Positions 1 to 64,000 of a stretch of 64,000 nt of DNA are shown piece by piece; position 1 is the first letter of the stretch; each line of letters starts with the position of its first letter. The stretch lies in contig NC_003074.8 of the NCBI RefSeq assembly GCF_000001735.4, positions 17,367,261 through 17,431,260 of the forward strand. Direction: 5' to 3'. The translations under genes and the position numbers were made by a program. This DNA comes from Arabidopsis thaliana (Eukaryota > Streptophyta > Magnoliopsida > Brassicales > Brassicaceae). A model generated the notes under the pieces. It made no database searches and had not been told where the DNA came from. It was given only the letters and a program-made list of their open reading frames with translations.

Positions 1-1411
1 CGTTTTTAGTAAAAATAATAATAACACAATCAAATATATGGAAATCTTATAAAAAGATTTAGATAATAATAACACAAAGATTTAGATATATGGAATCTTA
101 TAAAAAGAAAAATTATTTTGCAACGATTTTAGTAAAAATAATAATAACACAATCAAATATATGGAAATCAAATATTTAATATGGAAAAGTCAATATCTAA
201 AAGTGATAAGATATGTATAACGTTTTAATCAAAGGAGTTAAATAAGGGATATCATATCAATCATAAATGGATTTTAGACAATATAATATTTATAAAATGA
301 TATTGAATATAGATGCAACTATTCAAAACTGGAATGCTAAAACATTAATACATGCTTGCATCACCCACCACCGGGCTATGAATAGTTACAAAATTAGTTA
401 TATAATTATAAAATTGGTAATTTATATATTCAATATTGTAATAGTAAATCACAAAAATTAACAATTAACAAGCATGATTCTCTTCTTTAACGATTTTCTT
501 TGTAGAATCATTGAATCATGCGATAGTAATTATAGAAACAAATGATAAGCATGATTCTCTTCTTTATTGAATCATTGAAAACATGCTTTTACCGATCTAT
601 ACTATAATCATCGATCGGTTCATATTGTTTTGTTTCAATAATAGAAAATAAGTACTATGAACCATGAGTCGATAAGTAAACATGGTTCTTAAAAAAATGT
701 AAGAATCTCTATATCTATCTTTTAGAGCGTGCTGATAACGTGTTATAACCAGAGAAAGAGATAGAAGAAATGAGTGTGTTATTCCATTGAGAAAAGGGTT
801 CTTTATATAGGAGTACAAGGAAAAGGTAAAACCCTACAAACATCTAGATGGACTTAGATGATGGGTCTTATAATGGGCATCCATCTTTATTCATAACAGT
901 ATCTATGTATTTTTGTTACTATTTGAACCGCACCGCACTTCTCCCGCACCGCAAAACGCAGTCACCATTCGGACCCTAAACCTTCAAAATCTGCATTGTT
1001 TAGAGCGTTAATTTTTGACAAAAAAAAATTGCTAAACTTAATTTGTTAATTAAGTCTAATGAACAAGAGTTTTGTGGTCGATCTATTTAATTCATGTGAA
1101 ATAAATGTACGCAATGAACTAACCCACAATCTCTATTTTTTGGATCTCTAGTCTAATCTTGAGAGAGTGGTTGCTCAATTCGCAGATTTTCGGATATTAT
1201 CCCTAACAAACAAATGGTTGACAAAAAAAAAAAAAGTGAATTTCTTTCAATCTCTTTGAACACAAAAGAGTCAATTGTTACAAAATAAATGCAAAAACCA
1301 AATTGTTTTCTTCTTAAATCCAAAATAAGCCAAGCATATCATGGAACCAATGATAATAATACAAGCTAGAATCATATTCTTATGAGCTTGGAATCATGAA
1401 CTAGCATCGTT
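1..1411. other. Intergenic, AT-rich, with short direct repeats
   Basis: I see no gene here. A segment of about 43 bp at 3-45 is repeated almost exactly at 126-170. A second short repeat, AAGCATGATTCTCTTCTTTA, occurs near 469 and 546. The minus strand of 600-840 has a TATATAA box and a downstream leader resembling an LTR-retrotransposon leader, but I could not define ends, so this is only a guess at an old LTR fragment. Stretches of TTGACAAAAAAA near 1016 and 1216 resemble retroposon tails. Confidence 0.4.
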
Positions 1412-3234
1412 TCACGGATGGAGTACTGCATCTATCTCTTCCTTGAACTTGGCCATCGCGTCCCTAGGTAGTGTTGTCAGCACCCGAACACCACCGCTCT
1501 TCCCCGGAACCGCTTTTGACGCTGGTAACAAAACACACAAAAAGGGCAGTGTCAGAGGAACCAAAGGTATAATGTTCACTAAACCTCCCCAAACGTCTTG
1601 ATCCAACCCAAGATGACGCCAATCAGTCAGCATCATGAAAACTCCTCCGTGGATCTCCTTGGAAGCTAACTTCAGCTTCATTGTATTCTCCATCTCTCTA
1701 AGTTGCTCACACACGTATCCATTATCAAGCGCCGCTCTCTTCGCGTCTTTTATGAGCCTCACAAGGCGAGATATCGGTGTTTTGCTTAGCTCTTTCGCTG
1801 TCAATGCCACGGAAGCATGAGTGAAGGCATTTCCATAGTAGCCTTCAGGTAATGGAGGCTCGATAGAGCTGCGGATGCTGACGGATATAACCAAATCCGT
1901 AATCGTGTCGGGATTTAGCTTCATGGCTCGACATCTTGCTCTCCAAACGTAGGCCGCAAGAACCTCCACGGTCGTGATCTTCATGTTCTTCTCCTTCTCA
2001 TTGGTAAGGTTCTCATCTTCGATAATTATGTTCTTGAGTTTAGTGATGTCTTCGGATGTAATGTTCAGAATTTCACGGACCATGTCTTCCGTTGGTGTAT
2101 CGGGCGAAGAACAATCTTTCTCCACATCAACGAGTTTTGGATTATTTTTGTCGTTCCCGAGCTTGCCTAAAATCACGACGTGTTAAAATTTTCACATGGA
2201 TAAACGTAATATAGATCCATTTTCATAATATATACTGTATTGATCAATGATCTCATTATTCAAAATTGGACCAAACTAAAATCAAATATTTAAGAAAACA
2301 AACAAAAAACGATCCCACACATAGAACGAACAAATATTCGCAAATAATTATATATTTTCTGATATGCTGAAAAAGATTTTGTAGAAATTATATGTGTATG
2401 ATAAAATGGAAATTGCATGTATATATGTAAATTATGTGTATACTAGATTAGGACCCACCCAAAGGGGGTTTTAAAATTTTTAAATTAAATTAACGATACT
2501 TTTGAAAACTATATTTTATATAATAAAAAATTAACCCTAACGTGTAAAAGAATTAAGTGAGATAGTTGTGTTAATTTCTTACATAGAGTACTAATTTGGT
2601 TAGAAGTGATCATGTGTCTGTCCCAGACGGGGATGACCGTGGGTTGGGCTCTTCCGGCGGCCAGTTCAAGTATGGCTTGAGAAAACTGAGCCATGCCAAT
2701 ACCATCACAAACGGTGTGAGAATGAACAGAGCCAATAGTCATTCCTCCACATGTGAACTTAGTGATCTGTAGAGCAAGAGGCCTATACCCAAGATTACAA
2801 CCTTTCAAAGTGTCGTGTGAAGGAACAAGTTGGTATGTTGCTTCCAAGTGATTACCACTCTCCAAGTAATTGAGAGAAGAGAGAGTGCACGAGGCCGTTG
2901 CCTTTATCAAGGGGACTCCATCGCCTTGCGTACAATCTAATTGGAGTGTCTGGTCGCTCGTCCGTCGGTGAAGTTTTCCGGCGAGAGGGTAATAATATAC
3001 AAGGGCATTAGAGAGGGCGAGTTGAATAAAAGAAGCCGGATGGTAGTTGGTGTGATCTCGAACGTATGGGTTTGGGGAGAAGACGCATAGGATGTCCAGG
3101 ATTACTTCGTTGTTAGGATCGTTGTCAATGGTAGAGAGAGACAAAGTGACATCAGGTGTTGGCTTTGAGGGTTTCACAAGAACCACTTCTGACTTCTCAA
3201 CGACAAAGGGACATGAATTGTCGCTTCTTGGCAT
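1412..3234 (-). CDS. BAHD (HXXXD-type) acyltransferase, two exons
   Basis: The enzyme transfers an acyl group from a CoA thioester to an alcohol or amine in secondary metabolism, normally in the cytosol. Exon 1 is 3234-2583 and exon 2 is 2166-1412. The donor is GTAAGA, the acceptor is TTTTAG, and the split codon T|GC restores Cys218. The protein is 468 aa, normal for the family. The catalytic HXXXD motif is HTVCD at residues 173-177. The second family motif, usually DFGWG, is DVWGG at 408-412, so Asp, Trp and one Gly are kept. The gene is intact, with no stop or frameshift. The start is the first ATG, followed by the usual N-terminal block (VVEKSEVVLVKPSKPTP). It matches my memory of At3g47170. 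The acyl donor and acceptor cannot be told from sequence. The 416-bp intron may hold a short Helitron-like end near 2443. Confidence 0.9.
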
Positions 3235-3321
3235 TGTGTGTTGTGTGTGTAAATGAGTAGTGCTCTTATCATAGCTTATTCTTATATAATCATTTCGAAA
3301 ATTCTCCCATTTTCCGAGTGG

Positions 3322-3590
3322 GTTTATTTAACGAAAGTAGAGTGAAGATTTATAATCAATATTGCTAAGTAATACTAATATTTATTAGTAAGCCGCTTGA
3401 TGTTTAGTGCTCTCCCTATCATTACCCGAGCAAGACTTAATCAGTATTTGGTGAGTTTATTTAACGATGGTTGTAACATTTAATAACAAAATTGCTAAGT
3501 AAGACTCATATTAGTAAGCCACTTGGTGCCTAATGCTCTGCCACTAATTCATTTCTCTTCACGAGCACGACCTAATCAGTATTTACTGGG
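3322..3590. repeat. 133-bp tandem duplication upstream of the acyltransferase
   Basis: The block starting GTTTATTTAACGA at 3322 recurs at 3455. Both copies run through ATTGCTAAGTAA, TTAGTAAGCC and TAATCAGTATTT. The copies have diverged by scattered substitutions and small indels, so the duplication is not very recent. It lies about 90-360 bp upstream of the minus-strand acyltransferase ATG, where promoter elements would be expected. Confidence 0.75.
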
Positions 3591-5441
3591 CTCCAAATTT
3601 TCCTTTCTCTTGATTCGGGGTGGTTCTTTTTTATTTTGCCATGTTGGCTTCGTGGCTTTAAAATGAGACGGTTTTATAATACAAACATTTGGCAAGATAT
3701 ATATAAACTAGAAAAAGACTCACCCGATGCATGGAAATAATAGAAAAATATTGAAAAGGGGCGCCTATAAAGGTTGGCCTCTGAATATCGTTTATAAAAA
3801 TCTATGTTATAAGAGAAAATTGTTCTAAAAATTTGATTGCTACAACTGCATTTTTATAAGAGAAAATAATAGTTTTCCGATAAGGTGAGATTTTCAAGCA
3901 TTTAATTGACGTCTAATCTAATAATCCGAGATTTTGAACCATTTTTACGCAATGTTCATGCACAACCGACTTGTAATATATGTAGACAATGTTCATTCCG
4001 ATTGTCTCATTTGATCCAACCTTTTCATGTAAAAAATTTTGGTAAAAAACCGATCGTCTGTTAGTATAAGTGATGATTTAAATGCATTAAAAGAATCATA
4101 GATAGAATAAAAGGGAGGTTTAGAGAAAAAATCATTCTAAAGCAATGATCCAATATATATTCGTATTATTTTATTCTTAAATAATAAAAGGTCATCTAAA
4201 ATCCATCAAATCACGGGGTATATCCTTCAAATAACCCCTCACATTGTTTGTGGTTCTGCAAGCCCCTTTTAAAAGCTTTTACAGCAGGCGTGGGTTTGAT
4301 CTTAAATAATGCAATTTCTTGCAAATTAATGACAGAACTTATTGGAAGTTTAGAGTCCCACATACAGAATCATTTATTGTGGTCTCGTGTGTTGCGGAGA
4401 GAACATGTCCATCATAGAAATATCATACATGCATAACCATTCTTCGTATTGCATGGAAAAGTGCATCGTGGAATCATTATTTGTGGGAATTATTAGTTGC
4501 AATCTGATTGAACATCATCAAAGTGGAATAATTGTTTTTTTTCCTGTGAAGAAAGATATAATATACTTTTGTGCGTACAGAAAGATCCTTCAAATCAGAA
4601 AATGTACTCGTGAACCATCAAATTGGCGAAATAGGTCTCCCTACAAAATTCTACGACCTTTGTGGCGTGTTGGTTGTATGCCCTATAACTCCTGAAATTC
4701 CTAATCAAAATATACAATTTGAGATATATATTCTTACACTTTTGCATAGAAAATTTCTGATTTTAAGAGACTAACTCTTTCTTTTTTTTTTAAGTGTGAA
4801 AGATGACAAGGTTGCTATAATTTTAACTGAAGACTCTAAAGAGCCAACAGTAACAATGTGCGTCTCCTTCGATTTGTCTTTGCTTCATTAAGTTGGCCGG
4901 TGAAAATATGTTTTCAAGTCTTTATCTATATGTCGCTCACTACCCTTTCATTATGTGTAACAAATAAAATAAAATCCTTAACGGATATCCATTTATATCT
5001 GTCAAAAATCGATTTCATCAATGGCATTAGAGACTTTTCAAGTCTGGGTGGGTATTCTTGTGCATATTTACTTCGCATATCTTATCTTGTGAATTTCTAA
5101 TTCAATATTTTATATTATTCATTTAAATTTCTTTGTTGTGTTAAAAAATATGTGAGATATGTATTTACTTTTTTTTTTATTTCTTAATTAAATTTCTTTG
5201 TTGTTAATATTTCTTAATTAAACTGTAGTATTCTAAGATCTTTTATTTTAATTTATATAATTAGTTCTGGATTATGTAAGATTCATATATCACCGTGCCT
5301 CTTGTTTTACGTATATATCTTTGATTCCTTAAACTTAATAAATAAAAATATGTAATGTTTATAACCAAAATGTAAGTTTATTTTCTAAATTCTTCAATTT
5401 TCTTTTCTGGTTAATTTGTTATAAGAATGAGTATATTTACT
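3591..5441. other. Intergenic, no recognisable gene
   Basis: The segment is AT-rich. Several short open frames between 4248 and 5100 have no domain I recognise and lack coherent exon structure. The stretch 4240-5060 is less AT-rich than its surroundings and could be a decayed coding fragment of a mobile element, but I cannot name it. Confidence 0.35.
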
Positions 5442-5507
5442 AAGTCTCAATAGCTCAACTAGTAAAATACCCCATGCAAAACCTAGAGGTCGTAGGTTTA
5501 ATCCCCC
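5442..5507 (+). repeat. tRNA-like segment, probable SINE head or tRNA pseudogene
   Basis: The segment contains an A-box-like TAGCTCAACTAGTAAAA and, about 37 bp later, a B-box-like AGGTCGTAGGTTTAATCC, spaced as in a tRNA gene. It does not fold into a proper cloverleaf with a canonical anticodon, so it is not a working tRNA. A tRNA-derived SINE head is the most likely source; no clear body or tail was found. Confidence 0.45.
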
Positions 5508-5560
5508 AAAAAAGTTAATAAACTAATTAATGATAATTAAAATATTTATACCATTACATT

Positions 5561-6193
5561 TCAACTGACAGATGGTTCAGAACAACAAATGGGACAAATC
5601 TTCTTTGTCTCAAGCCATTTGGTTATACACTCAGAGTGGTATGGATGGTCACAAGGTCGGAGAACGACCAAAGATTCTCTTTCTTCAAACTCCATTTGGC
5701 AAACTACACAACGATCAATCTCGTTTTTGTTATGTGAAAATACGTATGTAGATGCGTTCAAACACGTAGAGATTTCAATAGGAGTTAGCCCACGGTTTTC
5801 GACTCCGATGAAATCTCCAAGCGCAATCAGTTCCTCGTAAGACAATTGGTCGGGATCAATCTCATCTTCTTCCTCCAAGAAATCATCCTCCTCCTCAAGG
5901 TTGGAATTGCTTTCTTGATCTTCAAGAAACTCATTGATTTCGTCTTCATCTACTCCAAATCCATTGCTATCGAAATACTCGTAGTAGTTCTCATTGATTT
6001 CTTCTTCATCTTCAGATTCTTCGTCACTTTCTATCATTGAAATCATTGAGGGAGACGAATCATGCATAGCATGGGCAAAATGGGAATTAGCTTGGGAGGC
6101 AGCAAGAGCAACTTCAGAATTTGCTTGCTCAAAGAGGGCTAGATCGGGAAGTTTGTTTGGAGGTTGCTTAGGCTCTTCTTCTTGGTTATCCAT
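5561..6193 (-). CDS. RING-H2 E3 ubiquitin ligase, BIG BROTHER-related type
   Basis: A single-exon gene of 210 aa. The C-terminal RING-H2 finger spans Cys162 to Cys203 with the order C-x2-C, C-x-H, H-x2-C, C-x2-C (CVVC, CDHPYHSEC, CPIC). Such fingers bind an E2 enzyme and pass ubiquitin to a substrate. Residues 117-140 (LSYEELIALGDFIGVENRGL) match the segment found before the RING in BIG BROTHER-related ligases. Residues 54-114 are very acidic (Asp/Glu-rich) and probably disordered. There is no signal peptide or membrane segment, so it is likely cytosolic or nuclear. All eight zinc ligands are present and the gene looks functional. It matches my memory of At3g47180. The substrate is unknown. 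Confidence 0.92.
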   Translation of the reverse strand: MDNQEEEPKQPPNKLPDLALFEQANSEVALAASQANSHFAHAMHDSSPSMISMIESDEESEDEEEINENYYEYFDSNGFGVDEDEINEFLEDQESNSNLEEEDDFLEEEDEIDPDQLSYEELIALGDFIGVENRGLTPIEISTCLNASTYVFSHNKNEIDRCVVCQMEFEERESLVVLRPCDHPYHSECITKWLETKKICPICCSEPSVS

Positions 6194-7252
6194 TAGAGAA
6201 GAATAAGTAGATTGTGTTATGGTTAGGAAGCCGAGCTCCGGAATTTTATATGAAAATGGCTTTCATGTCAGAGAGGTTACTTAAGCAACAAGAAATGAAT
6301 ATTGTGGACAGCTTCCGTACAAAGTAATACAAAAGAAACATGCGGAAGTTAGGGTATCCTTTTTCGCTATTATAAGCAAATATTGCATAAGTTTTAAATT
6401 TGCCAATCAGGTATGCATTTTCCCTTAACTTTGGGTTTGCGAAGAAAGAAAAGTCATATCTTGGACGATATGCTGCATCTACCTAAAAAGCATTTCTGAG
6501 AATGCATGACATATTCCTCTATATATATAGAAATTCACTTGTGTATAACCAGCCTAATAGACAATCACATTAAACTTTTGTTCTGACTAAATCGCTTGTA
6601 CTATATATTATTATTTATTTTTGTGCAAAATACTATATATTACTTATAATCTATAAAGATTAAAACAATATAATTTGGTTTTGGTGGTATCGAACAAGAT
6701 TATTAGAGGAAAAAGTATATATTCAGTTTATTCTTCTCCTCCTTAGTAATTTTATGTGGAAAGCTTTTTTCTTTATATAAATTTCATCTCTTCTAACTAA
6801 TGCAAAACTAGCTGATCACAAACCAAAAAATAATAATAATGTAAAACTAGCTTAGAATTGTATTTTACATTTTCAACCTATTTCGTAAAAATTGAGAAGT
6901 ATTTTTTTTTTTTGTGAATTTGTTCATCTTAAGATTTAACCACTTGTTTGTTGCCTAGGTTGATGGAAGTTTTTTTTTTTGGTTGTGGGGATAAGCTTTG
7001 AACTTATTTCCATGGCTGAGAAATGGTGCAAATGTTTGAGGATCCAAAGTCTAATGTTAGAGCTTATTTTCGTCTTCTTTTAAGGCACTAAGTTTCTTTG
7101 TATTTATCATTTAACTTGTATATAAAAGTTTAATACACAAATAAACCTTGCAAATACAAAAGTTTTGCCATGCAAATATAAGTATTTTTTAGGATACAAA
7201 GAAAAAGCAAATTGTAAATATACATATTCGGAGAAAATAAGAGAATACAAGA
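6194..7252. other. Intergenic between the RING and dioxygenase genes
   Basis: The segment is AT-rich with homopolymer runs. It holds the RING gene promoter (minus strand, with a TATA-like box near 6240-6250) and the dioxygenase 3' flank. I see no further gene or mobile element. Confidence 0.5.
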
Positions 7253-8772
7253 CTAGGGGTTGCTCAGGAACCTAGAAAGGCCGACTTTGCTACCATGGGT
7301 CTCAACATCAAGCTTAACTTGAGCTTCAAACTCCGAGAATTTGAATGGCTTATAGCGAGTAGAGTTAAACATACAGTCTTTGTCCGGGAACACAAAGTTA
7401 ACTATCGAGTATCTCTCTTTCTTCCTCATCCTCTTTCCTACTTTATGCAACACACTCTTGTATTCCTCATCACTTATCACCTGTATCATATGATTTTTTA
7501 TTGATTTATCTCATATGAAATATATCTTAACATGCATGGAACGTTAGTTACTTAATTACCTGCATCATATCCCCAAGACCGACGACAAAAGAACTGGCAA
7601 GAGGTTTGACATTGAACCATTCCCCATCTTTCATGAACTCTAGCCCACCAACATCGTCTTGGTTTATGATCGATATCACCGAACTGTCCGTATGAGCTTC
7701 GAGTCCGGGGGATTCGGTACACTGAGGATACCGTTGAACACGTATCACACCTGTTGACTCTGATAAGTAGCCCATTTTTTGGTCACCGGATAATTCAAGG
7801 GACAAGGTTTCTATTATAGCTTCAAATAGGGTCACAATAATCCTAGTTACGTGCTTCCCATATTCCTCCATCACCACTCTGCGTAACTCATCACACAATG
7901 ATAATTGATAATATTGTGAGCTATGAGACCAAAAGACAAAAGAAATGAATAATGGGCGCAATAACATAATTTATCCTAAAACTTTACTCATTAATATTCA
8001 TGAAACGTCATTTGTAAAACTAGTGGTATATGTGCTTTCGACATTAAATTAAGTTTTTATCGTCTAATGATTTTGTAGTTTTGTCACTTTTTTTCTTCTT
8101 CACATTCGTAGATTATACGTAAAACTCGTGACTTTACGTCGGTGTTATCATAGATCTAGTCACCGGCCATCTTTAATCGGAGAAGTGTAGATTAAAACAA
8201 CTTTAAGCTATAAAATTTGAAGCTATCTAATCTGTGCAAAACTAGAATTTCGATTTGATTAAATTCTTTAAACCCACCAATGAAGTAAGAGTTAAGAATT
8301 CAGTTAAACGACGCCGTACGTACCGGAAAGACTCAAGCTTGGGATCAGTACAAGAAAGTGCAAGAAGCCGAGAGAGAGATGCAAGAGGAATATTGATGCC
8401 TTCGAACAAGTGACCACTAGATTCTTGTGGGGCTCTCGTTACGGCTTTTCCCGATGGACTTACCGTATGTGTTCCCCAGTAATACGATAACGGAGAGTTA
8501 ACGCCGAACAACGTCCGTTTCTCTTCAAACGGCAGACTCAACACTGACTCCGTTATCTCTTTCACCTGTGACATAAACGTTAAGGGTATCCCAGTATTCT
8601 CCAAATGGAAGATCCCCCAGTCTTTGCATGCTTCTCTCAGTTTCTCCATGTCCAAATGCTCCATATCGATAACCGGGATATCGATATCTTTGCTCCGGTC
8701 TAGACCCGTTTCAGTGGATTTTTCGCTCATTAGAGGTCGAAACTCTGGTGGATAAGACTCCGAGTTGCTCAT
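7253..8772 (-). CDS. 2-oxoglutarate/Fe(II)-dependent dioxygenase, three exons
   Basis: The protein is a cytosolic oxygenase of the plant DOXC class, which hydroxylates or desaturates small molecules using 2-oxoglutarate and O2. Exons are 8772-8324, 7878-7560 and 7480-7253, coding 331 aa. The first donor is CCG|GTACGT. For exon 2 I chose the acceptor ACGCAG at 7880 rather than one at 7922, because it joins ESF to RVVMEEYGKH as in relatives. The iron ligands are His212 and Asp214 (HTD) and His268. The 2-oxoglutarate-binding pair is Arg279-x-Ser281 (RYS). All are present, so the enzyme should be active. It resembles gibberellin-oxidase-type proteins, but the substrate cannot be assigned. It matches my memory of At3g47190. 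A broken paralogue lies at 23915-25278. Confidence 0.88.
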
Positions 8773-9228
8773 GTTCTCCTTTGAAGTGCACCCGTTGTTT
8801 CTGATATCTCTCTATCTCTCTTGTGAATAAGGGGTAATGCAAATTGATATTATCTTTCTATAGAAAATGAAGCGTTACAAACGAAAAATATTGCATGTGT
8901 CAGGTTTATTTAGTAACTGACGACCGAGTACTGTTCTGTAATTTTAGGTTTAATTAAATTTTGTTGTTTATGTAAGTGTTTGATAAATTATTCTTTTCAT
9001 TTTTAGGTCAATTAATTTCTTTTCATATTTTTTTTATTGTGATTAAATTAAATTTAGAAATATATGGTATGACTTTTTCGGATCATAAGTTTGGTAAAGC
9101 TATTAAGCATACATTTAGAGGCTAGTGAACTAGCAACGAGGATGCACATAGCAACTTTGATGGATAGAGAGAGGTAGTGGGATAGCTATTGCTTATTGGG
9201 CCTCTACTGGTTGTTGTCGCGACTTCTA

Positions 9229-9350
9229 TTATTAGGTCGAAACTCTGGTGGCTAAGCCTAAGACTATGAGTTGCTCATGCTCTCCTTTGAAATGGACTCA
9301 TTGTTTCTGCTATCTCTCTCTTTTGTGAATAAGAGGTAATGCATCTATAA
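9229..9350 (-). repeat. Partial duplicate of the dioxygenase start and leader
   Basis: This segment copies 8731-8845, which spans the dioxygenase start codon and 5' leader. GGTCGAAACTCTGGTGG, GAGTTGCTCATG and GAATAAGRGGTAATGC all recur in order. Scattered changes show it is old. Only the first few codons are included, so no protein can result. It is probably left over from the duplications that made the second dioxygenase copy. Confidence 0.7.
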
Positions 9351-10397
9351 AACCATGATATAAATTTAAACAAAACGAAGCGTTACTAAAGAGAAATATT
9401 TATGAGAGTTATTTAGTTATTGACGACCGAGTCATCGTTGTGTTTGTGTATAGTAGTTTCATTTTGAATTAATTTTTCTCTCTCTCCCTCTCTCTCTCTA
9501 GAAGTCATCTATACTATTATTTGAGCAATGTTAAAAATAACTTTAACCTGGATTGATGTGTTAGAGATTACATAGAAGGAAAAATCCTACTCTGGGTCAA
9601 GTTACCCGACATAGCTTCGTTTATCGACCCATCCCATTCCCAGCCCGCACGGATCTTTCCACCTGTGACCAAGCCACCAAATATAAGGCCCTTGTATCAC
9701 CTGTGTAAAAGGCCAATAACTGAACAAGCCCAAGCAATCTTTCTAATTAACTTCCATAAGTATAGATGCAAGTAATATTTGATTCAGGTAAGTCATGGCT
9801 ATAAATGTATTGCTTAATATTGGGATGTACATTTGATATCATTGTTTATCCTTGAAAATTCAACTAATATAACTCTTTGTCACATGTCATTGGCTTTGTT
9901 TGATAGTCATGGTCTTTCAAAAAGAGAAGATAAATTAAAGGATAATATTTTTGAAATACTCACTTGACACGTTTCTAAATATGATTGGTTAGTTTTTCCC
10001 TTATAATTTCATATTTAAATAAATAGTTAAAAGTAATAAATTAATATATTTAAGAGATATCCGGACAACATAACTTTTGCCGATGAAGATGCTCTTACCT
10101 TTTGTCGGGTCAGGCGTTTACATTTTATAAAGGTTAAATTTTTTGATGATGATTTCTATTTCTAGAGAGAGTTCATCAAAGGAAAAGATATCAACAAGAT
10201 AATTTCTGCAAAGTAACGATAACATGCAAATATATGAAAAATTCATAAAACCATATAGGTAGCAATAACACAAGATAAACTAAAAGTCAATAGACAACAT
10301 AATACAAGAAGTGAACCTCAAGCTGATGGTAAAACATATAGATGCAGAAACAATGAGGTGTGTAGAAGAGAAGACTGCTCACATCTTTTGATTTTCC
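9351..10397. other. Intergenic; possible Helitron 5' end at 9508
   Basis: No gene seen. TCTATACTATTATTTGAGC at 9508, preceded by A, looks like an Arabidopsis Helitron 5' terminus. I found no matching hairpin plus CTRR end before the DUF247 gene, so an element cannot be bounded. The rest holds the DUF247 3' flank. Confidence 0.35.
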
Positions 10398-11828
10398 CTA
10401 AGGAAGACCCAATGGAGGAGGAGCTGCGTTTCCATTACCTTTCTTGTCGTTCAGGTAGGAAAGAATGGCAACAGTTGACTGTAGCATGGTAAGAAGAATA
10501 ACGAAAAGAACAGCACACGATGACAGAAAAGTCCATGGTGATTCAAAGTGTGTGTGCCTAAAGCCAGCCCATAATCCATTGTACCATTTTTTGGTGTACT
10601 CGTTCACGCCCTTAAACACATTGTTTAGGTAACTTGTATCTACTTCAAACACAACATCTTTACTGATAGTTTTGAAGAACTCTGAGACCTCATTATTGCT
10701 ACCAAAATGATTCTCTATGATGAGCTTGTCGTTTCTCAAGAAAGTTACATCTTCCTCGTTATTTAGAAGGCATCCCATGAAGACTATGTAGGTTGTTATT
10801 TCGTTGGAACTGTCAGTGTAAAACTGTTCAAAGGCAACACAGTTGAGGAAGAATGAGCTGATGAACCCATCAAATCTTAACTGTGGTATCTGAAGCTTGT
10901 TCTTCTTTAATCTTACATTTAATATGGAATCTTCTTTACTCCTTCTTAGCCTGAACTTTATCCCTTGGAGGCGAAGTCTTTTGGCCGACAATATCAACGG
11001 CACCGCTTTAGAATCTACGGATGGTACGTTTCCAGATTTACCCTCATGGAGTTGAACTTGAACATGTGGGGATGATGCTTTGTCAGATTCACTCGTGTTA
11101 GGTAAGAAGGTCTCACGGATGAGGTCAAGAAGATGTTTTGCCTTGTAGTTTCTGTGTTTCTCCCAATAACTGCCTTCTTTATCTATTGGATTTTTAAAGA
11201 AGTGAAACGCTATCCTGTTTAGATCACTAGAGACACCAATCTTGGATCCAACATACAAAGTTTGAAGAACAAAAAAAGGGACCTGATTTTCCAACAGTAG
11301 AAGATCACTCTGAATAGACGAGAGAAGCCAGGGGATCGAAAAGATTGGATCCTCACTCAATTCTATGTTTCCCGACATGATCAGAAAAACCATGAGGATG
11401 AAGCACCCATCCAAAACCATCATAAACATTAAGTCATGTCCTGTCTTAAGTTCCTCAGAATAAGATTTCCTTATCTTATCTTCCAAATCAACTACAGCCT
11501 TAACCAAGACATTTTCCTCCACGTCCTTCTTTTTTGCCTCGTCTAGGAAAAGCTGTAGAAGCCGAGGCTTGTGCTGTTGAATCATTTGGAGGTGCTTTTC
11601 ACCGTAATGGTAAGGACCAATGGAAACAACTTTGGGCTTATAGGCTTTGGGATTCAATGCTACGAAGCTCTCAGGGACTCTAAAGATGCAACAAGATTCC
11701 TTACCAGCTGATTCCAAGAGAAGCACTGGTTCCTTACTTCCTGAGGATAAGTAGTTTCTGAAAGCAGATGGTGGTGGTGGAGAAGCTTTATCGGAAGATG
11801 ATGAAATTATATCCGTCTTGTCTGCCAT
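10398..11828 (-). CDS. DUF247 (UPF0481) protein, membrane-anchored
   Basis: An uninterrupted 476-aa frame. It has the DUF247 signatures in order: LLLESAGKESCCIFRVP, PKVVSIGPYHYG, the HLQMIQQHK block, MMVLDGCFILM, SDLLLLENQVPFFVL, the LSAKRLRLQGIKF block and FISSFFLNCVAFEQF. A C-terminal hydrophobic helix, near residues 437-458 (SSCAVLFVILLTMLQS), would anchor it in a membrane. The biochemical role of DUF247 is not known; in grasses some members act in self-incompatibility. The 5' leader has an intron on the minus strand with donor CAACA|GTAAGA and acceptor CCTAG|GAAAG, conserved in both paralogues in this window. Matches my memory of At3g47200. Confidence 0.95.
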   Translation of the reverse strand: MADKTDIISSSSDKASPPPPSAFRNYLSSGSKEPVLLLESAGKESCCIFRVPESFVALNPKAYKPKVVSIGPYHYGEKHLQMIQQHKPRLLQLFLDEAKKKDVEENVLVKAVVDLEDKIRKSYSEELKTGHDLMFMMVLDGCFILMVFLIMSGNIELSEDPIFSIPWLLSSIQSDLLLLENQVPFFVLQTLYVGSKIGVSSDLNRIAFHFFKNPIDKEGSYWEKHRNYKAKHLLDLIRETFLPNTSESDKASSPHVQVQLHEGKSGNVPSVDSKAVPLILSAKRLRLQGIKFRLRRSKEDSILNVRLKKNKLQIPQLRFDGFISSFFLNCVAFEQFYTDSSNEITTYIVFMGCLLNNEEDVTFLRNDKLIIENHFGSNNEVSEFFKTISKDVVFEVDTSYLNNVFKGVNEYTKKWYNGLWAGFRHTHFESPWTFLSSCAVLFVILLTMLQSTVAILSYLNDKKGNGNAAPPPLGLP

Positions 11829-11859
11829 GATTTTGTTCCACTACGATCCTCCTTTCCTA

Positions 11860-11941
11860 GGTTCAAAGAAAAGGTCGTCGGATTCAAGTTATAAAAATAA
11901 ATCGAGATATTGATTCGAGAAAAATAGAGCGAAAATCTTAC
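11860..11941 (-). other. Inferred 5'UTR intron of the DUF247 gene
   Basis: The donor GTAAGATTTT and the acceptor AACCTAG sit upstream of the ATG. The same arrangement (GTAAGATTT...CAG|GAAA) occurs before both other DUF247 genes, at about 18168-18257 and 34335-34430. Conservation across three diverged paralogues supports real splicing. Ends are approximate. Confidence 0.6.
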
Positions 11942-12019
11942 TGTTGTTGTGAGTGTTAGTTGAACCGTGAGTTCTTCTTCTGCCTTACTCTTGCCTCTTA
12001 GAGGCAGGTGAGGGTTCAT

Positions 12020-13059
12020 TCTCCTTTTTTTTCTTTGTTTTTATTTTTTTGTCTTATTTTTTCTAATGGGTAATTTAATTAGTAGTCTAATTAGAATGGT
12101 AATAGATATAATGTTTAGGAATTTTTTTGTTCGTGGGTCTTACCACTGAGGCAGGTCTTCTTAAATAAGTAAACCAATACACGTTATAAAACTCGGAAAA
12201 TATGAAGGTTTTGATGTTTTTCAACGACTTTCCAAAGTGCAAAGTATTTATAAAAAACCATCGTTATGATATATGGCGTGGAAAATTTAGAGAGAGTAAG
12301 AAAAAAAAAACATGAGAAAATAAAGTATTGTGACAAAAGTTCGGGAAAAGATATCTGCGATGTATTTGGGAATTTATGAAACAAGTTAAAGTGGAAGAAA
12401 TAGAAAATGGCTGTTTTAAAAGAAACATGAGTCGAAGTAGTCGGCAAAGTAACTAGAAAATGGTCGGACTAGGAAGTTGTCGCAAAGGTTTTGAGACAAA
12501 AAAGTCTCGAGAACAAAGATTAGCTTTTACAAATCACATGTGTTAATTTAAGAAATTTACGAGTTAACCAATGAATAGAATTTAGCTATATGTTAGAAGA
12601 ACATCTAAATTAACGTTATTTACTGGGTTAAAGCTTTAACATTCTTTTATCGGTATTCTACTTTCCGATGAATATTAGAAAAAAGTTAATCGATCAACGT
12701 CAAGGCTTAATGTTTAAACCGATAACCGATAAAAGAATGTTAAAGCTAATAATTATATTTTTCCAAAGACGGATTTCAATTTGAGAATATTTTTTCAGGT
12801 AGCAAAAACGTAATTGGATTCTATTTCTCCAAAGACGGATTTCAATTTGAGAATATTTTTTTTTTTGAATATTGTTGAATTTTGATGAAGCGATTGGAAG
12901 TAGATTTAGACTAGTTAATCCTAAAATGTGCTCTGTTTTTGGATTTAATGTTGAGAATATTTATGGAACATGTTTAAGAGATTAAACCCTATAAACAAAA
13001 TCATCGAAAATTTAGGTATTAAACGACATTTTAATCATGTTTACATACTTTGTCTCTTA
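12020..13059. other. Intergenic with a small hairpin and a 65-bp direct repeat
   Basis: No gene seen. An imperfect inverted repeat pairs AAAGCTTTAACATTCTTTTA near 12632 with its complement near 12725-12750, giving arms of about 25 bp. TTCCAAAGACGGATTTCAAT occurs at about 12762 and again about 65 bp later. Confidence 0.55.
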
Positions 13060-13122
13060 GTTTAACATCGACCTTTGTTCCAAAAAAAAAAAAAAAAAAA
13101 AAAAAAGTTTAACATCGACCTT
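13060..13122 (+). mobile_element. Ultra-short poly(A) retro-insertion with 16-bp target duplication
   Basis: The 16-bp sequence GTTTAACATCGACCTT occurs at 13060-13075 and again at 13107-13122. Between the copies lie only TGTTCC and 25 adenines (13076-13106). A long exact target duplication around a poly(A) tail is the mark of target-primed reverse transcription by LINE machinery. The insert has no body, so the source RNA cannot be named. Confidence 0.8.
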
Positions 13123-13692
13123 AATATAATATAATAAGAATAAGTTAACTATTTAATTATAAAGTTAACAAAAACTTAAATATTTAAACGATATATCAAA
13201 AAGTTGAGAATTTAACGTCTATAATTTAAAAATATAAGCTTTTATAGACATTCCCAAATTTTAGCACATAAAAAATATATATCTATTCAAAGTTTTGTCA
13301 GAATTAAAAAAACATACAAGTTTATCATACACATGCAGAGCCGTATTTACATGGAGAAAAAAGGGCATTTGCGCCACACAAAATTGAAAAAAAAAATAAG
13401 CTACATCTAAAAAAGAATAGGTTTAGTACTTACTTTTAAAATAGTGTTTAAGGAATTTTTACTTTGAAAAACAAAACATAACATCACATCTAAAAAATAT
13501 TTATTTGCATTTTATAACATTAACTCACTAAATCTCGTTTTTAATGAAAATTTATTGTAAAAATGTAGCTTTCCTTTTTCACATATACCATGAATAAAAA
13601 ATTTATCTGAGAAAAAAGAATATAAAAGGCAACATTTATAAAATTTGCCTTAAACTTTTATTGACCTTGGCACGATACTGTACACATGTAAA

Positions 13693-13700
13693 CCAGTCTC

Positions 13701-13731
<31 letters not shown>

Positions 13732-13747
13732 GTCATCCAGTCTCAAA
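13693..13747 (-). mobile_element. Second ultra-short poly(A) retro-insertion (minus strand)
   Basis: The 11-bp sequence CCAGTCTCAAA is at 13693-13703 and 13737-13747. The insert between them reads, on the minus strand, ATGAC followed by about 27 adenines. As with the insertion at 13076 there is a tail and almost no body. It probably arose from a LINE- or SINE-driven event with extreme 5' truncation. Confidence 0.72.
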
Positions 13748-14644
13748 CTTTGTAGGTAAACGTATTAAATTTCAAATTACAGGGTCACTGATGTCGAGAT
13801 TCACATGATTATCCTTAAATAAAGGACCTATATATTATTTATAAATATCAATTTGCCATGAGCCTGTAAGGCTGTTACCCACGATCAGGTATAGGTAAGT
13901 AGGTAACTAATTAGATGTTTTGTCTTCTAATCGGCTAATGAATACGAATTAAATAAGCGACGTCGATTAACGAATTAGCTGTATTGTCTTAACCTTGATC
14001 GCCACGGCTCAACCGGATAAACATAAAACATATTTTATTTACAGATACGAGCCAACCGTGTCTTCCAACCAACTCCACCAACCGGCCTTTTTAACCCATT
14101 AACCAACCATTTTATTATTATTTTTTTGTCATTTGTAGTGATTGATAAAACAAAGAAATAATACATTGTGGAACTATATGTGTTGCCGAACCGACAAAAA
14201 AAAATATGTTGCCGAAAGAAATATTTTTTTCTGCAAACTAAGCCCAAACGAGAAGAACATAACCTAAACTATATGAAAACTAAAGGTCCAAACGATATAA
14301 ATGTTTACAGCAAAATCACCAAACGAAAGATAAAAAGGACTTTGGTATACCAACTCCAAACAGAAGAGATCATCAAGCAAAACGAGAGAGCGTACTTCAA
14401 AATAAGATGTCTCTATGTTTTTTGGGTCTATTTGTTCTCTTAAGATATAAGGTTGGTTGCATATGTTTCTAGTTTAAGGTTTCTTTAAAATATATGTTTT
14501 GTATTTTTTGGTGTTTCATCCTTTTTTTGTAGAACCTAATGCTCGAAAATACTTTTTCGACTATATTTCCGAAGATTTTTGTTTTGTCTACCAACTTAAA
14601 TTTCTTTTGTTTGAGAATTGTATTTCTCTTCGGTTTTACAATTA
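13748..14644. other. Intergenic, no gene seen
   Basis: The sequence is AT-rich. Short open frames at 14035-14443 overlap on opposite strands and carry no recognisable domain. I see nothing else of note. Confidence 0.45.
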
Positions 14645-15170
14645 CAGTAGAAACTCTATAAATTAATAATATTGGGACCATGAAATTTTGTTAATTTATA
14701 GTAATATTAATTTATTCTATTTACGTAAAATATAATACCATATTTTTCTTAAAATGTTAATTTATAGTGATATGAAATATTTACGTAAAATATAATACTA
14801 TATTTTTCTTAAAATGTTTTTAATTTAATTTTCCATATGTTTTGTTGTTTACATATATAATTATGTTAGATTTTTATTTTTATTTGACTTCTTTAATTTA
14901 TTTTTCTTTAAAATATTGTGTCGGTATATCTACGATATTAACGTCAAGTAAACGTAAACGTGAGGCTTAATCTAATTTTTCTTTATACAAATCTTAGCAA
15001 TACCTTCTCAAATACAAGATTTTACAAAATCAACTATGACGGATTAAATACGCAAAAAGTTATGTGAATACGATAGAGATTATACCAATTGTATTTTAAA
15101 AAGAGTTATAATTAAAGTTTGAACAAAAATTTCATATAAGAATTAGTCTTAAAATGTATATTTCAGATCT

Positions 15171-16407
15171 AGGGGTGTCAAAATGGTTCAAAATTCATGG
15201 GTCAACTCAACTCAACTCAACTCAATCCATGAACCCTAATGAGTTGAAAATTTTGATTCAAATGAGTTGATGGGTCAAATGAGTTGATGAGTCAATTGGT
15301 TTGATGAGTAAAATGAGTTGGGTTGTAATGGTTAATGGTTTCAATGGTTTACCCAATTAACCCATCAAGTTTTGTAAAATTGAATTAAACCAACTAAAAT
15401 CTCTAAACCAATGCCAATTTAAGTTTAACCAACACATCTAAACCAATTTAATAAAATTAATATTTTTCCAAATTTCTTAAATATACAAGCGATGAAATTG
15501 AGAAAAAGTAAACTCGTAATTTTTTCAAAAAAAAACATAAACCCGTGATTTTCCCGCCAAAAACGTAAACCCGTTATTTTCCCGTCAAAAACGTAAATCC
15601 GAGATTTTCCCGCCAATAACGTAAATCCATAATTTTTCCGCTAAAAACGTAAACCCGTAATTTTCCCGCAAAAAATGTAAACCCATAATTTTCCCGCCAA
15701 AAACGTAAACCCGTGATTTTCCTGCCAAAAACGAAAACCCGTGATTTTTCCGCCAAAAACGTAAACCCGTGATTTTCCCGCCAAAAACGTAAACCCGTGA
15801 TTTTCCCGCCAAAAACGTAAACCCGTAATTTTCCTGCCAAAAACATAAACCCATGATTTCCCCGCCAAAAACATTAATCCGTAATTTTCCCGCCAAAAAC
15901 GTAAACCCGTAATTTTCCTGCCAAAAACATAAACCCATGATTTCCCGCCAAAAACGTAAACCCGATATTTTCCCGCCCAAAACGTAAACTCGTAATTTTC
16001 CCGCCAAAAAACGTAAATCCGTGATTTTCCCGCCAAAAACGTAAACCTTAGATTTTCCCGCCAAAAACGTAAGCCCGTAAATTTCTTGCCAAAAACATCA
16101 ACCCGTAATTTTCCCGCCAAAAACGTAAACCTTTAATTTTCCCGCCAAAAACGTAAATCCGTGATTTTCCCGCTGAAAACGTAGACCCGTAAAAAGTGGA
16201 ATCCGTAAATAACCTAAGTTTGATAATAATGAATTACTAATGATAATTATTTATTATTGTATTATAATAATAATGAATAAAATTATTTCTTAAAATGGGT
16301 TAATCCATTTAACAACTCAACTCATCAAATTAAATAAGTTATGGGTTGACCCAACCCTTTTAACAAAATGGGTTGAGTTGAGTTGGGTTACCCATTTTGA
16401 CACCCCT
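15171..16407. mobile_element. Nested TIR element carrying a minisatellite
   Basis: The perfect 16-bp inverted termini AGGGGTGTCAAAATGG (15171-15186) and its complement (16392-16407) are followed on both sides by CAACTCAACTC-type runs and gene-free sequence. The terminus resembles hAT-type ends, but I could not find an 8-bp target duplication, so the superfamily is open. It sits inside the pogo-like element at 14645-16596. Most of its body is a 28-bp tandem repeat. Confidence 0.6.
15510..16195. repeat. 28-bp minisatellite, about 23 copies
   Basis: The unit is close to GTAAACCCGT followed by GATTTTCCCGCCAAAAAC. Copies vary by single changes such as CCCGTAATT/CCCGTGATT and CCTGCC/CCCGCC. Because 28 is not a multiple of 3, the overlapping open frames on the minus strand rotate through all three frames of the repeat. 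They are by-products and not genes. Confidence 0.9.
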
Positions 16408-16596
16408 ATAATAAGATCTATAATTATTAATTTATAATATTAAGACTAATTTTTATAGAGATTTCAAAAAAGTTATTATCTTATTATCTTATCAATTTTT
16501 GTTAATTTTTATATTGATCTGACTTAGAACCGACAAAATTTATTAATTTATTGTATTTATTCATTTATCAAATATTAATTTATAGAATTTTTACTG

Positions 16597-18284
16597 TAAT
16601 TGCATTAATAAAATTTCAAAGATAAAAAGAAAAGTAAAGTAAACTTGTTTCTTGTTATACAATCGAACTCCCATGTTACTATCAAACATATTTGTCAGGA
16701 TCCTTCGCCTTTTTAGTTATATAAAAAAACGGAATATTTGTCAGGAATTTTGAGGAATCTTCGTCATGTGATAGGCGACAAATTTGTGGAAAAAATAATA
16801 TATAATTATCGACAACTAGACTGTCAGTCAATGAGATCGATGACCATTACAGGCTGTCTTAGAAAAACTATTGAAGTAAAATAAATTCAATATTGTTTAG
16901 ATAAGATTGATGTTATACAAAGAATACATGAAATGTACTTTTGGGAATTAAAAAAAAAAACACGAAAGGACGTTACAGAACCTGCATACACACAAAGAGT
17001 CCAAGGACAGTAGGACACTTCATTCAATAGGGATATTTTTAGTTCGTGTGTCTCGGTTTAATCTGTCTGAGTAGCTATCAAAAGCAAGAAAAGTACATAA
17101 AGTCATCAAGACACTTGAGCCCTCCATACCAACCCAACCAAAATAATCTCTATCCATAATGTTCTCTAACAATTTGGCATTGATAGAGATTATCTTCATA
17201 CCCCACTGGGAGGGCTCCATCCATTTGCAATCTTTTACAGGAAGTGTTTGAGCTTTGGGGAGGTTTTTACTTGCCACACATTGGTGCCTGTTGAGAGTGC
17301 ACAAGATGCTTCTTGATCAGTTTATAACCTGATTTAGAGGAATAATTTTTAGATTTTTTCCGGCAACCAAACTAAAGCATGCATCCTGAGTTGTCGTGTG
17401 TCTCATACTTAAATATCCCAGTGTATCTCAGGTCATGGCAATCCTCATACCCATGGTTCAACTCATCTCGATTATGACGACCTTCAAACATGTGGTTAGA
17501 CATATATCAATTATAACGACCTATCGTTTAGCACATCATGGTCACAATGACCATGAACCTTTATCATGTCACTTATCATATTCATAATTCATGAGTACAA
17601 TCTGAAATCAGTTATTGTTACATAAATTTTTACACAAAGCGTGGAAAATCATCTGGTTATTTGTCATACAATTTCACCTTGTGGATTAGTATCACTAATT
17701 TAAATACTCATTGTATAGAAAAAAAAAAAAAAGATGAAGTGATTTGAGTTTAATTAGGAGTATAGTAGTTGAAATGTCCACATCTACGGCTTAACCACTA
17801 AAATATAAAATTTAAAAACAAAAGAAAGTTGCTGTCAAAGAAAAAAAAGAAAAACTTATATAATTGCTCTCGACTATAGTTAGAGCATCTTCGTTGGTTA
17901 AAATACTTTTGTATAATCATAAACTTTTGTATTCCTCTTTAGAGATACATTAATAGATTCTTTAACAAGAACCCTTATATATCACTTTTTTTTTTCCTAC
18001 TCTTTTCTTTGTTGTAATTTTAATAAAGGTATCGAAACCATTAGTGGAGACTACACGTTTCCCTCTCACCTTTCTAGAGTCAAGAGTGTCACCCCTTACA
18101 CGTTTACCTTCATCTCAAGAGTCAAGGGGGGAGAACTCACGGTTCAACTACTATCCATCCCTCACAGTAAGATTTTAGCTTTCTTATTCTCGAATCAAAA
18201 TCTCGATTTATATATATCTGAAATTTGAATCCGACCTTGTCTCTAGCTAAATTCAGGAAAGCAAGATTCAAGTGGAACTAAGTC
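16597..18284. other. Intergenic upstream of the second DUF247 gene
   Basis: A 94-codon frame at 17020-17304 (minus) has no domain I know and no supporting context, so I do not call it. The 5' leader of the DUF247 gene lies at about 18050-18284, with a probable leader intron from the donor near 18168 (CTCACA|GTAAGA) to the acceptor near 18257 (AATTCAG). Confidence 0.45.
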
Positions 18285-19709
18285 ATGGCAGAGAAGACCG
18301 AGATATTTTCATCACCTTCCTCACCTCCACCATCATTTTACATGGTAGATAAGACCGGGAAACTTTCATCACCTTCCTTACCTTCCTCACCTCCACCATC
18401 ATATTACATGGGAGAAAAGACCGAGAAATATTCATCACCTTCCTCACCTCCACCATCATTTTACAGAAAATATATCATATCTTACATCAATGAGCAGGTA
18501 GAGTTAGACTCAAGAAGTGAGAAACGAGTGCTTCTCTTGGAATCAGCTGGTAAGGAATCTTGTTGCATCTTCAGAGTCCCTAAAAGCTTCGCAGAAATGA
18601 ATCCTGAAGCTTATAAGCCCAAAGTTGTTTCCATTGGTCCTTACCATCACGGGAGAAAACACCTCGAAATGATTCAACAGCACAAGCTTCGGTTTCTACA
18701 CCTTTTCTTACGCACGGCAAGCGTGGATAGAGATGTCTTGTTTAACGCTGTAGTGGATTGGGAAGATGAGATAAGGAAATCTTATTCTGAGGGTCTTGAG
18801 GGAAGTCCACATGAACTAGTGTATATGATGATTCTTGATGGGTGCTTCATTCTCATGTTGTTACTTATCGTGTCAAGAAAGATAGAATTGTATGAGAGTG
18901 AGGATCCAATTCTCACCATCCCATGGATTCTTCCGTCTATTCAGAGTGATCTCCTCCTCTTGGAAAACCAGGTCCCTTTCTTTGTTCTTCAAACTTTATT
19001 TGACAAATCAGAGATAGGTGTACCTGGTGATCTAAACAGGATGGCTTTTAGCTTCTTCAACCTCTCAATGGATAAACCAGAAAGATATTGGGTCAAACAC
19101 AGAAACTTCAACGCAAAACATCTTCTTGACCTCATTCGTATGAGCTTCTTACCTATGGATGGATACGAAGATTTCCAACTCACTAAGGGTAAATCTAGAA
19201 AGAAATCATCCTCCGGTCTTACATTGCTATTGTCGGCTACAAGACTTTCTCTCCAAGGAATAGATTTCAGTTTAAGGAGTGGTGCAGATTCGATGTTAGA
19301 TATAAGGTTAAAGAAGAACAGGCTTCAAATACCAGTGTTAAGATTGGATGGGTTCATTATCTCAATCTTGCTCAATTGCGTCGCCTTTGAACAATTTTAC
19401 GCAAAGAGTACCAACCACATAACAAGCTATGTGGTTTTCATGGGATGCCTTCTAAACGGCAAGGAAGATGCCACATTCTTAAGTCGTCGCCGGATCATAG
19501 AGAACTACTTTGGCAGCGAGAAGGAGGTATCAAAGTTCTTCAAAACTATATGTAAAGATGTAGTGTTTGACATACATGCAAGTTATTTACGGAATGTGTT
19601 TGTGGAAATTAACGAGAACACCTCAAAATGGTACTCAATATGTCGAAGTTTTTTACTGTCACCAAGAAATTTTGTGGCATTGCGCTTTCGTCCAATTTAT
19701 CGATTCTAA
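18285..19709 (+). CDS. DUF247 (UPF0481) protein with altered C-terminus
   Basis: The frame codes 474 aa and carries all internal DUF247 blocks: ESAGKESCCIFRVP, PKVVSIGPYHHG, MMILDGCFILM, SDLLLLENQVPFFVLQTL and LLNCVAFEQFY. The N-terminus is extended by three imperfect copies of a segment of about 20 residues ending SSPPPSFYM or close to it. The C-terminus differs from both paralogues. After KWY, the conserved WAGFRHTHFESPW stretch and the hydrophobic anchor are missing and an unrelated tail (SICRSFLLSPRNF...) follows. Comparison with the minus-strand copy at 10398 suggests a deletion plus frame change there. The product may therefore be soluble or non-functional. Matches my memory of At3g47210. 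Confidence 0.88.
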   Translation: MAEKTEIFSSPSSPPPSFYMVDKTGKLSSPSLPSSPPPSYYMGEKTEKYSSPSSPPPSFYRKYIISYINEQVELDSRSEKRVLLLESAGKESCCIFRVPKSFAEMNPEAYKPKVVSIGPYHHGRKHLEMIQQHKLRFLHLFLRTASVDRDVLFNAVVDWEDEIRKSYSEGLEGSPHELVYMMILDGCFILMLLLIVSRKIELYESEDPILTIPWILPSIQSDLLLLENQVPFFVLQTLFDKSEIGVPGDLNRMAFSFFNLSMDKPERYWVKHRNFNAKHLLDLIRMSFLPMDGYEDFQLTKGKSRKKSSSGLTLLLSATRLSLQGIDFSLRSGADSMLDIRLKKNRLQIPVLRLDGFIISILLNCVAFEQFYAKSTNHITSYVVFMGCLLNGKEDATFLSRRRIIENYFGSEKEVSKFFKTICKDVVFDIHASYLRNVFVEINENTSKWYSICRSFLLSPRNFVALRFRPIYRF

Positions 19710-20858
19710 ATACCATTCTTCTACCTTAGCAACAGCAACAGCAAAACCGCATGATGGAACGTCCTCCAGGCAAAGCAAACATGCTCGAGCTTATGTAGAA
19801 ACAATGGAATTAAAGTCGTTTTTATCTTCTACAGAAACATCATTGTTCCCTGTTTTTTATCAGTTGTGTAACTTGTGTTATTGCTATCTTTTTCGTTTTA
19901 TGATGTTATCCTATATATGTATTTAAGTATTTTGTTACTCTTGTTAATTTGCATGAAATAAAGCTTTTCTACTTTCCTTTGATGAAATAAATTTGACTTT
20001 GCTTTGTCTTCTCGATTATCTTGCGCTATGAGAAGTCTTGAACTTGTCATGCAGCTGCCCTGACTTAGGGTGAACGGGATATAACTTCATGCTAATTTTC
20101 AGTGAAGTCCAAAACTTTATCGAAGTCGAGTCTCTATTTTTCTTATATCAAAATTCATCATTTTCATTTTATAAAGAGAGAGTTGTTGCATTTGATTTGA
20201 ATATAGGACAAAAAAACTCATTTTTTTAGTGAAATGGATTTGAACGATAACCTTTTTAATTTAACTTAATTTTAATCGATAATTATTATTAATATATAAT
20301 CATAAAACATATACACAAAAGAAAATAAAAGTAAAAGTGGTAAACAAGCCAACTAGGATGTTGATGATTACTATGTAATAAAATGGTAAAGTATGATACA
20401 TGTTGATATTTACTAAACAAAATTATTGATTACATATTGAATTAATAGATAGATAAAAGAAAAGATTAGGTGAAGTGTTAAAAAAATAAAATCATAGTAC
20501 ATAGTCTAAAACAACTGGCACATTATTAAAAAAACTACGTACAAACCAATCAAAACAAAAAGTTAATAATACACATCATGTTCCCACGGTGACGTTCCAA
20601 CAGAAACACATGAGCCCAACGCATAAACAAAACAAAAAAAAAGACAAACCAATGAAACCAATTTTAACTATTTAAATTTCAAAAAGAAAAGAAAAAACAC
20701 TTGAGGGTCAATGATGTAAGGAGAAAATGGGTTAGCAATTATCCATTGGATCTATGCTTGCTTGTACCTCACAAACCGCAAAATCTTTCTTGAAGTCGTC
20801 TTAGGTTGACCAACTAAAAAAAGCGAGGGATACTTTGGTTTCGTCCATTTTTCACAAT
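19710..20858. other. Intergenic and promoter of PLC9
   Basis: Contains the DUF247 3' flank (an AATAAA-like signal near 19960) and AT-rich sequence upstream of PLC9. I see no gene or bounded repeat. Confidence 0.45.
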
Positions 20859-23183
20859 ATGGTGAATTTAAGAAAGAAGTTTGAGATGAAACAGGCGAAT
20901 CAGCCGGGTCGCGTCCCAAATTATTTCAGGAATAAATATCATGGATATGATGACGATATGCCGAATTTGCTACCTACGTTCATCAAATTGTTGGATACTG
21001 AGAAGGACGAAGACGGTGCCGGCTTGAACGCTGCAGAGCAAATCGATAGGGAGTTAAAAAGCCGAAAATGTGATATTCTTAAGTTCCGCAACTTGACGAT
21101 TCTCGAGCTTCCTCACTTGAACGAGTTTCTGTTTTCTACGGAGCTCAATCCCCCGATCAGTGACCAGGTGATATTTCTTTCTTTTTTTTCTGTTCCAAAA
21201 TTAACCAAAGAAATAGGTTGGTCGTTACTTCTGGTTTGTTTTTGGAAATAAGAACACATTTTGTAAGAGTTAGGTTTCTGTTCTTCAGGTTCGTCATCGT
21301 GACATGAATGCTCCACTATCGCATTACTTCATTCACACTAGCCTCAAATCCTACTTTACGGGAAATAATGTCTTTGGGAGATTATACAGCATTGAGCCCA
21401 TCATTGATGCACTTAAACAAGGTGTGAGAGTGGTTGAACTAGATCTTTTGCCTTTTGGTAAAGACGGCATATGCGTTAGGCCAAAATGGTATATTCTGTT
21501 CTGCCTCTTTACTTCATGAAAACTTATACAGCTTGCTTTGAGCTTCTGGTTTAATTATGAACTTGATAGGAACTTTGAAAAGCCTCTAGAATTGCAAGAG
21601 TGTTTGGATGCTATCAAACAGCATGCCTTTACCCCCACGAGGAGTTATCCCGTGATAATTACGATCAAGGACAGCTTGAAACCGGATCTTCAATCCAAAG
21701 TTACTCAGGTTTATAATGTTCTTTTTCTCCTCGTTTTTCTCATATTATTACGTATTCTAATTCTTTTGGTATGATATATTGTTGCATATGTAGATGATAG
21801 ATCAGACATTTGGTGATATGGTATACCACGAAGACCCCCAACAAAGCTTGGAGGAATTTCCTTCACCAGCAGAACTACAAAATAAGATATTAATATCACG
21901 AAGACCACCAACAAAATTGTTATATGCTAAAGCCGTTGAGAATGGGGTTGAGCTTGAGATACAAGAGGGGTCAACAGATAAGAATTACCAGAGTGTTGTT
22001 GGCTTTCATGCAGTGGAACCAAGAGGCATGCTACAAAAAGCATTAACAGACGACGTCCAACAACCAGGATGGTACGAAAGAGATGTTATAAGGTATTGTT
22101 GAGTTAAATAAGTTTATACTACATACCAAAACCCTTACTCAACATGTTGAGAGTAGTTGCCTCTCAAATACTAAAATATAACTGATTAGGAAATTCTTGA
22201 CAATAAACAGCTTCACCCAAAATAAATTCTTGCGGACACGTCCAAAAAAACGCAACTTGTTGAGCAACCCCCCTTATAAACCTCAGAGAGCTTGGATGCA
22301 CGGTGCACAAATGATTGCACTAAGCAGGCAGGTGTGACTCTAAACGTTTCTTTCTCTCTCTCTCTCTCTCTCTCTCTTTATCTGGTTTCTCTTGCTCATA
22401 ACCAGTACTGGTTGCACAAGCATGTACGCATTGTGTGGAGAGCTTACCTATTGGAATCAGTTTCATGAATACATTATGTTGTACTACAGGACGACAAAGA
22501 AAAACTTTGGTTGATGCAAGGGATGTTTAGAGCAAATGGAGGGTGCGGTTACGTCAAGAAGCCGAATTTCCTTTTGAATGCAGGTTCTAGTGGAGTTTTC
22601 TATCCAACAGAGAATCCAGTGGTGGTGAAGACATTAAAGGTTTGTTTGTCATCCTACAACAATTATACTATGGTTCTATTTCTCACTTAGGATGGGTGAT
22701 GACATTATATCTTGCAGGTCAAAATCTACATGGGAGATGGATGGATTGTGGACTTCAAGAAGCGGATAGGTCGACTGTCTAAGCCGGACTTATACGTTAG
22801 GGTACAAAAATCTAAATCAGGAGATGATACTTTAATTTCTTGGGTATGGAAATGAGTTTGATTTTGGTTCTTTAATCGCAAATGCACAGATCAGTATTGC
22901 CGGTGTACCCCATGATGAGAAGATTATGAACACGACAGTGAAAAACAACGAATGGAAACCTACTTGGGGAGAAGAATTCACATTTCCCTTGACCTATCCT
23001 GACCTTGCTTTGATTAGTTTTGAAGTTTATGACTACGAAGTATCAACTCCAGATTATTTTTGTGGTCAGACTTGTCTACCGGTTTCTGAACTAATAGAAG
23101 GAATTCGTGCTGTTCCGCTCTATGATGAGCGAGGTAAGGCATGCAGCTCGACAATGCTGCTCACACGTTTTAAGTGGTCTTAG
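20859..23183 (+). CDS. PLC9: Phosphoinositide-specific phospholipase C 9, catalytically degenerate
   Basis: PI-PLC enzymes cut PIP2 into diacylglycerol and IP3 at the plasma membrane. Eight exons keep phase: 20859-21167, 21289-21488, 21570-21708, 21794-22092, 22190-22331, 22490-22639, 22718-22801 and 22890-23183, coding 538 aa. A Met ten codons downstream is an alternative start. Domains run from a short EF-hand-like N-terminus through PLC-X and PLC-Y ([12 protein letters not shown]) to a C2 domain (VKIYMGDGW to FKWS). The active site is damaged. The usual GHNSY is SLKSY (His to Leu122), the usual VLHG is VRPK, and the usual LEDH is IKDS, so both catalytic His and a Glu are gone. Known literature reports a role for PLC9 in heat tolerance. 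Intron 5 has a TC repeat near 22352. Confidence 0.93.
22352..22378 (+). repeat. TC microsatellite in a PLC9 intron
   Basis: A run of about 13 TC units sits just after the exon 5 donor. PLC8 has only a short remnant at the matching place, so the expansion is specific to PLC9. Confidence 0.85.
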
Positions 23184-23914
23184 CGTACAAGTTTCTTTCT
23201 CATTACCAAGTGGCGGCTCTTGATCTAGTGGTGTTTCTTAAAACCTTTCAAAGTTACGCTTTCTAGGACCCCTAGTTCAAGTTCCACCTGGAAGGGGGAA
23301 AGGGTTTAGGCAAGCTTAGATTGTGATACGGAAATAAGGTATTTGGTCCAGAAAAACTTGGCATTGGCATTTTACTTTGGAGACGAAAATAAAGTTTTCT
23401 CTTTTTCCTGTTATTTGTTGTCACTTCAAGTTTCTTTCACTTTTATTTTTGAATTTCTTTTACTGAATTACTGTCTTTTTATTTCAAAAACTATTTTTCA
23501 TTCTTCTGCAAGTTCTTCTCGAGCTTGGTTCAAAACATATACATTTTTTTGGGGGGCATACTTTCTTAGGTTCAGCCGTTCAGGGTAACAACTTTTGATG
23601 GAACTGAAACTTAGTGATGAAGTAAATTAGTCATTCTTCATTTTGTGGTCATGTTAAAAATATATTTGTAAAAGTAAAAATAAAAGCGGATCTAGTTCCG
23701 AGTACTCCAGCCTCCAGGTATCCTATTTTTCATAGCAGATCTTATTTGGTCTATTGGTTTTGGATTTTTTTCATAGTGGATCTAGTTCCAACATTGACAA
23801 ATGTGGTGACAATGCTAGGCCACATGTCACTATTTGCTTGGTCATCTTCTGACCGTTAAGTTTTCATCATCTAGTGACTTTCTCGTTTTATGTCACATTG
23901 TTTTCCATTTTCCT
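23184..23914. other. 3' flank of PLC9, shared with other PLC copies
   Basis: The first part (TTAGCGTACAAGTTTC...) matches the PLC8 3' flank at 56070. The later part (GGTTCAGCCGTT, GGTATCCTATTTTTCATAGC, CTAGGCCACATGTCA) recurs near 52870-53190, 56340-56640 and 60420-60580. These copies mark tandem duplication of PLC genes. No separate gene is present. Confidence 0.7.
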
Positions 23915-25278
23915 AGATTATACGTAAAACTCGTGACTTTACCTCGGTCTTATCATTCATCAGAGTTTAAAAATAGTCACCGGCGATCTTTAATCGGAGA
24001 AATGTAGATTAAATAAACTTTAAGCTATAAGATTTTGCATTGTCAATGCAAACTAGAATATTGATATAATTAAATTCTTTAGACCAACAAAAACCACCAA
24101 TGAAGTAAGAGTAATGATCCAATAAAATGATGTCGTACCTGAAAGACTCAAAGCTTGGGATAAGAACAAGAAAGTGCAAGAAGATGAGAGAGAGAAGCAA
24201 GAGGATAAGTAAAGAGTCAACGTTGGAAAAGGCTTAGACAGGAAGACGACTAAGAAGACATCGTCTAGCTCATTTCAATGAAATTGAAAAGGAGAACCAA
24301 AAGGAGGCTGATGACATAGCCATGTGGAAAGGTAAAAAATAATGCGTACAAAGCAACGTTCTCTACCAAGAATACGTGGAACCACATCAGAGCTCTCTCT
24401 CCCACAGTTCCCTGGCGTCTGGTTCAATCATGGCAAACCTAAGTATTCGTTTTGTATTTGGCTTGCGGTGCAAGATAGACTATCAACCGGGGAGCATATG
24501 TTTTATATGGAACAGAAGAGCCTCAAGGCACTGTGTGTTATGTACGAACACTATGGAAACTCGGGATCATTTGTTCTTTTCATGCAATTATGTCTCGATA
24601 ATATGGGCTGCGGTAGCTAAGAAGTTAATGAAGTCCAGATACACGATGGAATGGTCACAAATTTTGGCTCACGTCTCCGATAAATCTTTCTACCGAGTGG
24701 ATGGTTTCCTAATCCGGTATGTAGTCCAAGCTACGGTACACATAGTTTGGAGAGAGAGAAATTGACGACGTCACGGAGAAACACCGAATTCCCCAACACA
24801 ACTGATAGGTTGGATAGATAAGCAAGTCCGAAACCAGCTCACCACCAATCGACGTACGGGAGATCGACAATACGAAAAGGGGACTGGTTCAAAACCAGAA
24901 ACTCACCATTTTCAATTCTACTTAAGAACATTTAAATCCAAATTTTTTCTCAGCTATTCCCTTTAATACACGTTGCACAAGTTGCAAAAAAGTTAACTTA
25001 GTTTATCTCTTTCACCTGAGTACATCAACGTTAATTAACGGTATCCCAGTCAAATGGGAGATCCCCCAGTCTTTGTATGCTTCTCTCAGTTTCTCCATGT
25101 CCAGATGCTCCATATCGATAATCGGGATATCCTTATCTTCGATCCGATCTAGACCCAGTTCAATGGATGTTTCTAGTCGGTTGGTTCGCTCATTAAATGA
25201 AAAGGCGAAACTCTGGTAGATACGGCTCTGGACTCGATGTTTCTGTTCTCTCTCTTAATTTTGTTAATAAAGGGTAAG
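23915..25278 (-). pseudogene. Broken 2-oxoglutarate dioxygenase copy, split by a LINE fragment
   Basis: Two pieces match the dioxygenase gene at 7253-8772. Bases 25008-25278 carry the 5' leader and the first part of exon 1. Bases 23915-24210 carry the end of exon 1 and the start of intron 1 (GAAAGACTCAAAGCTTGGGAT, complement of the coding strand). The stretch equal to 8400-8560 of the parent is missing. About 800 bp of LINE sequence separates the pieces. Exons 2 and 3, with the iron ligands, are absent. The start codon region reads CTCATTAAATG instead of a clean ATG context. It cannot make an enzyme. Confidence 0.85.
24211..25007 (+). mobile_element. LINE fragment, reverse transcriptase C-terminal zinc-finger region
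   Basis: The plus strand encodes a 129-residue frame (24376-24765) typical of the C-terminus of plant non-LTR reverse transcriptases: a zf-RVT motif with CVLC, ETRDHLFFSC and an IW pair, then IVWRERN. Upstream bases give related residues in broken frames (FSTKNTWNHIRAL). Most of the element (endonuclease, RT core) is missing. It sits inside the dioxygenase pseudogene. I did not find clean target duplications. Confidence 0.8.
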
Positions 25279-25283
25279 AGTAT

Positions 25284-27874
25284 TGTAACGACCGCGTCCC
25301 GCGTTCATAAAGAGGCCAGGTTGTTTTAGGAGAAAACTAGACCATGGTCAAGAAATGGACTAAAATACTTAGTCGGAAGAACGAGAAAGTTCAACCTGAA
25401 CCAGCTAGGTGAGCTGGACAAACTAGGATGAACTAGCTAGCTAAGCTAGGTGAGCTAAACCAGCTGGAAGACTAGCTAACTCAGCTAGGTGAGCTGACCA
25501 ACAGCTCGACTGAGCTCGGTGAGCTGATCAAGTACTGACCCAGCTGGTTGGTCCGGTCATCTGACACTCGAGTTGGTTGACTGTGGTAGCTCACGGGTGA
25601 AGAGATGTCTCGGCCAAAAGGTGTAAGGTCGAGCGGGTACCAACGAACGGTTGCATCACCAAAGGATACAAGGAACGGATGTGACCTTTCGAAAGAATGC
25701 AAGGAACGGATGTGACCTTTCGGAAGGGTGCCAAGAAGGGATGTGATGCTTTGAGAAGCATCCATTCGCCCCCTATATAAGGGAGGACGCCCAAGGCCTT
25801 TGGAATCATCTCACAACATTCAAAACACCACAAAACATTCTTAAAAGAGTCCCAACACATCCTGAAGTTGTTGGTCGGAAAGGGGGTGCGGCTCGGCGAG
25901 TATAACTCGACCGAACTGATGCGCATACTACCTCCCGGTCCAACGGTTCGATGGAGTGTAGAGGATGGAGAGGGTAGACCGTTCGTCTTAGAGACGAATC
26001 GGATCTGGTAGACCGATCGTCGGATCGGATCGGCCAGACCGATCGTCGGACGGATCGGATCGGCCAGACCGATCGTCGGACGGATCGGATCGGCCAGACG
26101 GTCAATTCCCTAACGTGTACCTTAACTAATAAGTTAGATCGTTACATACCTTGGCCAATATGCGGATTTGACTCCTTAGCCCATTTGTCGCCTTATTCCA
26201 TTTGTTTAACGATTCTAATCCGATCGTGTATTGATGGACCAATCTATATCGTTACTTAGCCATATAACCAACCAACCCCACTGATCTAAGTACAACGATA
26301 GAGATTGGGGATCGTACGATTCCCTTGTTTCACGATGGCCGAATTAAACTATTGGCTCATTGGTCCATCCGTTCTCCAGACGTACGTCCCTCCGGCTACA
26401 TGGTGAACGATTGAGCGCTCGGCTTATCGAACTATCCATGTTTCCGATCCGGTCGTTTAACACTACGACCGCCCACGGTTTACTAACCGTTTACCCGTCC
26501 GGTCCATGGTGGTCGATAAAGCTTTCGGCTTAATGATCCATCCATGCGGTCCGAACGATATCCTTATCACACCCAAGGGTCCGTGGATTCATCCATCGGA
26601 TCATCGTAGGCTAGCCCATGAAATCCTTCCTCCGTCGGCGTTAGGTTTGCTCACGGGTCCAACATCCGTTTTGTCCATCGGTTCCCACCGTGGACTTTCC
26701 CGTTGGTTATCCGTCGAGTCACCCTTTGGTCTTACCGATCTCCGATCGGTTTCACCATGGCTAAGGAGATAGATACATGAAGGCAGCCGCGATATTGATC
26801 CCATATGGTGAATCACGTTCCTTACCCATTCTTGGTGCTTTCTCCCTTTACCGGTAAGATTGCATCCATGGGCGACCCTTGGGTGTGTCCGGATGCACTT
26901 ATCCTTGTGCTTCCTCGAACACTTTTCTCGATCCATCCCATCCGACGATCAGTCTATCTGACCCTTCCGTCTGACGATCGGCCTGTCCCATCCGATCCGT
27001 CCGACGATTGGTCTGTGCGATCCAATCCGTCTGGCCGATCCGATCCGATCCGACGATCGGTCTACCAGATCTGATTCGTCTCTAAGACGAACGGTCTACC
27101 CTCTCCATCCTCTACACTCCATCGAACCGTTGGACCGGGAGGTAGTATGCGCATCAGTTCGGTCGAGTTATACTCGCCGAGCCGCACCCCTTTCCGACCA
27201 ACAACTTCAGGATGTGTTGGGACTCTTTTAAGAATGTTTTGTGGTGTTTTGAATGTTGTGAGATGATTCCAAAGGCCTTGGGCGTCCTCCCTTATATAGG
27301 GGGCGAATGGATGCTTCCCGAAGCATCACATCCCTTCCTGGCATCCTTCCGAAAGGTCACATCCGTTCCTTGCATCCTTCCGAAAGGTCACATCCGTTCT
27401 TTGTATCCTTTGGTGATGCAACTGTTCGTTGGTACCCGCTCGACCTTACACCTTTTGGCCGAGACACCTCTTCACCCGTGAGCTACCACAGTCAACTAGC
27501 TCGAGTGTCAGATGACCGGACCACCCAACTGGGTCAGTACTCGATCAGCTCACCGAGCTCAGTCGAGCTGTTGGTCAGCTCACCTAGCTGAGCTAGCTAG
27601 TCTTCCATCTGGTTTAGCTCACCTAGCTTAGCTAGCTAGTTCATCCTAGTTTGTCCAGCTCACCTAGCTGGTTCAGCTTGAACTTTCTCGTTCTTCCGAC
27701 TAAGTATTTTAGTCCATTTCTTGACCATGGTCTAGTTTTTTCCTAAAACAACCTGGCCTCTTTATGAACGCGGGACGCGGTCGTTACAAGTCTACCCCCT
27801 TAAACTGAATTCGTCCTCGAATTCGGCGTGTGTAAGATCTTGCTTACTCCCTAACTCGGGACACGGACGTTACA
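25284..27874. mobile_element. Palindromic LTR-retrotransposon relic with 5-bp target duplication
   Basis: The element starts TGTAACGACC and ends CGGACGTTACA. AGTAT flanks it on both sides (25279-25283 and 27875-27879), as expected for integrase-mediated LTR insertion. Inside are two inverted arms of about 0.83 kb (25289-26100 and 26940-27785) of high identity around a unique centre of about 0.84 kb. The segment 27786-27850 read on the minus strand (GAATTCGAGGACGAATTC, then GGGGGTAGAC) resembles the end of a Gypsy polyprotein gene just before a 3' LTR. No full protein is coded. I infer a rearranged Gypsy-type relic whose LTRs ended up head to head. Confidence 0.75.
26000..26102. repeat. 30-bp tandem repeat within the LTR relic arm
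   Basis: Three near-identical units built on CAGACCGATCGTCGGACGG and ATCGGATCGGC follow each other. The opposite arm (26960-27070) has the same units in inverted orientation with more changes, so the two arms have diverged mostly here. Confidence 0.75.
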
Positions 27875-27879
27875 AGTAT

Positions 27880-28719
27880 CTTCATTGCACAACTCTATTT
27901 TTTCCTTTATTTTATAGTAAAAATAGGTTATTTTTCTCCATTGTATGTCTTTAAAATAGAGTTACTTCAAAAATAGAGACAAAATCTAGAAATTACTCTA
28001 TATATAGAGTAAAAAAGAAAACTATTCTATATTTTTTCTATTTTAGAAGAAAATCTATTTTACAGACATGAAATAAAGCAAAATCAACAATATTTTCTGT
28101 AGCACAGAAAAAAAAATAAAGTTGAACATTGGAGATAATCGATGCATATATCCAACCATCATATTATATTTATATACCAAATGAAACGTTACTAAGATAG
28201 TCAATGCATGTATCCAACCATCACATGCCCAACTCAAGACCAACGTAGGTCCGCCCCTGCATGTGATTATGTTGCGTAATTTATGCATAGATTATATGTA
28301 TGGCACACATGCATTTGTTTGGACTTAAGTTTGCAGATCATCAATAATAATTTATTTTTTTCTCTAGAGGTTGTTCAATATACGAATTAGAAGGCTTCAT
28401 CATGTCTACATATAAAGAGAAATGGCGAGACAAAGTTTCACCCGAAGCTCGGTTAAAAAAAACTCTTTGTACTAAAACTAACACATCGTAAAAACATTTT
28501 TGTTATTTTAGTGACTTTTCAAGACTTTGGATTGTCATTTATCTTATGTGAGGTCTAATAGCCACCTAAGGTAAAGCTTTCCATCAACCAATTTTTTTAG
28601 ATAATCGCCGAAAATTCTCGATAAATAGATATATACTAGTGATGACTCCACTATGTGTGTATATTCATGGTTTAAAAATGAGAATATATATGTATAAATC
28701 CCAATTTAAATCTCACTAA
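27880..28719. other. Intergenic with a MITE-like remnant
   Basis: The sequence CTTCATTGCACAACTCTATT followed by ACTCTAT/ATAGAGT-rich sequence to about 28060 resembles a common Arabidopsis MITE type. The LTR relic inserted into its edge, since its target site AGTAT abuts it. The remainder is AT-rich and gene-free. Confidence 0.4.
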
Positions 28720-30186
28720 CTAGATCATAACCCGTGCTATACAGCACGGGCATTAATATTTTGTATAAATTAAATTGTATACTTTATTTGAATTACATAA
28801 GAAATAGTATAATATAAAAGTGATACTATAATATTTTTCAATGTTTTTACTATTTGGATATAATATTGCATTGGATTGACTTTGTTTAAAAATGTTATTT
28901 TTATAATAAATACAACATATGTAGTTTTAAGTAAATATGTAAAATTTGTATACAAATTGTTTTGGTAAGAAACATGTTTCCTTTGTATTAGAGGATCTAA
29001 TTTTTGGCCTAACTTAAAATTAGTCTGTGTATAGTATTTTGGTTATATTTGTGAACCTAATTGGGCCCTATATTAGATTATATTTGTATAGTATTTTGGT
29101 TATATTTGTGAACCTAATTGAGTCCTACATAAGATTATCTTTGATAGGGCTCACGAAAAAACGGACCCGATAACCAATCCAATATCCGAACAAAAAAACC
29201 GGGTTAGGGCGAGTTAGAATTTTAGGAAATTTCCTTACTGGGTAGAGTTTTAATACCCGTGGATATCCGATTGGTCCAAAAATTACCCGTTACGCAAAAA
29301 GGGTATTCAAAAACCCAAACATTAATTTAATATCCAAAATATTAATTATCTTTAATCGTAATATAATCTAATTATCTAAGATTATAATTATAAATCTAAA
29401 TATGTCAATTAATTAATTTTGGACCTAAATATCCAAAACAACTAAACTATTCAAAAATTATTTATTATGTTTGTCAAAATTTAGTAAAATATATTCAAAT
29501 ATAATTAAATTTATTAAAACTTAACAAATTTAAAAGTTTTTTTTGTTTGGAGACCCGCTATCTACATACAAAATACCCGTTTCTATTTTTTTAGGAATTT
29601 TTAGGGCCTAAAACTTTTTATCCAAACTGATCCAAACCCAAATGGACCCGACCCGAACCAGAACCAAATATTTAGAATTATTCTATTGGGTAGTAAATCA
29701 TATACCCATTAATCCCAAACCCGAACGGGTTCTACCCGAACTCGAATGGGTTACTCATATAAATATGAGAAGTGAACTATAATAATTAATAAAAATTAAT
29801 ATGATAATTTAGATATCAAATCTAATTTGTTGATTTTAATTGGTTACTTTTTTGGAAATTAATAATGTATTTCGTTTTTTAATTTAATTTAATTAATTAA
29901 ATTAGTTTTTGACTTTTTAATTTTTAAAGAGATGAATTAATTTACTCTTTAAAATTTTAATTTTAATGGCATACCTATGTAATTACTTACAAAATATAAG
30001 GTTACATTTAAAATGTACTTCCCAAATAATATAGTAGGATTTATGTTGTTTAGAAGTCATTTCATTAAATGCTTCTCTTTGATATTTTATTTCACCATCA
30101 AAAGGTTTTAAACAAATACATATGTAATTTACAATTTATATTTCAAAAACAAATTATTAAGCCCACGCATTGCGTGAGTTTCCTAG
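28720..30186. mobile_element. Helitron sequences with two outward-facing 3' ends
   Basis: At the left edge the minus strand ends in hairpin CCCGTGCTGTATAGCACGGG followed 8 bp later by CTAG and a host T, which is a Helitron 3' end. At the right edge the plus strand ends in hairpin CCCACGCATTGCGTGAG then TTTCCTAG and a host T, which is another 3' end. The flanking hairpins differ, so these are two families lying tail-outward, each probably truncated. No helicase frame is present. Between 29020 and 29130 a segment of about 60 bp is repeated in tandem. Confidence 0.65.
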
Positions 30187-30280
30187 TGACAATAATACAA
30201 ACAACAAAAATGAATGTTTTTTAGGAATATATCCCATGAAAATACAAATAAAACATATGGAACAAATATATAATAAAACA

Positions 30281-32767
30281 TCTATACTATTAATTGGGAA
30301 TCATTGAAAACTAAACATATTACAAAGAATGCCATTAGAATTTTTGAATTCTAAGAATAAATGAATGGTTTCGTAGAAGGGTAAAATGAACATTTAGTAT
30401 TACAAAACGCGCGGATCCTCGGTATATAGATCGGGTCTAGACTGGATAGCACGCGGATGTTACGAATCATTTAATTTTGGTTGCGTAATAACCCAATTGG
30501 GCTTATTGGGCTTAACCAATTAGGGCATTTATGATGCATTTGAATTTAAGCTTGATATCTGCACTGATTAAAACTTATTACAGATTTGGTTCAGTTACAT
30601 TAAAAAATATTTCCATAACAAACAAATATTCTATAACAATATGACAAAACGGATATTTATATACCAACCTAATTCCATATTTTCCGTTGATTAAAACATA
30701 ACTTCTCTCCTTATATTCCTTATATTCAATTTTCAGTTAATGTATTTCTATAACAAACAAAGCTATAAATTTGAATTAGAAAAAGCATAATTCAAAATTT
30801 ATCCTACACCAAACTAATCCCATATATTCCGATGATTATGGAAAACTTATCTTTTTATATTTCAAAAAAAAAAATCAATTATATTCATACTGGAACAAAT
30901 CAAGCATATTCCATATTAATCCTAATTCAAAAATCTTCTCTTTGGTGTTAATTTTCTAAACCCTAAAACAATCTAGCCGACCATTTTAACTATAAATATA
31001 GATGCATAATTCCATTGAAGATACACACAAAAATTTTCACCACGAAAAATTGCTATTGGTACTCCTTATAATAAAATGGCTGCAAATCTTGGCAACAATG
31101 GAGATGATTATGGCGTTTACATTTGTATGTATAGATTCGATTTTCACTAGATCTTTTACTCTTTACAGTCTTACAATAATCATTAACAGATCCTATTATT
31201 AATACGACTTTATTCTTTTCTATATAGGGTGCTTTGATTCATGCTAATATTTTGATTCATGCTAATATTAAGAAACATCAAGTGAACAAGCTTTAAAGAT
31301 TCATCAGATCTGAGAGTGTAGAATTATGGAAAATTTTACACTTACATGGGGTAAAAATAACTAAAAAACACACACCAACCAACAAAAAAAGGCACATCAA
31401 CAGCTTTCTTCTTGGTCATAGCATCCATAGATGAAGAAAAGGTTTTCATCTCTTACTATATCTTATAAATCCTTCGTTCTTGGTCTTTGATTTTGGCGTC
31501 TCTCTTCATCGGAGATTAGAAGAGAAACCACATCAAGAAAATAAATAAGAGATAATGTCTGATGAGCATTCTGTGAAAGAGAAACGAAAACGATGACTTG
31601 ATGAGGGTGAAGTTGGAGAGAGAATAAAAAGAAAGTTGCTTCCTTTCAGTTTTGTTTTTCTAATTCACTCATTTATTCATTTTTCTATGTGTCACAAAGT
31701 ATTAAAGTGTTCTATTTTATACTTTCGATTGGTATCATATTTCATTTTTTCATGGTGCGTCGTTATGTACAATTTTGTCAAACAAATATCAATGCACCGA
31801 AAAACAAAGTATCTACAATTAGCGTGGACGATGTTTAAGTGTCATATTAGGACTAAGATCAAACGTTACATAATATTACTAAATAATCTTAAATGCATGG
31901 TCTAAGTCTAAACTAAAGCTCATAATTCATTTCAGTGTGATTTACTATGTTTTGTGGTTTACCTGTCAATTCTCTCCGATTTGTTTTCATTAGTAAATTT
32001 CCAAATGAGGCACATCGATATAATTAATCCATTGAAAATTTGGAATGTCAATCCTTTAGTAATATACTAAATTGTTTTGGCAAGAAACTTAAATTTGGAG
32101 AGTGCATATATGATACCAAAGATTTTGCTGATTTTATGAATATATTTTTAGCCAAACATGGGTTTTAAAAAAAATATTTGCAATAAGACAAGAATTGTTC
32201 TAAACACAATTAGCTGTCCAAAAAAGAATCAGTAATATACTTAATACAAAATAAAATCGAATAGAGAAAATGTGTTAAAGAATCTTGCAAATTGGGTCTG
32301 TATGTATTTCAGCCTAAACAAAGTTTATATCTAATTCAGTTATTGGCCAGTAGTCAGTAGATTAAAATTTTAGAATGTTTTTTATCCATTACCAAATATA
32401 AGTTTGTAAACAATAATGTTGCATTACTAAAAAAAAATGTTGCACATCTTAAAATCAAATATCTAAGAATAACAAAATTTCTATTATAGGCCTTAACTTT
32501 ACAACTGTAAAATGGTGTAAATAAAACATTAAATCTATTCAAATTTTATAACTAATCAAACTGAATTTTTTTTGCACCATTGTTTATGTTAAACACATAA
32601 TATAACAATTAATTTTCTAATATCTATACTATTATGATATATCTCATTCACTACAAACCAAAAAAATAAATAAATTAAATACTACTTTAGAAAAAACTAA
32701 ATTGAATATAAATTTAATACACCATATTTTTAAAAATATGAAATCCTGCACGTATGTGCGGGTCTAA
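30281..32767 (+). mobile_element. Non-autonomous Helitron
   Basis: The 5' end TCTATACTATTAATTGGG follows a host A. The 3' end has hairpin CCTGCACGTATGTGCGGG then TCTAA before a host T, matching the A/T insertion rule and the CTRR ending. The length is 2487 bp with no RepHel protein, so it depends on other elements. A second 5'-like terminus (TCTATACTATTATGATAT) lies at 32623, so the same 3' end could instead belong to a 145-bp mini-Helitron. Open frames inside (31002, 31636) show no domain. Confidence 0.65.
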
Positions 32768-32863
32768 TTAAAGCGCGAATGACATTTGTAGCGGATAAAA
32801 CAGAACAAGTAGTTCACGTGATTTTCCCGAAGGAAGCCCCTATGGAGAAGCTGAGTTTCCATC

Positions 32864-34306
32864 TCACTCTGTATCGTGATAGTAGGAACGAATCGCATAA
32901 GCGGCTTGCGTCATGGTAAGAAGAATAACGAAAACAACAGCAAAGGATGACAGAGCAGTCCATGGTGACTCAAAGTGCGTGTGCCTAAAGCCAGCCCATA
33001 CTCCATTGTACGTTTTGGAGGTGTACTCGTTAACTCCCTCAAACACATTCCGTAAGTAACTTCTACGTGTGTCAAATACAACATCTTTACATATAGTTTT
33101 GAAAAACTGTGATACCTCATTCTCGTTGCCAAAGTAGTTCTCTATGATCCGCTTGTCGTTGTTCAAGAAAGTAGCATCTTCCTGATCGTTTAGAAGACAT
33201 CCCATGAAAACCACGTAGCTTGTTATGTCGTTGGTACTCTCTGTGTAAAACTGTTCAAAGGCAACACAGTTGAGGAAGATTGAGCTGATGAAACCATCCA
33301 ATCTTAACAGTGGTATCTGAAGCTTGTTCTTCTTTAATTTTATATCTAATATTGATTCAGCATCACTCCTTAACCTGAACTTTATCCCTTGGAGGCGAAG
33401 TCTTTTGGCCGACAGTATCAACGGAAATGTAGACTCTGACGATGATACTTCTCCGGATTTACCCTTAGAGTGTTGAAATTTCGAGGATGGTGTTGTTTCT
33501 GATTCACCCATAGATCTCATGCTAGGTATGAAGGTCTTACGGTTGAGGTCAAGAAGATGTTTAGCCCCGCGGTCTCTGTGTTTCGCCCAATATGTATCTG
33601 GTTTATCTATTGAGAGGTTGAAGAAGCTAAACGCCATCCTGTTTAGATCACCAGGTGACCCTATTCCTGATTTATCAAATATAGTTCGAAGAACAAAGAA
33701 AGGGACCTGATTTTCCAAGAGGAGAAGATCACTCTGAATAGATGCCAAAATCCAGGGGATCGTGAAGATTGGATCCTTATTCATATCCAAATCTATCTTT
33801 CTTGACACGATAAGTAACAACATGAGAATGAAGCACCCATCCAAAATCATCATAGACACCAGTTCTGATTTTTCTATCCTAAGTTCCTCAGAATAAGAAG
33901 CTCTTATCTTGTGTTGCAAAGCACCTACTGCCGCATACAAGACGTTTTCGTCCATTCCTTTCTTTGTTGCCCTGTCTACGAAAAGCTCCAGAAACCGAAA
34001 CTTGTGCTGCTGAATCATTTGGAGGTGATTTTCTCCGTAATGATAAGGACCAATGGAAACAACTTTGGGCTTATAGGCTTTAGGATTCACCTCTGCGAGG
34101 CTATCAGGGATTCTGAAGATGCAGCAGGACGCCTTACCAGCTGATTCCAAAAGAATCAGTGGTTTCCCCGATGACTGTAAGTTGCGTTTGATATGAGATA
34201 CAACACTTCTTTCACTACGTTGTCGTAATGGAGAAAGAGGACCTTCGTCGATAATACTAATAGCTATATCGGAAAGTGATGACGTTGATCTCGTCTCATC
34301 CTCCAT
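32864..34306 (-). CDS. DUF247 (UPF0481) protein, membrane-anchored
   Basis: An intact 480-aa frame with the DUF247 blocks LLESAGKASCCIFRIP, PKVVSIGPYHYG, MMILDGCFILM, SDLLLLENQVPFFVL, LSAKRLRLQGIKFRL and FISSIFLNCVAFEQF. The conserved WAGFRHTHFESPW stretch is followed by a C-terminal hydrophobic anchor (LSSFAVVFVILLTMTQA). The N-terminus differs from the other two copies (SLSDIAISIIDEGPLSPLR). A 5' leader intron is inferred on the minus strand from the donor GTAAGATTTC near 34430 to the acceptor ATCCAG near 34335, as in the paralogues. The gene stops about 100 bp from the Helitron 3' end at 32767. Matches my memory of At3g47250. Confidence 0.94.
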   Translation of the reverse strand: MEDETRSTSSLSDIAISIIDEGPLSPLRQRSERSVVSHIKRNLQSSGKPLILLESAGKASCCIFRIPDSLAEVNPKAYKPKVVSIGPYHYGENHLQMIQQHKFRFLELFVDRATKKGMDENVLYAAVGALQHKIRASYSEELRIEKSELVSMMILDGCFILMLLLIVSRKIDLDMNKDPIFTIPWILASIQSDLLLLENQVPFFVLRTIFDKSGIGSPGDLNRMAFSFFNLSIDKPDTYWAKHRDRGAKHLLDLNRKTFIPSMRSMGESETTPSSKFQHSKGKSGEVSSSESTFPLILSAKRLRLQGIKFRLRSDAESILDIKLKKNKLQIPLLRLDGFISSIFLNCVAFEQFYTESTNDITSYVVFMGCLLNDQEDATFLNNDKRIIENYFGNENEVSQFFKTICKDVVFDTRRSYLRNVFEGVNEYTSKTYNGVWAGFRHTHFESPWTALSSFAVVFVILLTMTQAAYAIRSYYHDTE

Positions 34307-34741
34307 AATTCAACCCCACTTGGATCCTGTTTTCCTGGATTCAGATCATCTATATTTGATTATCAAATTTCAAATTCAATTCAAATTCAATAAAAGAGTT
34401 TGGTTGGAGAACCGTTGATGAAATCTTACCAAGGGCGGGAGTAGTTGTACCGTGCGTTCTGCGCTCTTATCTTCATTCCTGCTGTAGTATCTTTAAGTCT
34501 TTTGTTTACGTTTTTTTTGCTTTTTTCTTTTTCAGAAGTCTTTTGTTTTTGTTTTATTCTTGACTCTTGCGAGGAAGGTAATTATAATTTGTAAGCGACT
34601 AGTCAGTCTCGTCGGCCCACCACTGGTCCATTCAAGTGGGGATCAAATCCATTCACGCCAGAGAAGACGCATTTTTGGTAGAATTGTCAAAATATGTAAA
34701 CCAACACAATACACTAATGTTGCTGTCAAAGAAGAAAACAA

Positions 34742-35299
34742 CTAGATTTTAACCCGCGGTACACCGCGGAAACAATTTATTTTTTAAAGTTAATATACAT
34801 AAAAGTTTGCAAATTGTATCTATCTATAAAATATTTTTATTTTGTAGTTTACAACTGTTATTAAGTAACATCCTGCCAAACCCGTCCCGCCCACCCGTCC
34901 CGTAAAAAAATCATTTATTTTATTAATGTTAATCTTATTTATGATATGTTTATGAATTATTGTCTAAATATTTTGTAATTTTGTAGTAATTAAACGTTAT
35001 CAAATATCTCTGCGGTTTGATGATTATAATCGAATTGTTATAGTCATGGAGAAAATCAATATCAAAAATGATAATTTTGAAGTAATTAAATGATAGTAAA
35101 TATTTTGGAAGTTTTATTTTAATAACTAATGTGGAGAGATTTAGGGAAGATTGTTAAATGTCAAATATTTATTTCGAAGATGTTTTTTTTAATTATCAAA
35201 AACAAACATTAAAATTCAGTGGCAGTCATTGTAAATAAGTCCCAACTACAGGATTTATTTCACAAAATAACTGCAAAAATGTATATATAGATGTCAAAA
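34742..35299 (-). mobile_element. Helitron 3' end (minus strand), truncated or interrupted
   Basis: Read on the minus strand, the hairpin CCGCGGTGTACCGCGG leads into TTAAAATCTAG and a host T at 34741. This is a Helitron 3' terminus. The body extends rightward, but the large Mutator element starts at 35309, and no matching 5' end was recognised beyond it. Confidence 0.65.
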
Positions 35300-35508
35300 A
35301 AAAAACAAGGGAGATTTGCAAAACTACACTTATTCTAATAACCTTTTGTAAAAGTGTCTTTTTCTGAAGGCCATTTTTAAAACTACCTCTTCTAATATGC
35401 CAAATGACTGTCTTACCCTCTGAATGATTAGGTTTCACGTTGGTTTCCTCTCCGATTTTCCTCTTCTTCATTTTGGCACAAACTTCTTCGTTTTCCTCTT
35501 TGATTTTC

Positions 35509-35690
35509 CTCTCCGATTTCACTCAAAATCGCCGGCGAATTTCCTCTCCGATTTCACTCAAAATCACCGACGAATTCCCTCTCCGATTTCACTCAAAATC
35601 GCCAACGAATTTCCTCTCCGATTTCACTCAAAATCGCCGACGAATTTTTTTTCTGAGAAACCCCAAAATCGCCGACAAATTTCCTCTCCG
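35509..35690 (+). repeat. 36-bp tandem repeat in the Ulp1-like gene leader
   Basis: About five copies of CTCTCCGATTTCACTCAAAA plus TCGCCGACGAATT follow one another. They lie upstream of the Ulp1-like ATG at 35869. The open frame they produce is repeat-driven and not a gene. A 15-bp repeat (TTTTATAATCGATTT type, about five copies) follows at 35776-35838. Confidence 0.8.
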
Positions 35691-35868
35691 ATAAACCTGT
35701 TCTTCGCTGAAGGATTCAGATCATTTCTCTACGACGCAAACAATCCCCAGAGATATCGATAGATCCGACGGTAACCGTTTTTATAATCGATTTTATAATC
35801 GATTTTATAGTCGATTTTATAGTCAATTTTATAGTAGATCTGACGCTGTTTCATAACATGTTTTGCAG

Positions 35869-38800
35869 ATGGATTCAGAGAGTGAAATCCTTACATTGCC
35901 TGAACAAATCTACAGAGAAGGTGAGGAATCTATTGCACTGGGAACCGTTCAACAATACTCGGATTGGAATTTAGTTAGTAAAGTAGAGGAAGCTTTAGGC
36001 GAGTGTTTATTTCAGAAGATTAGAAGTTCGTTTCTTGGTCCTCTAGTTGAATTGGGACCAAAAATGAAGGCTAAGAAGGGAATCAGATTTTCTGGAAAAA
36101 TCTTTCACTATCTCATGCAGCAGAGAGTGAAAACAAAAGGATCAACTCTTTGGTTTAGAGTTGATTCTCAACCTATCCGTTTCTCCTTGAGAGAGTTCTA
36201 TCTCACAACAGGTAATAAAGTTTTACAATCGTTTTTAAAGCTTAATTAACTGTCGTAGAATGATTTACAAGGCATTTGCATAACTGTTTGCGTAGTTTAC
36301 AATCGTTTTTAAAACATAAGTAAGTGTCATAGATAATTTACAAGGGATTTTAAAAGCTTTTAAAAGGGGTTTACTTCATTAACAATCGTTTAAGAAGCAT
36401 AAGTTAGTGGCAGATAATGATTTACAAGGGATTTTAAAAAGGGTATGCATGGTTTACAACCGTTTTTAGGCATAAGTAACTAGCATAGAATAATTTACAA
36501 GGGATTTTAAAAGCTTAAAGAAGTGTTAAACACGTTTACAAGGGATTTTAAAAGCATAAGTAAGTGTCTTAAAACGATTTACAAGGGATTTTAGAAGTGT
36601 TTGCATAGTTTACAATCGATTTTAAAAACATAAGTAAGTGGCATAGAATATTTACAAGGGATTTTAAAACCTTTTCTAAGGGTTAAACATGATTAGCAAT
36701 CGTTTTTTAAGCATAAGTAAGTTGAATAGAATGATTTACAAGAGATTTTAAAAGCTTTTAGAAGGGTTAAACATGATTTACAATCGTTTTTAAAGCATAA
36801 GTAAGTGCCATATAATGATTTACAAGGGATTTTAAAAGTGTCTGCATGGTTTACAATCGTTTTTAAAACCATAAGTTAATGGCATTGAATGATTTATAAG
36901 GGATTTTAAAAGCTTTTAAAAGCTTTTAAAAGTGTTAAACATGATTTACAATCGTTTTTAAAGTATTTACTATAAAACCTGTAATAATAGTCTCTACACT
37001 GTCTTTTGTTCATACAGGAATTCAATGTGAACCTGTTCATAGGGAACTTCGACGAAAGGGGAAAGATCCTGTAAAAGAACCATACTTTTGGGCTAATAAA
37101 GAATCCTATACTCTTGGTGATCTCGAAGATCGATTGTTTTTAAAACCTAAGGAAGGTGAACCTGCTGTTGAAGATGAAGAAAAGTTGTGTCTTGCTGCAG
37201 TAGTGTTGACTGAAGGAATTCTTTTGACACCATATGGAAAAGAGAAGATACCTTTGCCAAGATTGCAGCATGCTTCTGATTTTGAGATGTACACAGCCCA
37301 ACCGTGGGGTAAAGAAGCATTCAGTGTTCTATCAAATTCAATTCTGAGAATGGACGAGAAAACTTGGGCAAAAGAGAAATATGATTTGAGAGGATTTGGA
37401 CTAGCGCTAACAATATGGGTGTTGAGCGCAGTTCCAGCATTTGGTGCAGCATATGGAGTTAAAGATAAGGAATTCCAATCTGAATATCCATTGATATTGA
37501 AGTGGAAAAGCACTACTACTCCAGAGTTTTTCAAGATCGTAAACCTTGTAAATGATGTTTCTGAGGTAAGCTTTTGTCTATTTACAGAATTCTTTAAATG
37601 GTTTTGAGATTTGAAGTTCTGCTTTCTCAAGATTTGTAATGTTATTGTAACTTCGCAGATTGAGGTGAATACAATTATTGGAAACCCAGAAGACTTCAAG
37701 TCTTTAGTTCCTGATTTCCACACAGACGACGTAGAATTCCAACAGGTTTTGGAACTTGTTAAGATGGGCTACAGATTGAAGAAAACTGAATGGAATACAA
37801 GATGCGTTGATGTTTGTGTTGCCCTTGAAGAAGTAGGTCAAAACAAAATCAATAACAAAATATCTGATAGCGAGAAGCTTGACAGGATTTTGACAATCCT
37901 TGAAGATCTTAACAAGAGAGTCGAGCTGATTGAGAGGATTTTGGACATTAGAATGGAGGAAAAGAATAATCAGAGATCTGAGGAAGATGAAGAAAGAAAA
38001 CAAGAAGATGAAGGAGTAGAAAGACAACCAGAGGTAATTGTAAATGTTTCTTTAAAAGCTATTTGAAAGGAAATGTTTTACAATGTATTTTAAAGGTTAA
38101 ATACGTAGTAAACCTTTACAATGTACTCTTTTTTTTCGCAGGCTGAAGAAGAAGGAGGACTAGAAAGAAAAGCAGAGGTAATTGAAAATCTTTACAAGCT
38201 ATTTTATAGTCTACTAATTATGTTTTACCATCACGTTGGGTGTTTTGATTGACTTATTGTTTTTATTTTGTTACAGAATGACAATGAATCATTTGAAGAT
38301 TCAATCCGAGAGCCAAACACACAGTATGGGAGCTATCCGGGTGATGATGAAAACATCCAACGTGATGTTGGTGATGAATTAGTTGAAGAATCATCAAAAG
38401 TACAGTAATTTATATCTCTAAAAGTCTTACAAAAATGATTAGTATCCTTTTTTATAATTTTACATTCTGTTATCTTTTCAAGGATATGTCTCCTACTCCA
38501 CGATCCTCTACACTAAATTTCAATATTTTGTCTGAAGAAAGTCTGGATGTTCAAAAGGATAAGAAGAGAGTTAGCAGAGGAAGAAATGAGGTTAGCATTT
38601 AAAAAAATTTGTATTATCTAACCAAGTGTTTATAATATTTTTTTCAAATCTTTAAAAGTTTATCTTTCATGCAACTTCAGAACAAGAGAGTTAAACCAAG
38701 TGTTCATGCTGAGGATAATTTTAAAACAAGAAAACAGGTTAGTATTTGCAACAGTACTGTTTTTAAAAATTGTCAATTGTCTTGTTATGATATTTACAAG

Positions 38801-40567
38801 GGATTTTAAAAATACTTTTAATTGGTGTTTTTTACTATTCTAGATGCCGAGAAAGAGGCAGAAACAAGTTGATAGTGCTGATGTTGATATTCCAACAAGG
38901 AAAGAGGTTAGTATCTAATTTATTATGATTTTGAAAATTTTGTTTACAAGGTATTTTAAACATCTATTTTTTTTATTATTTTTGATAGGCACAAAGTAAG
39001 AAAAGGAAAATTATTGGCAATGATGGTGATAACGCTGATAATGATGGCGACAATGATGATTTTCAGCCCGCTCCGCAAAGAAAGAGTAAGCGGGGTACGG
39101 TTCCTTCCATTCATACCCAAGCACCTTTCACAGCTGAGAAGAAGAAGCATCCAATTTTGCATCCATTTGCGAAAGTTGATGCCACAAGACTTGAGAAATT
39201 GGCTGAATGGAAGAAGTCAAGGAAAAACAAGTGAGTTTTGTTAGTAAGATAGTGAGTTTTTTTTAATAATGGAAGAAGCATCATTGTTGACTGTTTTGTT
39301 GTTGTAGGCCACTATCAATCGCGGGAAATAATGTAGATACAAAGTGGTTTACAACCCTAGAGACGCCAGGGAAAGCAATCACAGCAACGGTATGTCTAAA
39401 AATCCTTGTAAAATTGGTAACCCATGAATTACATATAGTTTTTAAAGCATCATTAAGTTATTTACAAAAGTGATTTTAAAAAGGGTTACGTGGTTTATAA
39501 ACAATTTTAAAAGATTAGAAAGTGGTAAAGAATGATTTACAAGGTATTTTAAAAAGGATTTACATGACTTGCAATCGTTTTTAACGGATTAGAAAGTGGT
39601 AAGAATTGATTTACAAGGAATTTTAAAAGCTATTAAAAAGGGTTTAATTGATTAACAATCGTTTTAGAAGCAGAACTTAGTGGCATAGAATGATTTATAA
39701 GGGATTTTAAAAGCTTTTAAAAGTATTTAACTTGATTTACAATCGTTAAAAAGCATAAGTATGTGGCGTAGAATGATTTACAAGGTATTTTAAAAAGGGT
39801 TTACATTTTTTACAATCGTTTTTAAAGGGGTTTTCTAATATGATAATTTTTATTTTTGTTGTGTTTAGCATGTTGATGCAGCTTTGGAGTTGATGAAAAC
39901 GAGGAAGGAAAGCAATCCAGAATTATTCAAAAACAAATCAGTTGTATTTGTTGGATCGTCTTTCTTAAATGTGATTGATGAGTCATACATGGAGTTTTTG
40001 GATAACAAAGAGGGATTTCAGTTTCAGTCTGAAGAAATCAGTAAGCTGATAATAGAGGAAGAAACCAAGTGCATATTGGCTCATTTCTGTATCAAAGGAA
40101 AATGCTGGGTTGCCTTGCTCATCCACTTGGAACAGAAGACAGTTTGTATATGGGAATGTGCAGCTTCTTATTTAACAGAAGAAGTCAAGAAAAAATATGT
40201 TGCTGCCTACTCTATAGCTATGCCATACATTGTTCGGAACATCCTCAAAAAAGAAGACATGGATGTCTCTCCATTTAGCATCAAAGTCCTGACCACTTTT
40301 CCTCAGGTAACTTCTTTAAATATATCATAGTCTTAGAAATGAATATTCCGTAAGTCCTGACTTCTATAACTTCTTTGCTTAAGTAATTCTTTTGGTTTTT
40401 GGTTGTAGGCTCCTAGAAATGAAGAGTCTGGTATCTATATGCTGAAGTTTATGGAATGCTACTCAATGTATACCAGCCATTCAAACCTTGAAGGGAACAT
40501 AATTCAAAACGTTAGGAATAAATTGGCTGCTGACATCTTCACCGAATTAGGGTCAGTCACTTTGTAA
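35869..40567 (+). CDS. DUF1985/Ulp1-like (C48 family) protein of a Mutator element
   Basis: Twelve exons with consistent phases can be read: 35869-36211, 37018-37565, 37659-38033, 38142-38177, 38277-38399, 38483-38590, 38681-38737, 38844-38906, 38989-39230, 39308-39389, 39869-40306 and 40409-40567. The product is 857 aa. Residues 40-300 form DUF1985, the middle is highly charged and linker-like, and residues 660-857 are an Ulp1-type peptidase fold. Ulp1 enzymes remove SUMO using His, Asp, Gln and Cys. Here the usual HW is CW (Cys738), the Asp is Glu755, the Gln position is Ala806, and DCG is ESG (Ser812). It should therefore bind but not cut, if it is made. Introns are filled with the TTTACAAGGG...TTTTAAAA motif. 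The ATG follows a TTTTGCAG, so a leader intron is likely. Confidence 0.8.
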
Positions 40568-42384
40568 AAGTAGTAGACTTCTAATCAAAAAGTAGTGGAG
40601 TATAAGATAGATTTATCAGCTTTTGTTTCTTATTTCATAAAACTTTGTCATTTGAATATTTTATGAACATCTGTATGGAACAAGATTTATGAAGTTTATT
40701 TAGTTCAACTCCAGTTTTACAAAATTACTGTATAATGGTTGTTTGGGTTAACAGGTGCTTTGATTTGAATGGAAAAAGACTTTAAACATGCTTTTAAACA
40801 GGGTTTTTAAACGATTTACAAGCTGCTTTATAAGGAATTTGATAGTGTTGAAAAAGCTGCAATTGCGGTTATTATGAAAAAAAATTACAATCGTTTTTAA
40901 AATGATTTACAATCGTTTTTAAAAAAGATTTACAATCGTTTTTAAAAGAGATTTACAAACGATTTATAAGCTGTTTTAAAAGCGTTTTAAAAGTGTTGAA
41001 AAAGCTGCAGTAACTGTTATTATGAAAAGCTTTACAACCGTTTTTAAAATGATTTACAAACGTTTTTAAATGAGAATTTCAACCGTTGAAAAAGTTACAG
41101 TAATGTTAAATACTGTATCTGTTACTAATTGGGCCTAGGCCTGTTATTTAGAAAAACAAACTGTTTTAGTTTAAAAAAAACTAAAAGCCCAAAAAACACT
41201 AAAGCCCTAAAATTCAGTATAACCTAAAAACAAATTAAACAGGGATTGGCTGCTGACATCTTCACCGAATTAGGGTCAGTCACTTTGAAAAGATTTACAA
41301 CCGTTTTTAAAATGATTTACAACCGTTTTTAAATTGATTTACAACCGTTTTTAAAATGATTTACAACCGTTTTTAAAAGAGAATATCAACCGTTAAAAAA
41401 GTTACAGTAATGTTAAACACTGTATCTGTTACTAATTTGGCCTAGGCCTATTATTTAGAAAAAAGAAACTGTTTTAGTAAAAAAACACTAAAAGCCCAAA
41501 AAACACTAAAGCCCAAAAATTCACTATAACCCAAAAACAAAAAAGGAAGGGAACCGTGAAAAGACAACAAAAAAGTAACAAAAAAAAAAAAAAAAGAATA
41601 CAAACTGTCGTCTTCGTCTTCTTCCTTTCAACAATCTGAAAAAAATCTGATTATCCAGCAAAAAGGAAGCAATTGAAGGTAACTAATTTACGAAACTGAA
41701 GTTTAACATTTGGGTTTGTTCGATTTTTGCCGAATCTCTTTTTTGTTCTAGCATTTCTAGGTTTTTCGGTTGAAAACGAAACAAGTAAAATAAATTGATA
41801 TTTGGGATTTTGAAGGAGTGTTGAAAATTGTTATATAAATTTGACAGATTTATGTTTTAAAGTTTGATATTTGGGTTTCAAAAACCTTCAAAGAAGATTT
41901 CAAATGCCGATTAACTTCTCTGTTGTAGCAATTTCAAAGTTTTTTCGTTTTGAAACTTTAACAGTAAATAGATTGATGTTTGGGTTTGTATTTTAATTTA
42001 TAGATCCTCACTTAATTTATGGGTTACCAGTTGATTGGAGTTGGTTTGGAAAAGGGTTTTTTGTTTCTATTTTCAGCGGTTGTGTTCTTTGAAAAGGATT
42101 AAAATTTTGTCTTTGGAATGGTTTCAAAACGGTCTTTAAAAAGGATTATGGGGTAATGACTGTGTTTTACAAGGGTTTTTAAAGTCTTAAAACGACTTGT
42201 AATGACTTTAAAAAATGGTTTTACAAGGGTTTTTAAAGTTTTTTAAACGACTTGTAATGACTATGTTTATGTTTCGAAAACAACAAATGCATAATAGATT
42301 TACAAAAATGGTTTTTAAAACCATTAAAAAAAACTGTGTTAATTTAATGACTGTGTTAATGTATTAAATCAGGTTTTGAGAAAT
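40568..42384. other. Spacer between the two DUF1985 genes, with internal duplication
   Basis: The spacer contains many ACAA..GTTTTTAAA motifs. A copy of the last exon end of the Ulp1-like gene (TTGGCTGCTGACATCTTCAC) recurs at 41246, against 40522 in the gene. The block CAGTAATGTTAAA...CTGTTTTAG at 41098 recurs at 41405 (period about 307 bp). The leader of the next gene begins near 41600 with a CTTCGTCTTCTTCC-type stretch. Confidence 0.6.
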
Positions 42385-43927
42385 ATGAGTACAAAGAAAC
42401 TTTTCTTCCCTAAAAGACTGTTCCAACCAGGCAGCGAAGTAGATAATATTACAAGGGTATCAAAGCATTCATCCTTCAAAATTGTCTCGACTGTCAGGAA
42501 AGCTTTAGAGCCGATAGAGTTCAACACATTAATGGGCACATTCTTGGGTCCTATAGTGGAATTCGCTGAAATGGACTTGGCATTTTCAAGCCATATCGTT
42601 CATCATTTACTCCAGAGAAGAATACTAACCAACAATGACAAATTGTGGTTTGTATTTGCTGATCAACCTATGCGATTCTCCCTGAGAGAGTTTATCATAA
42701 CAACAGGACTTCCAATGGATGATGCATCAGGAAGCAGTCCAAATGTGAAGAGAAAGAAGAAAGAAAAGTGGTGGATAAAAGATAATCAGACTTTGAAGGG
42801 AAAGCAGAAAAAAGATGTGTGGATTAACAAGGAAATGACTTTTTTAGATCTTACATATGTTTTGGAAAAGCGTTCCAAAAAAATGCAGCCAGAGGAGAGA
42901 CTGAGATTGGCGGGTTCGTTACTAGTGGAAGGCATATTGCTAGCTCGAAATCCGACTACCATGCTGTCAATTGAGAATCTGAAGAGACCTACTGATTTCG
43001 AAAAGTTCTGTAAGTATCCATGGGCGCAGATTGTGTACTCATATTTGGTAACTGAAGAGAAGAGAATCGGTAATGACTATTTGTTAAGGAAACAATATGG
43101 TCTATTTGGATTTGTTCAATCAATTCAGATATGGGCATTATCATCGATTCAGAAGTTGGGAGAAAAGTTTGGCACTAGAGATGAATCATCTAGTGGAAAT
43201 ATTCCATTAATTCTCTAATGGAGATCAACATCGTCTCCAAGTGCAAAAGCTATAACAATGATAGCAGATGGTGACAAGGTACATTTTCTTAGTTGTGGCT
43301 TTTTTTATGTTTTAAACACTGTTTATAAATAAAGAGTATGTTTTACAATAGTTTTTACAATCAAGTTTTAAAGATTTACAAAGGGTTAAAAGCAATTTAA
43401 ACTATTTACAACGAAATTTTAAAAGGTTAATTAAGAATTGTGCATTATTTTTACACAGTTTGGAATTTTATTTATTTTTACAGGTTGAAGTGACACCAAT
43501 AGTTGGTGTTCATAATCATGAATACGAGCACTTGGTTTCACAGAAGAATCCTGAAGACAAGGATCTGTTGGATGTTTTTGATCTTGTGATCAAAGGATAT
43601 AGAATGAGCAAGAAGGATTGGTGTCAGGGATGGATTCAAGTGGAACAAGGACATCAAGGAAGAATTTATCATGTCTTGAAACCTGCAATTGAAACAGTTG
43701 TGCATCAAAGCAGAAAAAGAAAATCAATGTCCTTTGGTGAGAAGGTAAAACTGGTATATGAAAATTGTGAGGTTCTTAAGAAGAAAGTTGGAAGGCTGGA
43801 GGGCTATTTAGGCATCCAAAGAGTTCCTGCCAGTTATACTAGAGAAGAACAAAAAGAAGAGGACGAAAAAAAGGAGCAGGAAGAAGAAAAGCAAGAGGAA
43901 GAAGGAAAAGAAGAGGAATTAGAAAAG

Positions 43928-45340
43928 GTATGTGTTTTTACAAGGGATTTTAAAAGCTTATAGATCGTGTTTTAAAGATTTTTAGCCGTTTTTAAAAGAT
44001 AGGCAGTGTTAGATATGTATTTACAAGGGATTTTAAAGACTTCTTAATGGGGTTTTAAAAGATTGAAATTCGTTTTTAAAGGATAGGCAGTGTTCGATAA
44101 GATTTTACAACGGATTTTAAAAGCTTTTTAAAAGTGATTTACATGAGTAACTTGTAGTTATAAAACTTGTAATTTTATATACAGGTTGAATACAGAGGCG
44201 ACGAAGGGACAGAAAAACAAGAAATCCCCAAACAAGGCGATGAAGAAATGGAAGGGGAAGAAGAAAAGCAAGAGGAAGAAGGAAAAGAAGAGTAATTAGA
44301 AAAGGTATGTGTTTTTACAAGGGATTTTAAAAGCTTATAAATCGTGTTTTAAAGATTTTTAGCCGTTTTAAAAAGATAAGCAGTGTTAGATGTGTTTTTA
44401 CAAGGGATTTTAAAGACTTCTTAATGGGGTTTTAAAAGATTGAAATTCGTTTTTAAAGGATAGGCAGTGTTCGATAAGATTTTACAACGGATTTTAAAAG
44501 CTTTTTAAAAGTGATTTACATGGTAACTTGTAGTTATAAAACTTGTAATTTTATATACAGGTTGAATACAGAGGCGACGAAAGGACAGAAAAACAAGAAA
44601 TCCCCAAACAAGGCGATGAAGAAATGGAAGGGGAAGAAGAAAAGCAAAAGGAAGAAGGAAAAGAAGAGGAAGAAGAAAAGGTATGTGTTTTTACAAGGGA
44701 TTTTAAAAGCTTATAAATCGTGTTTTAAAGATTTTTAGCCGTTTTAAAAAGATAAGCAGTGTTAGATGTGTTTTTACAAGGGATTTTAAAGACTTCCTAA
44801 TGGGGTTTTAAAAGATTGAAATTCGTTTTTAAAGGATAGGCAGTGTTCGATAAGATTTTACAACGGATTTTAAAAGCTTTTTAAAAGTGATTTACATGAG
44901 TAACTTGTAGTTATAAAACTTGTAATTTTATATACAGGTTGAATACAGAGGCGACGAAGGGACAGAAAAACAAGAAATCCCCAAACAAGGCGATGAAGAA
45001 ATGGAAGGGGAAGAAGAAAAGCAAGAGGAAGAAGGAAAAGAAGAGGAAGAAGAAAAGGTATGTGTTTTTACAAGGGATTTTAAAAGCTTATAAATCGTGT
45101 TTTAAAGATTTTTAGCCGTTTTAAAAAGATAAGCAGTGTTAGATATGTATTTATAAGGGGTTTTAAAGACTTCTTAATGGGGTTTTAAAAGATTGAAATT
45201 CGTTTTTAAAGGGTAGGCAGTGTTCGATAAGATTTTACAACGGATTTTAAAAGCTTTTTTAAAGTGATTTACATGACTAATAACTGTGTCCTGGCTTGTA
45301 TTTGGGAACTTGTAATTATTTATACAGGTTGAATACAGAG
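43928..45340 (+). repeat. 377-bp exon-intron unit amplified four times
   Basis: The donor GTATGTGTTTTTACAAGGG recurs at 43928, 44305, 44681 and 45058, a period of 376-377 bp. Each unit has one intron and one exon starting GTTGAATACAGAGGCGAC that codes a Glu/Lys-rich peptide. The first three copies are nearly identical and the fourth diverges. Copy 1's exon has a TAA at 44293. The low divergence implies recent unequal crossing-over or replication slippage. Confidence 0.92.
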
Positions 45341-45429
45341 ATCATCATTCTACTTGCAATGTTGAAGAAACAGAAAAACAAGAGAATCCCAAACAAGGCG
45401 ATGAAGAAATGGAAAGAGAAGAAGGAAAA

Positions 45430-45883
45430 GAAGAAAACGTAGAAGAACATGATGAACATGATGAGACTGAAGATCAAAAAGCATATGTAATTTTGTCAGA
45501 TGATGAAGATAATGGGACTGCACCCACAGAGAAAGAATCACAACCTCAAAAAGAAGAAACAACAGAGGTCTGCATTCCTTAATTGTTTAAAAAGACATGA
45601 TAAAATTGTCAAAAAATAAAAATTTGTTTTGATGTTTTGGTTTACAGGTTCCAAAAGAAGAAAACGTAGAAGAACATGATGAACATGATGAGACTGAAGA
45701 TCAAGAAGCATATGTAATTTTGTTAGATGATGAAGATAATGGGACTGCACCCACAGAGAAAGAATCACAACCTCAAAAAGAAGAAATAACAGAGGTCTGC
45801 ATTCCTTAATTGTTTAAAAAGACATGATAAAATTGTCAAAAAATAAAAATTTGTTTTGATGTTTTTGTTTACAGGTTCCAAGA
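45430..45883 (+). repeat. 227-bp exon-intron tandem duplication
   Basis: GAAGAAAACGTAGAAGAACA begins at 45430 and at 45657. Each copy spans one acidic exon and the following intron with TCTGCATTCCTTAATTG. Only a few bases differ. It adjoins the 377-bp array, so this part of the gene is a hot spot for internal duplication. Confidence 0.9.
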
Positions 45884-46553
45884 GAGACCAAGAAAGATGA
45901 TGAAGATGTTAATCAAACACCACTCTCTACGCAAGAAGAAGAAATCACCCAGGGACAGAGCAGTCGTAAGTTCTTTTTACATTCACAGATGATTTGCCTT
46001 GATAAACAACTTCTAAATATTTTTGTTTTTGTTTTTGTATCAGTTCAAACTCCTTTGACGCCGGTCATGTTGAGTAAGGAAGTAATGGAAGAAATTGACC
46101 TAAAAGTTAAAAAATGGGCGAAAAACAAATTAATAAGAGATCTACTATCGTCACTTGAAGAAGTAAGTTAAATTACATCATTGTTTTGCTGCAAAAGATT
46201 TTAATTTTAATCATTTTGAAATTTTTACATTTCAGATTCTTTGGCCCGACAGTAAATGGCAAAAAGTCAAAATTTGGGATATGTGGAACGAGAAGAAATA
46301 CAAATTAGCATTAAAGAAAGCAACGTTACTCATTCATCCTAACAAACTGCCTCGAGCTCATCCAGAAGTGAAATACCTAGCTGAACAAATCTGCAAGATA
46401 ATAATGGTTAGTGTTAAACTCTTCTTTTGTATAACGATATATCTTTAAAAACTTGAATATTATTGTTATGCAAAAAATAACTTACAGGTTGAATTTTATT
46501 TGCAGGTAGAGAAGGACAGAGCTACTAAGGCAAAAATGGATTTAGTTCTTTAG

Positions 46554-47146
46554 ACTGACTTATTTCAAACATGTTTATTTTACTTTTGTTATTTGGAATC
46601 TATGATTGTACTTGTATTTTAATTATGACTGTCAAATCTAATCAAAATGCTTTACTATTGTCAACTGTTTATGGTTTTATAAGAATTGTCATGATTTACA
46701 AGTAATTTTAAAGGCAGAAACAGCTTACATGGTTTGCTATCGGTTTTTAAGGATAATAAAGTGGTAAACCATGATTTACAAGGGATTTTAAAAGCTTTTA
46801 AAAGGGGTTTACTTGATTAACATTCGTTTAAGAATAATAAGTTAATGTCAGAAAATGATTTATAAGGGATTTTAAAAGCTTGTAAAAGTGTTTAACTTGA
46901 TTTACAATCGTTTAAAGTATATGTAAGTGGCATAACGAAAGATTTACAAGGTATTTTAAAAGGATTTAAACAGACGTTTTAAACAGGATTTTACAAGAGA
47001 TTTTAAAAGATAAAATATTGGAATAACCTTCAAAATTACTTGTAAAAGTTTGATAGTAATTTTAACAAACGAGAGTAATGACACGACACAATGAAGAAAA
47101 TATTAAAAACCCAACAATATTCAATTCTTTGGAGATAAAGATATAT
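46554..47146. other. Spacer between convergent MULE genes, motif-rich
   Basis: The spacer holds about ten copies of the ATTTACAAGGGATTTTAAAA motif in a non-genic setting between the DUF1985 pseudogene and the transposase 3' end. I see no coding sequence. Confidence 0.6.
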
Positions 47147-49844
47147 CTAAATTGCAGCAACACAAGTTGATTTGTTGTGACCCGACTGACCACACCTACT
47201 GCATTTGTGTAATTTTGGTTTTGGCTGAGACCGTCCATGCTCCCAAACAGAAGGTATCCTCTTTTTCTTCCGTTTGCCAGTAGGTACACGAGTAGAAGGT
47301 GGGAGACAAATAACTTCACTAATAGTTTCTGGAATCTCCCAATATTCCATATCACCATTTGGGTGAATGCTCTCTGAATATGCTTGACGCCACCTGTAAA
47401 TTACAGCGATGTAAACTGAGATTAAAACCACATAAACACAGATAAAACCATAAAAAGAGATATTAAAACATTTTAAAACGCCTGTAAAGTTGTGAAGAAT
47501 AGAGATAAAACCTGTAAGTAGAATGAAACTCATCAACAAACATGTTTTCGTTCAGATTGATATGTTTAGCAGAAGCAATTCCATGTGCGCAAGGAAATTT
47601 ATCAATATCAAACATACAACATGTGCAAGTCCTTTTGTCCAGATTAACCAAATGCGTTTTGGTATCTCCTTTTACCTCAAACTCTTCTTGATTAACTTGA
47701 CAAACCTCAAGCCATCGTGTTGAAGTATCATATGACGCTTTCATTTTCTTCCCTACATTTATAGTAACAGCAGACGGATGTTGACTACTCTCTTCACGTC
47801 GTTCATTAAACCATCTTGTCATAATAGATCTAATTGACTCAAATAGGCAAACAACCGGATACTCGCGGTTCTGTTTCAACAAGGCATTAACAGATTCAGC
47901 TAGATTAGATGTCATGATGTTGTACCGATTTGAAGGAGAATAAGCTCGAGACCATTTCCTAACATCTACCTCGCAAAGATATTGTGCTAACTTTTTATCA
48001 CTATTAGTGATTTCCCAGAACAAAGAATCAAATTCTGTCTTCGTGTAAATTCTAGAAGCCGCATAGTAAACTGGAATAAGTGAAGAACCTCTGAAATGGG
48101 TTTCCAAGTTTTTTTGCAAATGAAAAGTGCAAAGTCCATGATGAGCAAGTGGATAATTCCCTGAAAGTCTGCTTGCAATAGAAGCAGCTCGGTCAGACAC
48201 AAAAACTAAATCATTCTCATCAGGGATTATATTCAGCAAACACTTCAAAAACCAGTCCCATGACGCGTCATTTTCAGAGTCAACTATTGCAAAAGCAATA
48301 GGATACAAATTAAAATTCCCATCCTGAGCTGAGGCACCAAGCAAAGTCCCTTTAAACTTTGATGTCAGATGGGCACCATCAATAGATATGACTTTTCTCA
48401 TCAACTTATAACCTCTAATTGATGCACCAAAAGCCAGAAACGCATACTTAAACTTATTAGCAGAATCTTTTTTGAAAAAAGTGATAGAACCTGGATTCGT
48501 CACTTGTACCCTGTGGAACCACCTCGGTAAAACCTCAAAACTATCATCAGGTAAACCCCTCGCAAGTTCTGCTGCATGTTTTTGAACTCTCCAAGCCTTC
48601 GAATAATTGATTCCAACTCCATGATCTTTTCTAAATATTTCTATCAGCTGTTTAGGTCTGAGGGGAAGCTTTCCTCCTTCAAAATGGTTACTTATCAATC
48701 TTCCTAATGTCCTTGCAGATGCTTGACGATGACTAACATTCCTTAATGAAGAGTCACAACTGTGATGACTAACATACTTCCGAATAACATAACTCTCGGA
48801 TCCACCAGCCCTAGTTGCACGTAGTCTCCAACTACAGTTTTCATCAATACAATGAAGAACATACCTCGTGAGATCTGATTTCACCGTATGAAACTTAAAG
48901 CTGTGCTTCACTGCAAACTTCCGCAACGTGAATACCATTTCATCTTTGTCTTTGAAAATTTTTCCAATAAACAAAGAATCAGCATCACTTAGACCAGTTG
49001 AAAACGCAGAACTAGAATACTGTTGATCAAGAATACTAGATGTTTCAGATACACACGCCTCAATAATCCTAGAGGTTAACCTCGGCTGCCAAAATAAAAA
49101 GCTTACCTCAAACATCAATCTATCTTAAATAATGATTTTACAAGGATTTTTAAAAGGGGTTTAAAAACGTTAATAATGATTTTACAAGATTTTTTAAAAG
49201 GATTATTACCTGAGTAGTAGATGCAGAATGAGAAGCAAAAGGATTTGAAGTCGTCTCAGCCTGTAATAAACTCACTCACTGACTTAATAATGATTTTACA
49301 AGGATTTTTAAAAGGGGTTTAAAAACGTTAATAATGATTTTACAAGGATTTTTAAAACGATTAGTACCTGAGCATTAGGGACAGAATGAGAAACAAAAGG
49401 ATTTGAAGTAGTCTCAGCCTGTAATAAGCACAATCACTGACTTAATAATGATTTTACAAGGATTTTTTAAATTATAACACAAGAAGGTTATTGAAAAACC
49501 TGCTCAACTGTCACAGAAATTTGCTCTACAATCAAACATAACTGAAGCAATCCTCCACTCTGTGAGAATTTGTGCATAAAAGTTGCAAGCTGTCTATCGT
49601 TCCTAATATAAAGAGGATGAGATTGTATGGTTGTAGACGTGGAGACTAACTTGTAACTAAGCTTCAAAGAATTGGTTGAACTATCTATTTGAAAATCCTC
49701 TACAAGAATATCAACCAACGCGTGATAGGTAATGTGCTCATCAATGAGCACTAAAGAAGCTCCCAAATCAATGTCTAATTCAAATTCCCAAGTCATATTG
49801 TTTGTCAACTTCCACAAGCCACAAACAGAATACAATTCTAGCAT
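47147..49844 (-). CDS. Mutator-like (MuDR family) transposase, intact
   Basis: Five exons keep phase: 49844-49500, 49418-49368, 49260-49210, 49085-47512 and 47393-47147, coding 755 aa. Exons 2 and 3 are duplicates of 17 codons each (AETTSNPF..SHS). Domains run from a PB1-like N-terminus through a MuDR zinc-type DNA-binding region (near 220-260, LHCIDENCSW to HHSC) and the DDE catalytic core (Asp385 in DGAHL, Asp447 in SDRAAS, Glu546 in NLAESVN) to a SWIM finger (Cys636-x-Cys638, Cys648-x-His650). A CCHC knuckle (C738-x2-C741-x4-H746-x4-C751) closes the protein. It moves DNA by cut-and-paste in the nucleus and makes 9-bp target duplications. I find no stop or frameshift, so it may be active if expressed. 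Confidence 0.9.
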
Positions 49845-50704
49845 TATAACCTGATAAGATAAATAACAACAAAATCAACACCCACAAAAACACTGTCACT
49901 ACAAAGAGAAGCAAGGTTTACAAATCGTTTTAAAGCGTAAGTAAGTAGAATAGAATAATTTACAAGGATTTTAAAAGCTTTGAAAAGTGGTTAACATGGT
50001 TTACAAATCGTTTTAAAGCGTAAGTAAGTAGCATAGAATAATTTACAAGAGATTTTAAATGCTTTGAAAAGTGGTTAACATGGTTTACAAATCGTTTTAA
50101 AGCATATGCAAAAGAGGTAAACACTAAATCAGAACCAAAATCTATTACGAAATAGTATAACGAATTCACATAAGCAAATCTATCACGAAACAGTATAACG
50201 AATTCAAAAGGATTTTAGAACAGTATAACGAATGTACAAGGATTTTAGAAACAAATTCAATCATCAAATCTCAAACAAAATTCAAATTCGAAGCTGAAGC
50301 AAATGTCAAACTGTCGATTGAATCAGGATTCAAATAACGAGTTCACATAATCAACAACAAAAATCGAATAAACCAATTCGAAAACGAAGATTTAAGCTAA
50401 CATTATAAAATCAAACCTGGGAAACGCAAGAGATTCGACGGCGACACACAGCTCTACTTACGACGGCGAAGATGGGTTTTCACGGCGAGTAAACTCATTA
50501 TTTCCGACGGCATGGGATTCAACGGCATTCACAATTTCCGATGGAGGAAGAAGAGAGAGAATGAAGAAATGAATTAGGTCTGTGGATAGCTCATTAAGGG
50601 TAATTTGGGGAGAAAAGTATTAGAAAGGGTAGAAATGAAAATGGGGAAAAAAAGGGTAGAGTTGCAAAAGGGCATTGAAAAAAGGGCATTAGAGTGAATT
50701 ATTC
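49845..50704 (-). other. 5' region of the transposase gene and right end of the element
   Basis: The region contains the transposase leader on the minus strand and two copies of a segment of about 100 bp with TTTACAAATCGTTTTAAAGC (49920 and 50000). GA-rich sequence (GACGGCGAAG, GAGGAAGAAGAGAG) runs to the element end at about 50704. This GA-rich leader on the opposite strand mirrors the TTCTTCGTCG-type leaders of other MULE genes. Confidence 0.5.
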
Positions 50705-50713
50705 AAAAAACAA

Positions 50714-51427
50714 TACACTATTCTCACTATCTTAATGGAAAAATATCGAAAAAACTCTAAACTTTCAAATTTTGGATGAAAAACTTTTAATTAACTTCTC
50801 AATAATTAAAAATTAAACGTAACTAAATAATAATAGATTTAATTGCCCGTTAAAAACCAAAATGACGTCGTTTTAAAGCTAAAAATTATACGTAAAAAAA
50901 AGTTATCCACCATGTACTCGAATCAAAAACATGGGAAATCCTTAACAGGCTTTTGAACCATGTAGTCACTTAAATCTGTTATCATTTTGTTAACAAAAAT
51001 TGAATGTTATTTCTTAAACGATCTGATTAACAAAACTTAAATTTTTTATTGAAAAGTCAATTAAAACTTCATAATTAAAATAACATTTTTAAAGTTTAAA
51101 TTTTTTCGTCTGACATTTAGTTTTTTTTTGGACATGTTTCCCTATCTTGATTCAATACCTGAAAACGCAAATCTTTTAATAAATTAAAAATAAAACTATA
51201 TTTAAACGATAAACATGAACTACATTATCTTTTCCTAACTTTATTCCGTGTCAACTATGTCGCCATCTGAATCTTGAATTACTTGCACTATATGAACAAC
51301 CTTTTGACACGTGGGCTTAAGGAGAGAAGAAATAAAAGTTTGAAACTTGAGAGTAGTTCCAAATATTTTTCATTTGACAAAAGTTTTAAAAAAAAATGAA
51401 TAATTGCTAAGAATGATCTTTCAATAC
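50714..51427. other. Intergenic, possible second degenerate fold-back
   Basis: AAAAACTCTAAACTTTCAAA near 50755 is weakly mirrored by a complement near 51100. If real, this is an old inverted-repeat element of about 380 bp, but the match is poor. No gene seen. Confidence 0.3.
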
Positions 51428-52041
51428 GGGAAAAATGTCAAAACAAATCACGAACTTTCAAATTTGGGACGATTTAATTTTGAATTTCAAAAAAAACAAA
51501 TAAATCGTAATTTTCTTGTTGACTTTCGAAATAAATAACAAAGTTTTTGTTGACTTGTCATTTGAGTCATGTCGTTAAGTAGGTTAACAAAAAAAATTTA
51601 CGGCGTTAATGTCTCCTTTATCTCCTCTGTTAGAACAAAAAAACGTTGTTTATTGCAGTTCGTTTTGTCTGTTGACACAAATTTAAACCCTAAATCCCCA
51701 AATCGATTTTATTATCTGCGATTTTGAAGTCAATGTGGGTCTGTGATTTTGAGATAATAAAATCGATTTGGAGATTTAGGGTTTATATTTGTTTCAAGAG
51801 ACAAAACAACGTTGTTTTGTCTCTTCAATAAACGACGTTGTTTTGTTCTAACAGATCAAATAAACATTAACACCGTAAAAAAATTCTCTTAACCTATTTA
51901 ACGATATGACTCAAATGGCAAGTCAACAAAAACTTTGTCATTTATTTCGAAAGTTAACAAAAACTTCACAATTTATTTGTCGAAGTTTAAGATTAAATCG
52001 TCCCAAATTTGAAAGTTCGTAATTTTTTGACATTTTTCTCT
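51428..52041. mobile_element. Fold-back Mutator-type MITE with 9-bp target duplication
   Basis: Arms of about 290 bp (51428-51716 and 51752-52041) are inverted copies around a loop of about 35 bp. Outer ends read GGGAAAAATGTC and, on the other strand, AGAGAAAAATGTC. The flanks are exact 9-bp duplicates, TTTCAATAC at 51419-51427 and 52042-52050. A 9-bp duplication with long inverted ends points to mobilisation by a Mutator-type transposase. There is no coding capacity. Confidence 0.88.
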
Positions 52042-52050
52042 TTTCAATAC

Positions 52051-52862
52051 TATCTTTTTCAATTATGTTATTTTCTCTTTCTCATTTTTATTTACCCTCT
52101 CTTTTATTTTTTAATGACCATTTACCCATATTTTGAAAATATTTTAGGTTAACAAAATAAAATATTGATTTGTCCCGTCTAAAATATTTCCGTCAAAAAT
52201 TTCCAACAAAATTTATTTTTGAGAAAAAATACTCTCGATATATTTTTTTAGCGGGAACTAGATTTACAAAGATTTTTGAATGATTTACAAGAGTTTTAAA
52301 ACCCTATTAAAACTCTTGTAAATTTTGTCATAACCTTTTGTAAATATTCACAAGAGTTTTTCAATGGTTCAAAAAGAGTTACAAATGTATTCAAATTTTT
52401 ACAAATTTTTTTAAGAGTAAAAAAATGGTTTAAAGATTTTATAAGAGTTTTAAAAAGATTTACAAAAGTTCCTAAAATCCTTGTAAATCCTTTAAAAACT
52501 CTTGTAAATATTTTAAAATTATTGTAAAAGATTTTAATATGATTTACAATTAAAGAGATTTTAAAATATTTACATATGTATTTAAAGATTTTATAAAAAT
52601 TTAAAAAAAAATTAAAATAATTTATAAAGATTTTAAGAAGTTTTAAAATGATTTATAAAGCCTTTTAAACACTTTACAAAGCTTTTAAAAAATTTTATAA
52701 GGTTTTTTAAGAGTTTTTAAAAATTTCTTTACAATTTTACAAAGATTTTTAAATATATTTTTTTTGCTGGAAAATATTTTATTACGGGAAAAAGGTTTTG
52801 GTGGGAAAAACTTTTTTGACCGGGAAAAAAATAATTTTGTTGTCTGTCATTTTAAGGAAGGA
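52051..52862. repeat. Cluster of TTTACAA/TTTTAAAA motifs outside the Mutator element
   Basis: From 52255 to 52750, GATTTACAAGAGTTTTAAAA-type units occur in both orientations (also TTTTAAAACTCTTGTAAA). They resemble the repeats that fill the introns of the element at 35309-50704 but lie outside its proposed end. No gene is present. The stretch 52051-52254 is AT-rich and plain. Confidence 0.7.
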
Positions 52863-53190
52863 TACTGTTCTCTGTCTTTTACTTTGGGGTTCAACTTAAA
52901 AAACTATTTTTCATTCGTCTGATGCAAGCCCATATCGAGATTGTTTCAAAACATAGAGATTCTTTTTTGGGCCATACTTCTTTAGGTTCAGCCGTTTTCA
53001 GGGTAACAACTTCTGATGAAACTGAAACCAAGTAAATTACCCATTCTTCATTTTGTGGGCTTAATAGACATATATTTGTAAAGTGAGGATCCAATTTCGA
53101 AAATTTTAGGTATCCTATTTTCCACAGCGTGATAGCGACAATGCTAGGCCACATGTCATTATTTCCTTGGTCCATCTTCTGACCATTAAT
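52863..53190 (+). pseudogene. Leftover 3' flank of a deleted PLC gene
   Basis: The segment matches the downstream flank of PLC9 (23470-23860) and PLC8 (56330-56640): AAAACTATTTTTCATTC, GGTTCAGCCGTTTTCAGGG, GGTATCCTATTTT and GCTAGGCCACATGTCA all appear in order. No PLC coding exon precedes it. It lies immediately upstream of PLC8, as expected if another tandem PLC copy once stood here and lost its body. Confidence 0.7.
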
Positions 53191-53345
53191 ACAAATTAAC
53201 AAAATTACAAAACATTAAATTCAAAAATCTCAGCAAATATAGAGGATTTACGTTTTAGTGTATCCGATTATGGTTCGACAGAGAGCATAGAAACAAAAGT
53301 TTCCTCCACTTGTTGTTTCAACAAAACAAAATCCTCCCCTTTCAT

Positions 53346-56069
53346 ATGTTAGTTACGAGGCGATGGGAATCGCATCCGGCGAACTCGCCGGACCTCATCT
53401 TACAGTTTTTTGGGAATGAATTCCACGGCTACGGTGACGATATGCCTGAGACATTGCGGAGGTTGACGGAGTTGCTGGGTTATGAGAAGGAAGAAGACGG
53501 CGCCGGAATGAATGCAGCCAAGAAAATCGCGGCGGAATTGAATCGCCGAAAAGATGATATACCGGCTTTCAGACGCTTGCGGTGTCTCGAGCTTGATCAG
53601 TTGAACGAGTTTCTTTTTTCTACGAAGCTCAATCCCCCGATCGGTGACCAGGTGAATCTCTTTTAGTTTTGACCGGAATTGACTTAAAAAGTCCTTAGGT
53701 TCTTCTAGTTGATTCTGCTATATCTCGAGTCTTGGCTATTCATTTCAACCCTATAGCAAATTCAATTTTGGCTTCTCTACGTGATGTGGTTTCCTGCTTG
53801 TAATTGTTAGAAACTGAAGCCTCTTGTTACAAAGAACACAACAAGCGTTTCACTTGTTGTTGTGTTTAAACAGAGGAATTTGATTATTAGAATCAGAATC
53901 GAGAAGAACAAAGAAGAGTAACAGGAAACTGACTTTTATTGAATGGGGAACTTGTTCATTACATCACGATACAAAAAGTTTAAATAGAAAACACAGCGAC
54001 AGAACAAGTGAAGAGTCGTGTCTCTTTCTCTCTAAGATAAACGACACAACCTAATTTAAAAGTCACTACTCTAACAAACACCTTTTAATACAACATAATT
54101 ATAACATATAGACCAAACTCAATTATAAACTAACAGTAATAATTATAACAGAAGTCGTGTTTCTTTAGGTTCATCATGACATGCATGCTCCGCTGTCGCA
54201 TTACTTCATTCACACCAGCCTCAATTCCTACTTCACCGGGAATGTCTTTGGGAAATACAGCATTTTGCCCATCATTGAAGCACTTGAACAGGGTGTGAGG
54301 GTGGTTGAACTAGATCTGTGGCCGGATGGTAGAGGCAGCATCTGCGTTAGGCCTAGCTGGTATGAAGCCCTGTTTGTGTCCGATTCTTGTTTTGCTTTTC
54401 CTCTGAAAACTATTAATTGTTTCATTATGAATTTCATAGGAACTTTGAGAAGCCTCTGAAATTGCAAGAGTGTTTGGATTCTATTAAAGAACATGCCTTT
54501 ACCAAATGTACATATCCCTTGATAATTACGTTCAAGGACGGCTTGAAACCGGAACTTCAATCCAAAGCTACTCAGGTTTAGAATCTTCTATCATCCTTGA
54601 GTATTCTAAATTTTCTGATCACAGATAAATGTGATGGTATTGACATAGGTATGGACATGTTGTATATGTAGATGATACAACAGACATTTAATCATATGGT
54701 ATATCACCATGATCCTCATAGTTTGGAGGTTTTTCCTTCGCCACAACAACTGCGAAATAAGATACTAATATCAAGAAGACCCCCAAAAGAGTTGTTATAT
54801 GCTAATGATGATGATGGAAAGGTTGGCGTACGGAATGGGGTTGAGATAAGACAACACCCGGCAGATCCAAATTACCAGAGTTTAGTTTCCTTCCATGTAG
54901 TGGAGCCAAGAGGCATGCTACAAAACGTATTAACAGGCAAGGCTAACAAAATCCAACGACCAGGATGGTACGAAACAGATATTATAAGGTACGTGTTGCG
55001 AAATAAGTGTTATTTTATATATTTTCCACAGGGTGAGATCACAAGTATTGAAAAGCTAAGTGATTAAGAAATACTTGACAATCAACAGCTTCACCCAAAA
55101 GAGATTCTTGCGGACACGTCCACAACGGAAATTGTTGATCTATGCCCCCTATAAACCCCAAAGAGCGTGGATGCACGGTGCTCAATTGATTGCACTAAGC
55201 AGGAAGGTATGCCTCTTAACTTTTATTTCTCTCTGTTTTTTTTCTGGTTTCTCTTGCTCATGTAGTAGTTCCACAAGCGTGTACACACTATGTGGAATCA
55301 ACCATGTATACCCTTAGTTTTTTTTTGGGCTTACCTATCGGACTCTATGTCATGAGTACAACATGTTTTACCACATAACTACAGGAGGAGAAAGAAAAAC
55401 TTTGGTTGATGCAAGGGATGTTTAGAGCAAATGGAGGGTGCGGTTATGTCAAGAAGCCGGATTTCCTTTTGAATGCTGGTCCTAGTGGAGTTTTCTATCC
55501 AACAGTGAATCCGGTGGTTGTGAAGATATTGAAGGTTTTTCATACTACACCAAGCTTCGATTTTCTCACTTAAGATGGGTGATAACATTATAGTTTGCAG
55601 GTCAAAATCTACATGGGAGATGGATGGATTGTGGACTTCAAGAAGCGCATAGGTCGACTGTCTAAGCCGGACTTATACGTTAGGGTACAAAAATCTAATC
55701 AGGAGAAGATATATATAACTTTATTGGGTCTGGAAATGTGTTTGATTTTAGTTCTTTCGTTGCATATGAACGCAGATTAGTATTGCCGGTGTACCCCATG
55801 ATGAGAACATTATGAAAACAACGGTGAAAAACAACGAATGGACACCTACATGGGGAGAAGAATTCACATTCCCTTTGACCTATCCTGACCTTGCTTTGAT
55901 TAGTTTTGAAGTTTATGACTACGAAGTATCGACTGCAGATGCATTTTGTGGTCAGACTTGTCTACCGGTTTCTGAACTAATAGAAGGAATTCGTGCTGTT
56001 CCGCTCTATGATGAAAGAGGTAAGGCGTGCAGCTCGACAATGCTGCTCACACGTTTTAAGTGGTCTTAG
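53346..56069 (+). CDS. PLC8: Phosphoinositide-specific phospholipase C 8, catalytically degenerate
   Basis: Paralogue of PLC9. Exons: 53346-53651, 54169-54359, 54440-54575, 54672-54992, 55069-55206, 55385-55534, 55601-55684 and 55776-56069, giving about 539 aa. PLC-X, PLC-Y and C2 regions are complete. The catalytic GHNSY is SLNSY and VLHG is VRPS, so both active-site His are lost; the usual LEDH is FKDG. The exon 4/5 junction is doubtful. The acceptor that reads ATTAG|G in PLC9 is ATTAAG here. Keeping frame needs the weaker donor GTGTTG at 54993, because the strong donor GTACGT at 54989 would shift frame into a stop. Intron 1 contains a solo LTR. Matches my memory of At3g47290. Confidence 0.88.
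53805..54135 (-). mobile_element. Solo LTR in PLC8 intron 1, 5-bp target duplication
   Basis: A 331-bp segment begins TGTTAG and ends CTAACA, with GTAAT on both sides (53800-53804 and 54136-54140). On the minus strand it has a TATTTAAA-type TATA region and an AATAAAAGTC polyadenylation-like site, as in Copia LTRs. There is no internal region, so it arose by LTR-LTR recombination. PLC9 lacks it, so it inserted after the PLC duplication. Confidence 0.9.
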
Positions 56070-56983
56070 CCTACAAGTTTCTTTCTCATTACCAAGTGGC
56101 TCTTGGTCTAGTGGTGTTTCTTAAAACCTTTCAAAGTTACGCTTTCTAGGACCCCTAGTTCAAGTTCCATTTGGAAGGGGGAAAGAGTTTAGGCAAGCTT
56201 AGATTGTGATACGGAAATAAGGTCTTGGTCCAGAACTAGTTTGCATTGCCATTTTACTTTTGGAACGAAAACAAATTATTCGCCATTCAAGTTTCTTTCA
56301 CTTTTATTGTTGAATTTCTTTTACTATCCTTTCACTTTAAAAACTGTTTTTCATTCTTCTGCAAATTCTTCTCGATAGATTGGTTCAAAACTTATGGATT
56401 TTTTTTTTTTGGGCCATACTTCTTTAGGTTCAGCCGTTCTGGGTAACAACTTTTGATGAAACTGAAACTTAGTGATGAAGTAAAATAGTGAAACTTAGTT
56501 ATGCATATATTTGCAAAATTAAAAATAAAAGCGGATCTAGTTCTGAATACTCCATGTATCCTATTTTTCATTGCATAGCTTATTTGGTGTGTTGGTTTTG
56601 GAAATTTTCCTAGTGCAAAATTGCAAAATGTGGCGACATGATGTTGACATCAGAACCAAAGAAGACCCAGAGTTGACCAGACTAGCCGGTTCAAACATCA
56701 ACCAAACCAAACCGGACCAAAAAGGAGAATTTTGGTGCAAACCAAGTTCCGATCAAGCAACTGACCTAGGATTGGATATTTACAAATAAATCCATCATAA
56801 GAAGAGTAATGATTCAGCTGTAATCATAAATCACCATGTCGAACTGAATTTGGTCCGCGATGACCCACCCAAAGCACACAATACTCAAATACACCAACTC
56901 AATGAAGAGTTTTCCAGACCTAAATTGAATATTCACCAGAAAGTTACATATTTCAAGACATGGCGATACATAAACAATAACTT
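56070..56983. other. 3' flank of PLC8 and following intergenic DNA
   Basis: Up to about 56640 this matches the PLC9 3' flank. From there the sequence is unrelated, with an ACCAAACCAAACCGGACC-rich stretch. No gene is recognised. Confidence 0.5.
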
Positions 56984-57262
56984 CTGAACCAATCAACTAG
57001 AGAGCCGAGAAGACCCATCCGGATCAAGTCAACTACAAGATCATCGACCCAAAGTCACATTTTCTCAACCTATCTTTGATATTTACCAATATTATGCACA
57101 TTTTATGAAGAATGAGCGAGACGGAAACAATATATAACTACCGAACCAATCAACTAGAGTGCCAAGAAGACCCATGCGGATCAAGCCAACTACAAGATCA
57201 TCGACCGAAAATCACATTTCCTCGTCCTAGCTTTGATATTCACCAATATTATGCACATTTTA
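56984..57262. repeat. Tandem duplication, period about 157 bp
   Basis: CAATCAACTAGAG, AAGACCCAT, CAACTACAAGATCATCGACC and CCAATATTATGCACATTTTAT occur in the same order at 56990-57108 and 57147-57262. Divergence is moderate. Confidence 0.75.
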
Positions 57263-57795
57263 TCACCCCGATTTTGAGTTATTTTAGGACTTACTCATTT
57301 GGCCTTACTAGTAGACCATATGTTGTTAAAAATGGATCTTTCCATATTTGGTTCACTCCAAAACTATCATTGGAGACCAAGAGAGATTCTTAGACATATA
57401 GGAGAAGTCTTCCCATGCAGCAGTAATTATTTCTAAGCTTGATCCTTTCACAATTCTATTTTTCTTTTCTAGATGCATTCACACTATAAGAATTTTTAAC
57501 CATCAACGACTTTTTATCTATCAAATCTGCTGCATTTTGAAGACACTCCACACATCCCAGAATGTTCCAAGTAGTCGTACTTTCTTTCCCAAGGTCCCAA
57601 GATACAAACCACAAGCCTTTTCTTATTTGGCTGATTTCATCATCAAAGCTCCAATGACCATATTCTTTATAATTTTTGATTATTTTTCTCAATTAGCTTC
57701 TTTATACTGTTGTTTATGAGCCTATAAAAGCTAAGTCTCGAGGTCATTGTAAAACACCCATTATCATTGAGTTAATAAAAGTTTGTTTTCAGATA
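57263..57795 (+). mobile_element. LTR-like remnant
   Basis: The end of this segment has CCTATAAAAGC near 57720, followed about 50 bp later by GAGTTAATAAAAG, which resembles the promoter and polyadenylation region of an LTR. I could not place TG/CA ends or a target duplication. Open frames at 57112-57393 and 57456-57692 show no known domain. Confidence 0.4.
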
Positions 57796-57891
57796 AGGGT
57801 GCCTTTAATGTGTGAACATGAGAGATTTTGTGTTTTCCCAAAGAAATTATAGACCATTTGATTTCTATTGTTCACATATTAAAGACACCCT
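57796..57891. repeat. Short inverted-repeat element (MITE-like)
   Basis: GGGTGCCTTTAATGTGTGAAC at the left is mirrored by the complement of GGGTGTCTTTAATATGTGAAC at the right, around a loop of about 50 bp. Target duplications are unclear, so the family is not assigned. Confidence 0.65.
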
Positions 57892-59208
57892 CATTTTTAA
57901 AGACATCTCTTATTTTGATGACCAATAAGGATGGTTCTGTCATTTTATTCGAGGAAAAAGACACATATACCAATATTGAAGTTGGTGTAGAACCATAAAA
58001 AAACTGTATTGCATTATGTTTTACTTTTAATACTCTTGTATTTTACTTTGAATACTTTTATTCAATTATTTGTGGTTTAGATGTTACACAATCTCCTTAG
58101 CAAGTAAAACTTTACCCTCATTGATCCCATCCAGCTCGATCATGAATACAACAACCATTTGCCAACATAACAAACATGTGAATCATTGCTTCTTAAAGCA
58201 ACTGCGGTAACTTCCCTCGTAGAAGGTATGCCATCATTATTATTAAATAAGATTATGCAACTTGAGCATGAAGGTTGTTTTCGAGATACATAGAAACCAA
58301 ATTCTTGGATATTCTGGACACATAATGTGCGAGTGAAATGCTTGGAGCTTAATTTAAAACATACCATCAAAATGCTTACACTTACATTATGGTTTTACAA
58401 ACTTATGAGGTGTAAAGGCAATGCCAAGACTCTATAGACACAAAAAGTTTTTCACTTGCACCATAGCGTATAGCTCTAATGGAATCGTCATGGAAACCCA
58501 TCAAATTCATCCACCAAAATAACTGGATATTTTTCTCTGTGAATAAAACATTTAAATAAATTAAAGTAACAATCATATTGAATACTAGATAGATATATAA
58601 ACACTCATCTATTCTAGCAAGTTTTTTTTTAAAGCTAGAAAATCAATCTTTGTGCAACAAGATAAAAAAAATTACAATATCAATCTTTTAGGAACATATG
58701 GAGTACAAGTTACTAACTACAACGATGAACAATGTTGAGTAATTGTATGATAAAAAAATCAATAAGCCGGTAGGGAGAAAAGAGAGAACAAAAAAAAGTA
58801 AACAACTTCTTAAACACATGACAAAACTAGGTAAACCTATTTAAAAAAACACATGACAAAATTTATGTGAGTTAGACACGGATTGAATATTATAAAATAT
58901 CAAAATATATGAATATGAATCCGAATATGTTGGATAAAAAAAAAGAAATTATATGTTCCGCCAGCGAATATATCAATTCAGATATATAAAAAGAGTTGAA
59001 AATAATAATATAAGAGTATGAAAAACTAAAAAAAAAAATTATTATTAATATATATATATATATATATATATCATAGAAAAGTTTTCAAAATGATTTTATA
59101 AACAAGTTAGAACATCTTATAAATAAAAGTAAGATTTCACACTATCCTTATTAATCCACTTGGCAATTTATTTACAAAAAAAATATTTTCAATTAAACCA
59201 CAAATAAA
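57892..59208. other. Intergenic, no recognisable gene
   Basis: The segment is AT-rich. An open frame at 58140-58370 (minus) has no recognisable domain. An AT microsatellite lies at about 59047-59072. Confidence 0.45.
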
Positions 59209-59221
59209 ACACATTTAATGA

Positions 59222-59415
59222 GAGTCAAATACAATTTAGCTGGGTTCAAAGAGAGTCAAATATGGTAGCTGATTCTTTAGCGAAGCAACCGATACAAGGA
59301 AATGTTTCATCTGTGTTTCATTTCTATGTTCCTTTTAATATTTCTGATGCATTTGCATCGTGACTATGTAGTATCATGTTCTTGATTAATAAAGCTGATG
59401 TTCAAAAAAAAAAAA
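59222..59415 (+). mobile_element. 5'-truncated LINE with 13-bp target duplication
   Basis: ACACATTTAATGA is at 59209-59221 and 59416-59428. The insert ends in a poly(A) run after AATAAAGCTGATGTTC. Its plus-strand frame reads ADSLAKQPIQGN..., the C-terminus of the RNase H-type domain of plant LINEs, and stops at a TGA. Only the last 194 bp of the element were inserted. Confidence 0.85.
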
Positions 59416-59428
59416 ACACATTTAATGA

Positions 59429-60793
59429 TATATAATTAAGTCACACTATTTTTTGGTGCTTACATTTAACTCACACTTTAATATAAAACTAAAGTCATAT
59501 AAATTATATATTTACTATATTTCTCTACAAAATTTTATTCACACACAATCAATTAGAATTTTCAACTCTCATATTTATTTTTAAATTGTAACTCTATCAC
59601 TTCCCATCCTACAAATATTCATTCTCTCATTGACTCATCCTCTTCCACTATATCTCAAATCTATTTTTATTTTTTGTGGTTGTTGTTGTATGAGTTAAAA
59701 AAAATCAATTTAAATACCATTGTAAAAGCTTAATTTTTTCAAAAAAATTTCTAATGCCAATACGTTATACTTATCCCTTCTTTATTTTTATTTATTTTTT
59801 ATTTATTTTGAATTAACATATGTAAAATAAAAGTTTTTTTTTAATTGACATATTTTTATTTCTGAATTGACATATATAAAATAAAAAATTGATGGCTATA
59901 ACAAAACTTTCAGGTTTATTCTCAAACATTACCAATGTGTAATTGTAGGCTTGTAGCTATGTTCCTGGCTTTTAGCTTTTTGGTTCCAATATGTTTTGTT
60001 TTGTTTTTAACATTTGTGTATTTTTTGTTTTTTAATTTTTAATAAAATAGAAATAAAAGATTTATGAAAGACATATTCAAAAATATACCATACTTTTCTA
60101 TGTACTCGATATTTATTTTAGTTGATGTTTTAGAATAAATTGTTTTTTTAATTTAGATGATATTTCAAATTTCAATGCAAAATTAATTAGATTTCATATT
60201 GATTTTGGCTATTTATATTTTGCATATTGTTTTATCATTTGTTAAATCATGTTTAGATAGACAATAAATATTATTTTCGTTTAGAACTAAACAAAAGTTA
60301 AATAAATTTTTTAATTGATGTGCAAAAACCTCCAACATCAACAAAAAAAAAAACACGGAGAGGGTAATAGACAAATGTGGATCCATATCGAAATCCGGAA
60401 CAATAATCTGATAATCCCATGAACTTCAGGTATCGTATTTTTCATAGCATATCGTATAGATCTGGGATTGAGGGTAGAATTTCAGACATTGTGCACCCCT
60501 TGATGTGAACAAATGTGGGGACAATTCTAAGCCACATGTCACTATTTCCTTGGTTGTCTTCCGACCATTAATACCCCATCTCCCAAACTAACACTCTTCT
60601 TTAACACACACACACACACACACACAACAACAACAACAACAACAACAAAGAGGCTTTAATGTTTTAGTCTCTTGTTCACGTGAAAAAACAAACTGCAATT
60701 GGATAACCACAACCAGAATCGATTTTGAATCATCATTTCTATAAATATATACGACTCATACATACATATACATACCTCTTAAACAAAACTGAG
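59429..60793. other. Intergenic and PSY2 promoter
   Basis: The first kilobase is AT-rich. At 60420-60580 a block matches the PLC downstream flanks (TCAGGTATCGTATTTTTCATAGC, AAGCCACATGTCACTATTTC), so this was probably once directly next to a PLC copy. An AC/AAC microsatellite is at 60607-60650. The TATA box for PSY2 is CTATAAATATATA near 60740. Confidence 0.55.
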
Positions 60794-61111
60794 ATGAGTT
60801 TTGGAACTCGTCTTCTTTTGTTTCTCATACTAACACTTCCACTTGTAACATCTTCATCCCCAAACACTCTTCATGTTTCAGGTTTCATCTCTTATAATCG
60901 ATGCTTCTTTCATTTATGCTTTGATTCATTGAACTATGATGTTCTGACTCTGTTTTCGGGTTTGAATTGGTTTTACTTGTTAGGAATTGTGAAGACAGGG
61001 ACTACAAGTAGATTCTTGATGATGACCATCGAGGATTATGACGATCCATCTGCAAACACCAGACACGATCCCAGCGTTCCGACCAATGCAAAGGCTGACA
61101 CAACACCTTAA
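60794..61111 (+). CDS. PSY2: Precursor of a tyrosine-sulfated PSY peptide
   Basis: Two exons, 60794-60881 and 60984-61111, code 71 aa. Residues 1 to about 22 are a secretion signal (GTRLLLFLILTLPLVTSS). Near the C-terminus lies EDYDDPSANTRHDPSVP, the conserved peptide of the PSY family, in which the DY tyrosine is sulfated and the processed peptide acts outside the cell to promote growth through receptor kinases. The splice phase G|GA joins VSG to IVKTG. The unspliced frame would add 34 non-conserved residues, so splicing is needed. The start is the ATG before the signal. Matches my memory of At3g47295. Confidence 0.88.
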   Translation: MSFGTRLLLFLILTLPLVTSSSPNTLHVSGFISYNRCFFHLCFDSLNYDVLTLFSGLNWFYLLGIVKTGTTSRFLMMTIEDYDDPSANTRHDPSVPTNAKADTTP

Positions 61112-61424
61112 AACTCTTCTGAGTTTACTTGTTTAGTCTATGTTGAATAAATAAATATATATATAATAATCTCTCTCTTTTGACTGAGCTGAATTCTCCA
61201 TTTCCTATACTCTGTATATTATTCATCTGAGTATCAAAGCAAAACCTTAAGAAACAATGTGAGCTATGTATCAACCACACAACTTGAGTATATTAACACA
61301 TGATGTTGGTGTTAAAGACAAAACATGAACGTTCTGGCACATTAGCTTTTAACATAAACACTATATTGTTGTCTATGATCGTAAGCCAGTAAGGATTTCA
61401 GAACCTTCTAGACTAGAGTCTACA

Positions 61425-62295
61425 TCAATAGCTGCCTGTGACGAATGGTTTCGTCATAGTTCCACTGATGAGATCTCTCAACTCAATCTCCCCCGGAAAT
61501 CTCCCTTCTTTCAATTTAGAAAACACCTGGCAACACAAAACATTGGATTTGATTAGCCAAAGCCGAGAGTGTGATATGATACTGCAACCATGCATAAGAG
61601 AAAAAAGAACTGACCAATTCTCCATTGCAGCTAACTTCAAAAGCACCAGAACTTTGCAAAAAAGACTGCAAGAAGTTACCAAGAAGCCAAGTGGAAGCCA
61701 TGGACCCGAATCTATTCGCTCTCAAAGAGTGATACCAAGCAGGAGGCTGCGCAATTCCAATCATGGGAAATATCTGTTCACCTCCCATAATGAGACCAAT
61801 AACACCCACCTGAGCAACTGGCACAACCTTAGCAAGAATACGTTTTGGTGCTGGTGCAGGGTAATTAGCAAGAACTACATCTAATCCAGGAAAAACACTC
61901 TCTAACATCTTCTTCATTGATACAGCAGTTCCCCTACAATACAAAGACTAATGAATCAAATCTAAATGATGATAAAGCTTAAAGCCATTGACTTAGAAAG
62001 AAATCGGAAAAGTACTTGTACGAGCAGGAGATGCAGAAGTTGATCTCTACGGTGTTTCCATATCCAACACCAGTTGACTTCTGCTAAAAAGACAAACGAT
62101 TAGAACACAAGTGGTGTGCGAGATGTTATGTAGGAATGAATTCGACTTCACCTGTGCGGGGAAATCTAGGGTTTCTGAGATAGACGGTGGTGATTGGTGC
62201 TGAGATTTCGGCGGTGGAGGCGTGAAGAGATTGAAGAGATCGGAACAAAGCAGGAAAATCGGTAGTCCTAACAAGATCAATTGTGTTTTGTCCAT
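61425..62295 (-). CDS. SELT: Selenoprotein T homologue (SelT/SelW/SelH family, Cys form)
   Basis: Four exons: 62295-62152, 62080-62016, 61933-61615 and 61526-61425, coding 209 aa. An N-terminal hydrophobic stretch (QLILLGLPIFLLCSDLFNLF) suggests a signal or anchor to the endomembrane system. The thioredoxin-like redox motif is Cys-Ile-Ser-Cys (FCISCSYKG); animals have selenocysteine at the last position, but plants use Cys. The conserved blocks LANYPAPAPKRILAKVVP, RANRFGSMASTWLLGNF and SSGAFEVSCNGE follow. Phases and GT-AG sites are consistent and no break is seen. Animal SelT is an ER oxidoreductase; the plant role is not well defined. A MULE end lies about 75 bp upstream of the ATG. Confidence 0.92.
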
Positions 62296-62368
62296 GGCGG
62301 ATTTTGAAATCTCAGAGAGGGAATTTGAAGTTGAAATTTTGAAGGAGATCGATCGGAGAAGAGAACTT

Positions 62369-64000
62369 TTATCACTTATGCCACTTTTTTTAAAAAACTG
62401 ATCTGGACTGCCATCAGTGAATGTCACCGAAAATGTGATATACCAGTTGTACCCTTAATGAGTTGATTAAAAAAATAAAAAAGAAATTCAAAAGCTAAAT
62501 AAAGAAAATCGAGATTCTCCGTTCTCTCTTCTTCGTCGTCGTGTTCTTCTTCTTGCGTCGACGTTCATCTTCTTCGTCGGCCACCATCGATTCCGGCCGC
62601 CGCCGACTTGAAATCCGTCGTAAAAGGCAACGAATTAGGTCAGTTTCTTCTCATATTTCCTTTGACATTGGTGCATTGTGATTTTAGATTAGGATTTTGA
62701 ATTATATATAATTCCCAGATTCAATTTGATAGTTTGATGATTGGTTTGCAAAGTAAAGAGTAATCGATTAGAGGTTGCCGAAACGTTATTTGAGGTGATG
62801 AGCAAAGGAATGTAGGTTGAATGTGAGTTGAATTTGAATTCCGAGATTTCATATTAAAGATTTGGGGGGTTTCATGTTAGTTGACAAGATCATGAAGAAG
62901 GTTGCGATTGATGAAGCTTCTGTGAAGTTGAAACTGAGTTACAATCTGTCTAAAGTTAGGAGAGAGACATATATTGTAGATGATGAGGATGTCTTTATAT
63001 TTTTAACAGAATCTGATGAAGAGAGTCGGATTCCTGTTTTGCATGTGGAGAAATTAAATGGTATAGGAGTTGAGAGGAGAGAGGAAATTTCTGTACCGGA
63101 GCGTCGAAGTTCAGTTGGTGTAAATGTAAGAAAAGATGATGTTTTAAATGAAGTATGTGAGATGGTGCATGATGGATATGATAATGATGTGAATGATTGT
63201 GAGAATGTAGTAGGTACGGAGATCGTGGCTGTCGAAAGGCCGATGGAAAGGCCGGTGAATTCTGTTGAGGAAGAAGATGAGGATGATAGGATTGATTATG
63301 ATGATATTCACAATATTCCACGAAGTGTAGAAGTTACTCCGCAGGTTATAGAATGGGATGATGGTACGGGTATTGAAATTGGTCAAGAATTTTGTTCAAG
63401 GGAGGCTGTGTGGGAATTGGTTAACAGAGCTGCAAAGCAAGAAGTTTTTGGAGTCTATACTATTAAGTCAGACCCGTTGAGACTTATGCTACGATGCCGC
63501 CAAGCTTCTAAAGGGTGTACTTGGTATCTAAGAGTTGCGAGAACTAAGAAATCTCATTTTTGGAGTGTTAGAGTGCATAGAAAGATGCATACATGCTCTC
63601 GGAGTGTTGAGACTACAAGCAACAGTATACAGCGAGGCACACCAAGATTGATAGCATCGGTTTTGCATTGTGACTATCCCGGAAATTTAGAGACCCCAAC
63701 TCCAAACAACATTATGTCGATTGTAAGAGGAAGACTTGGGGTGCATTGTTCATACTCCACTGCCTTAAGAGGCAAAATGCTACATGTTAGTGATGTGCGA
63801 GGGACTCCGGAAAGAAGCTACACGATGTTATTTTCTTATCTTTACATGTTAGAGAAGGTAAATCCAGGGACAGTAACTTATGTGGAGTTGGAAGGAGAGA
63901 AAAAGTTCAAGTACCTCTTCATTGCATTAGGCGCTTGCATTGAAGGTTTTAGGACAATGCGGAAAGTGATAGTTGTGGATGCAACTCATCTTAAAACTGT
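62369..64000 (+). mobile_element. Mutator-like element, left part, runs off the window
   Basis: The boundary is estimated from TTTTATCACTTATGCCAC near 62368, similar in style to the ends of the 35309-50704 element (cytosine-rich runs, ATGCC, TTTT tracts). A GA/CT-rich leader (TTCTTCGTCGTCGTG) follows at 62520-62640. The right end is outside the window, so target duplication cannot be checked. Confidence 0.5.
62874..64000 (+). CDS. Mutator-like (MuDR family) transposase, partial at window end
   Basis: An open frame of 375 codons from the ATG at 62874 continues past the window with no stop. The N-terminus looks like the PB1-like domain of MULE proteins (VKLKLSYNL to EDVFIFL), then a long acidic linker, then the MuDR zinc-type domain (LRCRQASKGCTWYLRV to MHTC) and the helical region (IMSIVRGRLGV). 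The first catalytic Asp is in VVDATHL at the window edge. The protein is related to but clearly different from the transposase at 47147-49844. An upstream exon is possible. It is divergent to SELT. May correspond to At3g47310 (memory). Confidence 0.85.
   Translation, partial: MLVDKIMKKVAIDEASVKLKLSYNLSKVRRETYIVDDEDVFIFLTESDEESRIPVLHVEKLNGIGVERREEISVPERRSSVGVNVRKDDVLNEVCEMVHDGYDNDVNDCENVVGTEIVAVERPMERPVNSVEEEDEDDRIDYDDIHNIPRSVEVTPQVIEWDDGTGIEIGQEFCSREAVWELVNRAAKQEVFGVYTIKSDPLRLMLRCRQASKGCTWYLRVARTKKSHFWSVRVHRKMHTCSRSVETTSNSIQRGTPRLIASVLHCDYPGNLETPTPNNIMSIVRGRLGVHCSYSTALRGKMLHVSDVRGTPERSYTMLFSYLYMLEKVNPGTVTYVELEGEKKFKYLFIALGACIEGFRTMRKVIVVDATHLKT

Follow-up and report, generated by a model that had tools for sequence, protein, structure and literature searches.

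VANC-type systems are already known. Published work describes VANC proteins as binding to short motifs within tandem repeats of noncoding DNA and as removing methylation (PMC5735166, PMC10398659), and names as an open question how they lift silencing after DNA binding (PMC5735166). VANC genes that bear an Ulp1 domain are known as KIU (Kaonashi; transduplicated Ulp1 domain) in PMC13317346, which documents the Ulp1-like genes in Kaonashi MULEs that a preliminary description of this DNA had named as known. On the host side, the SUVH1/SUVH3-DNAJ1/DNAJ2 complex is described in PMC8395315 as promoting expression with a J protein at methylated DNA.

Here, we analyse a 64,000-nucleotide stretch of Arabidopsis thaliana DNA (the window), located at C3:17367261-17431260 and containing a mobile element of 15,396 bp (35309..50704, plus strand). 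It resembles VANDAL21 (Hiun) in encoding a DUF1985 protein with the predicted VANC21 fold beside a transposase gene on the opposite strand, and in carrying short motifs within noncoding tandem repeats, as PMC5735166 describes for VANDAL21. It differs from VANDAL21 in using a motif of its own, in having two DUF1985 genes where one DUF1985 match is listed at the VANC21 locus, in the dead Ulp1 and J extensions of its proteins and in its transposase, which is 34% identical to that of the VANC21 locus. With the Kaonashi (KIU) VANDALs it shares a single gene joining DUF1985 and C48 (PMC13317346) as well as a transposase about 36% identical to a KIU-adjoining one, for example at C1:9006673; unlike them, it has lost the catalytic His, Asp and Cys of Ulp1, and its second DUF1985 paralogue bears a J domain. 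We consider it probable that the element represents a VANDAL/Kaonashi-type non-TIR MULE family with its own sequence-specific anti-silencing system, built from two DUF1985 paralogues of which one ends in the dead Ulp1 and the other in a captured auxilin-type J domain. Judged from sequence, the transposase clade, the 9-bp duplication, the lack of long terminal inverted repeats and the gene combining DUF1985 and Ulp1 all agree with VANDAL/Kaonashi-type membership.

Limits and copies of the element

The block 35309-50704, previously proposed as a Mutator element, coincides with the exact element limits, with a perfect 9-bp target-site duplication AAAAAACAA abutting both ends (left, 35300..35308; right, 50705..50713). 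The element starts with GGGAGATTTGCAAAACT and ends with GGGCATTAGAGTGAATTATTC. Its termini show an inverted-repeat identity of 58% over 40 nt and thus no strong terminal inverted repeat, and of the 43 inverted pairs, the 25 listed include none at the element ends.

Genome-wide searches with the two ends of the block (592 bp on the left, 471 bp on the right) yield at least 50 places for the left end and at least 43 for the right. Both ends lie on one contig, no more than 22 kb apart, at at least 16 places (end matches paired by hand), which span 1.0 to 21.2 kb; elsewhere there are single ends. Copies A to K were extracted complete and copy L in part, with A being the window copy. The left start GGGA(G/T)ATTT(A/G)CAAAA(C/T)T is found in all 12 copies, and the right end (G/A)GGCATTA(A/G/C)AGTGAATTATT(C/T) in 10 of the 11 copies with a right side, the exception being copy I. 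Perfect 9-bp duplications flank the termini of 7 of 11 copies (A, C, E, F, H, J and K); among the 11 compared, B, D and G have no 9-bp duplication at their termini and I is without the right end.

Copies with matching ends and the same three genes are thus present elsewhere in the genome. The common ends, the 9-bp duplications and the equal gene order across further copies uphold the proposal of one mobile unit and rule out a chance cluster of separate elements. The presence of the three genes together likewise holds in other copies; as a set of open genes it does not, since none of copies A to H has all three open, gene 2 being open in none of the eight.

The three genes

For all three genes, the splice models were predicted on the basis of GT-AG sites together with open frames. 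Gene 1 (35869..40567, plus strand) has 12 exons and encodes 857 aa, in agreement with the spliceable DUF1985/Ulp1-like gene described earlier, and combines a VANC-type DUF1985 domain (PF09331, 68.9 bits) with a catalytically dead Ulp1/C48 domain (PF02902, 145.1 bits). Of 10 copies compared, the window copy alone has it open, B to I and L not; most of gene 1 is missing in K. The Ulp1 domain occupies exons 11 and 12 (39869..40567, plus strand, with an intron at 40307-40408), where CWVAL, IWEC and ESGIY replace HWVAL, VYDA and DCGPY. Relative to a C48 gene of the same genome with an intact triad (L057), the catalytic residues have changed from His to Cys, Asp to Glu and Cys to Ser, confirming that the Ulp1 of the window copy is protease-dead; an active deSUMOylase is rejected because the His-Asp-Cys triad is absent. 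The in-frame triad positions agree across copies, with stops or frame shifts removing the last one in some, and a diverged copy on C4 has identical losses of His and Asp and a catalytic Cys changed to Phe. The triad loss is older than the spread of the element family. No meaningful match to the Ulp1 part was found among PDB sequences.

Gene 2 (42385..46553, plus strand) is predicted to have 11 exons, encoding a DUF1985 domain with the modelled VANC21 fold, acidic repeat exons and an auxilin-type J domain. The J-domain DUF1985 gene reported in the preliminary description is real across the family; its window copy is broken by two in-frame stops, one in exon 1 (43216..43218, plus strand) and one in exon 3 (inside 44185-44304), and has HPN in place of HPD. 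Under the exon model applied, none of the 8 whole copies A to H has an open gene 2, a count that excludes I and K, whose first exons are missing, and the partial copy L. Genes 1 and 2 share the VANC DNA-binding fold as modelled, with VANC21 included in the alignment behind the gene 2 model. Gene 2 alone gave zero matches to PDB sequences, which, together with the presence of VANC21 in that alignment, weighs against the explanation we prefer.

The J domain is encoded by exons 9 to 11 (46044..46553, plus strand). Pfam returned no J-domain match in this part of gene 2; the region matches the Arabidopsis auxilin-like structure PDB 3ag7, which carries the name F9E10.5, with an E value of 2.1e-13, and auxilin 1xi5 with 1.4e-7. 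The HPD tripeptide is required for working with HSP70. It is present at 11 of the 13 family J loci, the window copy having HPN and copy K HRD; HPN as a family-wide state is rejected, as it occurs in the window copy alone among the 13. The exon 10 acceptor is conserved at all 13 J loci and the donor at 12 (K unread), with the diverged C4 copy included in both counts.

A genome search with the J part (E up to 10) returned the 13 family places and 8 places outside the family, which we take for host auxilin-like genes on the reading of one of them, L054. In the main J exon, identity to six of these places is 34-41% and to two 29-32%; C2:4371635 matches the linker exon that precedes the J domain, rather than the J domain. 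Auxilin-like J-domain proteins of Arabidopsis include JAC1 and AUXILIN-LIKE. Both phase-0 intron positions are common to the J exons and to L054, with junctions LSTLQY|VLWP and DMLK|EAWN compared with LSSLEE|ILWP and KIIM|VEKD, respectively. The J domain is apparently of host origin, and because the introns are equal in position and phase, the last exons of gene 2 were, on this sequence comparison, most likely captured as DNA rather than through RNA. In the element, the J domain differs from the host proteins in its setting, behind a DNA-binding DUF1985 domain and acidic repeats, and in sequence, even the better host matches remaining at the identities given above.

Gene 3 (47147..49844, minus strand) encodes the intact 755-aa Mutator-type transposase anticipated from the first reading, in five exons and open in the window copy, with DBD_Tnp_Mut, MULE and SWIM all above the Pfam cut-off. 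It is open in 4 of 10 copies (A, B, C and F among A to I and K). Beyond the family, the best-scoring transposase matches reach 34-36% identity, as sequence matches rather than positions in a tree, and the one at C1:9006673, among the best of them, adjoins C48 and DUF1985 matches.

We estimated dN/dS against the diverged C4 copy, which is itself decayed, skipping stop-containing codons. The DUF1985 parts of gene 1 (0.53, 0.34-0.85) and gene 2 (0.44, 0.28-0.66) have intervals below 1, and those of the J part (0.62, 0.28-1.54) and the Ulp1 part (0.86, 0.40-4.17) span 1. The transposase value of 0.69 (0.31-1.96) comes mostly from exons 1 and 5, with exon 4 barely aligned in the C4 piece. The J and Ulp1 intervals, which include 1, the lost Ulp1 triad and the absence of any open gene 2 under the exon model used would suit a view in which Ulp1-like and J sequences are functionless passive captures, as in Pack-MULEs, and only DUF1985 and the transposase matter. 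We hold this unlikely, given that HPD is conserved at 11 of 13 J loci, that the exon 10 splice sites are conserved across the loci, the diverged C4 copy included, and that gene 1 of the window copy keeps its Ulp1 exons open.

The first reading gave interference of the element with SUMO or chaperone pathways as a possibility. Decoy Ulp1 and J proteins acting on these host pathways are conceivable insofar as a dead Ulp1 that the window copy keeps open might attach to SUMO and leave it uncleaved, and HPD is conserved at most J loci. Against this stand the VANC DNA-binding fold modelled for both proteins, a dense motif array that would be superfluous for a free decoy and the dN/dS interval of the Ulp1 part, so that we regard such interference as highly improbable. 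Its SUMO side is not supported, the catalytic residues being lost wherever they can be read, in the diverged copy too, and the two genes sharing the VANC fold. A chaperone link is possible, with an effector recruited at the element's own DNA being likelier than general interference; the window gene 2 is broken.

Motif arrays in the noncoding sequence

In the window element, TTTACAA is found at 71 of 7,865 noncoding positions, as against 1 of 7,188 in coding sequence, and the longer TTTACAA-N4-TTTTAAA 53 times on the plus strand and never on the minus strand. Neither YAGTATTAY, the VANC21 motif, nor the VANC6 motifs are present in the window element (motif sequences from PMC5735166). The 18-mer TTTACAAGGGATTTTAAA has 720 exact copies genome-wide, compared with 0 for its reversed control.

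The motifs form arrays in the introns and spacers. Gene 1 intron 1 (36212..37017, plus strand) has TTTACAA at a 10.5-bp phase, with gaps of 31, 32, 41-43, 84 and 95 bp, and a second phased array lies in intron 10 (39390..39868, plus strand). The gene 2 introns (43928..45327, plus strand) carry tandem units of 377 bp, in which motifs lie at 83-84 and 209-210 bp, and the region upstream of the transposase (49845..50110) has motifs every 41-42 bp, in which ATCG alternates with GGAT/GAGA types. Further copies lie in the spacers between genes 1 and 2 (40568..42384) and genes 2 and 3 (46554..47146).

A period of 10.5 bp fits the motif spacing best in the entire element, in introns 1 and 10 of gene 1, in those of gene 2 and in the stretch 49111-50110, which comprises transposase introns and the upstream region. 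When 42 successive gaps were jittered by up to 5 bp in 20,000 trials, the maximum phasing was 0.37, compared with 0.63 observed; distinct gap lengths alone give P = 0.0019. Helical spacing of motifs was reportedly described by Sasaki 2022 (EMBO J). Tested region by region, four of six are phased: introns 1 and 10 of gene 1, the region upstream of the transposase and, at P = 0.024 from two gaps only, the first unit of gene 2. The two spacers show no 10.5-bp phasing (P = 0.18 for one, 0.42 for the other), with 11.3 the better-fitting period in both. These two of six unphased regions weigh against our preferred explanation, as does the non-independence of the gaps, which follows from the arrays being tandem repeats.

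Four loci with motif clusters are non-autonomous elements of 1.1-1.2 kb with family ends; they were chosen for these clusters, and three also matched the end searches. Their 17-nt left ends have 0-1 mismatches and their 21-nt right ends 3-5, and their 9-bp duplications are perfect in one, with a single mismatch in another and lacking in two. TTTACAA lies on both strands in these elements, often 31-32 bp apart. TCG, CCG or ATCG stands directly 3' of TTTACAA in 20 of 72 cases in the window element and in 0 of 67 in the four small elements, a set obtained by searching for the GGGA type. A derivative of 1,040 bp, copy J, has family ends flanked by a perfect duplication and lacks the full motif; this, and the selection of the four motif-bearing elements for their motifs, also weigh against the preferred explanation.

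MULE ends and subterminal repeats are possible transposase-binding sites, and transposase binding to them, together with the tandem-repeat nature of the arrays and the two unphased spacers, would fit arrays that are mere AT-rich tandem repeats or transposase sites, unconnected with the DUF1985 proteins. We find this decidedly unlikely, as the arrays extend across introns and spacers of the whole element, away from the termini, with a strand bias of 53 to 0 and 10.5-bp phasing in most regions, in a layout like that of VANC targets in PMC5735166.

A putative anti-silencing system

The element encodes a pair of DUF1985 paralogues with kinship to VANC21, which probably read the motif arrays and to which we would attribute the anti-silencing. 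In the preferred explanation, both proteins would sit next to each other along a single helix face of the TTTACAA-N4-TTTTAAA arrays and, once bound, would strip silencing marks from the element family, whereupon the transposase gene would be expressed and elements with these ends mobilised. The dead Ulp1 part would be retained, if at all, for binding and not for cleavage, and the J domain, captured as DNA from an auxilin-like host gene, would bring HSP70 to the bound DNA.

A more specific version, which we put forward tentatively as a possible but doubtful one, is a two-protein VANC system, in which a VANC with a dead Ulp1 is paired with a VANC paralogue whose HSP70-recruiting J domain would act as effector in opening silenced chromatin, as a transposon-made counterpart of the host SUVH-DNAJ activator. 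In this version the two proteins perhaps divide the alternating motif types between them, one to each. The likeness to SUVH1/SUVH3-DNAJ1/DNAJ2 lies in a J-domain protein at methylated DNA raising expression, as PMC8395315 has it for the host complex, and is an analogy only: the host complex uses a methyl-reader, whereas the J domain of the element would ride on a transposon motif-binding protein. No J-domain/VANC fusion is reported in the titles and abstract openings searched, a set with few subscription papers.

The J-fused VANC paralogue makes HSP70 a candidate effector partner in lifting silencing, and the VANC with the dead Ulp1 points to a candidate SUMO-binding or structural role, with the family's own motif usable as a target for testing VANC effector partners. 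If the preferred explanation is true, a transposon has captured a host chaperone-recruiting module.

Repeats within the element

In the noncoding DNA of the element, the 15,396-bp VANDAL/Kaonashi-type MULE at window 35309-50704, the four-nucleotide cores of the arrayed motif TTTACAA-N4-TTTTAAA tend to alternate between TCGT/ATCG and GGGA/GAGA at about 42 bp (window 36222-36951 and 49917-50090). TCG-type cores account for 20 of 72 in the element versus none of 67 in four small elements with the same ends, which were selected through a GGGA-type search. Tandem repeats of 377 bp and 227 bp (window 43879-45280 and 45426-45885) contain the acidic exons of gene 2, the DUF1985/J-domain gene; the unit numbers of these repeats vary among family copies.

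Repeats and motifs outside the element

Rightward of the element, we observe a large, imperfect, hairpin-like inverted repeat (window 51442-52028; arms 42-128 nt), perhaps a small non-autonomous transposon. A further TTTACAA/TTTAAAA motif cluster follows at window 52268-52754, the 52-53 kb bin holding eight TTTACAA on the plus strand and five on the minus; the family's ends are absent from this cluster, which is possibly another small MULE. Elsewhere on the chromosome, the end search alone returned a series of numerous partial left-end copies from this family (G000:C3:11703518-11711253).

A MULE transposase at the right edge

An open frame at window 62838-64000 continues past the window's end, and a MULE transposase with 33% identity to the family transposase was found at the same place (C3:17430620-17432089). 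Together with a DUF1985 match further right (C3:17435681), it probably represents a second VANDAL-like element.
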